NCBI RefSeq assembly: GCF_003096835.1
Contig: NZ_QENZ01000003.1
Coordinates: 620,001 to 684,000 of the forward strand
Source of the DNA: Balneicella halophila
Lineage (GTDB): Bacteria; Bacteroidota; Bacteroidia; Bacteroidales; Balneicellaceae
Length of the DNA: 64,000 nucleotides
Direction of reading: 5' to 3'
Below the pieces are notes generated by a model, which saw only the letters and a list, made by a program, of their open reading frames with translations, was not told the DNA's origin and searched no databases. The position numbers were made by a program, and so were the translations under genes. Of this stretch, positions 1-64,000 are shown one piece after another (positions within the stretch are counted from its first letter, which is position 1; each line of letters opens with the position of its first letter).

Positions 1-1
1 T

Positions 2-250
2 GATTTACAAGAATTAAAGGAATTTTATCATACGATGGTGTTCGATATCTTGGGTTTGAAAAAAGAAGATGAAACAGCCTCTGCTGATAATGAAACGGTA
101 GCTGGTTTGATGCAATTAGTCATAAGTTTGAGGCAAAATGCCAAAACAGCAAAAGACTGGGCTACCGCAGATAAGATTCGTGATAAATTAAAGGAGATTG
201 GGATTATAGTAAAAGATACCAAAGACGGTGCTGAGTGGGAGAAAGAATAA
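2..250 (+). CDS. cysS: Cysteinyl-tRNA synthetase, C-terminal fragment (5' end outside window)
   Basis: The reading frame is open from base 2 and ends with TAA at 248-250, so only the last 82 residues are visible. They match the C-terminal DALR-like/anticodon-side region of class I cysteinyl-tRNA synthetase: a hydrophobic FDILGL segment, then the family's typical end containing ADKIRDKLKEIGI and a run equivalent to VKDTKDGAEWE. The enzyme charges tRNA-Cys with cysteine in the cytoplasm. An internal ATG at 35 is not a likely start, because the homologous sequence continues upstream of it. The next gene follows after 31 bp on the same strand. Confidence 0.85.
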   Translation, partial: DLQELKEFYHTMVFDILGLKKEDETASADNETVAGLMQLVISLRQNAKTAKDWATADKIRDKLKEIGIIVKDTKDGAEWEKE

Positions 251-281
251 GTGAATACCACTTATATTTAAAATTTTAAAT

Positions 282-1322
282 ATGAACAGAATATTTCAAA
301 CTTTTTGTCTTATCTTCTTGCTTTCTTGTGGCAGTTCTAAAGATACTGCTATTGAATTCGAAAGTCCTAAAAAGAGCATTCAATATATGGATAATGAGAA
401 TGTGGAAGTTAAACTTAATGTTATTGGGAATGTGGACTCAATAAGCCTTTTGCTAAATAATGAAATCACAATATCTGTAAAAGATAATTCTGCTAATATA
501 TCATCAGATAAGCTTATTTTAGGTGAAAATATATTGGTTGCTAAAGCTTTTAAAAGCGGAGAAAATATAGCAAAGAAATATTTATTGTTTGAGGTAGCCA
601 CGAAACATGTTCCTAATATTTGGAAGCCTAAAGTTCTCCGCAAAATTCCACATGACGAGAAAGCGTTTACTCAAGGGTTATTCTTCTATAATGATAAGTT
701 GTATGAAACAACTGGAGAGCGAACCCACTCACGCTTAATGATGATAAACCCTGAAGATGGAAAAGTTTTAAATAGAAAGCGTTTGCCCGACCAATATTTT
801 GGAGAAGGCTCGACCGTTTGGAACAATAAAATTTATCATATAACTTGGACTTCCGGGAAAGGGTTTATATTCAATCCTGAAACATTAGAGCAGACCGGTA
901 CTTTTAACTACGGCAAGCATTCCAAAGAAGGTTGGGGATTGACTACAGTTGATAATAATTTAGTAATGAGTAACGGATCTGATAAATTATTGTTTTTCCT
1001 CCCTAAAGCGATGCAATTTTATAAGACCCTGACAGTTGTCGGTGACAGGGGAAATCAAACGCAGCTTAATGAGTTGGAGTACGACGGCACTTATATCTAT
1101 GCTAACGTGTGGATGACTAACGAAATATTGGCAATTAGTCCAAAGACAGGACGTGTAGAGGCTATTATTGACTGCTCCGAATTACTTGCTTTGGAGAAAA
1201 AGGCACAAAACAACCCGATGTCTGATGTTCTCAACGGCATCGCTTATCAGCCTAAAACAAAAACGTTTTTCCTTACAGGAAAGAATTGGGAACATATCTA
1301 CGAGGTTGAGTTGAAGAAATAA
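282..1322 (+). CDS. Glutaminyl-peptide cyclotransferase (glutamine cyclotransferase) lipoprotein
   Basis: A 346-residue protein beginning with a lipoprotein signal peptide whose lipobox is LLSC at about residues 13-16, so it should be lipidated and held in an envelope membrane. Residues about 30-105 form an Ig-like leading region. From about residue 120 the sequence follows the bacterial/plant-type glutamine cyclotransferase beta-propeller family (Glu_cyclase_2): FTQGLFF, LYETTGE, FGEGSTVW, KEGWGLT and NELEY motifs occur in order. The family converts N-terminal glutamine of peptides to pyroglutamate. In Bacteroidota this enzyme is commonly envelope-located and acts on exported proteins with an N-terminal Gln exposed after signal-peptide cleavage. 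It lies directly downstream of cysS and may be cotranscribed with it. Confidence 0.85.
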   Translation: MNRIFQTFCLIFLLSCGSSKDTAIEFESPKKSIQYMDNENVEVKLNVIGNVDSISLLLNNEITISVKDNSANISSDKLILGENILVAKAFKSGENIAKKYLLFEVATKHVPNIWKPKVLRKIPHDEKAFTQGLFFYNDKLYETTGERTHSRLMMINPEDGKVLNRKRLPDQYFGEGSTVWNNKIYHITWTSGKGFIFNPETLEQTGTFNYGKHSKEGWGLTTVDNNLVMSNGSDKLLFFLPKAMQFYKTLTVVGDRGNQTQLNELEYDGTYIYANVWMTNEILAISPKTGRVEAIIDCSELLALEKKAQNNPMSDVLNGIAYQPKTKTFFLTGKNWEHIYEVELKK

Positions 1323-2091
1323 TAATTAGTCTGTTAAAAGCTTTTGTAGCGGTACATTTTCCCTATTTTGTTACCAAAGTCCCGCTTTCCGTTCCTATCT
1401 TTTTTCACACGCACTCATTCCAACCCACAAAAAAGGATAACCACTCCAATCGGGGCTATTTATTGGGGGGGCTGTCTTTCTGAACGCAGTGAAGAGTCTC
1501 ATGCTACTATTTGTCTAAGTGAAAAGTTTAAAATAGAAAAGTAAAAATTATCAGTTCGTGATATTACCATTAATATAGTCACGTAGCGTTGACAGACATT
1601 GAAAGCATAGCGTTAAAAAACGGCGTGCTGTAGTCGTAAAGAAACAGGAAGTGTTTGGGCATAGCGAGCTTTCCTGTTTTAGGCTACGTTGTTTCGTTTT
1701 AGCTTATGTTTTCACAGTATTGAGTTTTTAGTTCGTTTTGGGTCAAGCCAAAATGAATAGAAAGAAAAGAAAAGAAAAACAAAAATCAAAGGCAAGGATA
1801 TTGATTTGTTGTTAAAAAAATGCTCTATGTTAACCGTGAAAGCACTTTTTTAAGCCTCTTTGATCTTAGAATTTTCCTCAACTAAAAATAAATTAACCTT
1901 ACTTAAAGAGGCTTACATGAGGTTACTTTTATGAACTCTTGGTATTTTTAGGTGGTTGTGCAACAGTTACCAATTTTATGCACTGGCTTTCTCATTCCCA
2001 AAATCGACAATACTTTCGGTTATGACATTTTTGTTAATAACCAATTTTTTTAAATTTCAAACGCTCCTCGTATTACGATTATACAATTTTC
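1323..2091. other. Gene-free stretch with dispersed-repeat-like sequence
   Basis: No convincing coding sequence is visible. The stretch holds the left copy of a 96-bp inverted repeat (1365-1460) and an 11-bp inverted pair TAAGCCTCTTT (1851-1861) / AAAGAGGCTTA (1905-1915). It also holds purine-rich text near 1740-1790 containing TTTTGGGTCAAGCCAAAATG, a palindromic motif of the kind often scattered in intergenic DNA of this phylum. The 66-codon ORF at 1956-2156 has no recognisable features and is not called. Confidence 0.5.
1365..1460 (+). repeat. Left copy of 96-bp inverted repeat
   Basis: This copy pairs with the reverse complement of 3023-3118. The inner 35 or so bases, including AACCACTCCAATCGGGGCTA, are identical. 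The outer part shows a handful of substitutions and one compensated indel, so overall identity is roughly 85%. The two copies point inward toward the gene-poor segment between them. Confidence 0.8.
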
Positions 2092-2740
2092 TCAGCTATC
2101 TTTCCAGTTCGAATTTTCTTTTGAATTTATCCATTCTTGCCCAATCTTTTCTATAGAATTAGATATATAGATTATATTCTCATAGAAAGTAGTGACTTGA
2201 TCTTTATCAAAAATATCGGATTTACCAATTACTATTCTAAATAGAGCTTTCTCATTTTTTGAATCTGTTTTTGTTGCATCAAAATGTTTATCACTAAAAT
2301 GAATATAACCACATAAGTAATTATATAAATCTAGAGTCTGGGGAACTTTTTTATCCAATTCCGTTGCTAAGAATTTATCCGTAAATCTTTGCTTTTTTAC
2401 CTTGAATGTGTTTATCGGTTTCCCACTTTAAAAATGTTCTAAAAAATCATCAATATTATCTACAATATTGATCGCATTTAATCTCAATAAATTATCCAGT
2501 TGCATTCTTAAGATAGAAACTGCAGTAAGTGAATTTTTATTCTCTATTAAAAGAATAAATGCTTTATTCAGAGAAATCGCCCTATTAATAATTGAGAGGA
2601 TATAGAAGTCGTTTTTCTTAACTGAAGAATTTCCAGCCTTCATTATATTTGATGCAATTTTTAGAAGGTCTTTATTCTTCTTTCGTAAACTTTTCTTATT
2701 TACTATTATCTTGAAATATTGTTGCCAATGGCTCAGCGGA
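2092..2740 (-). pseudogene. Unknown protein gene interrupted by an in-frame TAA
   Basis: On the minus strand two open segments, about 2740-2431 and 2427-2092, lie in the same frame and are separated only by TAA at 2428-2430. Reading through the stop gives a continuous helical protein of about 215 residues. The N-terminal part ends DNIDDFLEHF, the stop follows, and the text resumes SGKPINTFKVKKQRFTDKFL. A Leu codon (TTA) changed to TAA would explain the break. The end toward 2740 has no clear initiator and runs into repeat-like sequence, so the 5' end also looks lost. I do not recognise the family with certainty; it resembles uncharacterised all-helical proteins of Bacteroidota accessory regions. 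The downstream half could only start at a TTG (2358), so an intact product is unlikely. Confidence 0.6.
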
Positions 2741-3022
2741 TAAGGCGAGTAGCGTTAAAATGTTTAAGCACTTTAAAAAGCTACGGTATGCCTTTAGACG
2801 ATATTCGCACTTATCCGAAGTTGACGATTGTGTCGTTAACGACACCGCATTGCCTGTTGTTAAATTCAGAGTAAATATAGTTAATTTCCCCGAAAAGATA
2901 ATAAGATACTTCTCTGCCGTTCAGTATGACAATTTTCTAATAGCTAATTTTTACTTTTTAACTCTTGCGTGAGACTCTTCCTACCGTCAGAGTGACAAAA
3001 TAGATGCAGATAAACCAAGCAG
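2741..3022. other. Intergenic stretch, repeat-like, no gene called
   Basis: This stretch contains short motifs reminiscent of dispersed intergenic repeats (GCCGTTCAGTATGACA near 2918, TACCGTCAGAGTGACA near 2983). The 70-codon ORF at 2760-2972 has no family signal and is not called. Confidence 0.4.
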
Positions 3023-3118
3023 AATAGCCCCGATTGGAGTGGTTATCCTTTTTTGTGGGTGGATTGAGGCGTGGGAGAAAAAAGATAGTAACGGAAAGCG
3101 GGATTTTGGTTGCAAAAT
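3023..3118 (-). repeat. Right copy of 96-bp inverted repeat
   Basis: This is the reverse complement of the copy at 1365-1460 and has the same length. Together the pair bounds a segment of about 1.56 kb that contains the broken gene. Confidence 0.8.
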
Positions 3119-3166
3119 GAGACAAACCTACTGCTCAAAATAATTTTATCAAAGCGAAACGTTGAA

Positions 3167-4048
3167 TTATTTCGTGCTTTCTTTGAAAATTAAGGTTGGC
3201 TCTTGTTTCTCCTTGCTTAAATGTACTAAAGTGAGATTTTGCTCTTTGGCATAAGCAAAAAGAAGCTTGCGGATGTCCTCTTTTATCTCGGAATAGACGA
3301 GGAATTCAGAGGGAGTAAGGCGTTGAGTTTTACACTTGAACGGAAGCTGTAAATCTGTAATAGTTTCTGCAAATGCTATCTTTACCACTTGTGAGGAGAT
3401 TTGTGTCTGACTATCACTCACTATTTTTCCTTTGTTAATAATCAAAGTTCTGTCGCAAAGCGCCTCAACTTCTTGCATGATATGTGTAGAAAGCAATACT
3501 GTTTTGTTTTTGCCTTCTGTTCGGATAAGTTGCCGTATCAATTCCAACTGGTTGGGGTCTAAGCCTGTTGTGGGCTCGTCGAGAATGAGGACTTTGGGCT
3601 CGTGAATCAGGGCTTGTGCTAATCCCACGCGTTGTTTGTACCCTTTGGATAATTGCCCAATCTTTTTGTGTTGCTCTTTGCCTAAATCTACTTTCTCAAT
3701 GACTTCTTTTACAGCTTTGTGTACTTTATTTTTTGGTAAATAGATTTTTGCCACATAATCCAAATATTCTTTAACATAGAGCTGTTCATTTATTGGATTG
3801 TGTTCTGGCAGATAACCAATAGATTTACGTAGGTGGAAAGAGTTTGCTCTTAAATCTTTACCTAAAATAGAAACATTTCCAGACCATTCTTGCAAATAGC
3901 CTGTGATGATATTCATAGTAGTGGTTTTTCCTGCACCGTTGGGTCCTAAGAAACCAGTAATCTCACCTTCTTTTAAGATAAAGCTGACTTTATCTAAGAC
4001 ACATTGTGTACCGTAATATTTCGTAATGTTTTCAGCCTTCAGCGACAT
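3167..4048 (-). CDS. gldA: Gliding-motility-associated ABC transporter ATP-binding protein GldA
   Basis: A 293-residue ABC ATPase with Walker A GPNGAGKTT (35-43), signature LSKGYKQR (133-140) and Walker B VLILDEP (153-159), followed by the D-loop and a His switch in LSTHIMQEV. The C-terminal 70 residues form the accessory region typical of the drug/gliding subfamily. The length and the GYLPEHNP and ITGYLQEWSG segments fit GldA. It powers an ABC exporter with membrane partners GldF and GldG; those genes are not adjacent here. Genetic work in Flavobacterium linked GldAFG to gliding and indirectly to type IX secretion, although many non-gliding Bacteroidota retain the gene. It is divergent from cca with a 67-bp gap. 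Confidence 0.85.
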   Translation of the reverse strand: MSLKAENITKYYGTQCVLDKVSFILKEGEITGFLGPNGAGKTTTMNIITGYLQEWSGNVSILGKDLRANSFHLRKSIGYLPEHNPINEQLYVKEYLDYVAKIYLPKNKVHKAVKEVIEKVDLGKEQHKKIGQLSKGYKQRVGLAQALIHEPKVLILDEPTTGLDPNQLELIRQLIRTEGKNKTVLLSTHIMQEVEALCDRTLIINKGKIVSDSQTQISSQVVKIAFAETITDLQLPFKCKTQRLTPSEFLVYSEIKEDIRKLLFAYAKEQNLTLVHLSKEKQEPTLIFKESTK

Positions 4049-4100
4049 TCTTCAAATATAGGTTTTTATCTCTAAAACAAGAGAATCAAAATAGTTTTTT

Positions 4101-4108
4101 TACTTTTG
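4101..4108 (+). promoter_or_regulatory. -7 promoter element of cca
   Basis: TACTTTTG matches the Bacteroidota -7 consensus TAnnTTTG and ends 7 nt before the cca ATG at 4116. The transcript would therefore have almost no 5' UTR. No good -33 TTTG is visible at the expected spacing. Confidence 0.5.
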
Positions 4109-4115
4109 TCCCTCT

Positions 4116-5537
4116 ATGAATTTAAGTAGTGAGTTAGATAGCAATTTGTTCAGAAGGCTTTCAGAAATTGTAACAGAAGGTGATTGGGAAGCTTATGTAG
4201 TGGGAGGTTTTGTAAGAGATTTGTTCTTAGGCAGAGCATCCAAGGATGTTGATATTGTAGTAGTCGGTAGTGGAATAGCATTCGCCAAAGAGGTTGCGAG
4301 GAAGTTAGAGTTGAAATCTCCAACAGTTTTTAAAAATTTTGGCACAGCGATGCTACGTTTCGATGGTTGGGAGCTGGAATTCGTAGGAGCTCGCAAGGAA
4401 TCGTACGAACGCAATTCTCGGAAACCTATTGTAGAAGATGGCACATTAGAAGACGACCAAAATCGCAGAGATTTTACAATAAATGCTTTAGCATTAAGTT
4501 TGCACAAAGAATCGTTTGGAGAATTATTGGATTCATTTGGTGGTGTTGAGGATTTGAAGAGTAGAATTATCAAGACCCCGTTAGACCCTAAAATTACATT
4601 TTCTGACGACCCTTTGAGAATGATGCGAGCGATTCGTTTTGCGACTCAATTAAATTTTACGATTGAGAAGCAAACCTTCGATGCATTGACAGCTATGGCT
4701 GAACGAATTAAGATTATCTCCGAAGAACGGATTGTCGATGAGCTGAACAAAATCATTATGTCTCCAAAACCTTCTATCGGTTTTAAGTTACTTAGCAAAG
4801 CAGGAATTTTACCAATAATATTTCCCGAATTAGAGAACTTACGAGGTCGAGAGGTTATTAATGGAATTGGGCATAAAGATAATTTTTATCATACACTAGA
4901 AGTCTTGGACCGATTAGCACCTCATTCTGATGATTTGTGGTTGCGATGGGCTGCTTTATTGCATGATATTGCGAAACCGCAGACTAAGAAATTTGTAGAA
5001 GGCATCGGTTGGACTTTCTATGCACATAATTTTGTAGGTGCAAAGATGGTTCCTCGTATTTTTCGTAGAATGCGTTTGCCTTTGAACGATAAAATGAAAT
5101 TTGTTCAAAAAATGGTCGATTTACACATGCGGCCTATTGCTCTTGTAGAAGAAGGAGTTTCGGACTCTGCAATCCGCCGTTTACTCTCAGAAGCAGGTGA
5201 TGATATTGATAAACTGATGACGCTTTGCGAAGCAGATATTACTTCTAAAAATGAGGAGAAAGTAAAACGCTATATGCGTAACTTTAAAAAAGTACGCAGA
5301 AAGTTGCAAGAAGTTGAAGAAAAAGATGCTGTACGTAATTTCCAACCGCCTGTAAGTGGAGAAATTATCATGGAGACTTTTAATTTAAAACCATGCAGAG
5401 CTGTTGGAGATATAAAGGCAGCTATAAAAGAGGCTATTCTCGATGGAGAGATTCCTAATGAATACGAAGCAGCCTATCAGTTTATGCTTGAAAAAGGCAA
5501 AGAATTAGGTTTAGAAGTCGTTAAAGATCTTAACTAA
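4116..5537 (+). CDS. cca: CCA tRNA nucleotidyltransferase with HD domain
   Basis: A 473-residue class II nucleotidyltransferase. The N-terminal catalytic head has GG at 30-31 and the metal-binding DVD at 44-46. It is followed by the RRDFTINAL motif and the poly(A)-polymerase/CCA RNA-binding domain with DPLRMMRAIRFA. A C-terminal HD phosphohydrolase domain is present with H283-D284 in LLHDIAKP. The enzyme adds or repairs the 3' CCA of tRNAs. This is consistent with the tRNA-Leu, tRNA-Phe and tmRNA genes in this window, none of which encodes CCA. It is divergent from gldA. Confidence 0.9.
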   Translation: MNLSSELDSNLFRRLSEIVTEGDWEAYVVGGFVRDLFLGRASKDVDIVVVGSGIAFAKEVARKLELKSPTVFKNFGTAMLRFDGWELEFVGARKESYERNSRKPIVEDGTLEDDQNRRDFTINALALSLHKESFGELLDSFGGVEDLKSRIIKTPLDPKITFSDDPLRMMRAIRFATQLNFTIEKQTFDALTAMAERIKIISEERIVDELNKIIMSPKPSIGFKLLSKAGILPIIFPELENLRGREVINGIGHKDNFYHTLEVLDRLAPHSDDLWLRWAALLHDIAKPQTKKFVEGIGWTFYAHNFVGAKMVPRIFRRMRLPLNDKMKFVQKMVDLHMRPIALVEEGVSDSAIRRLLSEAGDDIDKLMTLCEADITSKNEEKVKRYMRNFKKVRRKLQEVEEKDAVRNFQPPVSGEIIMETFNLKPCRAVGDIKAAIKEAILDGEIPNEYEAAYQFMLEKGKELGLEVVKDLN

Positions 5538-5875
5538 ATAATAATCAAAATTTAGTAAATAAAAAGAGAGATGATTTTTCTAAAATCATCTCTCTAATAC
5601 CATTAAATACTTTAAACTATGAAAAAACTTTACTACTTTTTTCTATGGTTCAAAATTAAATACTTCTTGTGTTAATGCTTACGAACAAGTGTTAATCAAT
5701 GTTATAAATGATAAAAGAGCAACTCATTTGAGTTGCTCTTTCTAATTGTTAACCTAAAATCTTAAACTATGAAAAACTATTATTTTTTCAATAAGATAGA
5801 TACAAATTTGAGACCAAACTCACAGCAGAGAATGTTAATAGATGTTAAAAATATGATTTCTCACATTTATTTGAT
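5538..5875. other. 338-bp intergenic region with two similar hairpin/ATGAAAAA units
   Basis: Two related units lie in tandem. Unit 1 has hairpin AGAGATGAT...ATCATCTCT (about 5569-5594), then TCTAAT, then CTTTAAACTATGAAAAAACT near 5610. Unit 2 has hairpin AGAGCAACTC...GAGTTGCTCT (about 5717-5741), then TCTAAT, then CTTAAACTATGAAAAACT near 5762. Read on the minus strand, hairpin 1 is followed by a T-run and would terminate a minus-strand transcript such as that of the comM-like gene. The tiny ORFs that start at each ATGAAAAA have no recognised product. Confidence 0.5.
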
Positions 5876-7414
5876 TTAATTCCCCCAATTATCTCGATCC
5901 AAATTCCGAAATTGTATCGCTTCACCTATATGTTGGTCAGTTATGGTTTCTTGGTTATTTAAATCTGCGATAGTCCTCGCTACTTTTAGTATACGATCAT
6001 AAGCACGTGCAGAAAGTCCTCGCTTTTCCATAGCAATTTTAAGTAATTTAGCTCCAGAACTATCTACTGTACAGTAGGTTCTTAGTTGCTTGGAGTTCAT
6101 TTGTGCATTAGAATATATTCCTTCGACATCTTTAAATCTTTCTTCTTGAATATTCCGTGCATTGATGACACGTTTTTGGATTTCAATGCTTTTTTCAGCT
6201 AATTGTTGCGTATTCATTTCTGCAAATGAAACAGGCACTACTTCTATATGAATATCTATACGATCGAGCAGTGGTCCTGATATTTTATTCAGGTATTTGT
6301 GAACTGCACCGGGAGGACAGGTACACTCTCGTTCTGGATGATTGTAAAATCCACAAGGACATGGATTCATGGAGGCAATGAGCATAAACCCCGCAGGATA
6401 GCTTACCGTAAACTTAGCTCTAGAAATAGTGATTTGCCTATCTTCTAAAGGTTGACGCATTACTTCCAAAACTTGACGCTTAAATTCAGGAAGTTCATCC
6501 ATAAATAAAACCCCATTGTGTGCTAGCGAAATCTCCCCAGGCTGTGGATATGCACCGCCTCCAACTAATGCTACATCAGAAATAGTATGATGAGGAGAAC
6601 GATACGGACGTGTGTGCATCAGTGAAGTATCTTTATTGATGTTGCCTGCAACAGAATGAATTTTGGTCGTCTCTAGTGCTTCGTATAAACTTAATGGGGG
6701 TAAAATTGTTGGAAGTCGTTTGGCCAACATGGTCTTTCCAGCACCCGGAGGTCCTATCATAAGTAGATTATGACCGCCAGCTGCAGCAATTTCTAGAGCT
6801 CTTTTTACACTTTCCTGTCCTTTTACATCCGCAAAGTCATGCAGATAATTAGTGCTTTGTGCTAGAAAATCGGCTCTAGTATCTACCTCGGTAGCTTGCA
6901 GGTCATTTTTACTCTCTAAGAAAGCGATTACTTCTGCAATAGAATCTACTCCATATACTTTGAGATTATTAACTACGGCTGCTTCTTTAGCATTAGCTTT
7001 AGGCACAATAAATCCTTCAAAACCCTCTTCACGTGCTTTTATAGCCATAGGAAGTACTCCTTTAACACTTTGTAGTGTGCCGTCAAGTGAGAGTTCACCC
7101 ATGAGCATATATTTGTCTATCTTGTCGGTTTTAATTTGTTCTGACGCCACAAGAATGCCGATAGCTAAAGGTAAATCATAAGCTGCACCTTCTTTTCGAA
7201 TGTCAGCAGGAGCCATATTGATAATGATTTTCTTTCCGGGAACGCGATAGCCTGTTTCTCGGAGTGCTGACTCTATACGTTGCTGACTTTCTTTCACAGC
7301 ATTGTCAGGCAATCCCACTAAGTGAAATTTCACTCCGGAAAATACGTTTACTTCTACGGTTATTGTTATTGCATCAATACCGTGAACTGCAGCTGCAAAG
7401 ACTTTAGTTAACAT
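5876..7414 (-). CDS. comM: YifB/ComM family Mg-chelatase-like AAA+ ATPase
   Basis: The start is set at ATG 7414, giving 512 residues, because the family begins MLTKVFAAAVHGIDA. An upstream ATG at 7450 would add 12 unrelated residues. An N-terminal ChlI/Lon-protease-like domain (roughly 1-200, with VGLPDNAVKES and NMAPADIRKEG) precedes a Mg-chelatase-type AAA+ domain with Walker A GPPGAGKT and Walker B-like LFMDELPEF. A zinc-finger-like CPCGFYNHPERECTC loop and the C-terminal helical domain (GLSARAYDRILKVARTIADL) follow. In naturally competent bacteria ComM is a hexameric helicase that promotes branch migration during transformation. Its role in this phylum is not known to me. It is divergent from the flippase-like gene. 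Confidence 0.85.
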   Translation of the reverse strand: MLTKVFAAAVHGIDAITITVEVNVFSGVKFHLVGLPDNAVKESQQRIESALRETGYRVPGKKIIINMAPADIRKEGAAYDLPLAIGILVASEQIKTDKIDKYMLMGELSLDGTLQSVKGVLPMAIKAREEGFEGFIVPKANAKEAAVVNNLKVYGVDSIAEVIAFLESKNDLQATEVDTRADFLAQSTNYLHDFADVKGQESVKRALEIAAAGGHNLLMIGPPGAGKTMLAKRLPTILPPLSLYEALETTKIHSVAGNINKDTSLMHTRPYRSPHHTISDVALVGGGAYPQPGEISLAHNGVLFMDELPEFKRQVLEVMRQPLEDRQITISRAKFTVSYPAGFMLIASMNPCPCGFYNHPERECTCPPGAVHKYLNKISGPLLDRIDIHIEVVPVSFAEMNTQQLAEKSIEIQKRVINARNIQEERFKDVEGIYSNAQMNSKQLRTYCTVDSSGAKLLKIAMEKRGLSARAYDRILKVARTIADLNNQETITDQHIGEAIQFRNLDRDNWGN

Positions 7415-7505
7415 ATCGGCGTACAAGATACGAAAAATAAAACTAAACACTTTATAGCAGTTGTTCTCTCATTTTTTAGCTACTTTTGCCTTAAAATAGT
7501 GAACT

Positions 7506-8516
7506 ATGTTTCAAGGAAAATTTAAAGAGGTTGTGAAGTTTATCCTCTTTCTTTCTTTTGGTGTTGGTATTTTCTGGCTTGTTTATCGAAAACAAGATCC
7601 TGAAAAATTGTGGGGAGCTTTTAAGGATGTCAATCTTTTTTGGCTTGCAATGACGGTGATTGTGATGCTGATTAGTCATGTAAGTCGCTCTATTCGCTGG
7701 ATGATGTTAGTAGAACCTTTGGGTAAAAAAGTGTCATTTTGGAATGCAACATTCTCCACATTTTTAGGTTATTTTGCCAATATGGCTTTACCGCGTATGG
7801 GAGAAGTTATGCGTTGTGCAGTTCTTGGAAAGTATGAAGATATTCCTACCTCAAAATTACTGGGAACTGTTGTGGTTGAGCGTGCTATAGATGTCGTTTT
7901 ATTTTTATTGTGTCTTATCCTTGCAATTGCTTTACAATTTGATGTCTTCACTCATTTGGGTTCAGAATACCTAACAAAATCTAACAACGAGGAGGAGACG
8001 TCTTATCTTTGGGTGTATATAACAGTTGGAGTCGTCGCAGTTTTGTTACTTTTATATTTCATTTTCAGACGTAAGATTCATAAAACTAAAATATATTGTT
8101 CCGTAAAGAAATTCTTGAAGAATATCATCAAAGGCTTCAGAACAATATGGCAGTTAAAAAGCTTTAACGCTTTTCTGTTTCACTCTCTCTTGATATGGGT
8201 ATGCTATTATTTAATGATGTATTTTGGATTCCAAGTATTTGAGTTTACTTCTGAACTTTCTGGAGTAGTGGCACTTAGTATTTTCGTGTTGGGTAGTTTG
8301 GGGATGATATTGCCTGCTCCGGGAGGGATAGGAGCTTTTCACTTTTTTGTAATCAGTGGCTTAGTGCTTTATTTACCGGCCGAGTCAAACATCAATGAAA
8401 AAGCAGCAGCATTTGCGTTATTAATACATGGTGTACAAACGCTATTTATTATTATTTCAGGAGTTGTGTCTTTAGTTTTATTACCAATAATCAATACCAA
8501 AAAGAAAACCCTATGA
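7506..8516 (+). CDS. Lysylphosphatidylglycerol synthase/flippase-like integral membrane protein (UPF0104, YbhN type)
   Basis: A 336-residue protein with about eight hydrophobic segments and the family's characteristic elements: a SRSIRWMML segment after TM2, NMALPRMGEVMRC in TM3, a glycine-rich GSLGMILPAPGGIGAFHFF and a hydrophobic C-terminal helix. Members are flippase-like inner-membrane proteins related to the N-terminal half of MprF, moving lipid-linked substrates. No synthase domain is fused here, so the substrate is unknown. A -7 box TACTTTTG lies at 7481-7488. Its stop overlaps the start of the next gene (ATGA), so the two are translationally coupled. Confidence 0.8.
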   Translation: MFQGKFKEVVKFILFLSFGVGIFWLVYRKQDPEKLWGAFKDVNLFWLAMTVIVMLISHVSRSIRWMMLVEPLGKKVSFWNATFSTFLGYFANMALPRMGEVMRCAVLGKYEDIPTSKLLGTVVVERAIDVVLFLLCLILAIALQFDVFTHLGSEYLTKSNNEEETSYLWVYITVGVVAVLLLLYFIFRRKIHKTKIYCSVKKFLKNIIKGFRTIWQLKSFNAFLFHSLLIWVCYYLMMYFGFQVFEFTSELSGVVALSIFVLGSLGMILPAPGGIGAFHFFVISGLVLYLPAESNINEKAAAFALLIHGVQTLFIIISGVVSLVLLPIINTKKKTL

Positions 8517-9694
8517 GTCGATATAATCTAGTTCCTGTTACTAATGAGGAAGAATCAAAGGAGTTTATTCAATTGACCAAAACCCTTTATAAAGGTGTTA
8601 AAAATTATGTACAACCTATTGATGATGATATTGCCCACGTATTTGATCCTGCTAAGAATGAATTTTTCAAACATGGTGAATGCACCCGATGGATATTGCA
8701 AGATGCTCAAGGGAAAACCGTTGGGCGAGTAGCTGCATTTATCGATAGGAATATTTTGGATGTCTATGGACAACCTACGGGCGGAATGGGTTTTTTCGAG
8801 TGTATCAATGATCAAGATGCAGCGTTTCGATTGTTTGATGCGTGTAAAGAATGGTTACAGGTTAGAAATATAGAAGCCATGGATGGACCTGTAAACTTTG
8901 GGCCGCGCTTGCAATGGTGGGGGTTGCACACTGAAGGTGATCAGAGACCCGTTTACGGAATGTTTTATCATCATTCATATTACAAGACTTTTTTTGAAGA
9001 TTACGGTTTCCAAGTTTTCTTCAAACAATTTAACTACAGGACCGAACTGTGTGAGAAAAGTTTAAATAGGATTGTATTGCTAAAAGCCAAAAGAGTTTAT
9101 CGTGATAAGAAATTTCATACAGAGTTTTTCGATAAAAAGAATATTGATAAATACATTCAGGATTTTACTACGGTTTATAATAATACTTGGGTGGGTGAAA
9201 TTCCCGGTGTCGAGGAAATGACTGTAGAGGAAGTCCGTGAGACTTTCGAAGCAATGAAACCTTTACTGGAGGAGAGGTATGTGATCTTTGCTTATTATGA
9301 TAATAAACCAGTAGGTTTCTTTGTTATGGTGCCTGATGCTAATGAAATTATTAAACATGTTAATGGTAAGTTTAATTTGAAGGCGAAACTCTATTTTTTA
9401 TGGTATAAATATTTCCAAAGAGATAAAACAGTTATTGGTCAAATCTTTGGAGTAGATAGGGCTTTTCAAGGCAGGGGAGTAGAAGCAATACTGATTGAAA
9501 AATTCAGTCAAGTCATTTTTACAGGGAAAGAAAAATATAAATACTTAGAATTCAATTGGATTGGTGACTTTAACCCACGAATGCAACACATGATGGAAGA
9601 GCATTTGAATGCCAAAATCTATAAAACCTATATCACTTATCGATACTTATTTGATAGGACTAAGGAGTTTAAAAGAGCTGAAATCTTAAAGTAG
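8513..9694 (+). CDS. GNAT-like acyltransferase-fold protein, function unknown
   Basis: A 393-residue protein overlapping the previous stop by 4 bp. It follows a Bacteroidota-wide family with an N-terminal region (YNLVPVTNEEESKEF...) and a GNAT-like core: strand-turn elements WILQDAQGKTVGRVAAFIDR and, in the second half, YVIFAYYDNKPVGFFVMVPDANE with a candidate acetyl-CoA loop GVDRAFQGRGVEAIL. The substrate is unknown. Coupling to a flippase-like protein suggests a lipid or envelope-conjugate role, but this is inference only. It converges with the MscS gene, with 3 bp between the stops. Confidence 0.6.
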   Translation: MSRYNLVPVTNEEESKEFIQLTKTLYKGVKNYVQPIDDDIAHVFDPAKNEFFKHGECTRWILQDAQGKTVGRVAAFIDRNILDVYGQPTGGMGFFECINDQDAAFRLFDACKEWLQVRNIEAMDGPVNFGPRLQWWGLHTEGDQRPVYGMFYHHSYYKTFFEDYGFQVFFKQFNYRTELCEKSLNRIVLLKAKRVYRDKKFHTEFFDKKNIDKYIQDFTTVYNNTWVGEIPGVEEMTVEEVRETFEAMKPLLEERYVIFAYYDNKPVGFFVMVPDANEIIKHVNGKFNLKAKLYFLWYKYFQRDKTVIGQIFGVDRAFQGRGVEAILIEKFSQVIFTGKEKYKYLEFNWIGDFNPRMQHMMEEHLNAKIYKTYITYRYLFDRTKEFKRAEILK

Positions 9695-9697
9695 GGT

Positions 9698-10528
9698 TTA
9701 TTCTTCCTTAGCGGTTTTAACCCATAAATCGCGCTGAGGAAATGGTATTTCGATACCTTCCTTTTTAAAGCTCTTAAAAATCTTCTTTCTGATGTCACTT
9801 TTAATAATTCTCACATCAAAGAAACTTCTAGAATAAAAGAACAGCCTGAAATCAACCGAAGAATCGCCATAATTCATAAGTTGTACAGATGGACGAGGGA
9901 TACGCTCCACCCCATTCTGACCAGATAGAGAGTCTAGGAGTATTTTCTCGACTTGGTCGATGTCTGAACCGTAGGAAACGCCGACATCTACATGGAAACG
10001 TGCCGCTTTTCTGCTATGGCTCCAATTTATCACTTTATTGGTGACTAAATTAGAGTTGGGTATGATAATACTAATATTATCTATAGTGGTTACTTGCGTC
10101 GTACGCACACCTATCTTATCCACTTGACAGACGATATCATCTACAATTAATTTATCATTGACCTTTACGCTACCTTCAAGTAGTAGTAGAATACCTGAAA
10201 ATATATCATTGAACGTTTGTTGCAGTCCAATACCAACACCGACTAATAAAGCTCCAGAACTGATGAGTAAGCCTGATGAGCCTAAGTGTAGCGAGTTAAT
10301 AATAAATATGACTGCAAGGAAATAAATCAGGTATTTAATGATTTGGAAGATGGAATGCTGACGCCCTAAATCTATTCTTTTCCTTTCAGAATATTTTTTA
10401 AAAGCTTTAGAAAATAGCCACACTATCAACTTTGTTATGAGTAGGGTTATGGCAACAGTAACTATGTGAGATACAGTTACATGTACCTTTCCAACCGATA
10501 TAATAACAAAATTGAGTATATCATCCAT
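9698..10528 (-). CDS. Small-conductance mechanosensitive channel (MscS family)
   Basis: A 276-residue inner-membrane channel with three hydrophobic N-terminal segments. The pore-lining third helix is followed by the hallmark region GVGIGLQQTFNDIFSGILLL and the cytoplasmic beta domain (VNDKLIVDDIVCQVDKIG, TTIDNISIIIPNS). The C-terminal alpha/beta cage ends KEGIEIPFPQRDLWV, a very typical MscS ending. It opens under membrane tension to release solutes during hypo-osmotic shock. It appears to be a single-gene unit. Confidence 0.9.
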   Translation of the reverse strand: MDDILNFVIISVGKVHVTVSHIVTVAITLLITKLIVWLFSKAFKKYSERKRIDLGRQHSIFQIIKYLIYFLAVIFIINSLHLGSSGLLISSGALLVGVGIGLQQTFNDIFSGILLLLEGSVKVNDKLIVDDIVCQVDKIGVRTTQVTTIDNISIIIPNSNLVTNKVINWSHSRKAARFHVDVGVSYGSDIDQVEKILLDSLSGQNGVERIPRPSVQLMNYGDSSVDFRLFFYSRSFFDVRIIKSDIRKKIFKSFKKEGIEIPFPQRDLWVKTAKEE

Positions 10529-10570
10529 AGTTGATACGAAGATACAACTTTTTTAAATCCGTCATATAAA

Positions 10571-10602
10571 AAAATAGCTACCTTCTAAAAGATAGCTATT
10601 TT
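10571..10602 (-). terminator. Intrinsic terminator of the sdh/frd operon
   Basis: AAAATAGCTA pairs with TAGCTATTTT. On the minus strand the stem is followed by a run of seven T residues, about 20 bp past the iron-sulfur subunit stop. Confidence 0.75.
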
Positions 10603-10622
10603 CATATATTCGTTTGAAAGAT

Positions 10623-11387
10623 CTAATCCTTAATCTTTGCTGAGAGGAACTCTCTATTAAGTCGTGCAATGTGTGCAATGGATATACTTTTTGGACATTC
10701 TGCTTCACAAGCACCTGTGTTGGTACAGTTTCCGAAACCTAATTCATCCATTTTAGCCACCATAGCTTTCGCACGGTTTTCGCGCTCAACCTGTCCTTGT
10801 GGTAGTTTTGCTAAGTGTGACACTTTTGCAGCAACAAATAGCATAGCAGAAGAGTTTTTACAACTAGCAGCGCAAGCGCCACAACCGATACATGCCGCAG
10901 CATCCATTGCTTCTTCATAATCCTCATAAGGAATAAGGATATTATTAGCATCAGGAAGGTTACCCAAAGTATTTACATTAATATAACCGCCAGCATGTAA
11001 AATCTTGTCATAAGATCTTCTATCTACAATCAAGTCTTTGATTACAGGAAATGCTCCTACACGCCAAGGCTCAATAGTGATTGTTTCGCCATCTTCAAAT
11101 CTACGCATATGAAGCTGGCAAGTGGTAATTTCAGTATCAGGTCCGTGTGCACGTCCATTAATGTAAAGGCTACACATTCCACAAATTCCTTCACGACAAT
11201 CATGATCAAATGCTACAGGCTCTATGCCTTTCGCTACTAATGATTCGTTCATGATGTCCATCATCTCCAAGAAAGATGAACCTTGAGAAATGTTCTCAAT
11301 CTCATAGGTCTCAAACTTCCCTTTAGTGTTGGCATTTTTTTGACGCCACACTTTTATGTATAATTTTTTTAATATTTTGTCTGCCAT
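10623..11387 (-). CDS. sdhB: Succinate dehydrogenase/fumarate reductase iron-sulfur subunit
   Basis: A 254-residue subunit. The N-terminal plant-ferredoxin-type domain has [2Fe-2S] ligands C64, C69, C72 and C90. The C-terminal domain carries [11 protein letters not shown] (C166, C169, C172, C176) for [4Fe-4S], and C221, C227 and C231 in [14 protein letters not shown] for the third cluster. It carries electrons between the flavoprotein and the cytochrome b subunit at the inner face of the cytoplasmic membrane. Gene order cytochrome b - A - B and the long (646-residue) A subunit are of the Bacteroidota type, which in different species works as fumarate reductase, succinate dehydrogenase or both. 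The sequence alone does not decide the direction. Confidence 0.9.
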
Positions 11388-11391
11388 GATA

Positions 11392-13332
11392 TTACTTATA
11401 AGAACGTTGAGTTAATTTAACATTTTCGAACTTGAATTCTTCTTTATGAAGAATCGGTTCTTTTCCTTCTCCCGTATATTCCCAGACAGCACCATATGCA
11501 AAGTTTTCATCATCGCGTTTTGCCTCGCCATCTTCAGTGACAGATTCTTCACGATAATGTCCTCCACATGATTCGTTACGATTTAGTGCATCATAAGCCA
11601 TCAACTCTCCAAGGTCAATAAACTCTGCAACACGTACTGCTTTTTCAAGCTCTGTGTTCATACCTGTCTTATCTCCTGGGATACGTAAATCACTCCAGAA
11701 CTCTTTACGTAATTTCTGGATTTTTTCAATAGCTGTTTTCAATCCAGCCTCATTACGTGCCATACCTACATATTCCCACATAATGTGTCCCAATTCCTTA
11801 TGGAAGTGGTCAACAGTTTGTGTTCCGTTTATGCTAAATAGTTTTTCGATACGTGCCTTAGTTTCTTCTTCCGCTTGTAAGAATGCTGCGCTATTTACAT
11901 CTGGAGTTGGTGTTTGAATCTCATCAGCCAAATAATCTCCAACAGTGTAAGGGATAACAAAGTATCCATCAGCTAAACCTTGCATTAAAGCTGAAGCTCC
12001 AAGACGGTTAGCACCGTGGTCAGAGAAATTAGCCTCACCAAGACAATATAGACCTGGAACGGTAGTCATTAGGTTATAATCGACCCAAACACCACCCATT
12101 GTGTAATGAATTGCTGGGTATATCATCATTGGATATTCATAAGGATCTACATCTGTAATCTTCTCATACATTTGGAAAAGGTTTCCATAGCGAGCCTTGA
12201 TTACATCTAATCCATATTCATCAATAGCATATTTGAAGTCAAGGAATACTGCTTGTCCTGTATCATTAACTCCGTATCCTGCATCACAACGCTCCTTAGC
12301 TGCACGTGATGCAACATCACGGGGAACCAAGTTACCATATGATGGATAACGACGCTCTAAATAGAAATCTCTATCTTCTTCAGGAATATCAGTAGCTTTC
12401 ATTTCGCCACGTCTCAATTTCTCTGCATCTTCTTTCTTCTTTGGTACCCATACACGTCCATCATTACGTAATGACTCTGACATCAACGTTAATTTAGACT
12501 GTTGGTCTCCGTGAACTGGGATACAGGTTGGGTGAATCTGAACGAAACAAGGGTTCGCAAAGTGTGCACCTTTTTTGTAGATACGCATAGCAGCACCACC
12601 ATTACATCCCATAGCATTTGTAGAAAGGAAGAATACATTTCCATAACCACCTGTTGCTACTAATACGGCATGTCCTCCATGTCGCTCTAGTTCACCGGTA
12701 ACTAAGTTCCTTGTGATAATACCAACAGCTTTGCCGTTTTCGATCACAACCTCCATCATCTCTTGGCGGTCATACATCTTTATATGTCCTCGTCCGATCT
12801 CACGATTCATTGCAGCATAAGCACCTAATAATAATTGTTGTCCGGTTTGCCCGCGAGCATAGAATGTACGTGATACTAATACACCACCAAATGAGCGGTT
12901 CGCTAAAGTACCACCATATTCTCTTGCAAATGGAACACCTTGAGCAACACATTGGTCGATAATTGCTGGAGATACTTCTGCAAGACGATAAGTATTAGCC
13001 TCACGTCCTCTATAGTCACCTCCTTTAATAGTATCATAGAATAATCTGAAGATACTGTCATTATCATTTTGATAATTCTTTGCAGCATTGATACCTCCCT
13101 GTGCAGCAATAGAGTGTGCTCTACGTGCAGAATCTTGATAGCAGAATGCTTTTACATTGTAGCCTAAGTTTGCTAAACTGGCAGCGGCAGCGCCACCTGC
13201 AAGTCCTGTACCCACTACAATAATATCTAATTTTTTCTTATTTGCCGGACTAACGACTTTAATCTTTGCTTTGTGGTTTGTCCACTTCTGTGCCAAAGGT
13301 CCTTCCGGTATTTTTGCATCTAATATAGCCAT
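11392..13332 (-). CDS. sdhA: Succinate dehydrogenase/fumarate reductase flavoprotein subunit
   Basis: A 646-residue flavoprotein. The N-terminal dinucleotide-binding motif is [17 protein letters not shown]. The segment around [16 protein letters not shown] carries the histidine expected to hold covalent FAD. HPTCIP, the [17 protein letters not shown] region with the catalytic arginine, and [17 protein letters not shown] near the C-terminal side complete the family pattern. It interconverts succinate and fumarate. It lies 4 bp upstream of the iron-sulfur subunit and 20 bp downstream of the cytochrome b gene, all in one operon. Confidence 0.92.
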
Positions 13333-13352
13333 AATTCAAATGTTTTTCTGTT

Positions 13353-14036
13353 TTATAAAAAGAAGGTCATATAAAGAGGAAGGATGCTATAGCCTATTGC
13401 AATAACCCATGCAAAGATAGTTGCTAAGGTGAATAGACGTGATTTCCAAGTATAGTTGTTCCAACCAATAGTTTGGAAAGCAGACCAAAATCCATGACGA
13501 ATATGCAAGCCTAAAAGAATGCCCGCAAGTACATACACTGCACAATAAACATAGCTAAGTGTGCCGTGTTGCGTAAAAAGATCAGTTACCAACTTGTATC
13601 CATCGTGTCCACCAGTTGCTTCAACGATAGGAGCAGTATCAGTAATTTTCATTTTCACATAAAATTGAATAATATGTAACACAAGGAATGCAAGTACAGC
13701 AAATCCTAAGATGTACATATTTTTTGAAGCCCAAGAAAATGTTTTCGTTTTTTGAGTAACATTGTACTTTGTAGGAGTGGCTTTTTGGTTTTGCAATGTA
13801 AGTATTGTGGCATAAACAATATGCACAATAAAACCAATAGCCAATACAGGCTCCATTACTTTAATTAGAGGGTTGGTACCCATAAAGTGGACAGCTTCGT
13901 TGTAAAGTCCTCCTGTACTATCAAATAAAATAAGTAAATTGATACTTAGGTGAACCAACAAAAAAACCACCAAGAAAAGACCTGATAAACTCATTATCAA
14001 CTTCTTTCCAATCGATGAACTTAAAAAGTTTGACAT
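13353..14036 (-). CDS. sdhC: Succinate dehydrogenase/fumarate reductase cytochrome b subunit
   Basis: A 227-residue membrane anchor with five hydrophobic segments, as in the single-subunit di-heme type (Wolinella FrdC-like) anchor. Candidate heme-ligand histidines sit in LLVHLSINL, GFIVHIVYA, LVLHIIQFY and GLHIRHGFWSA. It exchanges electrons with menaquinone. It is the first gene of the three-gene operon, transcribed from a promoter just upstream. Confidence 0.88.
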   Translation of the reverse strand: MSNFLSSSIGKKLIMSLSGLFLVVFLLVHLSINLLILFDSTGGLYNEAVHFMGTNPLIKVMEPVLAIGFIVHIVYATILTLQNQKATPTKYNVTQKTKTFSWASKNMYILGFAVLAFLVLHIIQFYVKMKITDTAPIVEATGGHDGYKLVTDLFTQHGTLSYVYCAVYVLAGILLGLHIRHGFWSAFQTIGWNNYTWKSRLFTLATIFAWVIAIGYSILPLYMTFFL

Positions 14037-14088
14037 AAAAAGATATTTTGAAGGTTAATTAAAATAAAGTTTTAAATAAAATATGTTA

Positions 14089-14120
14089 CAAAGTTAGGCA
14101 AAACGTAGGTTTTGGGCAAA
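14089..14120 (-). promoter_or_regulatory. Promoter of the sdhCAB operon
   Basis: On the minus strand TTTG (14117-14120) is followed after 20 nt by TAACTTTG (14089-14096), matching the -33/-7 Bacteroidota consensus. Transcription would begin roughly 45-50 bp before the cytochrome b start. Confidence 0.65.
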
Positions 14121-14263
14121 AAAGTCAAAATATCGTTAATATTCAGATTGTCAATGAGTTGGTATTGTTTCGACTGTTAGAATTGTTCTAAATTATGTTT
14201 TGATTGCTTGTAATTAGTTTATGGATATTTCTTAGACATAAGAAAAATCACTGTAATTATAAT

Positions 14264-14294
14264 TTTGGTTCTAACGAAATTTGATCTATTTTTG
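14264..14294 (+). promoter_or_regulatory. Promoter of the giant surface-protein gene
   Basis: TTTG (14264-14267), a 19-nt spacer, then TATTTTTG (14287-14294) is an exact fit to TTTG-N19-TAnnTTTG, about 40 bp before the ATG at 14334. The rest of the 297-bp divergent region is AT-rich without another clear feature. Confidence 0.75.
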
Positions 14295-14333
14295 CTTACT
14301 ATACTAAATCGCTTTTAATACTAAACAAACTAA

Positions 14334-17300
14334 ATGGACAAACATCTACACACTAACCGTTATGTTATCTTAACATCTTCTGTGAATTCAGTTCTTCTTA
14401 AAGGTTTGTTTTTGTTTTTATGTCTTTTTTTTAGTGTGAGTTTTTTGATTGCTCAAAATACCCCTGTTTGCTCTGGTAATAAGGTCTCTAATGGCAGTTT
14501 TACGGATAATATTAATGGCTGGACATTGGGAGGAAATTGGTCACGCTGGGGTTTATGGTACGGTGGGTTAGGTGGATATCTCTATGTGACTGGTGAAAAT
14601 GGTTTAAATAGAAGCCATGAACTCACTTCAACAACTATTAATAATTTGTGTCTTAATACTCCAAAACAAATAAAGTTTAAATTCAGATATACTGGTTTTT
14701 CAGGGGCGGGTTTTTTTAAGATTTATCTTGGATCTCAAGAAATATTTAGGGGTGTTTTGGTGGATGGTCAAGAAATTTATAGCGAAGAATTACAAGATGT
14801 TTCTGTAAACGTAGATGGTCTAGTTCTTTCAAGTGGGGGGACTATTGGAAATACTTCTGTTAGAAATGTAATTTTAAATTTATCTAATTATACTGGAAAT
14901 CAAAATGCACAATTAAAATTTGTTTTCGAGGATACCTCTAATTCATCAAATAGAAGATTAAGAGTTGATGATGTTGGTATTTATGAACGTCCTCTATTAC
15001 CACCTCCTAATCCTATAAGTGAGAATATAATAATTTGTGAGGGAGAACTGGCAAATTTAAATTCAGTTTTACCAACTTCAATAGCACCTGAAGGTTTGGA
15101 GTATCAATGGCACAGGGTACCCTCATCTCCTAATTCAGCTACGTTAGTATCAAATCCTGCTTCAGTATCTTCGGGTTATTATTTTCTATATTACAAATCG
15201 AATTGTATTGACTATGAAAATGACTGTAGTTATAGTCCTGCAGCTCTTAAGAGTGTACAAGTTTTAAATGATATCGATTGTGATGGGATAGATGATGTTG
15301 CAGACTTTGATGATGATAATGATGGTATCCTAGATACACAGGAATTATGTCAAACGGATCAAGAAGGACTTCCTTTAAAGAAGATAAAAGTAAGAATAGA
15401 TTTAGATACAGATGAAAATGAAACTACTTGGGAATTAGTATCTCCATCTGGTCAATTTTTGATAGGAGGAGGACCTTATGAAGATAGTGATGAGACTATC
15501 GAATTAGAGACTAGTTTTTTGCAGGAAAATGGAGTGTATTTCTTTACAATACGTGATTCTTTTGGTGATGGTTTATGGGGAACAGGGCGGGGTAGTGATA
15601 GTAATAATTCTGCTGGTTATACTATATATATTAATGATGTAGAAGTTATTTCTTATCCGCCACAGAATCAATCAGCAGATTTTGGCTTTATAAAACAAGA
15701 GCCTATTATAATATCAGGTATTAATAGATTCTCCTGTTTAGATGGAGACCCGATGGAGGATAACGATGTTGATGGTGTTATTAATTATAGAGATCCGGAT
15801 TATTGCACGTTAAATGGGCAAGGTGTTTGTGCAGATTTAGATTTAGATGGCGATGGATTAATTAATTCTTTAGATCCAGATTCTGATGACGATGGTTGTC
15901 CTGATGCTATTGAAGGTGCTGCTGATTTTACAGAAGACGATTTAATAGATGATAGACTTTGTGATGATAATTTGTGTGTGAATAATCAAGGTATTCCCAA
16001 AATAGCTGATGGAGGACAATCTTTAGGAGGATCTCAAGAAACAGTTGATTTGGCAATAACTAAACAACCTACAGGTGTAGCTACTTGTCCAGGTGATATG
16101 GATTTTAAGGCAATTGCTACAGCTACGAATGGAACTACTAATAACTTAACTTACCAATGGCAAGAATTAATTGGTGGAACTTGGACAGATATTACCAGTG
16201 CGAATGGAACTGTTAGTAGCGGAAATGAAGCCATTTTGAATTTATCTGGTGTGACAACATCAATGAATGGTTATAAATATAGAGTTGTATTTAAACATGC
16301 AGACAATCCATGCGGGATTATTTCAGACGAAGCAGTTTTAACAGTATATGATCCAGTTACCATTACAACGCAACCACAGGATATTATTACTTGTAAAGAT
16401 AATTCGTCAAATCCTTCATTATTAGTTGAGGCAGAAGGAGGACATAATTTAACCTTCCAGTGGCAAAAGCTTGTTGGAGGTACTTGGACTAATATTTCGG
16501 GAGCTAATCTTACAACTTATGTGATTCCTACAGATACTCCAGGCAATTATGAATATAGAGTTATAATTTCTTCAGAGGGAACAAATTGCGGTTCTCTTAC
16601 ATCAAATGTGTCAAATGTATTAGTTAAGGAAAACCCTACACTTACAGTTCCTGATAACATGACTGTTCAAGCTGATCCAGGAGAATGTACAGCAGTGGTT
16701 AATTATAATGTTACAACAACAGGCACAGAGCCTATAAATCTAAGTTATAGAATAACTAGAGGGATTTTAGAAGGTCAAACTGGTAGTGGTACAGGTTCAG
16801 GGATATCATTCCCTGAAGGAATTAATGTTATTGAAATAACTGCATCAAATGGGTGTGTTGATGTAATTAAGAATTTTACTATAAATGTAGAGGATACACA
16901 GATGCCAACGATTCAGTGTAATACTTCAGATATCAATCTCGAAACAGATTCTAATAATCAAGATTGCAACGTTCAATACGATTTGCCTGATCCAACCTAT
17001 TCAGATAATTGTACAGCAACGCTGTCTTACAAGATTATTAGGCCTGACCACATCGAAATAAATGGAAATGGGATAATTCCTTCTGACCAGATGTTTCAAG
17101 TGGGAACTTCTGAAATAATCTATTCTGTTACAGATGCAGGTAACAATACCGTTTCTTGTAGTTACAGTGTTACGGTTGTTGATAAAACTCCACCTGTTTT
17201 AAGTGGTTGTCCAACACAAACTGTCCAATTTCCAACCGATGCTAATAACTGTTTTCACACCGTCCTTGCAAGTGATATTGAAGGAGTTATTACAGGGTTA

Positions 17301-20300
17301 GATAATTGTAGTGGTATTAATGTTTCAAGATCATACGAAATTGATAATCAGATAGTCACTCTGCCTTACCAACTTCCAAAAGGAATTACAAATGTAAGAG
17401 CTATTGCAACTGATGAAGCTGGAAATAGAGCTAGCTGTACTTTTGATGTACAGGTTATAGATGATGAAAAGCCAAATATTACGAGTTGTCCACCAGATAT
17501 AGCTGAAATTAATGGTTGTAATACCAGTGCTTTAGCGAATAATAATTTGCCAGATTATAGTGAAACTAGAATGAGCGTTTCGGAGTCAATCTTTACAAGT
17601 GCTGGAGGTGTAGCTACTGATAATTGCCCAGATGCATTTACCTATCAATATCAAGACAGTCAAACGAACTTATCAGACCCGTGTAGAATTCAAGTAACCC
17701 GATTATGGTATGTTATAGATGCCTCTGGTAATGAGTCAGATTATTGTGCACAACTTATTACAATTAGAAACCAACAAGCTCCCGTCGTGCCTACTGATGG
17801 TTTTAGTATAATTCACTGTCCAAGTGAGTTGGTTGATCCTGAGCTACCAGTGGTTAATGATGCATGTGGTAATGAGATTGATGCTGAATTTATGGGAAAA
17901 GTGAGTAATCCTACCAATATAGATTGTGAGGGTACACGTACTTATACGTATCAATATACTGATTGTGCAGGAAATGTGTCGGAATGGAAATACACTTATG
18001 AGTTAGTGGCGCTGGATTTTATTGATAATATGCCTGCTAATACAAGTAGAACTACAGATTGTGTTGATGATGTGATTATTAGGCAACCAGCTACAGTTTA
18101 TGATTATTGCGGTAAAGCGATAGATCCTTCACCAGTACAAATCACTCCAGCTAATTATGCGGACAATCCTTGTTATCAAGGAGATATAACTTTTGAATAT
18201 ACTTTCGTAGATTGCTTTGGAAAGTTTTCTCATACCTACAAGCATACGGTTACTGTAATGAATGATCAAAAACCCACAGGTGTGGTTCCTGATCCAGCGA
18301 CTTATAAATGTAAAGCCGACATTCCACAAGCTAATGTTAGCGATATAACAGGTCTCTCTTCTAATTGTGGTGGATCGGTGAATGTAAATATCCAAGAAAG
18401 TGACAATGGAGGAGAAGGATGTTCCTCTGATCCATATATTCTTACAAGAAAATATATTTTGACAGATTGTAGCGGACTTACCAATACCTATACCCAAACG
18501 ATTACCGTTATTAACGATGAGTCACCAACCTTTACAAGTTGTCCTGGTAATATTTCTGAAGAAGCAGATGATGTAGGGGGTAATTTTGCTATTATAACAA
18601 TCCCTACTCCGTCGGCTACTTCAAGATGTGGCGATAATGCAACAATTACCTATACACTTTCTGGTGATACTTCAGGTTCAGGTGAGAATATTACGAATCA
18701 AGCATTTAATATAGGTGTTACAAATGTAGAATATAGAGCTATTGATAAATGTGGAAATCAAGCTAGTTGTACATTGATAGTAACTGTCAGAAGTAATGAA
18801 GCTCCTGAAATTAATTGCCCTGGAGATATTGTAACCAGCTGTTATGATGGTGTGCCAGCACCTTATACTACTTTAAATGAATTTCAAAATGCAGGTGGTA
18901 CTGTTACAGATACTGACGGTATTGATGCTTCAACTTTTACTTTGGTAAGTCAGATTGATAACAATTTAAGTTGTCCAAGAACCATTATTAGAACCTATCG
19001 AATTGCTGATAATAATGGACATTCCGCAAATTGCGCCCAGACTATTATTGTTGATGATAATATTGCACCAGCCTTTACTGGTAGTCTTAGTACACTGTCT
19101 ATCGAAGGATGCCAGAAAGAAGATGAACCTGCTCCCTATAGTACTGCACAAGAGTTGTTGGATAATGGACTCATTTCATTGTCAGATAATTGTACACCTT
19201 TAGATCAACTTGATATTACTTCTTCTGAAACCTATTCGGGTACGTGTCCAATTGTTATTAATCGAATTTATACGATTGAGGATGGTTGTGGAAACCAAAC
19301 AACAATACCACAGGAACTTGACATTAATGACACTACGCCACCCACAATTACTGGAACAATAAGTTTAATAGAGGTTCAAGGATGTACTTCTAATGATTTT
19401 CCTAACCACGTAGAGAGCGTGTCCGAACTTTTGCAGAAATATGGCAAGGATAACGGAACCGTACAACAAGCATTAGAAATCAGTGACAATTGCACCCCTT
19501 TAGATCAACTTGGGCTGACTTATTCAGAAACCATTACCGAAGGATGTCCAACTATTATTAGACGGACTTATACCATTATCGACAAGTGTGGCAACGAAAC
19601 GTCTATTTCTAAAGAAGTGCATGTGATTGATGACGAAGCTCCTCAAAAAAGTGGAACGTTGCGTGACAAAAATATCGATGGCTGTGGTATTTCAGCACTC
19701 AACAGTTACCCACCAGCCACTAATGAAACAGAACTGGAACAATTGGGTATTACTTATTTTGACAATTGTACTGATAATGATCAATTAGTCATCAAACATA
19801 TTTCTGATAATACTGTTTCGCAAACCGATTGTTATACTAAGGTAATAAGAACATATACTCTTTCTGATGCTTGTTCTAACACGCTCACACTATCACAAAC
19901 AATAACTATCAGTGACAATACTCCACCTGTAGCTACAGGTACACTTAGTGATGTTTCGGTTGAAGGTTGCTCTGTAACTGATGCACCTAGTGTTGCAACA
20001 ACTGTTAGCGAACTTGAAGCTTTAGGCTTACAAATAAATGATAATTGTTCAACAGATAGCGAAATAGTAGTTACCTATCAAGATTTTCCATCTGGAAGTT
20101 GTCCATTGACGATTAAGCGATTCTATACAATTAAAGACAAATGTGGTAATAAAATAGAATTGCCTGTCCAGACTATTACTGTGCAGGACACTCAAGCTCC
20201 TATTGTGGAAGGTAATTTTGTGCCTTTTATCCTAGAAGGATGTGGATCGGAAGTATTTACTCAAGCATCTAATCTTACGGTAGCATATTTAGAATCAAGA

Positions 20301-21881
20301 GGTTATGAAATTACAGATTGTGTGGATGATAGTGAGTTAATTTTTGAAGATGACGGTTTCGAATTAGTAAGTAGCGACGATTGTATTAAGAAATATATTA
20401 GAAAAGGCTTTGTGGTTGATAAATGTGGAAATAAGACAGCCTTACAAGCAGAAGTTCATGTGAAAGATACAACACCTCCTGTTGAGCTACCCACATTCAC
20501 AATTCCTGAAAATCAATCTGGTTTAGATTATTGCTTTGACGATATTCCAGAAGCTCCAGAAGCCTCTTTAATTGCCAGTCAGTTTACAGATACTTGTAGT
20601 AGCGTAAGTGCAACTTTATCTGGTACACCCACAGGCGATGACAGCAATTGGTCAGTTACTTATACTTATATAATTAAAGATGCATGCGGTAATGAGGCTT
20701 TAAATCATCCGAAAATAACCTATTCTGGAAGTGATAAAACCGCACCCGTCCCTAATCAAACTACCTTGCCTGATATTATAGCTCAATGTGCAACTTCAGT
20801 CACAGCACCGACAGCAAATGACGCTTGTTATGGAACTGTTACTGCAACTACAACCAATCCGACATCATTTACACAACAAGGTACGTATTATATAAATTGG
20901 AAATATACTGATGGAAATGGAAATGAAGCATACCAAACTCAAAAAGTAATAATTAAGGATACTACTGCTCCAGAAATTACATGTCCAGTTACTGAATCTG
21001 TATATTATGAGAACGAGGATTGCAATGCTGAACTATCTTTTCAAGCAACAGCTTCTGATAATTGTACGTCTCCAACAATAAGCTATTTTATTGATGATGA
21101 TAAAATCACATTTCCATATCCATTTACAGTCGGTACTACAAAGGTCATCGTGAAAGCTGATGACGGTAATGGAAATACCAATAGTTGCTCTTTTCAAGTG
21201 AAGGTCGAAGACAATAGTCCTCCGAGTATAACGTGTCCTATCGATAAAATTGTCGACAATGATCCCGGACAATGTTCAGCCACAGTTGATATTGGTAATG
21301 CAGTAGCTTCTGACAATTGTGGTATTGCTTCTGTTACTAATGATGCTCCATTAGATAGAGATTTTCCTATTGGAACTTCAACAGTCACGTGGACAACAAT
21401 AGACGTAAATGGAAATACTAATACATGTACACAATTTATCATCGTTGAAGACGGCGAGAAACCGACATATGATGCTCCAAATGATGTTTCGTACTGCGTA
21501 AATAATATTATTGAAGCTAATTATGCTAATACAACGAATGGAGATGTCAATACTCCGCCAGACTACTATGAATTTGGCAATGCAGATTTAAGTCTTGACT
21601 TAAATAATGTGGATGATAATTGTTGTGTGACCAATACAATTATATGGAGTATTTCTCCTGAAATTAATGGAGCAACTGTTAGCGGAACAGGACAACCATC
21701 TGATAGTATTGAAGGTATAAGATTATGGTTAGATGTAGCAACAGAAAACCCAAAGTCATCTTATGTTGAAAAAGAGTATACGATTACTTATGTGGTTGTT
21801 GATTGTAATGGGAATAGTACACAAAAAACAACACAAATAACGATTAAACCAAGACCTAAGATTATAAAAGTGAATAATTAA
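14334..21881 (+). CDS. Giant secreted HYR-repeat/thrombospondin-type-3-repeat surface protein (2,515 aa)
   Basis: An N-terminal signal peptide (about 1-41, hydrophobic core then LIAQ) is followed by a galactose-binding-like domain (about 45-215, ending RLRVDDVGIYE). Two calcium-binding thrombospondin type 3 stretches follow, DIDCDGIDDVADFDDDNDG near 312 and DLDGDGLINSLDPDSDDDG near 500, flanking a beta-rich domain. Ig/PKD-like domains span about 570-775. The long array to about 2400 is HYR-type repeats marked by DNC, GNxxxC and DxxxPxxxxCP motifs. Within it, roughly residues 1580-2050 contain about five closely similar units of about 100 residues with SDNCTPLDQL and RxYTIxDxCGN signatures. 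The protein ends TTQITIKPRPKIIKVNN and I see no type IX sorting domain in it. Such proteins act as cell-surface adhesins in Bacteroidota, SprB being the best-known relative in style. The next two genes are probably partners. Confidence 0.8.
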   Translation: MDKHLHTNRYVILTSSVNSVLLKGLFLFLCLFFSVSFLIAQNTPVCSGNKVSNGSFTDNINGWTLGGNWSRWGLWYGGLGGYLYVTGENGLNRSHELTSTTINNLCLNTPKQIKFKFRYTGFSGAGFFKIYLGSQEIFRGVLVDGQEIYSEELQDVSVNVDGLVLSSGGTIGNTSVRNVILNLSNYTGNQNAQLKFVFEDTSNSSNRRLRVDDVGIYERPLLPPPNPISENIIICEGELANLNSVLPTSIAPEGLEYQWHRVPSSPNSATLVSNPASVSSGYYFLYYKSNCIDYENDCSYSPAALKSVQVLNDIDCDGIDDVADFDDDNDGILDTQELCQTDQEGLPLKKIKVRIDLDTDENETTWELVSPSGQFLIGGGPYEDSDETIELETSFLQENGVYFFTIRDSFGDGLWGTGRGSDSNNSAGYTIYINDVEVISYPPQNQSADFGFIKQEPIIISGINRFSCLDGDPMEDNDVDGVINYRDPDYCTLNGQGVCADLDLDGDGLINSLDPDSDDDGCPDAIEGAADFTEDDLIDDRLCDDNLCVNNQGIPKIADGGQSLGGSQETVDLAITKQPTGVATCPGDMDFKAIATATNGTTNNLTYQWQELIGGTWTDITSANGTVSSGNEAILNLSGVTTSMNGYKYRVVFKHADNPCGIISDEAVLTVYDPVTITTQPQDIITCKDNSSNPSLLVEAEGGHNLTFQWQKLVGGTWTNISGANLTTYVIPTDTPGNYEYRVIISSEGTNCGSLTSNVSNVLVKENPTLTVPDNMTVQADPGECTAVVNYNVTTTGTEPINLSYRITRGILEGQTGSGTGSGISFPEGINVIEITASNGCVDVIKNFTINVEDTQMPTIQCNTSDINLETDSNNQDCNVQYDLPDPTYSDNCTATLSYKIIRPDHIEINGNGIIPSDQMFQVGTSEIIYSVTDAGNNTVSCSYSVTVVDKTPPVLSGCPTQTVQFPTDANNCFHTVLASDIEGVITGLDNCSGINVSRSYEIDNQIVTLPYQLPKGITNVRAIATDEAGNRASCTFDVQVIDDEKPNITSCPPDIAEINGCNTSALANNNLPDYSETRMSVSESIFTSAGGVATDNCPDAFTYQYQDSQTNLSDPCRIQVTRLWYVIDASGNESDYCAQLITIRNQQAPVVPTDGFSIIHCPSELVDPELPVVNDACGNEIDAEFMGKVSNPTNIDCEGTRTYTYQYTDCAGNVSEWKYTYELVALDFIDNMPANTSRTTDCVDDVIIRQPATVYDYCGKAIDPSPVQITPANYADNPCYQGDITFEYTFVDCFGKFSHTYKHTVTVMNDQKPTGVVPDPATYKCKADIPQANVSDITGLSSNCGGSVNVNIQESDNGGEGCSSDPYILTRKYILTDCSGLTNTYTQTITVINDESPTFTSCPGNISEEADDVGGNFAIITIPTPSATSRCGDNATITYTLSGDTSGSGENITNQAFNIGVTNVEYRAIDKCGNQASCTLIVTVRSNEAPEINCPGDIVTSCYDGVPAPYTTLNEFQNAGGTVTDTDGIDASTFTLVSQIDNNLSCPRTIIRTYRIADNNGHSANCAQTIIVDDNIAPAFTGSLSTLSIEGCQKEDEPAPYSTAQELLDNGLISLSDNCTPLDQLDITSSETYSGTCPIVINRIYTIEDGCGNQTTIPQELDINDTTPPTITGTISLIEVQGCTSNDFPNHVESVSELLQKYGKDNGTVQQALEISDNCTPLDQLGLTYSETITEGCPTIIRRTYTIIDKCGNETSISKEVHVIDDEAPQKSGTLRDKNIDGCGISALNSYPPATNETELEQLGITYFDNCTDNDQLVIKHISDNTVSQTDCYTKVIRTYTLSDACSNTLTLSQTITISDNTPPVATGTLSDVSVEGCSVTDAPSVATTVSELEALGLQINDNCSTDSEIVVTYQDFPSGSCPLTIKRFYTIKDKCGNKIELPVQTITVQDTQAPIVEGNFVPFILEGCGSEVFTQASNLTVAYLESRGYEITDCVDDSELIFEDDGFELVSSDDCIKKYIRKGFVVDKCGNKTALQAEVHVKDTTPPVELPTFTIPENQSGLDYCFDDIPEAPEASLIASQFTDTCSSVSATLSGTPTGDDSNWSVTYTYIIKDACGNEALNHPKITYSGSDKTAPVPNQTTLPDIIAQCATSVTAPTANDACYGTVTATTTNPTSFTQQGTYYINWKYTDGNGNEAYQTQKVIIKDTTAPEITCPVTESVYYENEDCNAELSFQATASDNCTSPTISYFIDDDKITFPYPFTVGTTKVIVKADDGNGNTNSCSFQVKVEDNSPPSITCPIDKIVDNDPGQCSATVDIGNAVASDNCGIASVTNDAPLDRDFPIGTSTVTWTTIDVNGNTNTCTQFIIVEDGEKPTYDAPNDVSYCVNNIIEANYANTTNGDVNTPPDYYEFGNADLSLDLNNVDDNCCVTNTIIWSISPEINGATVSGTGQPSDSIEGIRLWLDVATENPKSSYVEKEYTITYVVVDCNGNSTQKTTQITIKPRPKIIKVNN

Positions 21882-21915
21882 AATAACTAAGTATAGCACA
21901 TTAAAATTTTTTATT

Positions 21916-22998
21916 ATGAGAAAGTCAATTTTTTTAACAGTATTAGCGATGCTTACAGTAGCGTTTCTTTTTGGACAAAAGGCCGATACCGAGCCTACAC
22001 CAACAAAACCTGCCAACTGTGAGGAGAATGAAAACTTCCCCGCAATTGGGGTGCCACACGAATATGAAGTAGAAATTAGTGGAGATGGTTACGATGGTAC
22101 CGGAACTTACAATTGGTATGTTACACAAAATGCAGGTGATTTATTTACTGAAACCAACATAGTTAACTCAACCAATGATTATTTTGATGTTAAAGCTACG
22201 GACACAGAGTTTTCATCTTATCATAAGGCAGGGACAACTACTAAGAAAATCGGTTTAACATGGAAAGCCGAAGCTTTGTTGAACTCAAACTCAAAATATT
22301 TCTTGGTATTAAAATACGAAGAAAATAATGGTACCTGTGATGCTATGAATATGAAAGTAATGAAAATCGAACCATTAAACCAATTTAAACTTGATATTGA
22401 TCCTGTAGAAGACGAAGCAGGTACTGCATTTGGTGCAGGAGTTAGTGCTACAGTCTGTGCTGCAGATGTTGATGGTGCGTCTTTTGATGCTACGGAAGAT
22501 AAAGTTACTTATACTTATGGAGAAAATACCTTGTATTATAAAGTTACTGCAAGTGGTTTTGCTGGAGACTGGAAACCTCAAATTAGCTTACCTGCATTAT
22601 CAAGTACTGGAGACCAAAAATATGTTTCTGCACAATGGGCAGTTCAAGGAACTGATACATGGGTAGATTTCAATGGTTTATCTCAAGATGCTTCTGCACA
22701 GACTCTATCTTCTACAACTGTAGCAACAATACCTACAGACGCTTCAGGAGCTACACCTTCAGAAACGTATATTTATAAGATTGTTATTGATAATGAAAGA
22801 TTTGAAACTCTTGCTAATCAAACATTGAATGTTGCAACGGATGGTACTTATGGAGGAACTAATAATGATGCATTGAAAGACCAAACAGACGATTGTTCTG
22901 GTGATGAAGGTGTGTTCGCTGATAAAGATGATTACACTATCAAGGCTCGTCCAACTGTAAAAGCTACCTCTGGAGGTTTTATCCAAAGAGTCCAGTAA
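21916..22998 (+). CDS. Secreted protein of unknown function, companion of the giant adhesin
   Basis: A 360-residue protein with a clear signal peptide (MRKSIFLTVLAMLTVAFLFG, cleavage near residue 21). The mature part is acidic and beta-rich, with paired WYVTQNAGD/WAVQGTDTW segments suggestive of Ig or PKD-like folds. It ends DDYTIKARPTVKATSGG, which resembles the end of the upstream giant protein (TIKPRPKI). Only 34 bp separates it from the giant gene, so cotranscription is likely. I do not recognise a named family. Being secreted and sandwiched between a repeat adhesin and a type B sorting-domain protein suggests it is a structural or assembly partner. Confidence 0.6.
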   Translation: MRKSIFLTVLAMLTVAFLFGQKADTEPTPTKPANCEENENFPAIGVPHEYEVEISGDGYDGTGTYNWYVTQNAGDLFTETNIVNSTNDYFDVKATDTEFSSYHKAGTTTKKIGLTWKAEALLNSNSKYFLVLKYEENNGTCDAMNMKVMKIEPLNQFKLDIDPVEDEAGTAFGAGVSATVCAADVDGASFDATEDKVTYTYGENTLYYKVTASGFAGDWKPQISLPALSSTGDQKYVSAQWAVQGTDTWVDFNGLSQDASAQTLSSTTVATIPTDASGATPSETYIYKIVIDNERFETLANQTLNVATDGTYGGTNNDALKDQTDDCSGDEGVFADKDDYTIKARPTVKATSGGFIQRVQ

Positions 22999-23408
22999 TT
23001 AGAATTTATTACTTTCTCATACACACCCTTTCACTTTAGCAGTTGTTGCTAAAGTGAAAGTTAAGGTGCTGTAATGAGAATAGAGCGTTTATGACCACAT
23101 AATAAATGCTTGAAAGAGTATGTAATAGTAAAGATGTTAACTTAATAATAAGTGCAAGTGACTATCAAAGAATCCTATAAATGGTTAAAAGAAAACGATA
23201 CATACTGTATAGTGTGTTACGCTTTGCAATAGGCTTTTGTTTAGATTTTAATTTGACCAGAGGTTTATATTGTTACGTAACTAACAGTATACAATACAGT
23301 CTGTCAAGCGACAACAAATTGCTTGATATAGGATAGGTATGTCTATGATTAAAAATGAATTTGAATATAGATAACAAGTATAATAGGGTGAATAGAAAAT
23401 AGATAAGG
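22999..23408. other. 410-bp intergenic region with a strong hairpin
   Basis: It contains a perfect 13-bp stem (23028-23040 with 23048-23060), a 10-bp palindrome GTTACGTAAC (23272-23281) and an in-frame mini-ORF that precedes the next gene (ATG at 23355, TAG at 23400). No other coding sequence is supported. Confidence 0.5.
23028..23060 (+). other. 13-bp perfect hairpin after the companion gene
   Basis: CTTTCACTTTAGC and GCTAAAGTGAAAG flank a 7-nt loop. No T-run follows on the plus strand, so it is not a standard intrinsic terminator. It may stabilise or process the mRNA between the second and third genes of the surface locus. Confidence 0.5.
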
Positions 23409-24569
23409 TTGATAAAATTCTGCATACATAGAATACGTTGGGTGATGGTGTTACCATTGCTGTTTGCTTGGCATTTAGCTCAGGCACAGATACGTGTGTC
23501 TAGTGGTGAAAGGGTAGAATTGTCAGTGGAGTCAATACCTAATCACACTTATAGTTGGGAATTATACGATAAAGTAGATGGAATTAATTTTGCCCTTACA
23601 GATAGCAATGTCCCATCAAACAAAGCCCAATTTGTCAGTGGAAACACTGGTAGCAGTGTTTTAGTCGAGTTCTTACAGCCAGGTATCTATTTCTATAAAG
23701 TAACCGTACGTAGTTCTTGTACGAATAACATTAAAATAGGAAAGGTTATTGTTTCAGAAGCGAATATTCCGCCACCTCCAAGAGTAATACTTAGTTATAA
23801 TTGCGAGGCAGGTACAGCTACATTGAGGGCTGAGGACTATGTCGGCGACCTATTATGGAGTACTGGTGAAACTACCGAAAGTATTACAGTGACCAATTCG
23901 GGAATTTATACCGTTACACAGACTGTAAATAACCAGATAAGTAGCGAACGAGCAGTTAAGGTTGAGCATATCAAAGTCGATATGCCAAGCAGTGTGAAAG
24001 CGATACCTCCAAAGATTGAAAAAGGCGGTACTTCAGCATTGACAGCTGAAGGATGTCAGAATGGAATGCTACATTGGTATGCAGATGAAGCATTAACTCA
24101 GGAATTAACGGATACTGAAGTTTCACCAGATGAAACAACGACATATTATGTTGTTTGCGAGAATGAAATAGGTTGTCAAAGCGCAGCCATTCCGGTAATA
24201 GTTACTGTGCTGCAGTTTGATCCTGTTAAGTGTAAAGAGTTGTATAAGAATATCACCATTGAACAACTAGTAACTCCGAATGCTGATGGCTATAATGATA
24301 CTTGGGAGTTGAATGACTTGTTAGAATACTGCCAAGAGTGTGGAAAAACTGCTTTAGTGAGATTATATAATCGATGGGGTGCTAAGGTTTATGAGAAAGA
24401 TGGTTATATGTTAGATAATGAACGATTTGACGGATATTCTGAAAATGACCTTGATTTTAGAAACTCTAAGCGATTACCTGATGGAACTTATTTCTATATC
24501 ATTATCGTGGAGGGGGAGAAGGAACTAAACGGCTTCATTAATATCGTGACACCGGCAGAAGACAATTAA
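23409..24569 (+). CDS. Surface protein with type B (CHU_C / gliding-associated) type IX secretion C-terminal domain
   Basis: Signal-peptide-like N-terminus (hydrophobic VMVLPLLFAWHLAQAQ), then Ig/PKD-like modules (about 26-125, 130-190, 195-270). The C-terminal domain of about 100 residues is diagnostic of type IX secretion type B sorting: VTPNADGYNDTWEL, VRLYNRWGAKVYE, LPDGTYFYIIIV and a short final strand. It should be exported through the Sec and type IX systems and be held at the cell surface. The annotated start is TTG (23409), because TAG at 23400-23402 blocks extension. ATG at 23445 is the alternative but leaves a very short, weakly charged signal peptide. It is the last gene of the surface locus and is followed by a terminator. 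Confidence 0.75.
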   Translation: MIKFCIHRIRWVMVLPLLFAWHLAQAQIRVSSGERVELSVESIPNHTYSWELYDKVDGINFALTDSNVPSNKAQFVSGNTGSSVLVEFLQPGIYFYKVTVRSSCTNNIKIGKVIVSEANIPPPPRVILSYNCEAGTATLRAEDYVGDLLWSTGETTESITVTNSGIYTVTQTVNNQISSERAVKVEHIKVDMPSSVKAIPPKIEKGGTSALTAEGCQNGMLHWYADEALTQELTDTEVSPDETTTYYVVCENEIGCQSAAIPVIVTVLQFDPVKCKELYKNITIEQLVTPNADGYNDTWELNDLLEYCQECGKTALVRLYNRWGAKVYEKDGYMLDNERFDGYSENDLDFRNSKRLPDGTYFYIIIVEGEKELNGFINIVTPAEDN

Positions 24570-24591
24570 AAATCATAATAAAAAATGTGTG

Positions 24592-24623
24592 AAAAGACTG
24601 CTCAACTGGGCAGTCTTTTTTTT
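24592..24623 (+). terminator. Intrinsic terminator of the surface-protein locus
   Basis: AGACTGC (24595-24601) pairs with GCAGTCT (24610-24616), followed by a run of eight T residues. Confidence 0.8.
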
Positions 24624-24648
24624 GCCTAAGCGTTTAGTAATTTGGCAT

Positions 24649-24679
24649 TTTGCTTTTCCAAAAATAGGTTGTATTTTAG
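24649..24679 (+). promoter_or_regulatory. Promoter of gpmA
   Basis: TTTG (24649-24652), a 19-nt spacer and TATTTTAG (24672-24679) match the phylum consensus with one mismatch in the -7 box. The ATG is at 24723. Confidence 0.6.
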
Positions 24680-24722
24680 CAAGTAATTAGTTAGATGATT
24701 ACTTATTTAAAAAATAAAGAAA

Positions 24723-25469
24723 ATGTACAAATTGGTATTGATTAGACACGGACAGAGTGAATGGAATTTGAAAAACCTATTCACTGGTTGGACAGATGTT
24801 GATTTAACAGAGAAAGGAATCGAAGAAGCTAAAAATGGAGGAAAAGTATTAAAGGAAGAAGGATATACTTTTGATGTTGCCTACACATCTGTATTAAAAA
24901 GAGCCATCAGAACATTAAATTTTGTTTTGGAAGAGATGGATTTAAACTGGATTCCTGTTCATAAAACATGGCGTCTGAATGAGAAGAGTTACGGTGCATT
25001 ACAAGGCTTGAATAAGGCAGAAACTGCTGAGAAGTATGGTGAAGACCAAGTGCTACAATGGCGTCGCTCATATGATGTAAGACCACCTATGATTGAGGAA
25101 TCTGATGAGCGTCATCCAAAGTTTGATAATAGATACAAGGATTTAAAAGAAGAAAATAAAACTGCAGGCGAAAGTTTGAAAGATACTTATGACAGAATGT
25201 TACCATACTGGCACGAGGAAATTGCTCCTACAATTAAGGATGGTAAAAATGTGGTAATCGTTGCTCACGGAAATAGTTTACGTTCTTTAGTGCAGTTTCT
25301 AGATGATATGAGCGAAGAAGCTATTCTAAAATTAAACATTCCAACTGGTGTGCCATTGGTGTATGAGTTAGATGAAGATTTGAAACCAATAAAGCATTAT
25401 TATCTAGGAGACCAAGATGCCATTCAGGCTGCAATTAGTGGTGTGGCTAATCAAGGAAAATCAAAATAG
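24723..25469 (+). CDS. gpmA: 2,3-bisphosphoglycerate-dependent phosphoglycerate mutase
   Basis: A 248-residue histidine phosphatase-superfamily enzyme. RHGQSEWN near the N-terminus supplies the phospho-acceptor His9. The adjacent [14 protein letters not shown], the [11 protein letters not shown] region with the catalytic Glu, the RRSYDVRPP segment and [10 protein letters not shown] with the second active-site His are all present. The full length (about 250) fits the cofactor-dependent mutase. It interconverts 3- and 2-phosphoglycerate in glycolysis and gluconeogenesis. It is monocistronic, with its own promoter and terminator. Confidence 0.93.
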
Positions 25470-25491
25470 TTATTGGCTATTTTGCATACTT

Positions 25492-25524
25492 AAAGCAGTG
25501 TCTTTCAGGCACTGCTTTTTTATT
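25492..25524 (+). terminator. Intrinsic terminator of gpmA
   Basis: AAAGCAGTG (25492-25500) pairs with CACTGCTTT (25510-25518), followed by a T-rich tract. Confidence 0.8.
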
Positions 25525-25540
25525 TTCTTAATAATCTACA

Positions 25541-25570
25541 TTGATAAAATCGACTGAATGTGTATTTTTG
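25541..25570 (+). promoter_or_regulatory. Promoter of the DUF5020/NCS2 pair
   Basis: TTG (25541-25543), a 19-nt spacer and TATTTTTG (25563-25570) match the -33/-7 consensus. The ATG used is at 25606, so the upstream ATG at 25558 lies before the transcription start and is not the gene start. Confidence 0.7.
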
Positions 25571-25605
25571 CATTCTATTTTATTAAACCAAAACTTTATA
25601 AAACT

Positions 25606-26304
25606 ATGAAAAAACTACTTTTAATTGTAGCATTCAGCTGTTTTGCTGTATTGGCTATGGCACAGAACGTGCAGTTGCATTATGACTTTGGAAAAGCGAA
25701 TGATGATAGAGCGGCTGATCGTGATTACTTAACTGCAACTGTTGAGTTCTTCAAACCAGACAAATGGGGTTCAACCTTCTTTTTTGTTGACTTTGATTTT
25801 AATGCTGAAGATGATGGTATTAGTGTCAGCTATATGGAATTAGCACGTAATTTTAAATTCAACCAAACATTTCCCGTACAGGCTCATCTTGAGTACAATG
25901 GAGGGCATTTTGGAGCCGATGGGTTTGGCGATTCCTTTAAAAATATGGTTATCGTAGGTGGGTATTACGATTGGAAAATTACCAAAGGATTTACATTAGG
26001 AACAATGCTAGGCTATAAATATATACAAGATGTTGAAGAAGGACCTGATTTTCAGGCAACTGTAACTTGGTTCAAACCTTTTGGAAAAGGATTTCTTTTT
26101 ACTGGGTTTGCAGATCTTTGGACAGAAGATAAATGGGGAGAGAAAGATGGAAAGAAATTCATTTTTGTCAGTGAACCACAACTTTGGTACTCTGTGACTG
26201 AGCATTTTAAAGTAGGAACAGAAGTAGAGTTTAGCAACAATTTTGTTCTTGGCTCAAATAAATTTGAAATTATGCCTACAGTAGCAGTACGTTGGGATAT
26301 TTAA
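25606..26304 (+). CDS. DUF5020 family outer-membrane barrel (Tsx-like), probable nucleoside/nucleobase channel
   Basis: The start at ATG 25606 gives 232 residues with a signal peptide (MKKLLLIVAFSCFAVLAMAQ). The mature part alternates short amphipathic strands with turns (NVQLHYDFGK, GSTFFFVDFDFN, QAHLEYNGGHFG, LGTMLGYKYIQ, FLFTGFADLWTE) and ends on an aromatic-charged strand, VAVRWDI, typical of outer-membrane barrels. The DUF5020 family is distantly like the nucleoside-specific channel Tsx. It is followed after 11 bp by an NCS2 purine permease gene. This supports a combined outer/inner membrane route for purines, but the substrate is inferred from context. Confidence 0.7.
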   Translation: MKKLLLIVAFSCFAVLAMAQNVQLHYDFGKANDDRAADRDYLTATVEFFKPDKWGSTFFFVDFDFNAEDDGISVSYMELARNFKFNQTFPVQAHLEYNGGHFGADGFGDSFKNMVIVGGYYDWKITKGFTLGTMLGYKYIQDVEEGPDFQATVTWFKPFGKGFLFTGFADLWTEDKWGEKDGKKFIFVSEPQLWYSVTEHFKVGTEVEFSNNFVLGSNKFEIMPTVAVRWDI

Positions 26305-26315
26305 ACGAATAAACT

Positions 26316-27632
26316 ATGTTAGAAAAATTCTTTAATTTATCTGAAAATAGAACTACTGTAAAAACGGAGATTCTTGCCGGCGTCACGACCTTTATGACGA
26401 TGGCGTATATTCTAGCCGTAAACCCTGGAATTTTAGGAGATGCAGGAATGGATAGAGGGGCGGTATTTACTGCCACCGCACTTTCTGCCGTTATCGCGAC
26501 TTTGGTAATGGCTTTGGTGGCTAAGTTGCCATTTGCTTTGGCACCGGGTATGGGACTTAATGCTTTCTTTGCTTACACCGTAGTTCTTACGATGGGCTAC
26601 TCTTGGCAATTTGCTTTAACTGCTGTTTTCTTGGAAGGTGTAATTTTCATTGTTCTTACTGCATTTAACGTCCGCGAGATGATTGTTAATGCTATTCCTG
26701 CGAATATTCGAAACTCTATATCAGTAGGTATTGGGCTTTTTATCGCATTTATTGGATTGCAAAATTCGGGAATTATTGTAGATAACCCGGCAACCTTAGT
26801 AAGCCTGGGTGATATGTCTAATGTGAATGTCATTTTAGCAATTTTAGGAATCTTTATTATTGGAGTTTTATTGGCTTTTAAGGTAAAAGGAGCCTTGTTA
26901 ATAGGAATTTTAGTGGCAACAGTTATTGGAATTCCCATGGGGATCACACATTTCCCAGAAGGAAGTTTAATACAAACACCACCATCTCTTTCACCTATCT
27001 TTTTTCAATTTGAATGGGGACAAATACTTACCGTAGATATGCTTATCGTATTGTTTACGTTCCTTTTCGTTGATATGTTTGATACCGTTGGAACATTGAT
27101 AGGTGTTTCTACTAAGGCTGATATGCTTGATGAGAATGGAAAAATTCCACGTGTGAAGCAAGCTTTATTTGCTGATGCTATCGGGACGTTCTTCGGTTCT
27201 ATCTTTGGTACCAGTACTGTGACTACCTATGTAGAAAGTGCTTCCGGTGTTGCGGAGGGCGGACGCACAGGATTAACGGCGTTGAGTACAGCCGTGCTTT
27301 TTGCTTTGGCATTGATTTTGGCTCCTGTCTTCTTGATGATTCCTGCTGCTGCTTTATCTCCGGTACTTATCATCGTAGGATTATTTATGATGTCGCCTGT
27401 TAAGAATATCGATTTGGAAGACTTTACAGAAGCCATTCCTGCTTTTCTTACCATTATATTGATGCCTTTAACATACAGCATTGCTGACGGTATTATTTTT
27501 GGTATGCTTTCTTTTGTATTGTTGAAAATCTTTACTGGCAAAGCAAAAGGACTTTCAATACTGATGTACATTTTAGCAATTCTATTTATTGCGAAACTTT
27601 GGGGACCTGCTATTAGTGGCTTGTTTTCGTAG
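26316..27632 (+). CDS. NCS2 family purine (guanine/hypoxanthine-type) permease
   Basis: A 438-residue membrane transporter of the AzgA-like branch of NCS2. The start MLEKFFNLSENRTTVKTEIL and the next ILAGVTTFMTMAYILAVNP are highly characteristic, with the ALAPGMGLNAFFAY motif in TM3 and FVDMFDTVGTLIGVS and GTSTVTTYVESASGVAEGGR in the second inverted repeat, which carry the family's substrate and proton-coupling residues. Members import adenine, guanine or hypoxanthine with protons. It is probably cotranscribed with the DUF5020 channel. Confidence 0.88.
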   Translation: MLEKFFNLSENRTTVKTEILAGVTTFMTMAYILAVNPGILGDAGMDRGAVFTATALSAVIATLVMALVAKLPFALAPGMGLNAFFAYTVVLTMGYSWQFALTAVFLEGVIFIVLTAFNVREMIVNAIPANIRNSISVGIGLFIAFIGLQNSGIIVDNPATLVSLGDMSNVNVILAILGIFIIGVLLAFKVKGALLIGILVATVIGIPMGITHFPEGSLIQTPPSLSPIFFQFEWGQILTVDMLIVLFTFLFVDMFDTVGTLIGVSTKADMLDENGKIPRVKQALFADAIGTFFGSIFGTSTVTTYVESASGVAEGGRTGLTALSTAVLFALALILAPVFLMIPAAALSPVLIIVGLFMMSPVKNIDLEDFTEAIPAFLTIILMPLTYSIADGIIFGMLSFVLLKIFTGKAKGLSILMYILAILFIAKLWGPAISGLFS

Positions 27633-27657
27633 GTACTGAATAGTTACTTTAAAATAG

Positions 27658-27691
27658 GGAGTAGTTTCTTCGTAGGAGCTACTCTTTTTTT
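27658..27691. terminator. Terminator between the permease and ftsE
   Basis: GAGTAG (27659-27664) pairs with CTACTC (27679-27684), followed by seven T residues on the plus strand. The convergent ftsE gene ends 26 bp further on. Confidence 0.7.
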
Positions 27692-27716
27692 ATATAAGTT
27701 TCTCTTCTTATGCTTT

Positions 27717-28382
27717 TTATTGCTCTATTATCTGATGATTTTCACAGCGAAGGGTGCGTGCAGGGAAACGCTCTAATAAATCATATTGGTGGGTTGCCAT
27801 GATGACCGTCTTTCCACTCTTTGAAATGTCATGCAGCAGGGCTGCCAGTGCATAGGAAGTTTCGGGGTCTAAGTTTCCCGTAGGTTCGTCAGCCAAGATA
27901 ATATCAGGATTGTTAAGCAAAGCTCTTGCAATAACCACACGCTGTTGTTCACCACCGGAGAGCTCATGTGGCATTTTGTCTTTGTGTTCTAGGACTCCAG
28001 TCTTTAAAAGTACTTCCTCAATACGTTCTTTTCGTTCCTTTTTGGGAAATTCTGTTGCTTCCAGCACGAAAAGCAGGTTTTTATAAACACTTCTGTCGCT
28101 TAATAGCTTGTAGTCTTGAAAGACAACACCCAGCTTTTTACGTAACGGAGCTACGTTTTTTCTACGAATATTCCAAAGTAATGTCCCATCTATGACTATT
28201 TGTCCCTTATGTAATGGTAATTCAGCATTCAAGCTACGGATAAGAGTAGATTTTCCGGTTCCTATCTTTCCGATAAGATAAACAAATTCCCCCGGATAAA
28301 TAGCAAGATTGATGTTTTTGAGGACTTCATTCTCCCCATTTTTCAGTGTTGCATTTTTAAATTCAATAATTGGCTGTGTCAT
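27717..28382 (-). CDS. ftsE: Cell-division ABC transporter ATP-binding protein FtsE
   Basis: A 221-residue ABC ATPase with Walker A GKIGTGKST (38-46), signature LSGGEQQR and Walker B IILADEPTGNLD. Its FQDYKLL Q-loop and the VYKNLLFVLEATEF segment after it resemble FtsE rather than LolD. FtsE and its membrane partner FtsX couple ATP hydrolysis to peptidoglycan hydrolase activation at the septum. In Bacteroidota ftsE and ftsX are commonly unlinked; ftsX is not seen here. It is separated by 23 bp from the DUF4105 gene on the same strand and probably lies in one transcript with it. Confidence 0.8.
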   Translation of the reverse strand: MTQPIIEFKNATLKNGENEVLKNINLAIYPGEFVYLIGKIGTGKSTLIRSLNAELPLHKGQIVIDGTLLWNIRRKNVAPLRKKLGVVFQDYKLLSDRSVYKNLLFVLEATEFPKKERKERIEEVLLKTGVLEHKDKMPHELSGGEQQRVVIARALLNNPDIILADEPTGNLDPETSYALAALLHDISKSGKTVIMATHQYDLLERFPARTLRCENHQIIEQ

Positions 28383-28405
28383 AGTATCGAAGTTGTTTTA
28401 CAAAG

Positions 28406-29578
28406 CTATGATTTTTTACGAACTATACCCAAGCTTCTAAAGATGATGCAAAGAAGTATGGGAATGATCATTTCAAAAGGAAATGCAAGAGGTGCATAGT
28501 TAAAAATAGAGAAAAGTTGTGGAAATACCATAAATATCAACAAGGTACAAACAATAATCAAAGTTACTAAGAAATAGTAATGTGTAAATTTTGATTTTTG
28601 ATGTTGAAATAGAATGACAAAAGCCATAATGAAGTGTGTTGGCAGTGCCCAGAAGATATTCCAATTGTCATTTGTAGCTGTATGGTCAGCGGCAAACCAA
28701 AGAAAAGCAATAATACTACCAGCAATTCCTAATGCGAAAAATAGAATAAAATCAGCAAAATGCATTTTCTCAGGAATAAATATAGAGCCGAGAAGTATTA
28801 GAAAAGCTGCCAAATAAAAGATGAAAACCGGACTTAACAGGAAAGCGGTTTTTGAATATACAAATTGAGCGTCGTAAAGTGTTCTCGTATTTGCTACGAT
28901 AGGTTTTCCATTAAGTGTAGCGTCTGTATAATTATCCTTTAGAATATCAGGTAGAAATAAACCTTTTTGAAGATGGTCTGTAGGAGCTCCCAAAACTATA
29001 TTCAGCCCTAAGTTAAGCCAGTCGCTATTCGCTAAGTAAGGAGCTATTCCGGTTCTATACGTTTCTCCCAACTTTGATGGGACTTGAGTAAATTCCCAAT
29101 CACCTGCAATATTATTTCTAATTATTTCATCAATACGCGTAGCACAATTATCCATAAAGAAGTCGTACTTATAAGCACGATTTTCAGGCTTATAATTGAT
29201 GAGGAGTGCCTCAAATAATTGTTGCTTTTGTTGAGGATTGAGTAATAATTTTTGTGAATAAACACTTCGTTTTTCTCTCTTGTATGAGGTAATAAATCTC
29301 TCATAGTCTGAAACAGAAAGTAAGTAGTCTAACCTTCCTTGTGCGAATTTCATGTAAAAATTTGGAGTGCTGAAATCGAATGTGCCATAATTAAAGACCA
29401 AATCCATATTGGAAATAGGATCTTGAACACGAATAGCAGAGTGTCCAAAAAGCGAATAAAGCTCTTCTCCTGGGTCACAAGTAAGAATGCTGATTTCAGC
29501 TTCCGGGCTTAGTTTTTGACTCATTGCTCCTTTGACACATAAGAATAAGCAGAGTAAAGATAAAAGAAAAGCTCGCAT
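28406..29578 (-). CDS. DUF4105 family membrane protein (Lnb-type N-terminal periplasmic domain)
   Basis: A 390-residue protein: signal peptide, then the DUF4105 domain (about 25-180) with TCDPGEELYSLFGHSAIRV, FNYGTFDFSTPNFYMKFAQG and YDFFMDNCATRIDEI. The conserved His and Cys of those motifs are present, as in NlpC/P60-like hydrolase folds. About five transmembrane segments follow. Related Lnb proteins of Gram-positive bacteria modify lipoprotein N-termini by acyl transfer, but whether DUF4105 proteins do so is uncertain. The next gene upstream (PfkB) is 4 bp away, so they are in one operon. Confidence 0.75.
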   Translation of the reverse strand: MRAFLLSLLCLFLCVKGAMSQKLSPEAEISILTCDPGEELYSLFGHSAIRVQDPISNMDLVFNYGTFDFSTPNFYMKFAQGRLDYLLSVSDYERFITSYKREKRSVYSQKLLLNPQQKQQLFEALLINYKPENRAYKYDFFMDNCATRIDEIIRNNIAGDWEFTQVPSKLGETYRTGIAPYLANSDWLNLGLNIVLGAPTDHLQKGLFLPDILKDNYTDATLNGKPIVANTRTLYDAQFVYSKTAFLLSPVFIFYLAAFLILLGSIFIPEKMHFADFILFFALGIAGSIIAFLWFAADHTATNDNWNIFWALPTHFIMAFVILFQHQKSKFTHYYFLVTLIIVCTLLIFMVFPQLFSIFNYAPLAFPFEMIIPILLCIIFRSLGIVRKKS

Positions 29579-29582
29579 ATTC

Positions 29583-30683
29583 TTATTCTCTATTTCTTAA
29601 AAAATCGATTAGTTGTTCTTTATTTGGAGAATGAGCGTTCCTCACGTAATACCCTGATGTATTTACTCCGACAGCTAAACATTCTTCCGGAGTAAAACCT
29701 CGTAAAAGAGCATTGCAAAAGCCCGCATTGAAATTATCGCCGGCACCAGTCGTCAGTTTTGGTTTTTGAGTATAGGGACCAATAACATATCCAGCCCAAT
29801 CTTCTGTTGCTACAGCTGCGCCATGTAGGGGATGTATCACGGCATGGGAAATATTTAACTTTTCTCTGATTTTAATAGCCCTTTGTATCACGTCGTCTGT
29901 TGAAACACCAAGGAGTGATGCAACAATCATAGATTCATTTTTATTCATGCTTAGCACCATCTGGGTCGTTTCAGCAAATTCAGAAATTAGTTCTAATGCT
30001 TTAATAATATCTTCATCTAATCGTTTTTGAGGATCAGCCAAGTCAATGAAAGCAATCGGTTTTTTTGGTATTTCTTTGATGATAGATAAAATGCCTTCCA
30101 TAATAGAATTCATCCCACTTAGCATTGTCCAATTATTAAAACTCAGTAAATCCATTTTTTGAAGGAGCTCAGTGAGCTTCTCTCTAGGATATTTCTCAAT
30201 CAGTTTGCTCCAATTGATTCCAGTCATGTGATGACTTTTCCCTAACATGAGCTTACCATCCATAAATTCTAGCGCATCAGTGTGCCCTGGTGCTTCAAAA
30301 GAAACAACCTCTTCACAGCGGTTGGCAAATTCTTGAAACACAGGATGTATACCTTCAGCTCCAATTGATCCTGCATAACTCACTTTATGCCCTTGATTGA
30401 TGAGTGAGTTTGCCATGATAGGTCCATTGCCACCCAACTTTATTTGTTGTGTTACAAACTCGATATTGGCACTTAAACCAGCGGCTTTCCCAATTCGTTC
30501 AGAAAACTCAGTAATGGTTTCAATTCTCTCAAACGTTTTATCATCTTGACGCTTACGGACTACATAGATAATCTCATCTATAAATCCGTCATAGCCTACG
30601 AGTATATTCTTCGATGAATTACTATTCTCTAATTTGTCAGCTACAGTTTGGAGTAACAATTTATCTTGATAATTTGTAGTCAT
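29583..30683 (-). CDS. PfkB family carbohydrate kinase
   Basis: A 366-residue ribokinase-like sugar kinase. It has the N-terminal substrate region with LGGNGPIMANSL, a central Rossmann-like core, and the C-terminal PfkB signature TTGAGDNFNAGFCNALL carrying the anion hole and catalytic Asp. The substrate cannot be assigned. The family phosphorylates sugars or nucleosides with ATP. The N-terminal NILVGYDGFIDEI is typical of a Bacteroidota subgroup. It lies downstream of the response regulator on the same strand (103-bp gap). Confidence 0.75.
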   Translation of the reverse strand: MTTNYQDKLLLQTVADKLENSNSSKNILVGYDGFIDEIIYVVRKRQDDKTFERIETITEFSERIGKAAGLSANIEFVTQQIKLGGNGPIMANSLINQGHKVSYAGSIGAEGIHPVFQEFANRCEEVVSFEAPGHTDALEFMDGKLMLGKSHHMTGINWSKLIEKYPREKLTELLQKMDLLSFNNWTMLSGMNSIMEGILSIIKEIPKKPIAFIDLADPQKRLDEDIIKALELISEFAETTQMVLSMNKNESMIVASLLGVSTDDVIQRAIKIREKLNISHAVIHPLHGAAVATEDWAGYVIGPYTQKPKLTTGAGDNFNAGFCNALLRGFTPEECLAVGVNTSGYYVRNAHSPNKEQLIDFLRNRE

Positions 30684-30786
30684 ATATAGTGTATTTCGTT
30701 AGTAAGGTAATTTATCAAAACTAGATAATTCTAAGGACTAAGATACAATTTCTCTACGAAATAGAGATAAAAATACGACTACTTAA

Positions 30787-31473
30787 TTATTCTGTTACTA
30801 ATTTATAACCGACACCTTTTATGGTTTGTACCATTTCGTTGCCCAGTTTTTTGCGCAACTTCCTGATGTGTACATCAATAGTTCTCTCGCCAACGATAAC
30901 ATCTTTCCCCCAAACCTTATCAAGAATTTCGTCACGTTCGAAGACTTTGTTAGGAACTGATGCTAAAAGGCATAGCAGTGAAAATTCTTTTTTAGGAAGA
31001 TTGATAAGTCGTCCGGCTTTTTCAACAAGGTGCGAATCTTGATTGATTTTTAAATCTTGCACTTCTATAATATTGGGAGTTTCTTCAGAATGCTCTATTC
31101 TACGAATAAGGGCTTTGATTTTACTGGTTAAGACTTTAGGCTTCACTGGTTTGGTAATATAATCATCTGCTCCGGCATTGTATCCGGCTATTTGAGAATA
31201 ATCCTCACTTCGAGCAGTTAAAAAGACGATAAAGCTATCTTTTAGCTGTTCATCTGCACGGATAAGTTCGCAAGTTTCAATCCCATCAAGCTCAGGCATC
31301 ATTAAATCTAGGAGGATAAGGTCTGGCTGTTCCTTTTTTGTAATTTTGATAGCCTCTTTACCATTACTGGCAGTCAAAGTTCGATATCCTTCTTTTTCTA
31401 AGTTGTAGCCTATAAATTCTAGGATATCAGGTTCATCATCTACCAAGAGGATTGTCGCCTTTTTTGTCTTCAT
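30787..31473 (-). CDS. OmpR/PhoB-type response regulator
   Basis: A 228-residue two-component regulator. The receiver domain (1-120) has acidic residues D12-D13, phospho-acceptor D56 in LILLDLMMPELDG, a Thr in FLTARS and the Lys of ITKPVKP. The C-terminal winged-helix DNA-binding domain has LPKKEFSLLCLLAS, VWGKDVIVGERTIDVHIRKLRKKLG and a final KGVGYKL. No histidine kinase gene is adjacent. The divergent intergenic region carries three GGTAACA repeats spaced as OmpR/PhoB sites, so it likely controls the neighbouring TonB receptor and itself. PhoB-like phosphate control is a hypothesis. Confidence 0.88.
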   Translation of the reverse strand: MKTKKATILLVDDEPDILEFIGYNLEKEGYRTLTASNGKEAIKITKKEQPDLILLDLMMPELDGIETCELIRADEQLKDSFIVFLTARSEDYSQIAGYNAGADDYITKPVKPKVLTSKIKALIRRIEHSEETPNIIEVQDLKINQDSHLVEKAGRLINLPKKEFSLLCLLASVPNKVFERDEILDKVWGKDVIVGERTIDVHIRKLRKKLGNEMVQTIKGVGYKLVTE

Positions 31474-31556
31474 TATTCTTCAATGTTAGTCATCCAAACG
31501 CATCAAAGTTAATTAGAAAATTTATAGCAGGTATGCACTTAACATAAGCTTAATTA

Positions 31557-31606
31557 GGTAACAATATGGTAACATTAGGCGGGGGGAGCTTAAAGTTTTG
31601 GTAACA
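31557..31606 (+). promoter_or_regulatory. PHO-box-like operator: three GGTAACA repeats
   Basis: Identical heptamers lie at 31557-31563, 31568-31574 and 31600-31606. The first two are separated by 4 nt (11-bp period), exactly the layout of a PhoB box. The third is 32 bp (three turns) further and overlaps where the -33 element of the TonB-receptor promoter would be; a weak -7 box TTACTTTG lies at 31627-31634. Confidence 0.65.
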
Positions 31607-31657
31607 TATTTCTTTGTTAGAGACTATTACTTTGCAACTGTAAAATTAAATATAATT

Positions 31658-34522
31658 ATGAAAAGAAACTTATTTTTAACATTGCTCTTCCTTACCTTTT
31701 CTTCGTTGCTAGTTAATGCAGCTGTTGTAGAAGAGGTTATTCCTGAAGATAAAAGTGTCATTAAAGGTACAATTACTGATGCAAAAACTGGTGAACCGTT
31801 AATAGGCGTAAACGTCTTTGTCCCCGGGACTGTAATCGGTGGAAGTACTGACTTGGATGGAAGCTTCTTTATTGAAATTGATCCAGGGAAATACACTTTG
31901 AAGATGACATTAATTGGGTATGAGGATGTTACTATTCCTGACCTTATTGTAACTCGAGGTAAAGCATTAAATATTCAGCAAAAGTTGATTGAAGATTCAG
32001 CCCTGTTAGGAGAGGTGGTTATTACAGCTAAAATGACAAGAGACAGTGAGGTTTCTGCAATTTTAGTACAACAAAACTCTGTGATAATGTTGGAGAATGT
32101 TTCCTCTGATGAGTTGTCTCGTAAAGGGATTTCTAACGTGGAAGAAGGATTGACAAAAGTTGCAGGAATTACCAAGCAAGCTACTCGTGGTATTGTAGTG
32201 CGTGGTTTGGGTGATAGATATAATAACGTGTTGCTCAATGGACTGCCATTGCCTTCGCTAGATCCTGATAAGAAGTCATTGCCGTTGTCAATGTTTCCAA
32301 CTTCAGTTATCAATACTTTAAGTATCAACAAATCTTATATGGGACGCCTTTATGGTGACTTTGCCGGTGCTACGGTAGATATCGAAACAAAAAATACACC
32401 TAGAACAGCTTTTTTTAACATTGGTGTTTCTGGTGGTATGAATTCATACTACCTTTCTGGAGATGACCAAAAATTAGATAATACAAACCTAACAGGATAT
32501 TTAGGAATCGATAAAAGAAGACGTGATTTGCCACAATATCTGTATGCACTTTCACAATTAGGACATTATTACGAAGATTATCCTTATCCGTATCTCAATA
32601 CATCAGTTATTTCAAATATCAAAGGTTCAGAAATTTTCGAAACCAAGTTCAACCCTGATGTACGCAAAACACCTATTGACTTTGGATTCTCAATGTCTGG
32701 AGGTAAAACATTTCAACTGAGTGATGCAGTACGTCTAGGGTTTGTAAGTACAGCTAACTTTTCATCTGATAACGATAAGAAAGAAGGAGTACAGCGTTTA
32801 TTAGACGCACAAGGTGGAGTTATTAAAGATTATGATTTCCAAGAATGGGCTTACAACACAAAATTAAATGCGTTACTTGCTCTTACTTTAGATGTAAATA
32901 GTAAACACCGTTTTACTTTTAACAATCTTTATCTAAACAACTCAACAAATTCAGTGAATGAAATGATTGGTTATGATGATCTTTCTGGATTTGATTTGTT
33001 CTTAAGACGTTCTAAGTATGTACAGAATGATTTGTACAACGGGCAATTATTAGGTAGTCATGATTTAGATGACAATGAAAAGTTCTTCTTCGATTGGGGA
33101 GTTTCTTATTCTTTTGTAGAGAGTGACGAGCCAGATACTAAAGACGTCTCTATGGAGCAGACGAAAGCTGATAGTTCTGTGTATAAATATAAATCAGCAC
33201 CAGGTTCTAATGGCGGACGTTATTTTGGTGAGATGGAAGAGAATCAATACGCAGCAAGAGCGGCTTTCAGAATGGGATTTGGAGCTTCACCTGACGGAGA
33301 ACAACCCTATAAAAATTATTTGAATGTAGGATACAATTTTAGCGCAAGAGAACGTGATTTCTTCCAAATTTTATTAGGATTTGGAGCTAAATCAGCATTT
33401 ACGAAAGACCTTGATTATACAGTAGATGTGAATGATCCAGATTCATTTTTAAATCGTGCATTAGATATGGGAGCATTTTACTATAATGAGATTGCCCCTG
33501 ATGGTGGACGTGATTTCGAGGCTGACCAAACGATTCATGCAGCTTATCTTTCTTTCGAAAAATACTTTAGCGATAAATTTACTGCTGTTGCTGATGTTAG
33601 AATAGAGAAAACGGACAGGACTATGAAGTTTGTTGATCCTACAAGCTCTGTTTTTGATCCTTTTACAGAATTAACGTATGACCCAACAGATGTATTGCCG
33701 GGAATTAACTTCAATTATAAAATTAGTGATGAGACTAATGTTCGTTTGGCTGGTAGTAAGACAGTAACACGTCCAGGAATTAGGGAAGCTACAAATAGTG
33801 TTTATAAAATACCTGGAGTGGGTTCTATATTTGGTAACTCTGATTTGGTGAACTCAACCAATTACAATGCTGATTTGAAGTTCGAAACTTTTCCAAATAG
33901 AGGAGAGATGTTTGCAGTAAACGCTTTCTATAAGAGAATAGAAGATCCTATAGAGAGAACAGCAGAGCCAGCTGCAGGAGGACGAGCTTTTACTTTTAAG
34001 AATGCTGAGAGTGCAACAGTTTATGGTGTTGAGTTGGAGATGATTAAAAACTTAGGAAACTTATTCAAATCAGAAACTTTCAGACCACTTACTTTTGGTA
34101 TGAACGCGACATTAATGTTCTCAGAAATCACAATTCCTGAATCTAATGGTTTCGTGACAAACAAAGAAAGAGAACTACAAGGGGCATCTCCTTATCTTAT
34201 AAATGCTGACTTAACTTACGACAAAAAAGTAACAGATTCTTGGACAACAAAAGCTACAGCTACTTACAACGTATTTGGCGAAAGAATTTATGCCGTAGGT
34301 GGTGGTGGTATTGGAGATTTCATAGAGCAACCACAGCACACTATAGATTTTATTTGGAGTAACACAATAAACCATAAATTGAGCTTTGGATTTTCTATAA
34401 AGGACATTTTAGATACTGACTTCCATGTAGAGCAAGATGGAGTCAATGAAGGTAAAGATCCTATTACCGGTGAGTATAATGATGGTATGACTATTTCGTT
34501 CAAATTAGGATATAAATTTTAA
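31658..34522 (+). CDS. TonB-dependent outer-membrane receptor with CarboxypepD_reg-like N-terminal domain
   Basis: The start at ATG 31658 gives 954 residues with a signal peptide (MKRNLFLTLLFLTFSSLLVNA). The TTG further upstream (31598) would put the promoter inside the gene. Residues about 30-115 are the CarboxypepD_reg-like fold (KGTITDAKTGEPLIGVNVFV...DLDGSFFIEIDPGKYTL), about 130-240 are the plug (VVRGLGDRYNNVLLNGLPLPS), and the rest is the 22-strand barrel ending in the aromatic-terminated strand SFKLGYKF. The ligand is unknown. It is followed after 20 bp by a surface lipoprotein gene, a receptor/lipoprotein pairing like, but not homologous to, SusCD. The PHO-box-like repeats upstream suggest control by the divergent response regulator. 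Confidence 0.85.
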   Translation: MKRNLFLTLLFLTFSSLLVNAAVVEEVIPEDKSVIKGTITDAKTGEPLIGVNVFVPGTVIGGSTDLDGSFFIEIDPGKYTLKMTLIGYEDVTIPDLIVTRGKALNIQQKLIEDSALLGEVVITAKMTRDSEVSAILVQQNSVIMLENVSSDELSRKGISNVEEGLTKVAGITKQATRGIVVRGLGDRYNNVLLNGLPLPSLDPDKKSLPLSMFPTSVINTLSINKSYMGRLYGDFAGATVDIETKNTPRTAFFNIGVSGGMNSYYLSGDDQKLDNTNLTGYLGIDKRRRDLPQYLYALSQLGHYYEDYPYPYLNTSVISNIKGSEIFETKFNPDVRKTPIDFGFSMSGGKTFQLSDAVRLGFVSTANFSSDNDKKEGVQRLLDAQGGVIKDYDFQEWAYNTKLNALLALTLDVNSKHRFTFNNLYLNNSTNSVNEMIGYDDLSGFDLFLRRSKYVQNDLYNGQLLGSHDLDDNEKFFFDWGVSYSFVESDEPDTKDVSMEQTKADSSVYKYKSAPGSNGGRYFGEMEENQYAARAAFRMGFGASPDGEQPYKNYLNVGYNFSARERDFFQILLGFGAKSAFTKDLDYTVDVNDPDSFLNRALDMGAFYYNEIAPDGGRDFEADQTIHAAYLSFEKYFSDKFTAVADVRIEKTDRTMKFVDPTSSVFDPFTELTYDPTDVLPGINFNYKISDETNVRLAGSKTVTRPGIREATNSVYKIPGVGSIFGNSDLVNSTNYNADLKFETFPNRGEMFAVNAFYKRIEDPIERTAEPAAGGRAFTFKNAESATVYGVELEMIKNLGNLFKSETFRPLTFGMNATLMFSEITIPESNGFVTNKERELQGASPYLINADLTYDKKVTDSWTTKATATYNVFGERIYAVGGGGIGDFIEQPQHTIDFIWSNTINHKLSFGFSIKDILDTDFHVEQDGVNEGKDPITGEYNDGMTISFKLGYKF

Positions 34523-34542
34523 ATCAATAACTTATTTTCAAC

Positions 34543-35736
34543 ATGAAAAAGAACTTTTTTTATTTATTTATTGCATTCTTTGCAATAGTTGCAACGGTTT
34601 CTTGTACTGACGACGAGCCGAATGTAATCGTAAAAATTAACGAACCTGGTGAGAATCCAACACCAACACCAGATCCAGACCCAACACCAGCTGATCCTGA
34701 GAAAGTACTTACAGGAAAAATCACTGAAGACAAAACAGTTGGAGCTGGAGAAACTTGGGTGCTAGATGGTATTGTAGTTGTAGAAGAAGGTGCAACGTTG
34801 ACCATTGGTAAAGGCGCAACTATCATTGCTAATCCGAACGACGGTGTAGATGCATTGTTCATCAACCAAGGGGCAATGATTAATGCTGTAGGTACTGCTT
34901 CAGAACCTATTGTAATGACTTCAACTGTACGTGAACGCGGTTCTTTTGGTGGTGTAGTTATCTTAGGACGCGCACCAATCAACGTGGAAGGTGGTGAAAG
35001 TACATCAGAATTAGGAACAGAATATAAGTATGGCGGTAATGACCCTGCTGATAACTCTGGTGTGATGAAATTTGTACGTGTTGAATATGCAGGTAAGAAA
35101 AATAGCTCAGATAATGAGTTCAACGGATTTTCTCTTTATGCTGTAGGAAATGGCACAACTCTTGAAAACTTACAAGCTTACTACGGATCTGATGATGGCT
35201 TTGAATTCTTCGGAGGTACTGTAGTTGCAAATAACTTGATTTCTACAGGTAACGAAGATGATGCAATTGACTGGACAGAAGGTTGGACCGGTGGTGGTGA
35301 AAACTGGTTGATTGAGTTAGCTGAAGATGATGGAGACTTTGGTTTTGAAGCTAGTGGAAATGATGAGAATCCATCATTAGAGCCATATTCTAAGCCAGTA
35401 ATCAAAAACGTAACTATCAGAGGTAATGCTATTTCAGTTACAGAGGAGAAATCAGCAATTCGTTTGAAGTCAGGAACTAATATAGATTTGCAAAATGTGT
35501 TAATCACTGGATATCCAAAAGGAATTCGCTTTGATAAAGATCAGTCAGTAACCTTCTTAAAGAACGACGAGATGGTTATTAAAGGAGTGAAGTTTGGAAG
35601 TGATGTTTCTACACACTTTGTGAACAAATCAGATATTGCTGATGCTGATTTCCAAGCAGCAGTTGCAAAGATAGAATTAGATGATAATGCTTCTGGAGCA
35701 CAGATTAACAGAGGAAGCTGGGCTTTAGATTTATAA
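34543..35736 (+). CDS. Beta-helix surface lipoprotein, partner of the TonB receptor
   Basis: A 397-residue protein with a lipoprotein signal (lipobox ATVSC, Cys21). A Pro/Asp/Thr linker rich in PTPDPDPTP precedes a right-handed parallel beta-helix domain with repeated short strands (GATLTIGKGATIIANP, GGVVILGRAPINV, VRVEYAGKKNSSDNEFNG, TLENLQAYYGSDDGFEFFGG). It is likely exposed on the outer-membrane surface and may capture the substrate imported by the preceding receptor. Such receptor/beta-helix lipoprotein pairs occur in several Bacteroidota. Linking them to phosphate compounds is my inference from the upstream operator. A strong terminator follows. Confidence 0.7.
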   Translation: MKKNFFYLFIAFFAIVATVSCTDDEPNVIVKINEPGENPTPTPDPDPTPADPEKVLTGKITEDKTVGAGETWVLDGIVVVEEGATLTIGKGATIIANPNDGVDALFINQGAMINAVGTASEPIVMTSTVRERGSFGGVVILGRAPINVEGGESTSELGTEYKYGGNDPADNSGVMKFVRVEYAGKKNSSDNEFNGFSLYAVGNGTTLENLQAYYGSDDGFEFFGGTVVANNLISTGNEDDAIDWTEGWTGGGENWLIELAEDDGDFGFEASGNDENPSLEPYSKPVIKNVTIRGNAISVTEEKSAIRLKSGTNIDLQNVLITGYPKGIRFDKDQSVTFLKNDEMVIKGVKFGSDVSTHFVNKSDIADADFQAAVAKIELDDNASGAQINRGSWALDL

Positions 35737-35764
35737 TCTTAATTTAAATACAAACTTTAGAGTT

Positions 35765-35797
35765 GAGAGACCTCCATTTGGGAGGTCTCTTTTTTTG
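35765..35797 (+). terminator. Intrinsic terminator of the receptor/lipoprotein operon
   Basis: GAGACCTCC pairs with GGAGGTCTC across a 5-nt loop, followed by seven T residues. Confidence 0.85.
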
Positions 35798-35828
35798 TGC
35801 TTTGCAACATCTATATTGAAAAAAATAT

Positions 35829-35841
35829 AAACGTTTGCGTA
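35829..35841 (+). promoter_or_regulatory. LacI-type operator half-site pair upstream of the EF-G paralogue
   Basis: AAACGTTTGCGTA contains the palindromic core AAACGTTT and one full half-site CGTTTGCGTA of the classic LacI-family operator. The left half is degenerate. It lies 70 bp before the ATG at 35911. Confidence 0.45.
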
Positions 35842-35910
35842 CACCGTATTTTGAAAATTACTATCTTTTGGGAAAAATAATAAAATGATAACATTCAAAA
35901 TAGATGTATT

Positions 35911-38070
35911 ATGAAAATTTATAAACCAGAAGAATTGAGAAATATCGCCTTGATTGGCGCCTCCGGTGCGGGGAAAACGACCTTAGCAGAATGTATGATG
36001 CATGAGGGTGGCGTGATACCACGTCGCGGAAGTGTAGAGGATAAAAACACTGTTTCGGACTATTTCCCCGTAGAACATGATTATGGAAACTCTGTTTTTT
36101 CAACGGTACTCTATACCACATGGGATGGTAACAAGATAAACGTAATCGATACACCGGGCATGCCAGACTTTATTGATGGGGCAGTAGCCGCATTAAATGT
36201 TTGTGCAGTAGGTCTTATGGTTATAAATGCTAAACATGGTGCTGAGGTAGGTGCCGAGATTATGAGCCGTCATGCTAAGCGATTAAACAAACCGATGGTT
36301 TTTGCGATTAATAAATTAGATGACGAGAAGGCAAATTTCGAACAGACGATTGAGGAATGTAAAGTAAGTTTCGGAAAAAACAAGATTGCTATTGTACAAT
36401 TTCCTATAGAGGTAGGTGAAAACTTCAATGAGGTTGTTGATGTATTGGAAATGAAGCTTTACCGATATGATAACGAAGGAAAACTTCTCGAAACTATAGA
36501 TGTTCCTGATGAGCACAAGGAAAAGGCTGAAGAACTTCACAACGAGCTGGTAGAGAAAGCTGCTGAGAATGATGAAAGTTTAATGGAACTGTATTTTGAA
36601 AAAGGTTCATTAACTGAAGACGAGATGCGTGAAGGAATTAAAAAAGGGATGTTGGATAGAGAGCTGTATCCAGTATTTTGTACTTCAGCAGAGAAATCTA
36701 TGGGGGTACGCCGTCTTATGCGTTTTGCCAATAATGTATTTCCTTCACCAGCTGAATCAATACCAGCACAAACAACATCAGGTGATGAAGTGCCATGTGA
36801 TGTGAATGGAAAAACATCATTATTTATATTTAAAACATCTATTGAGCCACATCTTGGGGAAGTTTCTTATTTTAAAGTAATGTCTGGAGTTGTCAAAGAA
36901 GGACAAGATTTAATAAACTCTGCAAATCAAGGTAAAGAGCGTTTATCGCAACTTTATATTGTCGCTGGACGTAATCGTGAAAAGGTATCAGAGCTACAAG
37001 CAGGAGATATTGGGGCAACTGTAAAACTGAAGAATACCAAAAATGGGCATGCGCTCAATGAAAAAGGATTCGATGTGGAGTATCCTCCGATCAAATATCC
37101 TGAGCCAAAATTCCGTACAGCCATAAGACCAGTAGATGAAAGTAATGATGAGAGATTAGGAGAATTGTTGAGCAGATATCATGAAGAAGATCCAACATTA
37201 ATCGTAGAATATTCTAAAGAGCTGAAACAAATTCTAGTATATGGTCAAGGAGAATACCATCTGAATACCATGAAATGGCGTTTGAAAAATAATGAAAAAT
37301 TAGATATCGAATTCCATCCGCCAAAAATTCCGTATAGAGAAACGATTACCAAACTTGCCGCCGCCGATTATCGTCATAAAAAGCAGTCTGGTGGTGCAGG
37401 ACAATTTGGAGAAGTACATTTGCTGATAGAACCTTACGAAGAAGGAATGCCAGATCCAAGTGTTTATAAAATTGATGGCAAGGAAATAAAAGTAAATCTA
37501 AAAGGAACAGACGTTAATGAACTGAAGTGGGGAGGTAAGCTTGTTTTCTGTAACTGTATAGTTGGAGGTGTTATTGATACCAGATTTTTACCTGCAATAC
37601 AGAAAGGAATTATGGAAAAAATGGAAGAAGGTCCATTAACCGGCTCTTATGCTCGAGATATTCGCGTATGTGTTTATGATGGAAAGATGCACCCAGTTGA
37701 CTCTAATGAGTTATCCTTCATGTTAGCAGGACGTAAAGCCTTTAGCGCAGCATTTAAGCAGGCAGGTCCAAAAATTCTAGAGCCTATCTATGATGTGTCT
37801 GTATTAGTGCCAGAAGATAGAATGGGCGATGTGATGAGCGACTTACAAACACGCCGAGCAATGATTATGGGTATGGAGTCCGAATCAGGCTTCCAGAAAT
37901 TGAATGCAAGAGTTCCATTAGCAGAAATTGGTAAATACTCTACAGCTTTAAGTTCTCTTACGGGAGGTAGAGCTTCATTTACTCTGAAATTTGCCGAATA
38001 TGAAAAAGTACCGGGAGATGTTCAAGAAGAACTATTGAAAAAATATGAAGCTGAACAAGATGAGGAGTAG
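35911..38070 (+). CDS. fusA2: EF-G-like translation factor (EF-G2 type paralogue)
   Basis: A 719-residue translational GTPase-family protein with EF-G domain order: G domain (1-270), domain II, III, IV and V. G1 is GASGAGKTT (16-24) and G4 is NKLD (134-137). G3 is DTPGMPDF (80-87), where canonical EF-G has DTPGHVDF: the catalytic histidine is Met84. Domain IV has GGAGQFGEVHLLIEP and the C-terminus carries an EF-G C-like fold with DLQTRRAMIMGME. The divergent G1 and the lost histidine mark it as the paralogue rather than housekeeping FusA. In Bacteroides a paralogue called EF-G2 lacking GTPase activity supports translation during carbon limitation. Whether this protein is its orthologue should be tested. 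Confidence 0.8.
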   Translation: MKIYKPEELRNIALIGASGAGKTTLAECMMHEGGVIPRRGSVEDKNTVSDYFPVEHDYGNSVFSTVLYTTWDGNKINVIDTPGMPDFIDGAVAALNVCAVGLMVINAKHGAEVGAEIMSRHAKRLNKPMVFAINKLDDEKANFEQTIEECKVSFGKNKIAIVQFPIEVGENFNEVVDVLEMKLYRYDNEGKLLETIDVPDEHKEKAEELHNELVEKAAENDESLMELYFEKGSLTEDEMREGIKKGMLDRELYPVFCTSAEKSMGVRRLMRFANNVFPSPAESIPAQTTSGDEVPCDVNGKTSLFIFKTSIEPHLGEVSYFKVMSGVVKEGQDLINSANQGKERLSQLYIVAGRNREKVSELQAGDIGATVKLKNTKNGHALNEKGFDVEYPPIKYPEPKFRTAIRPVDESNDERLGELLSRYHEEDPTLIVEYSKELKQILVYGQGEYHLNTMKWRLKNNEKLDIEFHPPKIPYRETITKLAAADYRHKKQSGGAGQFGEVHLLIEPYEEGMPDPSVYKIDGKEIKVNLKGTDVNELKWGGKLVFCNCIVGGVIDTRFLPAIQKGIMEKMEEGPLTGSYARDIRVCVYDGKMHPVDSNELSFMLAGRKAFSAAFKQAGPKILEPIYDVSVLVPEDRMGDVMSDLQTRRAMIMGMESESGFQKLNARVPLAEIGKYSTALSSLTGGRASFTLKFAEYEKVPGDVQEELLKKYEAEQDEE

Positions 38071-38087
38071 TTTAACTATTTTACCAA

Positions 38088-38126
38088 CCAACAAAAAAGC
38101 CGACAATTTGTCGGCTTTTTTGTTGG
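38088..38126. terminator. Bidirectional terminator between the EF-G paralogue and the barrel gene
   Basis: A long perfect stem joins CCAACAAAAAAGCCGACA to TGTCGGCTTTTTTGTTGG around a 3-nt loop, with T-rich tracts in both directions. The two genes converge here. Confidence 0.85.
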
Positions 38127-38140
38127 GCTATATTTTTATC

Positions 38141-38650
38141 TTAAAATTTATAGGTAATTCCTATCTTACCACCTGAAGCGATATTTCCGCCACCAAATTC
38201 AAGATTTATCGCAAAATTATCTTGGAAATAATAACGACCGCCAATTTGTGCAGCAAGACCAATGCCTGAATCATCATAGTCATATCCATCCCAGTCATGA
38301 TCATAGCTAAAATTATTATAAGCTAATGTTAGACCCGCATAAACGTCCCAATTATTAGGAATTTCAAGAATTGTGTTAAAATGATAATCTCCGCGAGCAC
38401 CTATACTCAACCATGTACCGTCATCTTTATCTCCATGGTATTTAATATCAGCAGAAGAATATGATAGAATACCACCCACTGTAACGTCTGGATGTACTCC
38501 ATAATCAACACCAACATAAATAGGAATCTCCCAATCGCCAGAATTAAATCCAAAACCTGCATTCAATTGTGTTTCTCCTGGCATTAATCTTTGTCCGAAT
38601 GACAAAGTCGCTAACGACAACATTGCGACAATAACTGTTAATTTCTTCAT
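38141..38650 (-). CDS. Small outer-membrane beta-barrel protein
   Basis: The start is taken at ATG 38650 (169 residues); another ATG 9 bp upstream is equally possible. A signal peptide (MKKLTVIVAMLSLATLSFGQ) precedes about eight amphipathic strands (LNAGFGFNSGDWEIPIYVGVDYG, VTVGGILSYSSADI, GTWLSIGARGDYHF, WDVYAGLTLAYNNF, GIGLAAQIGGRYYF) and a C-terminal strand GKIGITYKF ending in Phe, the barrel-insertion signature. This size and layout match the eight-stranded porin-like/OmpA-barrel type. No specific function can be assigned. Confidence 0.7.
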   Translation of the reverse strand: MKKLTVIVAMLSLATLSFGQRLMPGETQLNAGFGFNSGDWEIPIYVGVDYGVHPDVTVGGILSYSSADIKYHGDKDDGTWLSIGARGDYHFNTILEIPNNWDVYAGLTLAYNNFSYDHDWDGYDYDDSGIGLAAQIGGRYYFQDNFAINLEFGGGNIASGGKIGITYKF

Positions 38651-38768
38651 GATATTCATTTTTTTAAGTTAATATTAAAGATGTTGCAAATAATGTGCCC
38701 TAAAGAATCTAAGCTACAAAGAGAGATAAAGAAGAAAAATTTTTTTAGAAGAGAAATTTCTCTAAAAT

Positions 38769-38799
38769 TTTGATACAAAGAAGAAAAGAAGTAATTTTG
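38769..38799 (+). promoter_or_regulatory. Promoter of the rpsF-rpsR-rplI operon
   Basis: TTTG (38769-38772), a 19-nt spacer and TAATTTTG (38792-38799) form an exact consensus promoter about 56 bp before the rpsF ATG. The short leader could hold an S6:S18-type autoregulatory structure, but I do not see one clearly. Confidence 0.75.
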
Positions 38800-38854
38800 C
38801 AACACTTTTTGAGTACAAGAAGTATTATACATTTAATAATTTAAAGGTTTTATT

Positions 38855-39202
38855 ATGAACAATTACGAGACCGTTTTCATTTTAACTCCCGTTTTATCTG
38901 AAGCTCAGGTAAAGGAAGCGGCAGACAAGTTCAGTAAACTAATTACTGACAACGGAGGTAAAATCGTAAACGAAGAAAAATGGGGATTGCGTAAGTTAGC
39001 TTATCCTATCCAAAAGAAATCAACAGGATTTTACCAGTTGATACAATTTGAAGCTGAAGGTGAATTTGTAAACACCTTAGAAACAGAGTACCGTCGTGAC
39101 GAGCGCATTATTCGATTCTTGACTTTCAAATTAGACAAGGACATGATTGAATATGCTGAGAAGAGAATTAAGAAAAACAAAGCTAAAAAAGAGGAGGCAT
39201 AA
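38855..39202 (+). CDS. rpsF: 30S ribosomal protein bS6
   Basis: 115 residues. The family pattern [11 protein letters not shown] at the start, the [18 protein letters not shown] segment and [12 protein letters not shown] identify bS6. The Lys/Glu-rich tail is usual. bS6 binds the 30S platform as a pair with bS18, encoded 3 bp downstream. In Bacteroidota this platform, with bS21, has been described as occluding the anti-Shine-Dalgarno sequence, consistent with the lack of Shine-Dalgarno sites throughout this window. Confidence 0.95.
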
Positions 39203-39205
39203 GAC

Positions 39206-39475
39206 ATGGCAACAAATCAAACTGAAATTAGATATCTTACCCCACCGTCAGTAGAACTTAAAAAGAAGAAATACTGTCGTTTCCAAAAAAACAAAATCAA
39301 GTACATTGACTACAAAGATCCAATTTATTTGAAGCAGTTTTTGAATGAGCAAGGTAAAATCCTTCCACGTCGTATCACAGGGACTTCGTTGAAATATCAA
39401 CGTAGAGTTGCACAAGCAGTAAAGCGTGCAAGACATCTTGCATTATTGCCTTACGTAACTGACTTAATGAAGTAG
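39206..39475 (+). CDS. rpsR: 30S ribosomal protein bS18
   Basis: 89 residues. [23 protein letters not shown] is represented in order, followed by [34 protein letters not shown], which is the bS18 core. The length is at the long end of the family because of a short N-terminal extension (about 15 residues before KKKYCRF), as in other Bacteroidota. It is in the operon between rpsF and rplI. Confidence 0.95.
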
Positions 39476-39498
39476 AACAAACAAAAAACGACGAAACC

Positions 39499-39963
39499 AT
39501 GGAAGTTATTTTAAAGAAAGATATGCCAGGCTTAGGCGATAGAAATGATATCGTGACAATAAAGCCAGGATACGGACACAACTATTTGATTCCTCAAGGT
39601 ATAGCAGTGGTTGCAACCCCTTCTGCGATAAAAGCGCATGAAGAGACTATGAAGCAACAGGCTAAAAAAGAGGTCAAGATTAGAGACGAAGCTCAAGAAT
39701 TAGCCAATAAGCTAAAAGGATTGGAGCTTAAAGTAAAAGTAAAAACAAGTGATAAAGGGAAGCTTTTTGGTACTGTAAACAATGCCACTATTGCTGATGC
39801 CATTAAGGAGCACGGTGTTGAACTAGACAGAAGACGTATTACCCTTAAAGATCCTGTAAAAACAGTAGGTACTTATGAGGCTGTAGTAAAATTGCACAAA
39901 GAAGTTTCTACAGATATTTCTTTTGAGGTGGTAGGACAAGAAACTAAAGAAGAAAAGAAATAA
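39499..39963 (+). CDS. rplI: 50S ribosomal protein bL9
   Basis: 154 residues. The N-terminal domain begins MEVILKKDMPGLGDRNDIV and continues with KPGYGHNYLIPQGIA, then a long central helix (about 41-75) and the C-terminal domain with KLFGTVNNATIADAI. The distribution and length match bL9, which spans from the L1 region of the 50S subunit. It is the last gene of the operon, with a terminator after it. Confidence 0.95.
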   Translation: MEVILKKDMPGLGDRNDIVTIKPGYGHNYLIPQGIAVVATPSAIKAHEETMKQQAKKEVKIRDEAQELANKLKGLELKVKVKTSDKGKLFGTVNNATIADAIKEHGVELDRRRITLKDPVKTVGTYEAVVKLHKEVSTDISFEVVGQETKEEKK

Positions 39964-39983
39964 AACTATTTCACAATTAAAGC

Positions 39984-40018
39984 AAAGGCTGTGCTCGTTT
40001 GAGTACAGCCTTTATTAT
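39984..40018. terminator. Shared terminator of rplI and nhaA
   Basis: AAAGGCTGT pairs with ACAGCCTTT with extra pairing toward the loop (CTC/GAG). The convergent nhaA stop begins immediately beyond it. Confidence 0.7.
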
Positions 40019-41332
40019 TTATTGCTCTGAGGATATTTTCGGTTTATTCGTATTCAATCTTAATATAATGTACCCAATAACTGCAGCTATAAATGAACCT
40101 ATTAAAATGCCAATCTTGGCAGAATCTATATGAACAGGGTCTCCAATAAAAGCTAAGCTTGCAATAAAAATCGCCATAGTAAATCCTATACCTGCCAAGA
40201 AAGAAACACCTATAATATGTCTTGTGCATATATCATTAGGGATATCAATAAGTTTTAATTTCTTCCCAAGTAAAACTAACCCTGTGATACCTATACTCTT
40301 CCCTAAAACTAAAGAGATCGTAATTACAAAAACAAAATGATAATCGATATTGGAACCGCTAAATGATACTCCTGCATTAGCTAATGCAAATATAGGAATG
40401 ATAAAATAGGCAACCCATCCGTGTAAGCTATCCTCAAGTTTTTGTAAGGGAGACTGGTACTTTTTAGTTAATTCCTCTAAATGATTAATCTCATCTCTTT
40501 GTTCTTTAGATAGAATAGACTCATCTAGAATTTTGGCTTTCTTGAGATTATCTGTTATTGCTGTTAATTCATTAAGATATTCTGAAGTGAGAATTTTTTG
40601 TCTTACAGGTACAGAAAAAGCCATTAATATTCCAGCGATTGTGGGGTGAATACCTGCTTTTAAAAACAATATCCATATTACAGTTCCAATAATTAATCCG
40701 AGATATTTCGAAAAAAACCCTTTGTAAGTTAAAAAGTATAATATGGCGAGAAATCCCGCCGCCCACAATAATAAAACGACATCGATATCGCCGGTATAGA
40801 ACAAAGCAATGACCAATACAGCACCAATATCATCTACAATAGCAAAGGCAGTTAAGAAAATAATGAGTCCCAAAGGAACGCGTTTCCCCAGTACCTTTAA
40901 AACAGCGAGAGAAAAAGCAATGTCAGTTGCCATGGGTATCCCCCAACCTTTCATCGTTTCAGGACTGTCGTTCAACGCAAGGTAAAATATCACAGGAACG
41001 ATCATTCCTCCAATAGCGCCAATTAGAGGGAAGGCTATTTTTTTCATTGAATTGAGCTCTCCAATCATCAATTCCCTTTTGATCTCTAAACCAATAAGAA
41101 AAAAGAATACCGCCATTAGTCCATCATTGATCCATAACAGCAGAGGTTTATTCAATGCGAAAAAGGGCGTTCTAAATCCCAATTGATATTCCCAAAGGGC
41201 TTGATAGGACTCAGCAAAAGGTGAGTTGACCCAAACTAGTGCTACGACTGTAGCAGCTAACAGTAGAATACCACTGAGACTTTCTGTGTTAAAGAATTTT
41301 TGAAATGGAGTGAGTAGTATAGATTTGGTCAT
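40019..41332 (-). CDS. nhaA: Na+/H+ antiporter NhaA
   Basis: A 437-residue polytopic membrane protein. Family landmarks occur in order: the LLLWINDGLMAVFFFLIGLEIKRE segment, GWGIPMATDIAFSLAVL, and the VDDIGAVLVIALFYT segment carrying the paired aspartates of the ion-binding site. HPTIAGILMAF and ANAGVSF follow, and the C-terminal half ends with SFLAGIGFTMAIFIA. A roughly 60-residue charged cytoplasmic insertion in the middle (around 245-300) is typical of Bacteroidota NhaA. It exports sodium in exchange for protons, fitting a salt-exposed habitat. Confidence 0.92.
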   Translation of the reverse strand: MTKSILLTPFQKFFNTESLSGILLLAATVVALVWVNSPFAESYQALWEYQLGFRTPFFALNKPLLLWINDGLMAVFFFLIGLEIKRELMIGELNSMKKIAFPLIGAIGGMIVPVIFYLALNDSPETMKGWGIPMATDIAFSLAVLKVLGKRVPLGLIIFLTAFAIVDDIGAVLVIALFYTGDIDVVLLLWAAGFLAILYFLTYKGFFSKYLGLIIGTVIWILFLKAGIHPTIAGILMAFSVPVRQKILTSEYLNELTAITDNLKKAKILDESILSKEQRDEINHLEELTKKYQSPLQKLEDSLHGWVAYFIIPIFALANAGVSFSGSNIDYHFVFVITISLVLGKSIGITGLVLLGKKLKLIDIPNDICTRHIIGVSFLAGIGFTMAIFIASLAFIGDPVHIDSAKIGILIGSFIAAVIGYIILRLNTNKPKISSEQ

Positions 41333-41449
41333 TGTTTCGATTTTTTAATATCCAAGGACGACAAAGTTAATAAATAAAATATTTTAGGTTTAAAATGTTT
41401 GATTATCTAATGATTACTTAATATTCTATTCGATTTTGAGTTGAATAGC

Positions 41450-41479
41450 TTGGACATTACAATAAGTTATTTACCTTTG
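41450..41479 (+). promoter_or_regulatory. Promoter of the methionine operon
   Basis: TTG (41450-41452), a 19-nt spacer and TACCTTTG (41472-41479) match the consensus. The first leader ATG begins only 6 nt after the -7 box, so the predicted transcript starts at or within a few bases of that ATG. Confidence 0.75.
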
Positions 41480-41484
41480 TTCAC

Positions 41485-41559
41485 ATGAAATTGAATAAAA
41501 ATATGATGATGTCTATGATGATGAGTAAAGAAATTTACGCAAAGGACATTATTATATAA
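41485..41559 (+). CDS. Methionine-rich leader peptide 1 (24 aa)
   Basis: The small ORF reads MKLNKNMMMSMMMSKE followed by IYAKDIII and stops at TAA 41557-41559. Seven of 24 residues are Met, in two MMM triplets (codons ATGATGATG at 41503-41511 and 41515-41523). It is followed by a terminator whose left arm is complementary to its codons 19-21. It lies in front of metY-metX-aspartokinase and is best read as a regulatory peptide whose translation senses methionyl-tRNA. The transcript would be leaderless or nearly so. Confidence 0.8.
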   Translation: MKLNKNMMMSMMMSKEIYAKDIII

Positions 41560-41617
41560 CTAAATAAAAGAAATAATAATTTGAAGCCTTTGCGAGAGCA
41601 AGGGCTTTTTTGTTTTT
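41538..41617 (+). promoter_or_regulatory. Attenuator 1: antiterminator/terminator pair
   Basis: The terminator stem AAGCCTTTGC (41584-41593), loop GAGA, GCAAGGGCTT (41598-41607) is followed by TTTTGTTTTT. The alternative helix pairs CGCAAAGG (41538-41545, inside the leader's last codons) with CCTTTGCG (41587-41594), a perfect 8-bp match that destroys the terminator's left arm. A ribosome waiting at the Met codons leaves 41538-41545 free; one that reaches the stop codon masks it and allows termination. Confidence 0.75.
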
Positions 41618-41630
41618 AACTTACTAATAG

Positions 41631-41720
41631 ATGCGTTTTATAAATAACAATACTAATTCAATGATGATGGGAATGATGCAAATGATGATGCACATAATGC
41701 TATTGTATTACCCAGATTAA
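41631..41720 (+). CDS. Methionine-rich leader peptide 2 (29 aa)
   Basis: A second small ORF, with no sequence similarity to the first outside its Met runs: MRFINNNTNSMMMGMMQMMM then HIMLLYYPD and TAA at 41718-41720. Ten of 29 residues are Met. It begins just after the first terminator, so it is transcribed only when attenuator 1 is read through. It is followed by its own terminator. Confidence 0.8.
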   Translation: MRFINNNTNSMMMGMMQMMMHIMLLYYPD

Positions 41721-41783
41721 AAGAAATGAAAACTATTTTTTAGAGTCCCTTCGGTAATACATATCCAAAGGGACTTTTTTTAT
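41704..41783 (+). promoter_or_regulatory. Attenuator 2: antiterminator/terminator pair
   Basis: The terminator stem AGTCCCTT-C-GG (41744-41754) pairs with CC-A-AAGGGACT (41765-41775) with one mismatch, and is followed by a T-run to 41782. The leader segment TGTATTACC (41704-41712) is perfectly complementary to GGTAATACA (41753-41761), which covers the top of the stem and its loop. As in attenuator 1, the 5' partner sits between the last Met codons and the stop codon. Confidence 0.65.
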
Positions 41784-41815
41784 TACTAAGAATTTATCAA
41801 TAAAAAAATAGAAAA

Positions 41816-43090
41816 ATGACAAGATTATCACAAAATACTCAAGCTTTACATATAGGACATAATACCGTAGAAAATGCTGGAACTCGGGCTGTTCCTATTT
41901 ATCAAACTTCCGGTTTTGTGTTTGAAAATACAGACCATGCAGCAGATTTATTTAGTTTAAAACAACCTGGGTACATTTATACGAGATTAAATAATCCTAC
42001 CAATGACATACTGGAAAAGCGATTAGCTGCCATTGAGAGAGGGATAGGAGCAGCAGTGTTTGCTTCTGGGATGTCCGCAATATCAACGACATTATTGACT
42101 CTATTAAAGTCAGGTGACCATATAGTTGCAAGTAATAGTTTATATGGTGGTACATTTAATTTATTAAGTGTTACTCTGCCTCGCTTTGGAATAGAGACGA
42201 GCTTTGTGGATTCAAACAATTTAGAAAATATCCGTACAAATATCCATGAGAATACAAAAGTTATATTTATTGAATCTTTAGGAAATCCTAAGCTTGACAT
42301 TCCAGACATAGAGGGAATTGCAAAAATTGCACATGAAAATAAGATTCCTCTCATTGTTGACAATACCGTAACATGTCCACTGTTGCTAAATCCAATAACA
42401 TATGGAGCTAATATTGTTGTGCATTCATTAACGAAGTACATCTCTGGACAGGGCACAACTGTTGGTGGAGCTGTGATAGATGCAGGTACTTTTGATTGGG
42501 CAAGTGGTAAATTTCCAGAATTTACAGAACCATCAAAAGGATATGATGGGTTTAAATATGTAGAATCTCTCGGAGAGCTCGCCTTTATTTCAAAGCTTAG
42601 ATTAGAAGGTTTAAGAGATTTTGGTGGCTCACTAAATGCGTACGATGACTTTCAGATAATTCAGGGTTTGGAGACTTTAGATGTAAGAATACAAAAACAT
42701 TCTAAGAATGCACTAGAATTAGCTAAGTGGCTAGAAAAACAAGAAGAGGTTGATTGGGTGAACTACCCGGGTTTAGTAAGCAGTGAATACTACGAATTAG
42801 CTCAGAAGTATCTGTCTAAAGGACAAGGCGGGTTACTGACATTTGGTCTGAAAGGGGGATATGAGGCTGCTAAGAAATTCTCTAATACAACTAAATTATT
42901 CGCATTAGTAGCAAACTTAGGAGATACAAAGTCACTGCTGATACACCCAGCAAGTACTACGCACCAACAATTTAGTAAGGAAAATCAAATTGCAACCGGA
43001 GTTACTGATAATCTTATCAGGCCATCTGTAGGCTTAGAAGATGTTGAAGATCTGAAGAATGATTTATTGAATGCTTTTAAAGCCATATGA
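41816..43090 (+). CDS. metY: O-acetylhomoserine sulfhydrylase (aminocarboxypropyltransferase)
   Basis: A 424-residue Cys/Met-metabolism PLP enzyme. The N-terminus TQALHIGH (family HAGQ-type region), AVPIYQTSGFVFENTDHAA, YTRLNNPTNDILEKRLAAIE and ASGMSAI are family signatures. The PLP-binding Lys is in HSLTKYISGQGTTVGGAV. Near the C-terminus HPASTTHQQ and RPSVGLEDVEDL are present. The length (about 425) and the long insertion after the PLP lysine indicate the O-acetylhomoserine-using MetY type rather than cystathionine synthase. It makes homocysteine from O-acetylhomoserine and sulfide. It is the first gene of the operon, 33 bp after attenuator 2, and it overlaps metX by 4 bp. Confidence 0.88.
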   Translation: MTRLSQNTQALHIGHNTVENAGTRAVPIYQTSGFVFENTDHAADLFSLKQPGYIYTRLNNPTNDILEKRLAAIERGIGAAVFASGMSAISTTLLTLLKSGDHIVASNSLYGGTFNLLSVTLPRFGIETSFVDSNNLENIRTNIHENTKVIFIESLGNPKLDIPDIEGIAKIAHENKIPLIVDNTVTCPLLLNPITYGANIVVHSLTKYISGQGTTVGGAVIDAGTFDWASGKFPEFTEPSKGYDGFKYVESLGELAFISKLRLEGLRDFGGSLNAYDDFQIIQGLETLDVRIQKHSKNALELAKWLEKQEEVDWVNYPGLVSSEYYELAQKYLSKGQGGLLTFGLKGGYEAAKKFSNTTKLFALVANLGDTKSLLIHPASTTHQQFSKENQIATGVTDNLIRPSVGLEDVEDLKNDLLNAFKAI

Positions 43091-44049
43091 TGGGAATATT
43101 ACAGCACCATAAATTATATGATTTTACTACAGAAAAGGGCACTCGCTATCCAGAGTTGAGTGTTTCTTTTCAAATCTTTGGTAAAAAACTTTACAGTGCG
43201 CCAATAGTTTTAGTAAATCATGCACTTACAGGAAATTCTGATGTAGTAAGTGAGAAAAAAGGCTGGTGGAAAGAAATTGTTGGAGAAGGCAAGTTGATTG
43301 ATTTAAATAAATATACAGTTATTGCATTGAATATTCCGGGTAATGGATATGACAATATTTTTTTTAATAATTATAAGGATTTTTCCGTAAAAGATATTGC
43401 AGAGATTTTTTATAGTGTGCTCGCTGAGTTAAATGTACAAAAGTTACATGCTATTATAGGAGGCTCTTTGGGCGGATCTATAGCTTGGCAAATCGCATGT
43501 CTATATCCTTCATTTTCAGAATATATTGTTCCAATAGCCTCAGATTGGAAAGCGACTGATTGGGTTATCGGGCATAGTGCGATACAAGAAAATATCCTGC
43601 TCAATTCCAAGCAACCTTTGGAAGATGCAAGAAAGATGGCGATGTTATTTTATAGAACGCCGGCTTCTTTTACACAGAAATTCAATAGAACGAAAACTGA
43701 AGATAAATTGCAATTTAATGTAGAGTCTTGGCTAAATCATCATGGTAAGAAACTAAATGAAAGATATAAACTAAAAGCTTACTTGCTGATGAATCATTTG
43801 TTGACTACTATAAGAATAGAGGAAGACGATTTATCGCAAATACAATCAAAAATTGTTCAAATTGCCGTTAATAGTGATTTGTATTACGTTGCTGATGAAA
43901 ATATCAAAACGCAAAAAATACTCAACCAGAAAGGGATTGAGAATGAATATTATGAAATACAATCCATTCATGGGCATGATGCTTTTCTGATTGAGCATCA
44001 GCAGATTACTAATTTTTTACAGCATGTTTTTTTAATAATAAAAAAATGA
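43087..44049 (+). CDS. metX: Homoserine O-acetyltransferase (alpha/beta-hydrolase type)
   Basis: 320 residues. An alpha/beta-hydrolase with LVNHALTGNSDV, the nucleophile elbow GGSLGGSIAWQIA and the C-terminal catalytic His in IHGHDAFLIEH matches MetX. The length is at the short end of the family because the lid region is compact. It makes O-acetylhomoserine, the substrate of MetY. Start and stop overlap metY and the kinase gene by 4 bp each (ATGA), so the three are translationally coupled. Confidence 0.85.
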   Translation: MMGILQHHKLYDFTTEKGTRYPELSVSFQIFGKKLYSAPIVLVNHALTGNSDVVSEKKGWWKEIVGEGKLIDLNKYTVIALNIPGNGYDNIFFNNYKDFSVKDIAEIFYSVLAELNVQKLHAIIGGSLGGSIAWQIACLYPSFSEYIVPIASDWKATDWVIGHSAIQENILLNSKQPLEDARKMAMLFYRTPASFTQKFNRTKTEDKLQFNVESWLNHHGKKLNERYKLKAYLLMNHLLTTIRIEEDDLSQIQSKIVQIAVNSDLYYVADENIKTQKILNQKGIENEYYEIQSIHGHDAFLIEHQQITNFLQHVFLIIKK

Positions 44050-45410
44050 AAATATTAAAATTCGGAGGAAAATCTTTGTCTAATGGACAAGGAATAACGA
44101 ACGTACTATCAATTATAAGAGATAAAATCAAAAAGGATAAGGATATTGTGGTAGTATTATCGGCAAGAGGTAATGCCACTGATGGGTTAGCAAATTTGCT
44201 GGCTATGGCAAAGGAAGGGAATGATTATGAAGCACTTTTCAACCAATTTAAAGCATATCAAACCTTGCCCCTTAAGGGGAATTATTTTCAAGAGGAGTTT
44301 ATTCTAATTAGAAATTTACTAAAAGGAGTTAAACTTACAGGTGACTATACCTTGAAAATTAAAGATTTATTGTTAGCACAAGGAGAAATTCTCGCAACTA
44401 AAACAGTTGCTACTTTGCTTAATGAATTTGGTGTAAATGCGAAAGCCGTTGATAGTCGTCAGTTTCTAAAAACAGACAGTGAATTTGGTCATGCAAGTGT
44501 TTTTCAAGAAGTATCTGAGCAAAATGCTATTGAATGTTTTGCAGAAATTAATAGTGGAATTATTCCCATAATAACAGGATTTATTGCATCAAATCAGCAA
44601 GGAGAGACGACGACAATAGGGCGTAATGGGACGAACTATACTGCTTCTTTGATTGCGAATTTCTTAAATGCAAATGAGATTGAGAGTTATACTCATGTAG
44701 ATGGTATTTTTACTGCCGATCCTTCAATTGTAGACAATGCTAAAATTATCAATCAAATCACTTATTCTGAAGCGAGCCAATTATCTAATTTCGGCGCTTC
44801 AATTCTGCATTCCAAAAGCATTTATCCTTTGATTAAGAAAAACATTTCTCTAAGGATACTTAATACATTTAACGCTGACAATGAAGGTACTTTAATAAGC
44901 AATGAGAAAACACCCACAGGGATTAAATCTATCTCAGTACTAGATGACTATGCGATTATAGATATTATTGGTAAGGGTTTATTAGGAAAAGTAGGTACAG
45001 ACGCACGAATTTTCTCACGCTTAGGTGCTTTAGGGATTAGTTTTGGGATTATTTCACAAGGTTCCTCAGAGCGTGGTGTTAGCTTTATTATTCCAAATGA
45101 TGTTAAGATTTTGGCAAGAATTAGCCTCTTAGAAGAGTTTCAAAATGAAATATCGACACATGATATTCAAAGCATTAAGATAATAGATGACATCTCTGTA
45201 ATTACGGTTGTGGGTGAGAATATAGCGAATTTTTCATCTTCCATTGCTTATCTTAAACAAAATAAAATTTCAATTTTATTGGTAAATAATTCCATAAGTG
45301 AGGATAATATCAGTTTAGTTGTAGCCAAGCGAGACGCACAGAAAGCTGTAAACGTCATTCATTCACAAATTTTGTGCTATAACAACTATCAATATTGCAG
45401 TCATTGGTAA
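44046..45410 (+). CDS. thrA: Aspartate kinase, N-terminal half of a frameshifted bifunctional aspartokinase/homoserine dehydrogenase
   Basis: 454 residues. The start MKILKFGGKSLSNGQGI and then VVVLSARGNATDGLANLL are aspartokinase motifs. TTTIGRNGTNYTASLIA and HVDGIFTADPSIVDNA complete the kinase domain, followed by two ACT domains (VLDDYAIIDIIGKGLLGKVG..., IDDISVITVVGENIANF). The ORF runs past its natural end: after VNVIHSQI the frame turns into unrelated sequence and stops at 45408-45410. The next 400 bp in the +1 frame encodes homoserine dehydrogenase without a usable start codon. The ancestral protein was almost certainly one bifunctional enzyme (about 815 residues, ThrA/MetL type). The kinase half may still be active. 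Confidence 0.82.
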   Translation: MKILKFGGKSLSNGQGITNVLSIIRDKIKKDKDIVVVLSARGNATDGLANLLAMAKEGNDYEALFNQFKAYQTLPLKGNYFQEEFILIRNLLKGVKLTGDYTLKIKDLLLAQGEILATKTVATLLNEFGVNAKAVDSRQFLKTDSEFGHASVFQEVSEQNAIECFAEINSGIIPIITGFIASNQQGETTTIGRNGTNYTASLIANFLNANEIESYTHVDGIFTADPSIVDNAKIINQITYSEASQLSNFGASILHSKSIYPLIKKNISLRILNTFNADNEGTLISNEKTPTGIKSISVLDDYAIIDIIGKGLLGKVGTDARIFSRLGALGISFGIISQGSSERGVSFIIPNDVKILARISLLEEFQNEISTHDIQSIKIIDDISVITVVGENIANFSSSIAYLKQNKISILLVNNSISEDNISLVVAKRDAQKAVNVIHSQILCYNNYQYCSHW

Positions 45411-46473
45411 AGGGACAGTAGGTGGTTCATTGATTAATCAGATATTAAAATCCAAGAAGAAAATACTGGAAAAGAAAAACCTGAATCTAAACATCTTTGC
45501 GATTGCAGGTTCTGAAAAACTGTTGTTGAACGAAAAAGGAATTTCTAAAAATTGGCGAAAAGAAATAGAAAGTGTGTCAGTTTCTAAACACCATACCACA
45601 GCTATTATTGACTATGCAACTGCCAATCATTTAGAGAATTTAGTAGCAATTGATAATACATCGAGTGCTGATTTTGTTGAAAATTATGTCACATATATTG
45701 AGAACGGATTTGATTTGATATCATCACATAAGATTGCTAATACACAACAGTATACAAAATACAAAAACCTAAGAAGTTGCCTGAAAAAATACAATAAAAC
45801 ATATTTGTATGAGACTAATGTGGGTGCCGGTCTTCCTATAATTGACACTATTAGAGTATTGCATGAGTCAGGAGAAAATATTACCCGAATAAAAGGGGTG
45901 TTTTCCGGCTCTTTAAGCTATTTGTTCAATTCATTTTCTGAAAGCGACAAACCTTTTAGTTACTTTTTAAAAAAGGCAGTTAAAAAAGGTTATACAGAAC
46001 CAGATCCAAGAAAGGATTTAAGCGGAAATGATGTGGCAAGAAAGCTTTTGATTTTAGCAAGAGAACTGGACTTAGAGAATGAATTTGATGATATTGTGAT
46101 AGACAATTTAATTCCCAAGGAATTGAGGGATGTGGAAACTCAACAATTTTTTAAAAATATTGAGAAAATTGATGAGTTTTATAAATATAAGAGAGCTGAA
46201 TTAAAGAAAGGTGAAGTGTTACGATATATTGGCGATTTATCAGGTAATCTGCAAGAAAACAAGGGAGATTTAAAGGTTTCGTTAGTCAAAGTTCCTAATG
46301 ATAGTCCACTGGGTAGCTTAAAAGGTTCCGACTCTATTTTTGAAATTTATACAGAATCATATAATGATAATCCTATAACGATAATAGGTGCAGGTGCAGG
46401 TGCAGGTGCAGGTGCTGATGTTACTGCACGTGGTGTATTTGGTGACTTATTGAGGGTTGCGGATAAAAAATAA
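45352..46473 (+). pseudogene. thrA: Homoserine dehydrogenase half of the frameshifted bifunctional enzyme
   Basis: The frame is open from 45352 (after TAA at 45349-45351), and recognisable dehydrogenase begins ITTINIAVIGKGTVGGSL (from about 45379), the NAD(P)-binding Rossmann motif. No ATG lies upstream of that motif in this frame. The first standard initiator, TTG at 45430, would delete it, so the frame appears to be entered from the kinase frame by a shift of one base around 45369-45378. GVFSGSLSYLFNSF and TEPDPRKDLSGNDVARK supply the catalytic region. Near the C-terminus a hexanucleotide GGTGCA run makes IGAGAGAGAGADVTARG, longer than the usual motif. The enzyme reduces aspartate semialdehyde to homoserine, feeding MetX. 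If the shift is real and not programmed or an assembly error, this half is silent. Confidence 0.75.
46387..46416 (+). repeat. Hexanucleotide repeat (GGTGCA)4-GGTGCT in the dehydrogenase coding sequence
   Basis: Four perfect GGTGCA copies and a fifth with one change encode alternating Gly-Ala within the conserved C-terminal glycine-rich loop. The length is a multiple of three, so slippage would change loop length without shifting the frame. Confidence 0.85.
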
Positions 46474-46626
46474 ATTTAAAATATCCAGGGACTAGTTATC
46501 GCTTAGCTGTTTTCTGAAAAATAGAAAAGAAGAATCAAGAACAAGCAGAATTCGTTAATTTTCATTATCTTGGTAGAAGTATTCTAAGGGAATCACCTCT
46601 CTATTGGTTTAAATTTTTGAAAAAAA

Positions 46627-47379
46627 ATGAAGCTTTTTGCCTCTGAGAATAAGTTTTTTATTACTAATGTGAAACCTTTTATGCCTGAGGCTATAAGTGA
46701 GGAAAACATTGTCAATAGTTATGAGTTTGCTTATCAAATGACTTTCGGTAGCGGGCATCATCGAAATCATCGCTCTGGGGGACAAAATAACAGAAAAAAT
46801 GGAGAGTTATTTGGAAATACTTTTCAAGGTAAGTTAGCCGAATATGTGACATACAATAAATTTAAAGATGAGGGTTTAGCGGACATTATTTTGCCTGATG
46901 TCTCTGTACATGGAAGAGGTATTTGGGATGATACAGACTTAGAATACCGAGGGAAGAAAATCAACATTAAATCGTGTGCTTTTTTCTCTAATTTGTTGCT
47001 ATTAGAACAAAAGGATTGGAATCAAGATGGTCAATATATTCCGAATTTGAATAATGGAGCAAGCAAGAATTATGATTATTTTGTGTTAGTTAGGATAAAG
47101 CCAGACATTAAACGATTACTTCAAAAAGAACAGCTACTTTACTCCAATAAAAATGAAAAATCGAAGATAAGCAAGATTATTAGTTGTAACAATTGGTATT
47201 ATGATTTTGCAGGAGTTTGCAGTCGGGAAACGATTAAATATATTATAGCAAACAACTACCTACTACCACAAGATGCACTGCTCAATGGCACTATTTCAAT
47301 GGATGCTTCCAATTATTATATTCAAAGTGGTAGTTTGAAAAACATAAGCGTGCTAATAAATACACTACGCAATATGTAA
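46627..47379 (+). CDS. Unknown protein with PD-(D/E)xK nuclease-like features
   Basis: A 250-residue protein without signal peptide or membrane segment. The central part resembles a restriction-endonuclease fold: helix with Glu72 in FQGKLAEYVTYNKF, Asp91 in IILPDVSV, an acidic cluster WDDTDLEYRGKKINIKSC (100-117) with candidate Asp104 and Lys115. In a canonical site the residue two before the Lys is Asp or Glu; here it is Asn113, so the site would be a variant. The downstream half is rich in aromatic and Asn residues. No methyltransferase or partner gene is adjacent. It sits alone between the methionine operon and leuB, so it is probably an accessory gene. A role in DNA cleavage is a hypothesis. 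Confidence 0.45.
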   Translation: MKLFASENKFFITNVKPFMPEAISEENIVNSYEFAYQMTFGSGHHRNHRSGGQNNRKNGELFGNTFQGKLAEYVTYNKFKDEGLADIILPDVSVHGRGIWDDTDLEYRGKKINIKSCAFFSNLLLLEQKDWNQDGQYIPNLNNGASKNYDYFVLVRIKPDIKRLLQKEQLLYSNKNEKSKISKIISCNNWYYDFAGVCSRETIKYIIANNYLLPQDALLNGTISMDASNYYIQSGSLKNISVLINTLRNM

Positions 47380-47440
47380 TACAATTAGCAATATATACAG
47401 TTTTAAAATGCTAAAAGGGAATGTACTTTTCTAAATAAAA

Positions 47441-48514
47441 TTATTGTTGCTTTTGAATCCAATAAACTATCCACTCGCCAACTTCTGTGGTAGCGTAAGC
47501 TTTTTCTCCATCACAGATGTCTTCCGTTACGATGTTTGCTTCTAAACTAGCATTTACGGCATCACGGATTAATTGTCCTTCTTCCTTTAATTTGAATGCG
47601 TATTCAAACATTAAAGCAACGGAAAGAATCATGGCTAATGGATTGGCAATGTTTTTGCCTGCCCCTTCCGGATAAGAACCGTGAATTGGTTCAAATAAAG
47701 AGGTGTGTTCTCCAATACACGCAGAAGGGAGTAGCCCTAAAGAACCTGTAATCACTGCAGATTCATCGGTTAGGATATCGCCAAACATGTTTTCAGTAAC
47801 CAATACGTCAAAGGTTTTGGGTCTTTGAATGATTTGCATTGCTGCATTGTCAACTAATAAATAATCAGTTTCTACATCAGGATACTGTGAGGCTATTTCC
47901 TTTGCTATTTGTCTCCAGAGACGAGATGTTGCAATGATGTTCGATTTATCCACAACGGTTACTTTCTTGCGACGTTGTTTCGCAAATTTATAAGCCAAAT
48001 GTAAAATTCGCTCTATCTCTTTACGGGTGTAAATACATGTGTCGTAGGCAGTGTTGCCATCTTCACTGCGTCCTTGTGGTTCGCCAAAATAGATGCCACC
48101 TGTCAACTCACGAATAAAGACAAAATCAACACCTTCTACTATCTCTGCTTTCAGTGGTGATTTTTGAATAAGTGAAGGAAATGACATTACAGGTCGTATA
48201 TTTCCATAGAGTCCTAATTCTTTCCTCATACGAAGTAATCCTTGTTCTGGACGTATTTTCATGTTAGGATTGTTGTCATATTTGGGATGACCTAAAGCAC
48301 CAAATAATACAGCGTCAGACTCCAGACATAATTGATGCGTTTGTAGAGGATACGGGTCGCTAAGCTTGTCAATAGCACACGCTCCAACAATCCCTTCTTT
48401 GGTTTTCAATTGATGTCCAAATTTGTGACAAATAGCTTGCGTTACTTTCAATGCCTCATTCATTACTTCGGGACCTATTCCATCACCCGGTAAGACTGCA
48501 ATGTTTAATTTCAT
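47441..48514 (-). CDS. leuB: 3-isopropylmalate dehydrogenase
   Basis: 357 residues. The start [24 protein letters not shown], the LGALGHPK-like region, the substrate arginines in [22 protein letters not shown], the [14 protein letters not shown] segment, [14 protein letters not shown] and the NAD-binding [17 protein letters not shown] motif identify LeuB of the isocitrate/isopropylmalate dehydrogenase family. It oxidatively decarboxylates 3-isopropylmalate in leucine synthesis. No other leu gene is adjacent and the gene stands alone on the minus strand. Its upstream region (48515-48711) shows no Leu-rich leader peptide. Confidence 0.93.
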
Positions 48515-48711
48515 AACTATGGATATTTACGATACTTTTAATAGTTATAAAGATAAAAAGAAAAAGATAGCTAAAGAAAATTCCTTATAACAAACCAAAA
48601 TTAAAGCAAGAAGTAAAATAGATTTGAGAATAATAATAGGCACTATGGTTCATGTTTTTTCATTTTCAATCTATTGGCATAAAGCTTGCAAATATTCATA
48701 AAAATAAAAAG

Positions 48712-49572
48712 ATGAATAAATGTAATCAACATAGACGAATTTTATTAGTATTATCTACCTTCATTTTGAGCTCTTGTAGTTCTTATCGTGTGAAAACAGA
48801 TAGTCAGGAGAATAAGAAGATATTTAACATTTCATACGGAGATGATAAGCAACAGAAGATGGATGTATTTATTCCAAAAGATACTCGTGATGCTGCATTT
48901 GTAATAATCGTGCATGGTGGTGGATGGTCTATTGGAAAGAAGTGGCACATAAGAAGTATACAAAAGTTTTTTCTGAAAAATGGAATTCCTAGTGCTAATA
49001 TTGATTACCGATTAGTAAAAAAAGGGACAACTTATAAAGACCAAGTCGAAGATTTAGCAAAAGCTACCCGATATGTCATGGAAAATTTTCATAAAGATGA
49101 AGACATTATAGTTTTAGGAGAAAGTTCGGGAGGACATATTAGTATGATGTATGGTTATAATAATCCAAATATCGTTGATAAGATAATAACCTTTGCAGGG
49201 CCTGCAGATTTGTATTCTGAAAATTACGAAAATACGAGATTATATAAAAAATATACCGAAGGTGTATTTAAGAAAATCGTAGGTAAGAAAGGAGAATCTT
49301 TCGAAGATGCAAAAGAAGAGCTGAAAGAAGCCAGCCCAATAAGTCAAGTGAGCCATGTTCCTACACTTACGTTCCAAGGAACTTTAGATGTATTGGTGAA
49401 TAAACATCAATCCATAACTTTAGATTCAGTACTAACGGCTAAAGATATACCGCACGAGTTAGTTTTAATAAAGGGAGCAGGGCATGTACCTCGATTTGAG
49501 TTTTGGTGGAGAAAAAATATAATTCAACCCAAACTTCTTGAGTTCATACGAAAAGATTTTTCAGAAGAATAG
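48712..49572 (+). CDS. Alpha/beta-hydrolase lipoprotein (esterase-like)
   Basis: The start at ATG 48712 gives 286 residues with a lipoprotein signal (lipobox LSSC, Cys22). The hydrolase domain has oxyanion HGGGW, nucleophile elbow GESSGG, a candidate acidic residue in FQGTLDVLVN and a His in GAGHVPRFE. The layout is that of envelope-anchored carbohydrate-esterase-like or BD-FAE-type hydrolases. The ATG at 48652 would move the signal peptide inside and is rejected. The substrate is unknown. A strong terminator follows at 49617-49655. Confidence 0.78.
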   Translation: MNKCNQHRRILLVLSTFILSSCSSYRVKTDSQENKKIFNISYGDDKQQKMDVFIPKDTRDAAFVIIVHGGGWSIGKKWHIRSIQKFFLKNGIPSANIDYRLVKKGTTYKDQVEDLAKATRYVMENFHKDEDIIVLGESSGGHISMMYGYNNPNIVDKIITFAGPADLYSENYENTRLYKKYTEGVFKKIVGKKGESFEDAKEELKEASPISQVSHVPTLTFQGTLDVLVNKHQSITLDSVLTAKDIPHELVLIKGAGHVPRFEFWWRKNIIQPKLLEFIRKDFSEE

Positions 49573-49616
49573 GCTTAGTGAAACGGGAACAAGTTTTAAT
49601 TTAAAACTTTGATAAA

Positions 49617-49655
49617 AAAAAGAGAAGTTATTACATACTGTAGTAACTTCTCTTT
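49617..49655 (+). terminator. Intrinsic terminator after the hydrolase gene
   Basis: AGAGAAGTTA-TTACA pairs with TGTAG-TAACTTCTCT around a 3-nt loop, with flanking A-run and T-run that allow function in both directions. Confidence 0.8.
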
Positions 49656-49771
49656 TATTCTACTATGCTACCATTTCTAAATCGAAATAATTTACTTAAA
49701 ATCATAAGACTAAATATAGGCTAGTTTTGTATTAATAACTCTTATAATTTATTTTCTTATAATTTATATTG

Positions 49772-50172
49772 TGGAGCTGGCGGGAATCGAACCCGCGTCC
49801 AAACACGGAACAAATAGGCTTTCTACATGCTTAGTTTTATCTTAATTTTCGTGATAAGACCGGCATAAAACCACCCATCAATATCCTTAGTCTTTTAGGA
49901 TTTCGCTACCTATGAAAGACTCAAAGGTAACTAGCTCTGAATTCTCTACACCTCATATACTGCAAGGAACAGAGCGTGTCCCTACAGCGAGATGTCTTGT
50001 CGTCGTACCTTGTACGAGGATTAAGCGTAATCTACTAAACTTCGATTAGGCTGCAAGAGCGTAATTATTTTCGCCAGTTAAAAAGTTGCAACATTAAGAT
50101 TTACGAGCCAATGTTACGATGCTCGACATGCTTACGTATCTCTTCTACGTGCTGTCAAAACCAGTCAACCCC
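49772..50172 (-). ncRNA. ssrA: tmRNA (SsrA)
   Basis: On the minus strand the 5' end GGGGTTGACTGG pairs with the 3' end CCAGCTCCA to form the acceptor stem. The 3' part has a T-arm GGGTTCGATTCCC-type sequence. The gene is about 401 nt. The resume region reads TAACT then GGC GAA AAT AAT TAC GCT CTT GCA GCC TAA, giving the degradation tag GENNYALAA, the typical flavobacterial-type tag. The 3' CCA is not encoded. It rescues stalled ribosomes with SmpB and tags the nascent chain for proteolysis. Confidence 0.93.
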
Positions 50173-50223
50173 AATATTTTCAAAGAACTTGCATTCACTA
50201 ATATGCAAAAACTGTGCAGACTA

Positions 50224-50253
50224 AAAAGCCCTGACAAATTGTCAAGGCTTTAA
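50224..50253 (-). terminator. Terminator between tRNA-Leu and ssrA
   Basis: On the minus strand AAAGCCTTGACA pairs with TGTCAGGGCTTT (one wobble) and is followed by five T residues. It lies just after tRNA-Leu and before ssrA, so the two RNA genes are separate units. Confidence 0.7.
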
Positions 50254-50255
50254 TG

Positions 50256-50337
50256 TACCCAGAGCCGGGATCGAACCGGCACGAGTTTCCTCACTGGTGT
50301 TTGAGACCAGCGCGTCTACCAATTCCGCCATCTGGGC
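50256..50337 (-). tRNA. tRNA-Leu (anticodon CAA)
   Basis: An 82-nt class II tRNA. The acceptor arm GCCCAGA pairs with TCTGGGT plus discriminator A. The anticodon stem CTGGT/ACCAG encloses loop CTCAAAC (anticodon CAA, reading UUG). A variable arm with GAGGAAACTC precedes the T-arm CCGGTTCGATCCCGG. No CCA is encoded, so the cca product is needed. Confidence 0.92.
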
Positions 50338-50549
50338 AAAATGCTGGGCAAAGGTATAAATTTCCGTTCGATATACAAAATTATATTTTTATCTGTTTTC
50401 ATCCAATGTATGAAATAATCTTTTTAACTATTCACAATCAATCTAATTTTTTTCAGGGAAAAACAATAAAAAAATAGGATGAGTGATTATTTTTTAGTTG
50501 ATTTTTTTTACCTTGATAGGCGAAAAAACAAACTTAAATCTTAAAATTT

Positions 50550-52232
50550 ATGTATGCACTAAATGATTTCCTAACACTTGTCGATAGTTACATTGGTAGT
50601 AGTTCTCCTTGGTTTCCTATTTTATTGCTTGGAGTGGGGATTTTCTTTACTATTTACCTGAAATTTCCACAGATACGCTATTTCAAACATGCTGTGAGAG
50701 TAGTTAAGGGTGTTTATGATAAAAAAGACGCCCATGGTGATACCTCACATTTTCAGGCGTTAGCTACTGCTTTATCAGGCACAGTTGGTACAGGAAATAT
50801 AGCAGGAGTAGCTATGGCAATCTTTATTGGGGGGCCAGCAGCATTGTTTTGGATGTTGGTGACAGCTTTCCTCGGGATGACGACGAAGTTTGTAGAGGTT
50901 ACCTTGTCGCATAAATACAGGGAAGTTGATGACAGAGGAGAAATTGCCGGAGGTCCGATGTATTATATGAAGAACAAATTGAAATTACCATGGATGGCAG
51001 GGATATTCGCATTTATGGTGGTTTTCAATTCTTTTGGAACAGGTGCTTTACCACAAATAAACAGTATTGCTAACTCTGTATTTACAACTACTGGCTTAGA
51101 CAATTGGATTACAGGTTTAGTATTGGCAATTCTTTTAGGATTTGTAATTCTTGGAGGCATTAAGCGAATAGTGAAAGTAACAGAAAAATTAGTGCCAGGT
51201 ATGGCTTTAATCTATTTTATAGCCGCAATTATTGTTGTTGTTTACAATTATGAAAATGTAATTCCTTCCTTTATATCCATATTTAGAGATGCTTTCACTG
51301 GTACTGCAGCCGTTGGAGGATTTCTAGGAGCGAGTATTTCTTTTGCTTTTAGTAAAGGTGTTGGTCGTGGTTTGTTTTCTAACGAAGCCGGGCAAGGTTC
51401 TGCTCCTATTGCCCATGCATCAGCCAAAACCGAACAGCCTTTTGCTGAAGGAGTGGTAGCTATTTTGGAACCTTTTATTGATACTATAATAATTTGTACG
51501 CTCACAGGTTTGGTTTTATTATCATCGGGCGTGTGGAAAGAGAAATTGCATAATCGCTTCCAATATGCAGATATGAAAATAGTAACGGGTGTATATGATG
51601 ATACTAACCCAGAACAAAAAATGAAATTATCTAACTATGTGAGAAATAACAAAGGGATTGAGAATTTTACTGGAACTTTGGATGTAAAAGGAGGCAAAAT
51701 ACAAGATGAGGTTTCTATTATCCATGCACGTTCGTTGGCTGAGGATGTGGTATTCCTAAACAAAGATGGTAGCCCTCTTACTAAAAAAATAAAAGTTAAT
51801 GAGGGGTCAATAGTGGGAGATATTAACTATAATATTGAAGGGGAATCATTGATGCATAGTGCACCGCTCACTGCAGTTGCTTTTACTAAAAGTCCCATGG
51901 GGAAATATGGTAGTTGGGTCGTTACTTTAGGTTTGCTTTTGTTCGCTTTTTCTACAACCTTAGCATGGGCGTATTACGGTGGCCGTTCCATTGTTTTTTT
52001 GTTTGGTACAAAATACCTGATTTTTTACCGATTATTTTACTGTGTCATATTTTTTATTGGTTCATTTATGGATACCACAATTGTATGGACTGCTTCTTTA
52101 ATTACTACCGCCCTGATGTCATTGCCTAACTTGGTTGGAATTTTTATGTTGCGTAAGGATATGAAAAAAACAATTAATGACTACTGGAGCTATTTTGGAG
52201 GCGAGTTTCCTGAAAGAAAAAAATTAAGCTAA
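50550..52232 (+). CDS. Alanine:cation symporter (AGCS family) with periplasmic/cytoplasmic insertion
   Basis: A 560-residue symporter. ATALSGTVGTGNIAGVAMAI, then GGPAALFWMLVTAFLGMTTKFVEV, GGPMYYMK, and SNEAGQGSAPIAHASA in the second half are AGCS signatures. About 11 hydrophobic segments are visible. Between the transmembrane part ending around residue 325 and the next helices at about 450, a hydrophilic insertion of about 110 residues is present, as in many Bacteroidota members. It imports alanine or glycine with sodium. The gene is monocistronic. The upstream 212 bp has a promoter-like TACCTTGA near 50510. Confidence 0.87.
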   Translation: MYALNDFLTLVDSYIGSSSPWFPILLLGVGIFFTIYLKFPQIRYFKHAVRVVKGVYDKKDAHGDTSHFQALATALSGTVGTGNIAGVAMAIFIGGPAALFWMLVTAFLGMTTKFVEVTLSHKYREVDDRGEIAGGPMYYMKNKLKLPWMAGIFAFMVVFNSFGTGALPQINSIANSVFTTTGLDNWITGLVLAILLGFVILGGIKRIVKVTEKLVPGMALIYFIAAIIVVVYNYENVIPSFISIFRDAFTGTAAVGGFLGASISFAFSKGVGRGLFSNEAGQGSAPIAHASAKTEQPFAEGVVAILEPFIDTIIICTLTGLVLLSSGVWKEKLHNRFQYADMKIVTGVYDDTNPEQKMKLSNYVRNNKGIENFTGTLDVKGGKIQDEVSIIHARSLAEDVVFLNKDGSPLTKKIKVNEGSIVGDINYNIEGESLMHSAPLTAVAFTKSPMGKYGSWVVTLGLLLFAFSTTLAWAYYGGRSIVFLFGTKYLIFYRLFYCVIFFIGSFMDTTIVWTASLITTALMSLPNLVGIFMLRKDMKKTINDYWSYFGGEFPERKKLS

Positions 52233-52300
52233 TGGTTTTGTAACCTAATAAACTGATATTGCGTCTTACTTTATATACGAAACCATAAAATATTAAAATT

Positions 52301-53110
52301 ATGAAATATTTTTTTACCTTACTAGGTGTAGCAACATTTGTTGTTATACTATTCGCCTTCAAAGAAGAACCAATAATCAAAAAAAGCTTTGAGGAAAGAA
52401 TGATTTTAAATTCTACAGATATTAAGGATTCTGATGTAGAGAAAGTCCTAAATGTCTTTGCTAAAGGAGAGAAAGGAAACAAAGAGGTTGTAGATGAGGT
52501 ACGTGAGGTCGATGCTTTTAAGGATATTTCTTCCCAAAATGCCATCAAAGTAAAGTTGGTGAAAGGGCAGAAGCAAAAAGTAGTCGTACGTACTGATAGT
52601 AATTTGCAAGACAATATTATCACGGAAGTGAAAGATGGTAAATTGAAAATCTATGTAAAAGATAAGATTCGCAAATACACAGAAATGACTGTCTTTGTAA
52701 CATTTACTGAATTGGAAAGTCTTTCAAGTTCTTCAGCTTCGGAAATAACCTGCGAAGACAAAATTGTAGCATCTTCTTTTTATATCCAATCTAGCAGTGC
52801 ATCGTCTATTGACTTAAAGAGTTTAGAAGCGAATACTGTAGAGATAGATGTGTCAAGTGCCGCAAATGTGAGAGTATCAGGTAAATGCGAGGAATTAAAA
52901 GTAGATGCAAGCAGTGCATCAAGTGCGAAACTTTATGACCTAATAGCCACTAATGTAGATGCAGACGCAAGTAGTGCAGCCCATATTGAAGTGTATGCAG
53001 TGTCAAAACTTGATGCAGACGCAAGTTCTGGTGCCGACATTGAATATAAAGGTGATCCTGAGTTTGTAAATCGCGATGAAAGCAGTGGTGGAGATGTATC
53101 CGTTCATTAG
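52301..53110 (+). CDS. DUF2807 (GIN head domain) envelope protein
   Basis: 269 residues. One N-terminal hydrophobic segment (MKYFFTLLGVATFVVILFA) acts as an anchor or signal. From about residue 75 (FKDISSQNAIKVKLVKGQKQ) the sequence follows the DUF2807 beta-solenoid: repeated ladders with SSSSASEI, SSSASSIDLKSL, SSAANVRVSG, DASSASSAKLYDL and DASSAAHIEVYA, each about 20 residues, ending SSGGDVSVH. The family is extracytoplasmic, common in Bacteroidota, with no established function. It probably follows the symporter as an independent gene (68-bp gap). Confidence 0.8.
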   Translation: MKYFFTLLGVATFVVILFAFKEEPIIKKSFEERMILNSTDIKDSDVEKVLNVFAKGEKGNKEVVDEVREVDAFKDISSQNAIKVKLVKGQKQKVVVRTDSNLQDNIITEVKDGKLKIYVKDKIRKYTEMTVFVTFTELESLSSSSASEITCEDKIVASSFYIQSSSASSIDLKSLEANTVEIDVSSAANVRVSGKCEELKVDASSASSAKLYDLIATNVDADASSAAHIEVYAVSKLDADASSGADIEYKGDPEFVNRDESSGGDVSVH

Positions 53111-53185
53111 GCTAGCTTTACCTTACAGAGGTGCTTCTTTTTAGAAGATATACGAGAACATTTTTTGCAAATATACTTTGATTCA

Positions 53186-53223
53186 GAAAGCGTATCTAAC
53201 TTTTTTAGATACGCTTTCTTTGA
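53186..53223. terminator. Bidirectional terminator between the DUF2807 and AsmA-like genes
   Basis: GAAAGCGTATCTAA (53186-53199) pairs perfectly with TTAGATACGCTTTC (53205-53218). The genes converge here. Confidence 0.75.
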
Positions 53224-53250
53224 TAAATCGCACCGCTTCTTTCCCATAGA

Positions 53251-54765
53251 TTAATCCTTTTTATCGTCACTCTTAACCGTTAGTGATTGCACTAGACTTT
53301 CTTGAATACAATTCCAGAAGTAGTTCCAAAAAGACTTTGTGTCGTCTCTTTTCACATCTTCAACATGGGTTTCTCCATTTCCATCACTCTTTGGTTTGTT
53401 TTTTACAAATAGATTCCCAATCCAAGAGAGGATTTTCTTTTCTTTTCTATCTTTGTTTAGAAGGTTCACCTTAAAATTATCGTAGTAAATCTGAAAATCT
53501 CCAGCTGCCTTTTCATAATTTCCTGAATAATTAAAATAGAACTTATCGACTATTCCTTCTGTTTCAATAAGGAATGCCGGAGTCAAGAAGTTGTTTATTG
53601 ATGTTGCATTAAAATTATGACCGTTGCCCTGAATGTTGAAATAATCTTGTGGACTGCCAATGTTAAATGTCCAATCTACATCTACTGGAGATTCATCAAA
53701 GACTAAGGCTTTCATGTTTATTTTTGTGTCTGGAATTTCTCCTGATGGGTCATGGTTATAGAGTTTCCCAATATTAGCCTCAAAATTTGCAAAGGTTACT
53801 TTTCCTGCACCCTGCTCTTCCTTATGTTTTTCTTCGTAAGAAACATATCCATTATTTATTATAATGCTATCAACCCGAATAAGAATAGGTGCTATGCGTA
53901 ACATCTTACTATATAGATTTTTATGGGTAGGGTCATCTTTTACAGTCTTGTCTCGATAAAGATTAAGGTTAGGCTTTTTTACGTCTAACATGTTTAGGTT
54001 AAAAGCCAAAGTATCTTTACGATTTTTAAGATGGAATTCTTTGCCAGAAATTTCTGAAATTTTCAATGTGGCTAAATCCTTCTCATGAGGTATGTGATAC
54101 ACATATCCTGCGCGAGAATATCGGGGATTAATTTCTAAGTTCTGTATGGTAAAATTGGTTGTATCAAAAGCAAAAGATTCTATACTAAGACTATGAATTT
54201 TATCAATATGCGAAAATAATTTTTCGAAAGTAAACGAAGCTTCTTCCCATTCTAAAGGTATCTTCCTTTTCATCGTGTTGTTGTTTAGGGAGATATCTTG
54301 CAAGTTGAGATTTCCATTGTTCAGGTTCAGTACTGTATCTTGACCGTTTGTCATTAGGACATTTGCCTCCTCAATCTGAAACTTTTTAACAGTTATTTGC
54401 GGTAGCGAATCAGGAGTGTTATTCTTCTCATTTGACTCATTATCAGACGACTTTTGCTCCCAAGTAGGTTCGGACACTATTATTTTATCTATATTGATGT
54501 TTTTATTGATTAAATAGTCCCAATAGGAAACACCTGATACTTTTAGACTTTTTGCAAAACCTGTTTTCTGCTCTTTCTGGTATTTTACCTCCTTTATTTC
54601 AACATTCGAAGGGAAGAGCCTAACGTGTATATCGCTATATCCTACTTGAGCTTTATCAAGTTCTGTTTTTATTTTGTTTTCTGCAAGATTTGCAACATAA
54701 AAGCCTGCACCGCTGAGCAAAACCAGAACAATTCCCGCAACAATCCACCATTTATATTTTTTCAT
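53251..54765 (-). CDS. AsmA-like/DUF748-like membrane-anchored envelope protein
   Basis: The start at ATG 54765 gives 504 residues (MKKYKWWIVAGIVLVLLSGAGF...). One N-terminal transmembrane helix is followed by a long periplasmic beta-rich region, with IDKIIVSEPTWEQK, IRVDSIIINNGYVSYEEKH and FNFNYSGNYEKAAGDFQIYYDN-like repeats typical of AsmA/TamB-like (bridge-like lipid-transfer) proteins, seen here in fragmentary form. A role in outer-membrane lipid homeostasis is suggested by the family, not shown. The upstream ATG (54828) is rejected because it places unrelated residues before the TM helix. It is divergent from the folate gene. Confidence 0.6.
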   Translation of the reverse strand: MKKYKWWIVAGIVLVLLSGAGFYVANLAENKIKTELDKAQVGYSDIHVRLFPSNVEIKEVKYQKEQKTGFAKSLKVSGVSYWDYLINKNINIDKIIVSEPTWEQKSSDNESNEKNNTPDSLPQITVKKFQIEEANVLMTNGQDTVLNLNNGNLNLQDISLNNNTMKRKIPLEWEEASFTFEKLFSHIDKIHSLSIESFAFDTTNFTIQNLEINPRYSRAGYVYHIPHEKDLATLKISEISGKEFHLKNRKDTLAFNLNMLDVKKPNLNLYRDKTVKDDPTHKNLYSKMLRIAPILIRVDSIIINNGYVSYEEKHKEEQGAGKVTFANFEANIGKLYNHDPSGEIPDTKINMKALVFDESPVDVDWTFNIGSPQDYFNIQGNGHNFNATSINNFLTPAFLIETEGIVDKFYFNYSGNYEKAAGDFQIYYDNFKVNLLNKDRKEKKILSWIGNLFVKNKPKSDGNGETHVEDVKRDDTKSFWNYFWNCIQESLVQSLTVKSDDKKD

Positions 54766-54872
54766 AATTGAGTATTTTGAACTTTGAAGATAAGAAAAAG
54801 AGGAATAATATCTTAAAAGGAGACACATATTTATGTATCTTGCTTTTTGGTTTTAACAAATTACTAAGTAAA

Positions 54873-55427
54873 ATGAACATCATACAGCAGAAAAAGGACT
54901 TGCGTAGTGAAATGCACTATAAAAGAGCTCATATAAACATGGACGAAAAGTATGAAATTGATGAATGTTTATGCCAGTCGGTTTGGGATTTAATCACGAC
55001 ACAACGTTTCCAGAAAGTGCATTGTTTTATTCCTATGGGTACAGAGCCGAATATCTTTCCTTTAATTGAAAAAATGCTTGATAGTTGTATAACAGTTATT
55101 TCTCCCAAGACTTTGCCAAAACGCAGGCTTAAGCATCTTGTTCTCCATTCTTTAGACGAACTTGATGAAGGTGTTTTCGGCACATCGCATCCAGCTGGAG
55201 ATCATGAATATATAGGAGAATATGATTTGATTATTGTTCCAGGCTTAGCTTTTAGTTTAGATAATTACAGGCTGGGTTATGGTGGAGGATATTATGATAC
55301 CTTTTTAGCTGAAAATCCATCTGCGTATAAATTAGGAATTTGCTATCCCTTTCAAAGAGTTCAAAATGTGCCAAGAGAGTCACACGATACAAAATTAGAT
55401 GCCGTTTTTAGTGGTTGCGAAAGTTAG
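54873..55427 (+). CDS. 5-formyltetrahydrofolate cyclo-ligase
   Basis: The start at ATG 54873 gives 184 residues (MNIIQQKKDLRSEMHYKR); an ORF open from 54768 has an unrelated N-terminal extension. The family motifs are present: QKKDLR at the N-terminus, HCFIPMGTEPNIFPLI in the middle, IVPGLAFSLDNYRLGYGGGYYDTFL as the ATP/folate-binding signature and the CYPFQRV-to-HDTKLDAVF end. It converts 5-formyl-THF to 5,10-methenyl-THF with ATP. It is followed after 39 bp by umuC. Confidence 0.88.
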   Translation: MNIIQQKKDLRSEMHYKRAHINMDEKYEIDECLCQSVWDLITTQRFQKVHCFIPMGTEPNIFPLIEKMLDSCITVISPKTLPKRRLKHLVLHSLDELDEGVFGTSHPAGDHEYIGEYDLIIVPGLAFSLDNYRLGYGGGYYDTFLAENPSAYKLGICYPFQRVQNVPRESHDTKLDAVFSGCES

Positions 55428-55430
55428 CTT

Positions 55431-55462
55431 TTACAATTTCAACCTTTTTAATTGTAATTTTG
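55431..55462 (+). promoter_or_regulatory. Inverted-repeat operator over the umuC promoter
   Basis: TTACAATT (55431-55438) and AATTGTAA (55450-55457) form a perfect inverted repeat with an 11-nt spacer. It overlaps the -33 region and the -7 box TAATTTTG (55455-55462). The umuC ATG at 55467 is 4 nt after the -7 box, so the mRNA would be leaderless. This is a candidate binding site for a LexA-like or other damage-response regulator. Confidence 0.55.
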
Positions 55463-55466
55463 CATC

Positions 55467-56720
55467 ATGATTGCATTGATTGACTGTAATAATTTTTATG
55501 CTTCTTGTGAGCGGGTCTTCCAGCCTGCGCTCAGGGGAAAACCTGTTGTGGTACTCAGCAATCAGGATGGATGTATTATTGCGAGAAGCAATGAAGCGAA
55601 AGCATTGGGAATAAAGATGGGACAACCGCTCTATCAGTGTAAAGACTTAATAAAGAAAGAAAATGTCATTGTACGTTCTTCAAACTATGAACTCTACGAG
55701 GATATGAGCAATAGAGTGATGAGCATACTTGCAACATACACTCCTAAGATTGAGGTTTATTCCATTGATGAAAGTTTCTTGGACTTCTCAGGCTTTACTA
55801 ATTATGATTTAAATGAATATGGTATTGAGATTATCAAAGAGGTGTCAAAATGTACTCACATTCCTATAAGCATAGGAATTGCTCCAACAAAGGCATTGGC
55901 TAAAATTGCCAATAAAGTAGCTAAAAAGTTTCCTGCACAAACCAAAGGAGTTCATCTTATAGATTCGGAAGAACTACGCGTAAAAGCCTTGGAGTGGACT
56001 GAGATTGGTGAAGTTTGGGGCATAGGCCGCAGGTTGACAAAGCGACTGATAGCAAAAGGCATCACAAATGCTTATCAATTTACACAACTTCCAGACGCTT
56101 ACGTAAAAAAGGAGTTCTCGATTGTTGGCTTACGACTGAAACATGACTTACAAGGAGTCTCAAGCATTGGTTTTGAAGATTCTCAGAAGAAAAAAAGTAT
56201 TGCCACAACTCGTAGCTTTTCATCAACACTTTCAGAATATGCTGAGATGAAAGAGCGGGTGATAACCTTTACGACAAGTTGTGCAGAGAAATTACGCAAA
56301 CAGCAAACAGCCTGTAAACAAATAGAAATCTTCGTACTTACGAATCGGTTTAATGAGAACAAGCCTCAATACGGCAATAGCATCAAGATAAAACTGCCTT
56401 ATGCTTCCAATAGCAACTTGACGTTGATTAAATACGCCGTGAAAGGAATAGAAAACATCTATCGGCAAGGGTATGATTATAAAAAAGCTGGAGTGATTGT
56501 CTCAGATTTAGTTCCTGAAAATGAAGTGCAGCAAAATTTATTTTTTTATGAAGATAAAAAAGAGCGCTTATTAATGACTACGATGGATAATCTTAACGAA
56601 AAATTTGGGAAAAATAAAGTAAAAACAGCTTTCTCAAACAAAGATACGTGGGGCTTAAAAAAAGAATATATTTCTCAGCGCTATACAACCAATTGGAATG
56701 AACTTTTAGAAGTGGAATAA
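55467..56720 (+). CDS. umuC: Y-family DNA polymerase UmuC
   Basis: A 417-residue translesion polymerase. [35 protein letters not shown] is the catalytic start of the UmuC branch (written here in pieces: [24 protein letters not shown]). It has the [11 protein letters not shown] acidic motif, then [15 protein letters not shown] and the helix-hairpin-helix [13 protein letters not shown]. The little-finger domain ([19 protein letters not shown]) and a C-terminal tail follow. It forms Pol V with processed UmuD in the SOS response. Gene order is umuC then umuD, reversed from E. coli, with a 1-bp overlap. Confidence 0.9.
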
Positions 56721-57181
56721 TGGTGAAAATACAAAAGATACAATTACCGAAATTTTCTGAAGAATTAGAGCTCTTAGATTTTCGAGTTGATATTGCTAAT
56801 AATGTTTTAGTGAAATATTATGAAGAGGGGATACAAGCAGGATTTCCTAGTCCTGCATTAGACTACAAAGAGAAGCGTATAAGTTTAGACTCGAAATACC
56901 TGTCAAAGCCCAATTCAACATTTTTGATTAGAGCAAAAGGAATGTCTATGGCTCCAACGCTACAACCTAATGATTTGTTGGTCGTCTATGCACATGTTGA
57001 GCTTACAGATAATAAGATAGGGATACTTTCTCTAAATAATAGTGAATTTACAGTAAAGAGATTTGATAAGACGAATAATAAGTTGATTGCTGATAATCCT
57101 GAATTTTCAAATATTCCTTTGGAGGAAGATGATACGCTTTCTTGCTTAGGAGTTGTGGCTCATTTGGTAAGAGAATTATAG
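56720..57181 (+). CDS. umuD: UmuD-like S24 family self-cleaving protein
   Basis: A 153-residue LexA/UmuD-type serine protease. An Ala40-Gly41 autocleavage site lies in GIQAGFPSPA, the nucleophile Ser76 in RAKGMSMAPT, and the general-base Lys113 in FTVKRF, at the correct spacing for a Ser-Lys dyad. The N-terminal part before the cleavage site is short, as in UmuD, with no DNA-binding domain. RecA-stimulated cleavage would yield UmuD', which activates UmuC. Its start overlaps the umuC stop by 1 bp (TAATG), so translation is coupled. Confidence 0.88.
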   Translation: MVKIQKIQLPKFSEELELLDFRVDIANNVLVKYYEEGIQAGFPSPALDYKEKRISLDSKYLSKPNSTFLIRAKGMSMAPTLQPNDLLVVYAHVELTDNKIGILSLNNSEFTVKRFDKTNNKLIADNPEFSNIPLEEDDTLSCLGVVAHLVREL

Positions 57182-57204
57182 CATACTTTTTTTGTGTAAA
57201 AACA

Positions 57205-57244
57205 AAAAACCACAATCTCTTATTTCTAAGTAATTGTGGTTTTT
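57205..57244. terminator. Terminator of umuCD
   Basis: AAAAACCACAAT (57205-57216) pairs with ATTGTGGTTTTT (57233-57244). The convergent tRNA-Phe gene ends 7 bp beyond. Confidence 0.75.
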
Positions 57245-57250
57245 GCGGTG

Positions 57251-57323
57251 TGGTGCCACCAAGAATCGAACTAGGGACACCAGGATTTTCAGTCCTGTGC
57301 TCTACCAACTGAGCTATGGCACC
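57251..57323 (-). tRNA. tRNA-Phe (anticodon GAA)
   Basis: 73 nt. The acceptor arm GGTGCCA pairs with TGGCACC plus discriminator A. It has D-arm TAGCTCAGTTGGTAGAGCA, anticodon loop CTGAAAA (GAA, Phe) on stem AGGA/TCCT, and a T-loop TTCGATT. CCA is not encoded. Confidence 0.95.
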
Positions 57324-57409
57324 GCACTATTGTTTAGCGAGTGCAAATGTAATCAAATTTTTCGATTTGCAAAAAAGATTTATAAATTATTGTCTGTTTT
57401 TTGACGGTA

Positions 57410-58375
57410 TCACTTAGAATTCATCTCATCATGCTTAGCATAGACCTCTACAATCTTCTGAACCAGAGGATGTCTTACGATATCAGACTTATCAAATGTA
57501 AGGTGCCCGATTCCTTTGACGTCTTTCAACAAATGAGTAGCCTGAATGAGTCCTGATTGCTGTTTTCTCGGTAAATCTATTTGTGAGGCATCACCGGTGA
57601 TAATCACTTTCGCATTTAATCCCATACGTGTGAGAAACATCTTCATTTGGCTTGTTGTGCTGTTTTGGGCTTCATCTAATATCACAAATGCATCGCTCAA
57701 TGTACGTCCTCTCATATAGGCTAGAGGAGCAATATGTATAGTGCCTGTTTCTAAATAGTCAGCAAGCCTCCGTGGCGGAATCATGTCGATAAGAGCATCA
57801 TACAAGGGTTGCAAATAAGGATCAAGCTTTTCTTTTAAATCGCCGGGAAGAAATCCCAAGTTTTCACCTGCCTCTACGGCTGGTCTAGTTAAAATAATTC
57901 GTTTTACTTGTTTGGAGCGTAGGGCTGACACTGCAATAGCAATAGCCATATATGTCTTTCCGGAACCTGCGGGACCCTGTGCAAAAACAAGATCATTCTT
58001 GTCACATAGTTCGATAAGTTTTTTTTGATTCTTCGTCTTTGCGCGAATCATTTTCCCATTATTTCCATAAAGTAAAATATCACTACCTCCTTCAGCTTTA
58101 TTTGATGTACCCTTGTCGAGTATAGATGTAATATCTTTTAAGGTCAATAGATTGTGTTTATGATAATGGTCAAAGAGTTGCTCAAGCGTAATCTCAAATT
58201 GATGTAATTTTTCTTGCTCCCCTTTTATTAGCAACTCATTGCCACGTGCAACAAGTTTTATCTTTGGGAAGGCATTTTGCAATAAATTGAGATTTTCATT
58301 GGCAACGCCGTAAAAACTTACAGGGTCAATATTTCCAAGAAATATATTTTTTTCAATCATAAAAATAGAATTCAA
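57410..58375 (-). CDS. PhoH family ATPase
   Basis: A 321-residue protein. An N-terminal about-100-residue KH-like region precedes the PhoH domain with Walker A AQGPAGSGKTYMAIA, TRPAVEAGENLGFLPGD, Walker B AFVILDEAQN, and the MFLTRMGLNAKVIITGDASQIDLP segment characteristic of PhoH. The family is an ATPase/RNA helicase-like protein of uncertain role; its link to phosphate is historical. It ends close to tRNA-Phe (86 bp) on the same strand and probably forms its own transcription unit. The start at 58375 or the Met six codons later are both possible. Confidence 0.88.
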   Translation of the reverse strand: MNSIFMIEKNIFLGNIDPVSFYGVANENLNLLQNAFPKIKLVARGNELLIKGEQEKLHQFEITLEQLFDHYHKHNLLTLKDITSILDKGTSNKAEGGSDILLYGNNGKMIRAKTKNQKKLIELCDKNDLVFAQGPAGSGKTYMAIAIAVSALRSKQVKRIILTRPAVEAGENLGFLPGDLKEKLDPYLQPLYDALIDMIPPRRLADYLETGTIHIAPLAYMRGRTLSDAFVILDEAQNSTTSQMKMFLTRMGLNAKVIITGDASQIDLPRKQQSGLIQATHLLKDVKGIGHLTFDKSDIVRHPLVQKIVEVYAKHDEMNSK

Positions 58376-58461
58376 CTTTAGACAAAGTAATGAAAAATTT
58401 TTGGAAATATGGATTTGCTTTCAGAAATGAAGCTGTATCTTCGTGAATTAAAATTTGTATT

Positions 58462-59250
58462 ATGCAGAAGAAATTAGAAGCCTTTCAACGATTATTAGAA
58501 ATCATAAGTACATTACGTGAGAAATGTCCTTGGGATAGGGAACAGACTATAGAATCATTGCGAAGTTTAACTTTAGAAGAAACTTACGAGTTGAGTGATG
58601 CAATTTTGGCTGATGATTATAATGAGATCAAGAAAGAATTGGGAGATATCATCATGCATATTGTTTTCTATGCAAAGATTGCTTCGGAGCAAAGTGCTTT
58701 TGATATTACGGATGTGCTAAATAGCGTGTGTGATAAGTTGATTTATAGACACCCACACGTGTATGGCAATGTTGGGGTAGAGGGCGCAACTGAAGTTTCT
58801 GAAAATTGGGAAAAATTAAAATTGAAAGAAAAGGGAGGAAATCGTTCTGTTTTAGCAGGAGTTCCACAGTCTCTGCCATCATTGATAAAGGCGCATAGAA
58901 TACAAGACAAAGCAAGAGGAGTGGGCTTCGATTGGGATGAGAAAGAACAAGTTTGGGACAAAGTGAAGGAAGAGCTAGCAGAGTTCGAAGAAAATTTGCG
59001 TAACAACAGTGATTTTTCAGAAAAAGAAGCAGAATTTGGTGATTTGCTCTTCTCTCTAGTCAATGCGTCACGACTTTACGGCATTAATCCTGATACGGCG
59101 CTAGAACGCACGAACCAAAAGTTTATCCAGCGATTTTCTTATTTGGAAAGCAAGACCATCGCACAAGGTAAAGACTTAAAAGCAATGCCTTTGGCTGAAA
59201 TGGACAAATTGTGGGAAGAGGCGAAGCAACAGATGAAGACAGACGAGTGA
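58462..59250 (+). CDS. mazG: Nucleoside triphosphate pyrophosphohydrolase MazG
   Basis: A 262-residue protein with two MazG domains. The first has CPWDREQTIESL, LEETYELSDAI with the EExxE-like metal-binding residues and KKELGDIIMHIVFYA. The second has VKEELAEFEE and EFGDLLFSLVNASR with the matching acidic residues. It hydrolyses (d)NTPs to monophosphates and pyrophosphate, cleaning non-canonical nucleotides and, in E. coli, lowering ppGpp. It is convergent with the lacI gene (3 bp apart). Confidence 0.92.
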   Translation: MQKKLEAFQRLLEIISTLREKCPWDREQTIESLRSLTLEETYELSDAILADDYNEIKKELGDIIMHIVFYAKIASEQSAFDITDVLNSVCDKLIYRHPHVYGNVGVEGATEVSENWEKLKLKEKGGNRSVLAGVPQSLPSLIKAHRIQDKARGVGFDWDEKEQVWDKVKEELAEFEENLRNNSDFSEKEAEFGDLLFSLVNASRLYGINPDTALERTNQKFIQRFSYLESKTIAQGKDLKAMPLAEMDKLWEEAKQQMKTDE

Positions 59251-59253
59251 GGG

Positions 59254-60264
59254 CTATCTTTTTGAAGATTCTCTGATAATGAGATTTGAAGGAACAACAA
59301 TTTCCTTTTCGTTATCGACCTCACCACTAGTGATGTGTTCAAACAATAGACCTGCAGCTAATACGCCCAGCTCATGAGGATTTAAATCCACTGTAGATAT
59401 TGATGGATTCATATAATGTGAACGTTTGCTATTATAAAATCCAACAACTGCAACATCTTCAGGTACGTTGAGTCCAAGTTCTTTGGCAGCATAAATAGCA
59501 CCAACAGCTAAGTCATCATTTAAGCAAAAGATAGCATCTACATCTTCATTTTCCAATAAACTTTTAGTTGCTTTTTGTGCATTATCTATAGTGAAATCAG
59601 AATGAATGACCAAATCAGGATTGAATGTGAGTCCTGCTTTTTCTAAAGCTTCTTGATAACCTCTAGTACGATTTCGTCCAATCAATAAATGCTTTGGACC
59701 GGATAACATGGCAATATTTTTCGCTCCACCATTGATAAGATGCATCACGGCTTTGTAAGCAGCCTTTGCATCATCTGTGACTACTCTGGGGATTTTCAAA
59801 TTCTTGGTAGTTCTATCGAAGAGTACTGTAGGAATCTCTAAATCTTGTAGATGCTGAATATGATCTAATACCGTTGTCCCTCTTGATAAAGAAAGAATTA
59901 CACCATCAGCGCGACTATTGATAAAAGCATTCACATGCTTTACTTCTTTCTGATAATCTTCATTAGTCGAACTTACGAAAACTTGATATCCGTGCTTATC
60001 TGCAATTTCCTCGATACCTTCAACAACACCTGCATAAAATGTATTTACAATTTTGGGAACTATAACTCCAATAGTATGTGATTTACTAGTCTTGAGAGCA
60101 ACTGCGATAGGATTTGGGTGGTATTTCATATCCTTAGCTGTTTTCTTGATTAGTTCTCTAGTTTTTGGACTAATTTCAGGACTATCCTTTAAAGCTCTAG
60201 AAACAGTTGATATCGATACATCTAATGCTTTTGCGATATCTTTTATAGTAACCCTTTTATTCAT
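59254..60264 (-). CDS. LacI family transcriptional regulator
   Basis: 336 residues. The N-terminal helix-turn-helix VTIKDIAKALDVSISTVSRAL with hinge KTAKDMKYHPNPIAVAL binds operators. From about residue 62 (SHTIGVIVPKIVNTFYAGVVEGIEE) a periplasmic-binding-protein-like effector domain follows, with sugar-type residues in FDRTTKN. Operator-like palindromes lie just upstream (60310-60333 and 60353-60368), implying autoregulation. No sugar-utilisation gene is adjacent; the next gene is a thiamine-regulated receptor. The effector is unknown. Confidence 0.88.
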   Translation of the reverse strand: MNKRVTIKDIAKALDVSISTVSRALKDSPEISPKTRELIKKTAKDMKYHPNPIAVALKTSKSHTIGVIVPKIVNTFYAGVVEGIEEIADKHGYQVFVSSTNEDYQKEVKHVNAFINSRADGVILSLSRGTTVLDHIQHLQDLEIPTVLFDRTTKNLKIPRVVTDDAKAAYKAVMHLINGGAKNIAMLSGPKHLLIGRNRTRGYQEALEKAGLTFNPDLVIHSDFTIDNAQKATKSLLENEDVDAIFCLNDDLAVGAIYAAKELGLNVPEDVAVVGFYNSKRSHYMNPSISTVDLNPHELGVLAAGLLFEHITSGEVDNEKEIVVPSNLIIRESSKR

Positions 60265-60309
60265 AAGTGTAGATTATACGGTGATTAAGCGTTAAAGTTA
60301 GCAAGATTT

Positions 60310-60368
60310 ACGCAAAAAGAAATCTGTTTGCGTTGATTATTCCTAAATTTTCATGCAAAAGTTTGCAT
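60310..60368 (-). promoter_or_regulatory. LacI-type operators upstream of the lacI gene
   Basis: Two inverted repeats are present: ACGCAAA (60310-60316) with TTTGCGT (60327-60333), separated by 10 nt, and the compact ATGCAAA-AG-TTTGCAT (60353-60368). Both contain the ACGCAAA/ATGCAAA half-site favoured by LacI-family repressors. They lie 45-105 bp upstream of the regulator's start. Confidence 0.6.
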
Positions 60369-60372
60369 AAAA

Positions 60373-60397
60373 AAGGGTTGGAATTAAACCAACCCTT
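60373..60397 (-). terminator. Terminator of the thiamine-type TonB receptor gene
   Basis: AAGGGTTGG pairs with CCAACCCTT, followed on the minus strand by a run of six T residues, about 20 bp after the receptor stop. Confidence 0.75.
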
Positions 60398-60416
60398 AGT
60401 TTATATTATTTCACAA

Positions 60417-62828
60417 TTAGAAATTGAAAGTAATGCCACCCATTACGTGAAATCCTGCTTGTGGAAATAAACCGTCCATTTTTTTCTCTTCGTTATTTTC
60501 AACATAACGGTAAACCCAACCATTGGTTTCGTATTCTTCATCTAAGATATTTTTTAGTTGGAGGTTGAAAGTGATATACTTAAACCATTTCTTAGGCTGA
60601 AGACTGTAGTGAAATTGTAAATTATTTACGAAATAATCATCAAGTTTACGATCATCGTTGGCAGTATTATCTAAAAACTGTTCCCCTACATAGTTCGAAT
60701 GCAATGCAATTTCGAAATTGTCAAACGGAGTTACTGTGAAAATACTGTTTGCAACCACTTCAGGAGAGAATGCAAGAGTTGTTGTACCTATTTCTTCAAC
60801 TTCTTGTCCCCAAGTGTCCCAGTTGTCCATATATGCTGTGAAGTCTTTAGCTTCATTTTTACTGAATGTAGCATTTCCAGACCATTTGAATGAATCTGTA
60901 AATTGAATGCCAGCTTCTAATTCGATACCAGCACGGTAGCTATCTTCTACATTGGTCATAATAGCATCACCTACATTGTTTATAGCACCTGTGTGAATAA
61001 GCTGGTCTTTGTAAAGCATATAGTAGATATTCCCTCCGATACGCCAAGTTGTAGTCTTATATTCCAATCCTAATTCAAAGTCATCTAATCGTTCTTCTTT
61101 AGGTGTTTTTATGTCAGCAGTTACATCTTTAAGCTGTGTTCTGCTAGGTTCACGATGTGCTCGTCCCCATGAAGCATAGCTTCTGAAGTTGCTATTTGGA
61201 ATGTAAGTAATACCAAATTTAGGATTGAAGAAATTATATTCATGAGTTTGTGAGATGTCTCGCAAGTCGTCATGGATGCCCTCTATTTCATGCTCTATTT
61301 GACGGTACTGTAAGTCTCCAAATAAATTCAAACCATTAGCTAATTGATAGTTTGCTTTCACATACGAGCTGAATTCGTCTTTGGTTCCGTCATTGTTATA
61401 CCAGCGATAGTCATGTGGGAAAAAGCCATATTTTGACCAAATAACTTCACCAAAGTGTCCGCCTTCATAATGATTTACCGAACCACCAATTAATACATCC
61501 CACTGGTCTTTCTTATATTGTGCAGAAGCTACTAAGCCATAAAAATCATTATCTAGCCACTTTTGTTGGATGAGATCTGTTTTTTCAAGTACATTACCGT
61601 CAATATATTCAGAATTGTATGCATCGGTATTTCCTATCATTGGCAATTCTATACCGTAATTCTTGAACTTTCGTCCTTCTTTATAACTCTCATAAAATCC
61701 TTTACCTCTAGTGTAATGAAGTGTTGCATTGAGATTCCAATATGGATTGAATTTTTTCGAGAAATAAAGTTGATAATGATTTTGCTTATAATTATCTGTG
61801 TGATTATCATAATATTGAGTAGTACCATTATCATCAGTATATTCACCCTCAGGATTATAAGTTCTATTCTCATCTATCATTGAAGATGGTACTCCAGACC
61901 ATGCTTGGTAAGTATGCTCTTCCCCTCCAAAAGCAAGCAGTTTTATTAAGAAGTCAGCACCATGATAAGCAGTTGATACATAGTATGATTTTAGATCGGA
62001 AAAGGCTCTGTCCATATAACCACTGGAGTAGATGTCTGAATATTTTGCATCAATAGTAAAATGGTCACCAATGAGTCCTGTTCCTACTTGGTAATTTTGT
62101 CTAAAAGTATTGAAACTACCACCCGATAAGCCAACTTTGGCATAAGCTTCTTTATTAAAATCCTCTGTCTCAAGATTGAGTGTAGCTCCAAAAGAGGCTG
62201 CGCCGTTAGAGGAAGTTCCCACACCTCTTTGTATTTGAATGTTTTTCGTTGCTGAAGCAATATCAGGAATATTTACCCAATAAACACTGTGTGATTCAGA
62301 GTCATTAAGAGGCACACCATTTACTGTTACATTAATACGTTCTGTAGATGTTCCCCTCACTCTGAAATTAGTATATCCTACACCTGCACCTGCATCAGAT
62401 GAAGTGACTAAGGAGGGAGAACCTTCTAATAGCATAGGGATATCTTTACCTAAATTGCTTTTTGTAAGTTCAGCTTTTGTGATGTTGTGAAAGCTCATAG
62501 GAGTTTTTTCCGTAGCTCTCGGGAGCTGACTCGTAATTATAACTTCCGCCAGCAATGTTTCTTCTGGTTCTAGAGTAAACAGCATATCTACACCATTATA
62601 CTTTTGTGTTTTATCCTTATACCCAATAAAAGAAACCGTAACTAAAGTTCCATTCTCCAGATTAGGAAGTTGTGCTTTTCCATTGCTATCCGTTACAGTG
62701 CCCGAACTATTATAAGATACTGAAGCACCAGGCAAGATTTGATTTTGTGTATTCTTTACGGTAATGTTTACTTGTGCATAACTCGATATAGAGTAGAACA
62801 AACAAGCAATAAAAATAAAAAACCTCAT
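60417..62828 (-). CDS. TonB-dependent outer-membrane receptor under TPP riboswitch (probable thiamine uptake, Omr1 type)
   Basis: An 803-residue receptor with a signal peptide (MRFFIFIACLFYSISSYAQ). It has a CarboxypepD_reg-like domain (about 20-95, with GTVTDSNGKAQLPNL and VSFIGYKDKTQ), a TonB-plug domain (about 110-225, with VRGTSTERINVTVNGVPLND) and a barrel ending MGGITFNF with a C-terminal Phe. A TPP riboswitch lies between it and the thioredoxin gene on the same strand. In Bacteroidota TPP-regulated TonB receptors (Omr1) have been proposed to import thiamine or its precursors; that assignment fits here. Confidence 0.85.
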   Translation of the reverse strand: MRFFIFIACLFYSISSYAQVNITVKNTQNQILPGASVSYNSSGTVTDSNGKAQLPNLENGTLVTVSFIGYKDKTQKYNGVDMLFTLEPEETLLAEVIITSQLPRATEKTPMSFHNITKAELTKSNLGKDIPMLLEGSPSLVTSSDAGAGVGYTNFRVRGTSTERINVTVNGVPLNDSESHSVYWVNIPDIASATKNIQIQRGVGTSSNGAASFGATLNLETEDFNKEAYAKVGLSGGSFNTFRQNYQVGTGLIGDHFTIDAKYSDIYSSGYMDRAFSDLKSYYVSTAYHGADFLIKLLAFGGEEHTYQAWSGVPSSMIDENRTYNPEGEYTDDNGTTQYYDNHTDNYKQNHYQLYFSKKFNPYWNLNATLHYTRGKGFYESYKEGRKFKNYGIELPMIGNTDAYNSEYIDGNVLEKTDLIQQKWLDNDFYGLVASAQYKKDQWDVLIGGSVNHYEGGHFGEVIWSKYGFFPHDYRWYNNDGTKDEFSSYVKANYQLANGLNLFGDLQYRQIEHEIEGIHDDLRDISQTHEYNFFNPKFGITYIPNSNFRSYASWGRAHREPSRTQLKDVTADIKTPKEERLDDFELGLEYKTTTWRIGGNIYYMLYKDQLIHTGAINNVGDAIMTNVEDSYRAGIELEAGIQFTDSFKWSGNATFSKNEAKDFTAYMDNWDTWGQEVEEIGTTTLAFSPEVVANSIFTVTPFDNFEIALHSNYVGEQFLDNTANDDRKLDDYFVNNLQFHYSLQPKKWFKYITFNLQLKNILDEEYETNGWVYRYVENNEEKKMDGLFPQAGFHVMGGITFNF

Positions 62829-62882
62829 TTTTTTAAGTTGTTTTAGTTAATACTTAATAAAGAATGAGGTTATTACATTTTT

Positions 62883-62963
62883 AGAATCCCTACGTCAGCA
62901 TTATCTGAACAGGTTCTGTGGGTGTAATCTCAGCAACTGCTTTTTGCAGGAGCACCCCATTCT
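62883..62963 (-). ncRNA. TPP riboswitch (THI element)
   Basis: On the minus strand the RNA contains GGGGTGCTCC, GCTGAGATTACACCC, GAACCTGTTCAGATAATG and CTGACGTAGGGA in the order of the TPP aptamer. The P1 stem is closed by AGAAT (62963-62959) with ATTCT (62887-62883). The 54 bp between the aptamer and the receptor ATG show no terminator, so control is probably at translation initiation. This fixes the downstream receptor as part of the thiamine regulon. Confidence 0.93.
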
Positions 62964-63000
62964 CTATAGTTAAATCATTGGCAAATGTAGCCAATTAATA

Positions 63001-63423
63001 TTAAAGCCCAAATATTTCGCTAAAGGCATTTTTAAACGTCTGCTTAGGCAGTGCCCCTTTAGCCATGGTAGGTTTTCCGTCTTTTGGAATAAAAAGAAAA
63101 GCAGGAATGCTACGCACACCAAAGACTGCGGCTAATTCTTTTTCTCTATCGATATTAACTTTGTAAATAGTTAATTTATCTCCGTATTCATTTTGTAATT
63201 GTTGCAAAATAGGAGCTACCTTTTTACATGGACCACACCATGAAGCGTAGAAGTCAATAACCACAGGTCCGTCACCTTTGAAATTCCACTCTGTCTCATT
63301 TTTATAATCAAAAACTTGATTTTGAAATTGTTCAGCATTGATGTGTTGGATTTCTTGAGCAGAAATGTTAGTTGTGATAAAACTTGCTATCGCTATGATT
63401 GAGATTATAAATAACTTTCTCAT
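63001..63423 (-). CDS. Secreted thioredoxin-family protein
   Basis: 140 residues. A signal peptide (MRKLFIISIIAIASFITTNISAQ) is followed by a thioredoxin fold with VVIDFYASWCGPCKKVAP (active-site WCGPC at 62-66), VNIDREKELAAVFGVRSIPAFLF with the cis-Pro, and a short C-terminal helix. It is a periplasmic dithiol oxidoreductase or chaperone-like protein rather than the cytoplasmic TrxA. It ends 38 bp before the riboswitch on the same strand and is probably transcribed separately. Confidence 0.88.
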   Translation of the reverse strand: MRKLFIISIIAIASFITTNISAQEIQHINAEQFQNQVFDYKNETEWNFKGDGPVVIDFYASWCGPCKKVAPILQQLQNEYGDKLTIYKVNIDREKELAAVFGVRSIPAFLFIPKDGKPTMAKGALPKQTFKNAFSEIFGL

Positions 63424-63529
63424 AAATGTATCTTTTTTAAATTATTTCAGCTGTAAAAATACACATTTTGTGCCATTAGTGATTATTCTGTCAATTTATT
63501 TTATAAATTAGGGATTTAAATGCAGAATT

Positions 63530-64000
63530 ATGAAGAGACTTTTAGCCTTAGATGTAATGAGGGGACTTACAATAGCCCTGATGATAACAGTTAATACTCC
63601 AGGTAGTTGGAAGTATATTTATCCTCCATTGCGACATGCATCTTGGCATGGCTGTACCCCGACAGATTTAGTTTTTCCTTTTTTCTTATTTATCGTAGGC
63701 ACCGCCATGTGGTTTTCTTTTAAAAAGAATGAACCTAAACCCACTAAAGAAAAAGTGAAAAAGGTGGCAAAACGCGTAGCTATCATTTTTTTGATAGGGT
63801 TGTTGCTTAACCTATATCCCTATTTTAATTTCTCTGGAGTAAGAATAATGGGCGTATTGCAACGAATTGCTTTAGCGTATGGTGTCGCAGGGTTTTTAGT
63901 CTTGTATATGAGACCCAACACGCTAAAAATAGTTTCAGCTCTTATTTTATTGGCTTATTGGTTACTGCTCTACTATGGAGGGAATCCTCCTTACGGAGCC
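63530..64000 (+). CDS. DUF5009/HGSNAT-like membrane acyltransferase, N-terminal part (runs off the window)
   Basis: The ORF is open from ATG 63530 to the end of the window (157 codons). MKRLLALDVMRGLTIALMI, NTPGSW, HASWHGCTPTDLVFPFFLF and RIMGVLQRIALAYGVAGF are the signatures of the heparan-alpha-glucosaminide N-acetyltransferase-like (NagX/DUF5009) family of multispan membrane proteins. At least three transmembrane segments are visible. Members transfer acetyl groups across the membrane or act with amino-sugar use in Bacteroidota. The overlapping ATG at 63520 is in another frame. Confidence 0.8.
   Translation, partial: MKRLLALDVMRGLTIALMITVNTPGSWKYIYPPLRHASWHGCTPTDLVFPFFLFIVGTAMWFSFKKNEPKPTKEKVKKVAKRVAIIFLIGLLLNLYPYFNFSGVRIMGVLQRIALAYGVAGFLVLYMRPNTLKIVSALILLAYWLLLYYGGNPPYGA

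What the first reader, a model, noticed from the sequence alone, without database searches (positions are those of the whole stretch)
41450..41620. Methionine attenuator 1: Met-rich leader peptide with matching antiterminator and terminator
A 24-codon ORF with two ATGATGATG triplets precedes metY-metX-aspartokinase. A 10-bp GC-rich terminator with T-run follows. The leader's late codons (CGCAAAGG, 41538-41545) are perfectly complementary to the terminator's left arm (CCTTTGCG, 41587-41594). The geometry fits ribosome stalling at Met codons: a stalled ribosome exposes the antiterminator strand, a ribosome at the stop masks it. Methionine genes in other bacteria are mostly controlled by SAM riboswitches, T-boxes or MetJ/MetR-type repressors. 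I do not know of an established methionine leader-peptide attenuator.
Basis: partly seen in the sequence, partly recalled or inferred. Interest (0 to 1): 0.92.

Follow-up and report, generated by a model that had tools for sequence, protein, structure and literature searches.

The report
Tandem methionine leader-peptide attenuators before metY
Two methionine-rich mini-genes, each followed by a transcription stop signal, sit in series before a methionine-synthesis operon and probably switch it on when the cell runs short of methionine, a logic known for other amino acids but one I found nowhere described for methionine.

Summary
The window has two consecutive Met-rich leader ORFs (41485-41559 and 41631-41720), each followed 22-23 nt later by an intrinsic terminator, behind one Bacteroidota-type promoter. 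Downstream are metY, metX and aspartokinase/homoserine dehydrogenase.

The same layout recurs before metY in other families of the same class, at least 8 in all. Twelve of 14 metY carriers in one family have it, and several genomes have two in tandem. Some lineages mix Met with Cys codons. In sORFs followed by a terminator, Met is 5.1-fold and Cys 2.3-fold enriched; the reverse strand shows nothing.

Leader/terminator complementarity persists although the sequences differ. Cognate pairs average -14.0 kcal/mol against -9.6 for swapped ones (0 of 20,000 permutations as good), and five sequences of one family show compensatory changes. Close metY relatives instead carry a SAM-I riboswitch at the same place.

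Best explanation: classical ribosome-mediated attenuation sensing Met-tRNA charging. No experiment shows it. It is a new specificity of a known mechanism. I found no earlier description, but two relevant subscription papers could not be read.

The parts
41450..41479 (+). Bacteroidota-type promoter: TTG 41450-41452 and TACCTTTG 41472-41479 (consensus TAnnTTTG); predicted start of transcription about 41484, 1 nt before the leader ATG
   Evidence: Sequence; TAnnTTTG present upstream of most first leaders and of no second leader in tandem pairs where the pair order is clear; position of the box relative to the TSS from PMC9723704. TSS inferred, not mapped.
41485..41559 (+). Leader peptide ORF 1, MKLNKNMMMSMMMSKEIYAKDIII*, regulatory Met codons 41503-41511 and 41515-41523
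41538..41545 (+). Antiterminator strand of attenuator 1 (CGCAAAGG), pairs with 41587-41594
   Evidence: cognate duplex -13.4 kcal/mol, codon-shuffle p 0.003
41501..41557 (+). Competing 1:2 hairpin: Met-codon strand 41501-41514 with 41544-41557; without a ribosome antiterminator pairing falls to 0.15
41583..41611 (+). Intrinsic terminator 1: 11-bp stem, loop GAGA, U-run 41606-41611
41631..41720 (+). Leader peptide ORF 2, MRFINNNTNSMMMGMMQMMMHIMLLYYPD*, nine internal Met codons
41704..41712 (+). Antiterminator strand of attenuator 2 (TGTATTACC), pairs with GGTAATACA 41753-41761 (top of left arm plus loop of terminator 2)
   Evidence: I8; same pairing in G095 and G516, and as TATTGCC/GGCAATA in G305
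41743..41780 (+). Intrinsic terminator 2: GAGTCCCTTCGG...CCAAAGGGACTT with U-run
41816..43090 (+). metY, O-acetylhomoserine sulfhydrylase (first gene of the controlled operon)
   Evidence: TIGR01326, 596 bits, above cut-off
43087..44049 (+). metX-like homoserine O-acyltransferase
   Evidence: TIGR01392, E 3e-53, below the curated cut-off
44046..45410 (+). Aspartokinase, matching the N-terminal half of bifunctional aspartokinase/homoserine dehydrogenase
   Evidence: TIGR00657 above cut-off; NF006959 positions 1-460
45430..46473 (+). Homoserine dehydrogenase, matching the C-terminal half of the bifunctional enzyme; its frame is open further upstream and holds the GKGTVGG motif
   Evidence: NF006959 positions 480-814

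Best explanation
Two ribosome-mediated transcription attenuators in series control the metY-metX-aspartokinase/homoserine dehydrogenase operon by sensing charged methionyl elongator tRNA. RNA polymerase starts at about 41484 and a ribosome begins leader ORF 1 at 41485. If Met-tRNA is plentiful, the ribosome runs through the Met codons to the stop, covers the antiterminator strand (41538-41545), terminator 1 forms and transcription ends near 41611. If Met-tRNA is short, the ribosome stalls on the Met codons, covering the strand that otherwise pairs with the end of the ORF. The antiterminator strand then pairs with the left arm of terminator 1 before its right arm is made, and polymerase continues. 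Leader 2 repeats the test with its own antiterminator (41704-41712 with 41753-41761), so full-length mRNA needs two starvation decisions. Shown here: the parts, their geometry, their conservation and the conserved alternative pairings. Inferred: translation of the ORFs, stalling, the two-step logic and the response to methionine.
For: Anatomy. The only Met-run sORFs with terminators in the window, and the only such ones outside long frames among relaxed Met-cluster matches in the genome. Downstream genes make methionine. Conservation in other families, including tandem pairs in G095, G305, G516, G571, G393, G564, G475 and G554. Stop-to-hairpin distance is 19-32 nt in most. sORFs followed by a terminator upstream of 148 metY homologues are enriched in Met 5.1-fold (p 6e-39) and Cys 2.3-fold; other residues show little or nothing (Asn 1.4-fold), and the reverse strand shows nothing. 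Cognate leader/terminator pairing averages -13.95 against -9.65 kcal/mol for swapped pairs, 0 of 20,000 permutations as good. Within f87 the antiterminator helix is 98% paired with 5 double-sided compensatory cells, against at most 53% when slid by 1-3 columns. Simulated pairing of the terminator arm upstream: mean 0.54 with a stalled ribosome, 0.11 with one at the stop, greater by more than 0.1 in 29 of 31. Close metY relatives have a SAM-I riboswitch there instead, and no SAM-I was found in G000, G086 or G095.
Against: No expression, ribosome or 3'-end data. At equilibrium the full-length RNA prefers the terminator even with a stalled ribosome (P about 0.9 in attenuator 1), so the switch must be kinetic. 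In attenuator 2 the antiterminator engages only the top of the left arm plus the loop, and P(anti) without a ribosome (0.77) is nearly that with a stalled one. The three second leaders with the TATTACC pairing (L084, L085, L153) do not exceed codon shuffles. Methionine shortage should also slow initiation on fMet-tRNA, which would favour termination. Two of 14 metY genes in f87 lack a leader. Counts across related genomes are not independent.
Confidence: 0.84

Rival explanations
1. Nascent-chain arrest: the leader peptide senses free methionine or SAM inside the exit tunnel and stalls the ribosome by its own sequence, like TnaC or plant CGS1, instead of reporting Met-tRNA charging.
For: A short conserved ending (YYPD/YYPN) occurs in the second leader of the window, G095 and G516.
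Against: The codons of that ending form the antiterminator, and in G305 the peptide changes (PPLLP) while the RNA pairing is kept as TATTGCC/GGCAATA. Otherwise only Met/Cys content is shared among leaders. Arrest on excess product would need the opposite polarity of the RNA switch.
Confidence: 0.06
2. A Met-sensing or SAM-sensing aptamer (riboswitch) controls the terminators and the ORF is incidental.
For: metY in related genomes is under SAM-I riboswitches at the same place.
Against: No Rfam family matches here. Apart from the terminator/antiterminator no structure is evident, and Met codons are the most enriched feature.
Confidence: 0.04
3. The ORFs encode functional Met/Cys-rich micropeptides (for example copper binding) and the terminators are unrelated or define a small RNA.
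For: Met/Cys-rich peptides can bind copper (general knowledge); terminators would release short transcripts.
Against: Peptides diverge freely except in Met/Cys content, sit before metY, are replaced there by SAM-I riboswitches in relatives, and their 3' codons pair with the terminator arm.
Confidence: 0.03
4. Constitutive or vestigial terminators: the leaders lower basal expression and no longer respond to methionine in this genome.
For: Terminators are thermodynamically dominant.
Against: Two intact leaders with intact antiterminators; alternative pairing is kept by selection in relatives.
Confidence: 0.03

Closest known systems
Leader-peptide transcription attenuators of the trp/his/thr/ilv/phe type (Yanofsky model)
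   Same: Short ORF rich in codons for the end product, competing 1:2 hairpin (attenuator 1), antiterminator overlapping the 3' end of the ORF, intrinsic terminator, biosynthetic operon downstream.
   Different: The regulatory amino acid is methionine, which also starts every protein; two units in series; the start codon is 1 nt from the predicted start of transcription.
Leader-peptide candidates in Flavobacterium psychrophilum (Guerin et al. 2021, PMC9723704)
   Same: Same phylum by inference; 'strong clues' for leader-peptide attenuation before amino-acid operons; structured 5' elements before pheA and hisG are named.
   Different: Methionine is not mentioned in the main text; supplementary tables could not be read here.
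SAM-I riboswitch (S-box, RF00162)
   Same: Controls the same gene at the same place in close metY relatives.
   Different: Senses SAM directly by an aptamer; none found in this genome.
Cysteine leader attenuators of Actinobacteria (PMC1262725; PMC13236596 for mycobacterial polycysteine uORFs)
   Same: Sulphur amino-acid sensing by a leader ORF; some relatives found here mix Cys and Met codons.
   Different: Different phylum and genes; PMC1262725 reports no RNA element before methionine operons. PMC13236596 was seen only as a search hit.
Met T-boxes of Lactobacillales
   Same: Also read Met-tRNA charging by transcription antitermination (general knowledge).
   Different: Bind uncharged tRNA directly, no leader ORF; no T-box match here.

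Membership tests
Ribosome-mediated (leader-peptide) transcription attenuator | Short ORF enriched in codons of the operon's end product | tested here: met
Ribosome-mediated (leader-peptide) transcription attenuator | Intrinsic terminator between leader and first gene | tested here: met
Ribosome-mediated (leader-peptide) transcription attenuator | Antiterminator strand in the 3' part of the ORF, complementary to the terminator arm, conserved | tested here: met
   weaker for attenuator 2, where it meets the top of the arm and the loop
Ribosome-mediated (leader-peptide) transcription attenuator | Operon makes the amino acid sensed | tested here: met
Ribosome-mediated (leader-peptide) transcription attenuator | Competing 1:2 (protector) hairpin that forms without translation | tested here: inconclusive
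   Clear in attenuator 1 (P(anti) 0.15 without ribosome), not in attenuator 2 (0.77)
Ribosome-mediated (leader-peptide) transcription attenuator | Leader is translated and read-through rises on starvation for that amino acid | not testable with these tools
   needs experiment
SAM-I riboswitch | Match to RF00162 upstream of metY | tested here: not met
   none in the window or genome
T-box | Match to a T-box covariance model | tested here: not met
   not among window matches at Rfam gathering scores

The most novel reading that the evidence does not exclude
A class-wide, undescribed family of sulphur amino-acid attenuators (Met only, or Met plus Cys) controls metY in Bacteroidota. It exchanges with SAM-I riboswitches or is stacked behind them, giving two-input gates that read SAM and tRNA charging. 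In some members, this window included, the leader starts at or within 1-2 nt of the predicted transcript end, so Met shortage would act on both initiation and elongation.
Probability: 0.4. Interest if true: 0.85.

Novelty: new variant of a known kind. Interest (0 to 1): 0.74.

Why it matters
Leader-peptide attenuation is textbook regulation for Trp, His, Thr, Phe and branched-chain amino acids. I found no description of it for methionine, which is also the initiating amino acid. If true, Bacteroidota hold a further solution to methionine control besides SAM riboswitches, T-boxes and repressors, and it swaps with the SAM-I riboswitch before the same gene in close relatives. That makes it a natural system for studying how an RNA switch changes from sensing a metabolite to sensing tRNA charging. 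It is directly testable with a reporter.

Tried and rejected
(2) Strict pattern search in 295 genomes of the order gave mostly acidic-repeat genes and frame-shifted runs where checked (reverse-strand matches were not read there). The window and G095 (1720-1740, just upstream of its metY) proved to be leaders, so the search was moved to metY upstream regions. (3) The named-genome scan with MetY returned mainly Bacillota; the one close relative, Cerina litoralis (L001), has metY after what reads as the end of metK, with no leader. (4) In L155 leader 2 the tested segment gave no antiterminator (-2.6 kcal/mol); complementarity (TCCAAAAG/CTTTTGGA) lies just past the stop, outside that segment. (5) MAFFT put G305 one column out of register in alignment A2, so no pair counts were made on it. 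(6) For genomes with both SAM-I and a Cys/Met-ending ORF (L172, L175, L180, L232) a leader mechanism was not tested. (7) M/C-rich ORFs without a clear terminator (L166, L173, L176) were not counted. (8) Other Met-cluster matches in G000 lie in long frames or lack terminators.

Full report
WHAT IS THERE. Leader ORF 1 spans 41485-41559 (MKLNKNMMMSMMMSKEIYAKDIII*), with ATGATGATG at 41503-41511 and 41515-41523. Terminator 1 is 41583-41608 with U-run 41606-41611, an 11-bp stem of -16.3 kcal/mol. CGCAAAGG at 41538-41545 is fully complementary to CCTTTGCG at 41587-41594. A second unit follows. Leader ORF 2 spans 41631-41720 (MRFINNNTNSMMMGMMQMMMHIMLLYYPD*), terminator 2 is 41743-41776 with U-run to 41780, and TGTATTACC 41704-41712 pairs with GGTAATACA 41753-41761. 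The downstream genes are metY (above its NCBIfam cut-off), a metX-like gene, and an aspartokinase plus homoserine dehydrogenase pair.

PROMOTER. TACCTTTG at 41472-41479 fits the TAnnTTTG box, which in F. psychrophilum lies at -12 to -5 (PMC9723704). This places the start of transcription at about 41484, one base before the leader ATG. The box lies 4-6 nt from the first leader ATG in the window, G095, G516 and L226, and 16-55 nt away in most others where one is seen. The second leaders of the window, G095, G305, G516, G571 and G564 have none. So each tandem pair looks like one transcript with two checkpoints. The start site is inferred.

CHANCE. ATGATGATGNNNATGATG occurs three times in the 2.09-Mb genome; two are these leaders and the third is inside a long gene. 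A relaxed Met-cluster pattern gives 24 matches in the genome; only those at 41503-41687 form a Met-rich sORF with a terminator outside a long frame. A scan of both strands of the window for any ATG sORF followed by a terminator finds these two as the only Met-rich ones.

CONSERVATION. The metY protein was searched in 295 genomes of the order, in the families of two hits, and in 395 genomes of the class. Upstream regions of 154 metY homologues were collected. Met-rich leaders with terminators occur in the window's genome, G095 (family f96), 12 of 14 metY carriers of family f87 (three of these have weak U-runs or no automatically called hairpin), and G516 (f139). Met/Cys-mixed leaders occur in family f173 (G571, G428, G393) and in f130, f122 and f156. 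That is at least 8 families counting the window's own. Tandem pairs occur in G000, G095, G305, G516, G571, G393, G564, G475 and G554. In sORFs followed by a terminator, Met is enriched 5.1-fold (p 6e-39) and Cys 2.3-fold (p 1e-9). Apart from Asn at 1.4-fold no other residue is notable, and the reverse strand shows no enrichment. These p-values treat residues and genomes as independent, which they are not; the contrast between residues and strands is the evidence. Membership of Bacteroidota is inferred from the TAnnTTTG promoters and the named relative Cerina litoralis.

ALTERNATIVE PAIRING IS UNDER SELECTION. For 26 leaders, duplex energy between the 3' end of the ORF and the terminator's left arm plus loop averages -13.95 for cognate pairs and -9.65 for swapped pairs; none of 20,000 permutations reaches the observed mean. 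In five f87 sequences a ten-pair antiterminator helix is 98% paired, with five double-sided compensatory cells; sliding it by 1-3 columns gives 20-53%. One position shows G-C, C-G, U-A and U-G. In second leaders, TATTACC/GGTAATA of the window, G095 and G516 becomes TATTGCC/GGCAATA in G305.

HOW IT PROBABLY WORKS. Folding was done with the ribosome-covered RNA masked and the transcript stopped before the terminator's 3' arm. In attenuator 1, antiterminator pairing is 0.94-1.00 with a ribosome stalled on any Met codon, 0.15 with no ribosome, and 0 with one at the stop. That is the three-state behaviour of classical attenuators. Attenuator 2 gives about 0.80 for most stall positions, 0.77 without a ribosome and 0 at the stop. 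Over 31 leaders the means are 0.54 stalled and 0.11 at stop. The stop-codon result partly follows from the masking itself. Once the whole terminator is made it wins at equilibrium in most states, so the switch must be kinetic, which needs polymerase and ribosome to be coupled. For attenuator 2 the antiterminator covers the top of the left arm and the loop. Joint formation with the lower stem would be a pseudoknot with only about 4 nt to cross a 9-bp helix, which I judge unfavourable (inference).

A PUZZLE SPECIFIC TO METHIONINE. Starvation should also deplete fMet-tRNA, and a leader that is not initiated should terminate. The clusters of 6-9 internal Met codons make elongation more sensitive than a single initiation step, which could solve this; it is untested.

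EXCHANGE WITH SAM-I. Among metY genes about 65-69% identical to this one, some have leaders (G095, G516, G571, G428, G393) and others a SAM-I riboswitch in the same place (L154, L156, L157, L160, L161). More distant ones also carry SAM-I. L172, L175, L180 and L232 carry SAM-I followed by an ORF ending in a Met/Cys or Cys run. SAM-I was not found in G000, G086 or G095.

LITERATURE. Nine full-text searches on leaders, attenuation and methionine found no methionine leader attenuator. PMC1262725 found no RNA element before Actinobacterial methionine operons. PMC2965389 knew leader peptides only in Proteobacteria and Actinobacteria before adding Firmicutes. PMC9723704 reports strong clues for leader attenuation at amino-acid operons in F. 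psychrophilum without naming methionine in its main text. From memory, Vitreschak 2004 lists attenuators in Bacteroidetes/Chlorobi for other amino acids; that paper and Lopatovskaya 2010 (not held) could not be read, so novelty is provisional.

VERDICT. A real, conserved, well-formed tandem attenuator whose sensing codons are Met. The mechanism class is known; the specificity, the tandem layout and the exchange with SAM-I appear new.

Noticed in passing
window 45365-45430: The aspartokinase and homoserine dehydrogenase match the two halves of one bifunctional enzyme. The dehydrogenase frame, including its GKGTVGG motif, is open upstream of the listed start, so the gene is probably one reading frame broken by a single-base shift, either real or an assembly error.
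   Followed up: partly
L172, L175, L180, L232 (upstream of metY): SAM-I riboswitch followed by an sORF ending in a Met/Cys or Cys run (such as MMMCCMCCCMY*, STCCCCCC*), possibly a two-input gate.
   Followed up: no
L153, L155, L158, L159, L169, L226, L228, L233, L247: Leaders mixing Met and Cys codons before metY, suggesting sensing of both sulphur amino acids in other families of the class.
   Followed up: partly
window 41485, L085, L153, L226: Predicted transcription start at or within 1-2 nt of the leader ATG: attenuator leaders that may be translated from leaderless mRNA.
   Followed up: partly
L166, L173, L176: Met/Cys/His-rich sORFs before metY without a clear terminator, possibly acting on translation.
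   Followed up: no
window 3022-3109 (+) and 1374-1461 (-): Two matches to the Flavo-1 RNA motif (RF01705), function unknown.
   Followed up: no
window 62870-62969 (-): TPP riboswitch (RF00059).
   Followed up: no
window 46627-47379 (+): 250-aa ORF right after the operon without any Pfam match.
   Followed up: no
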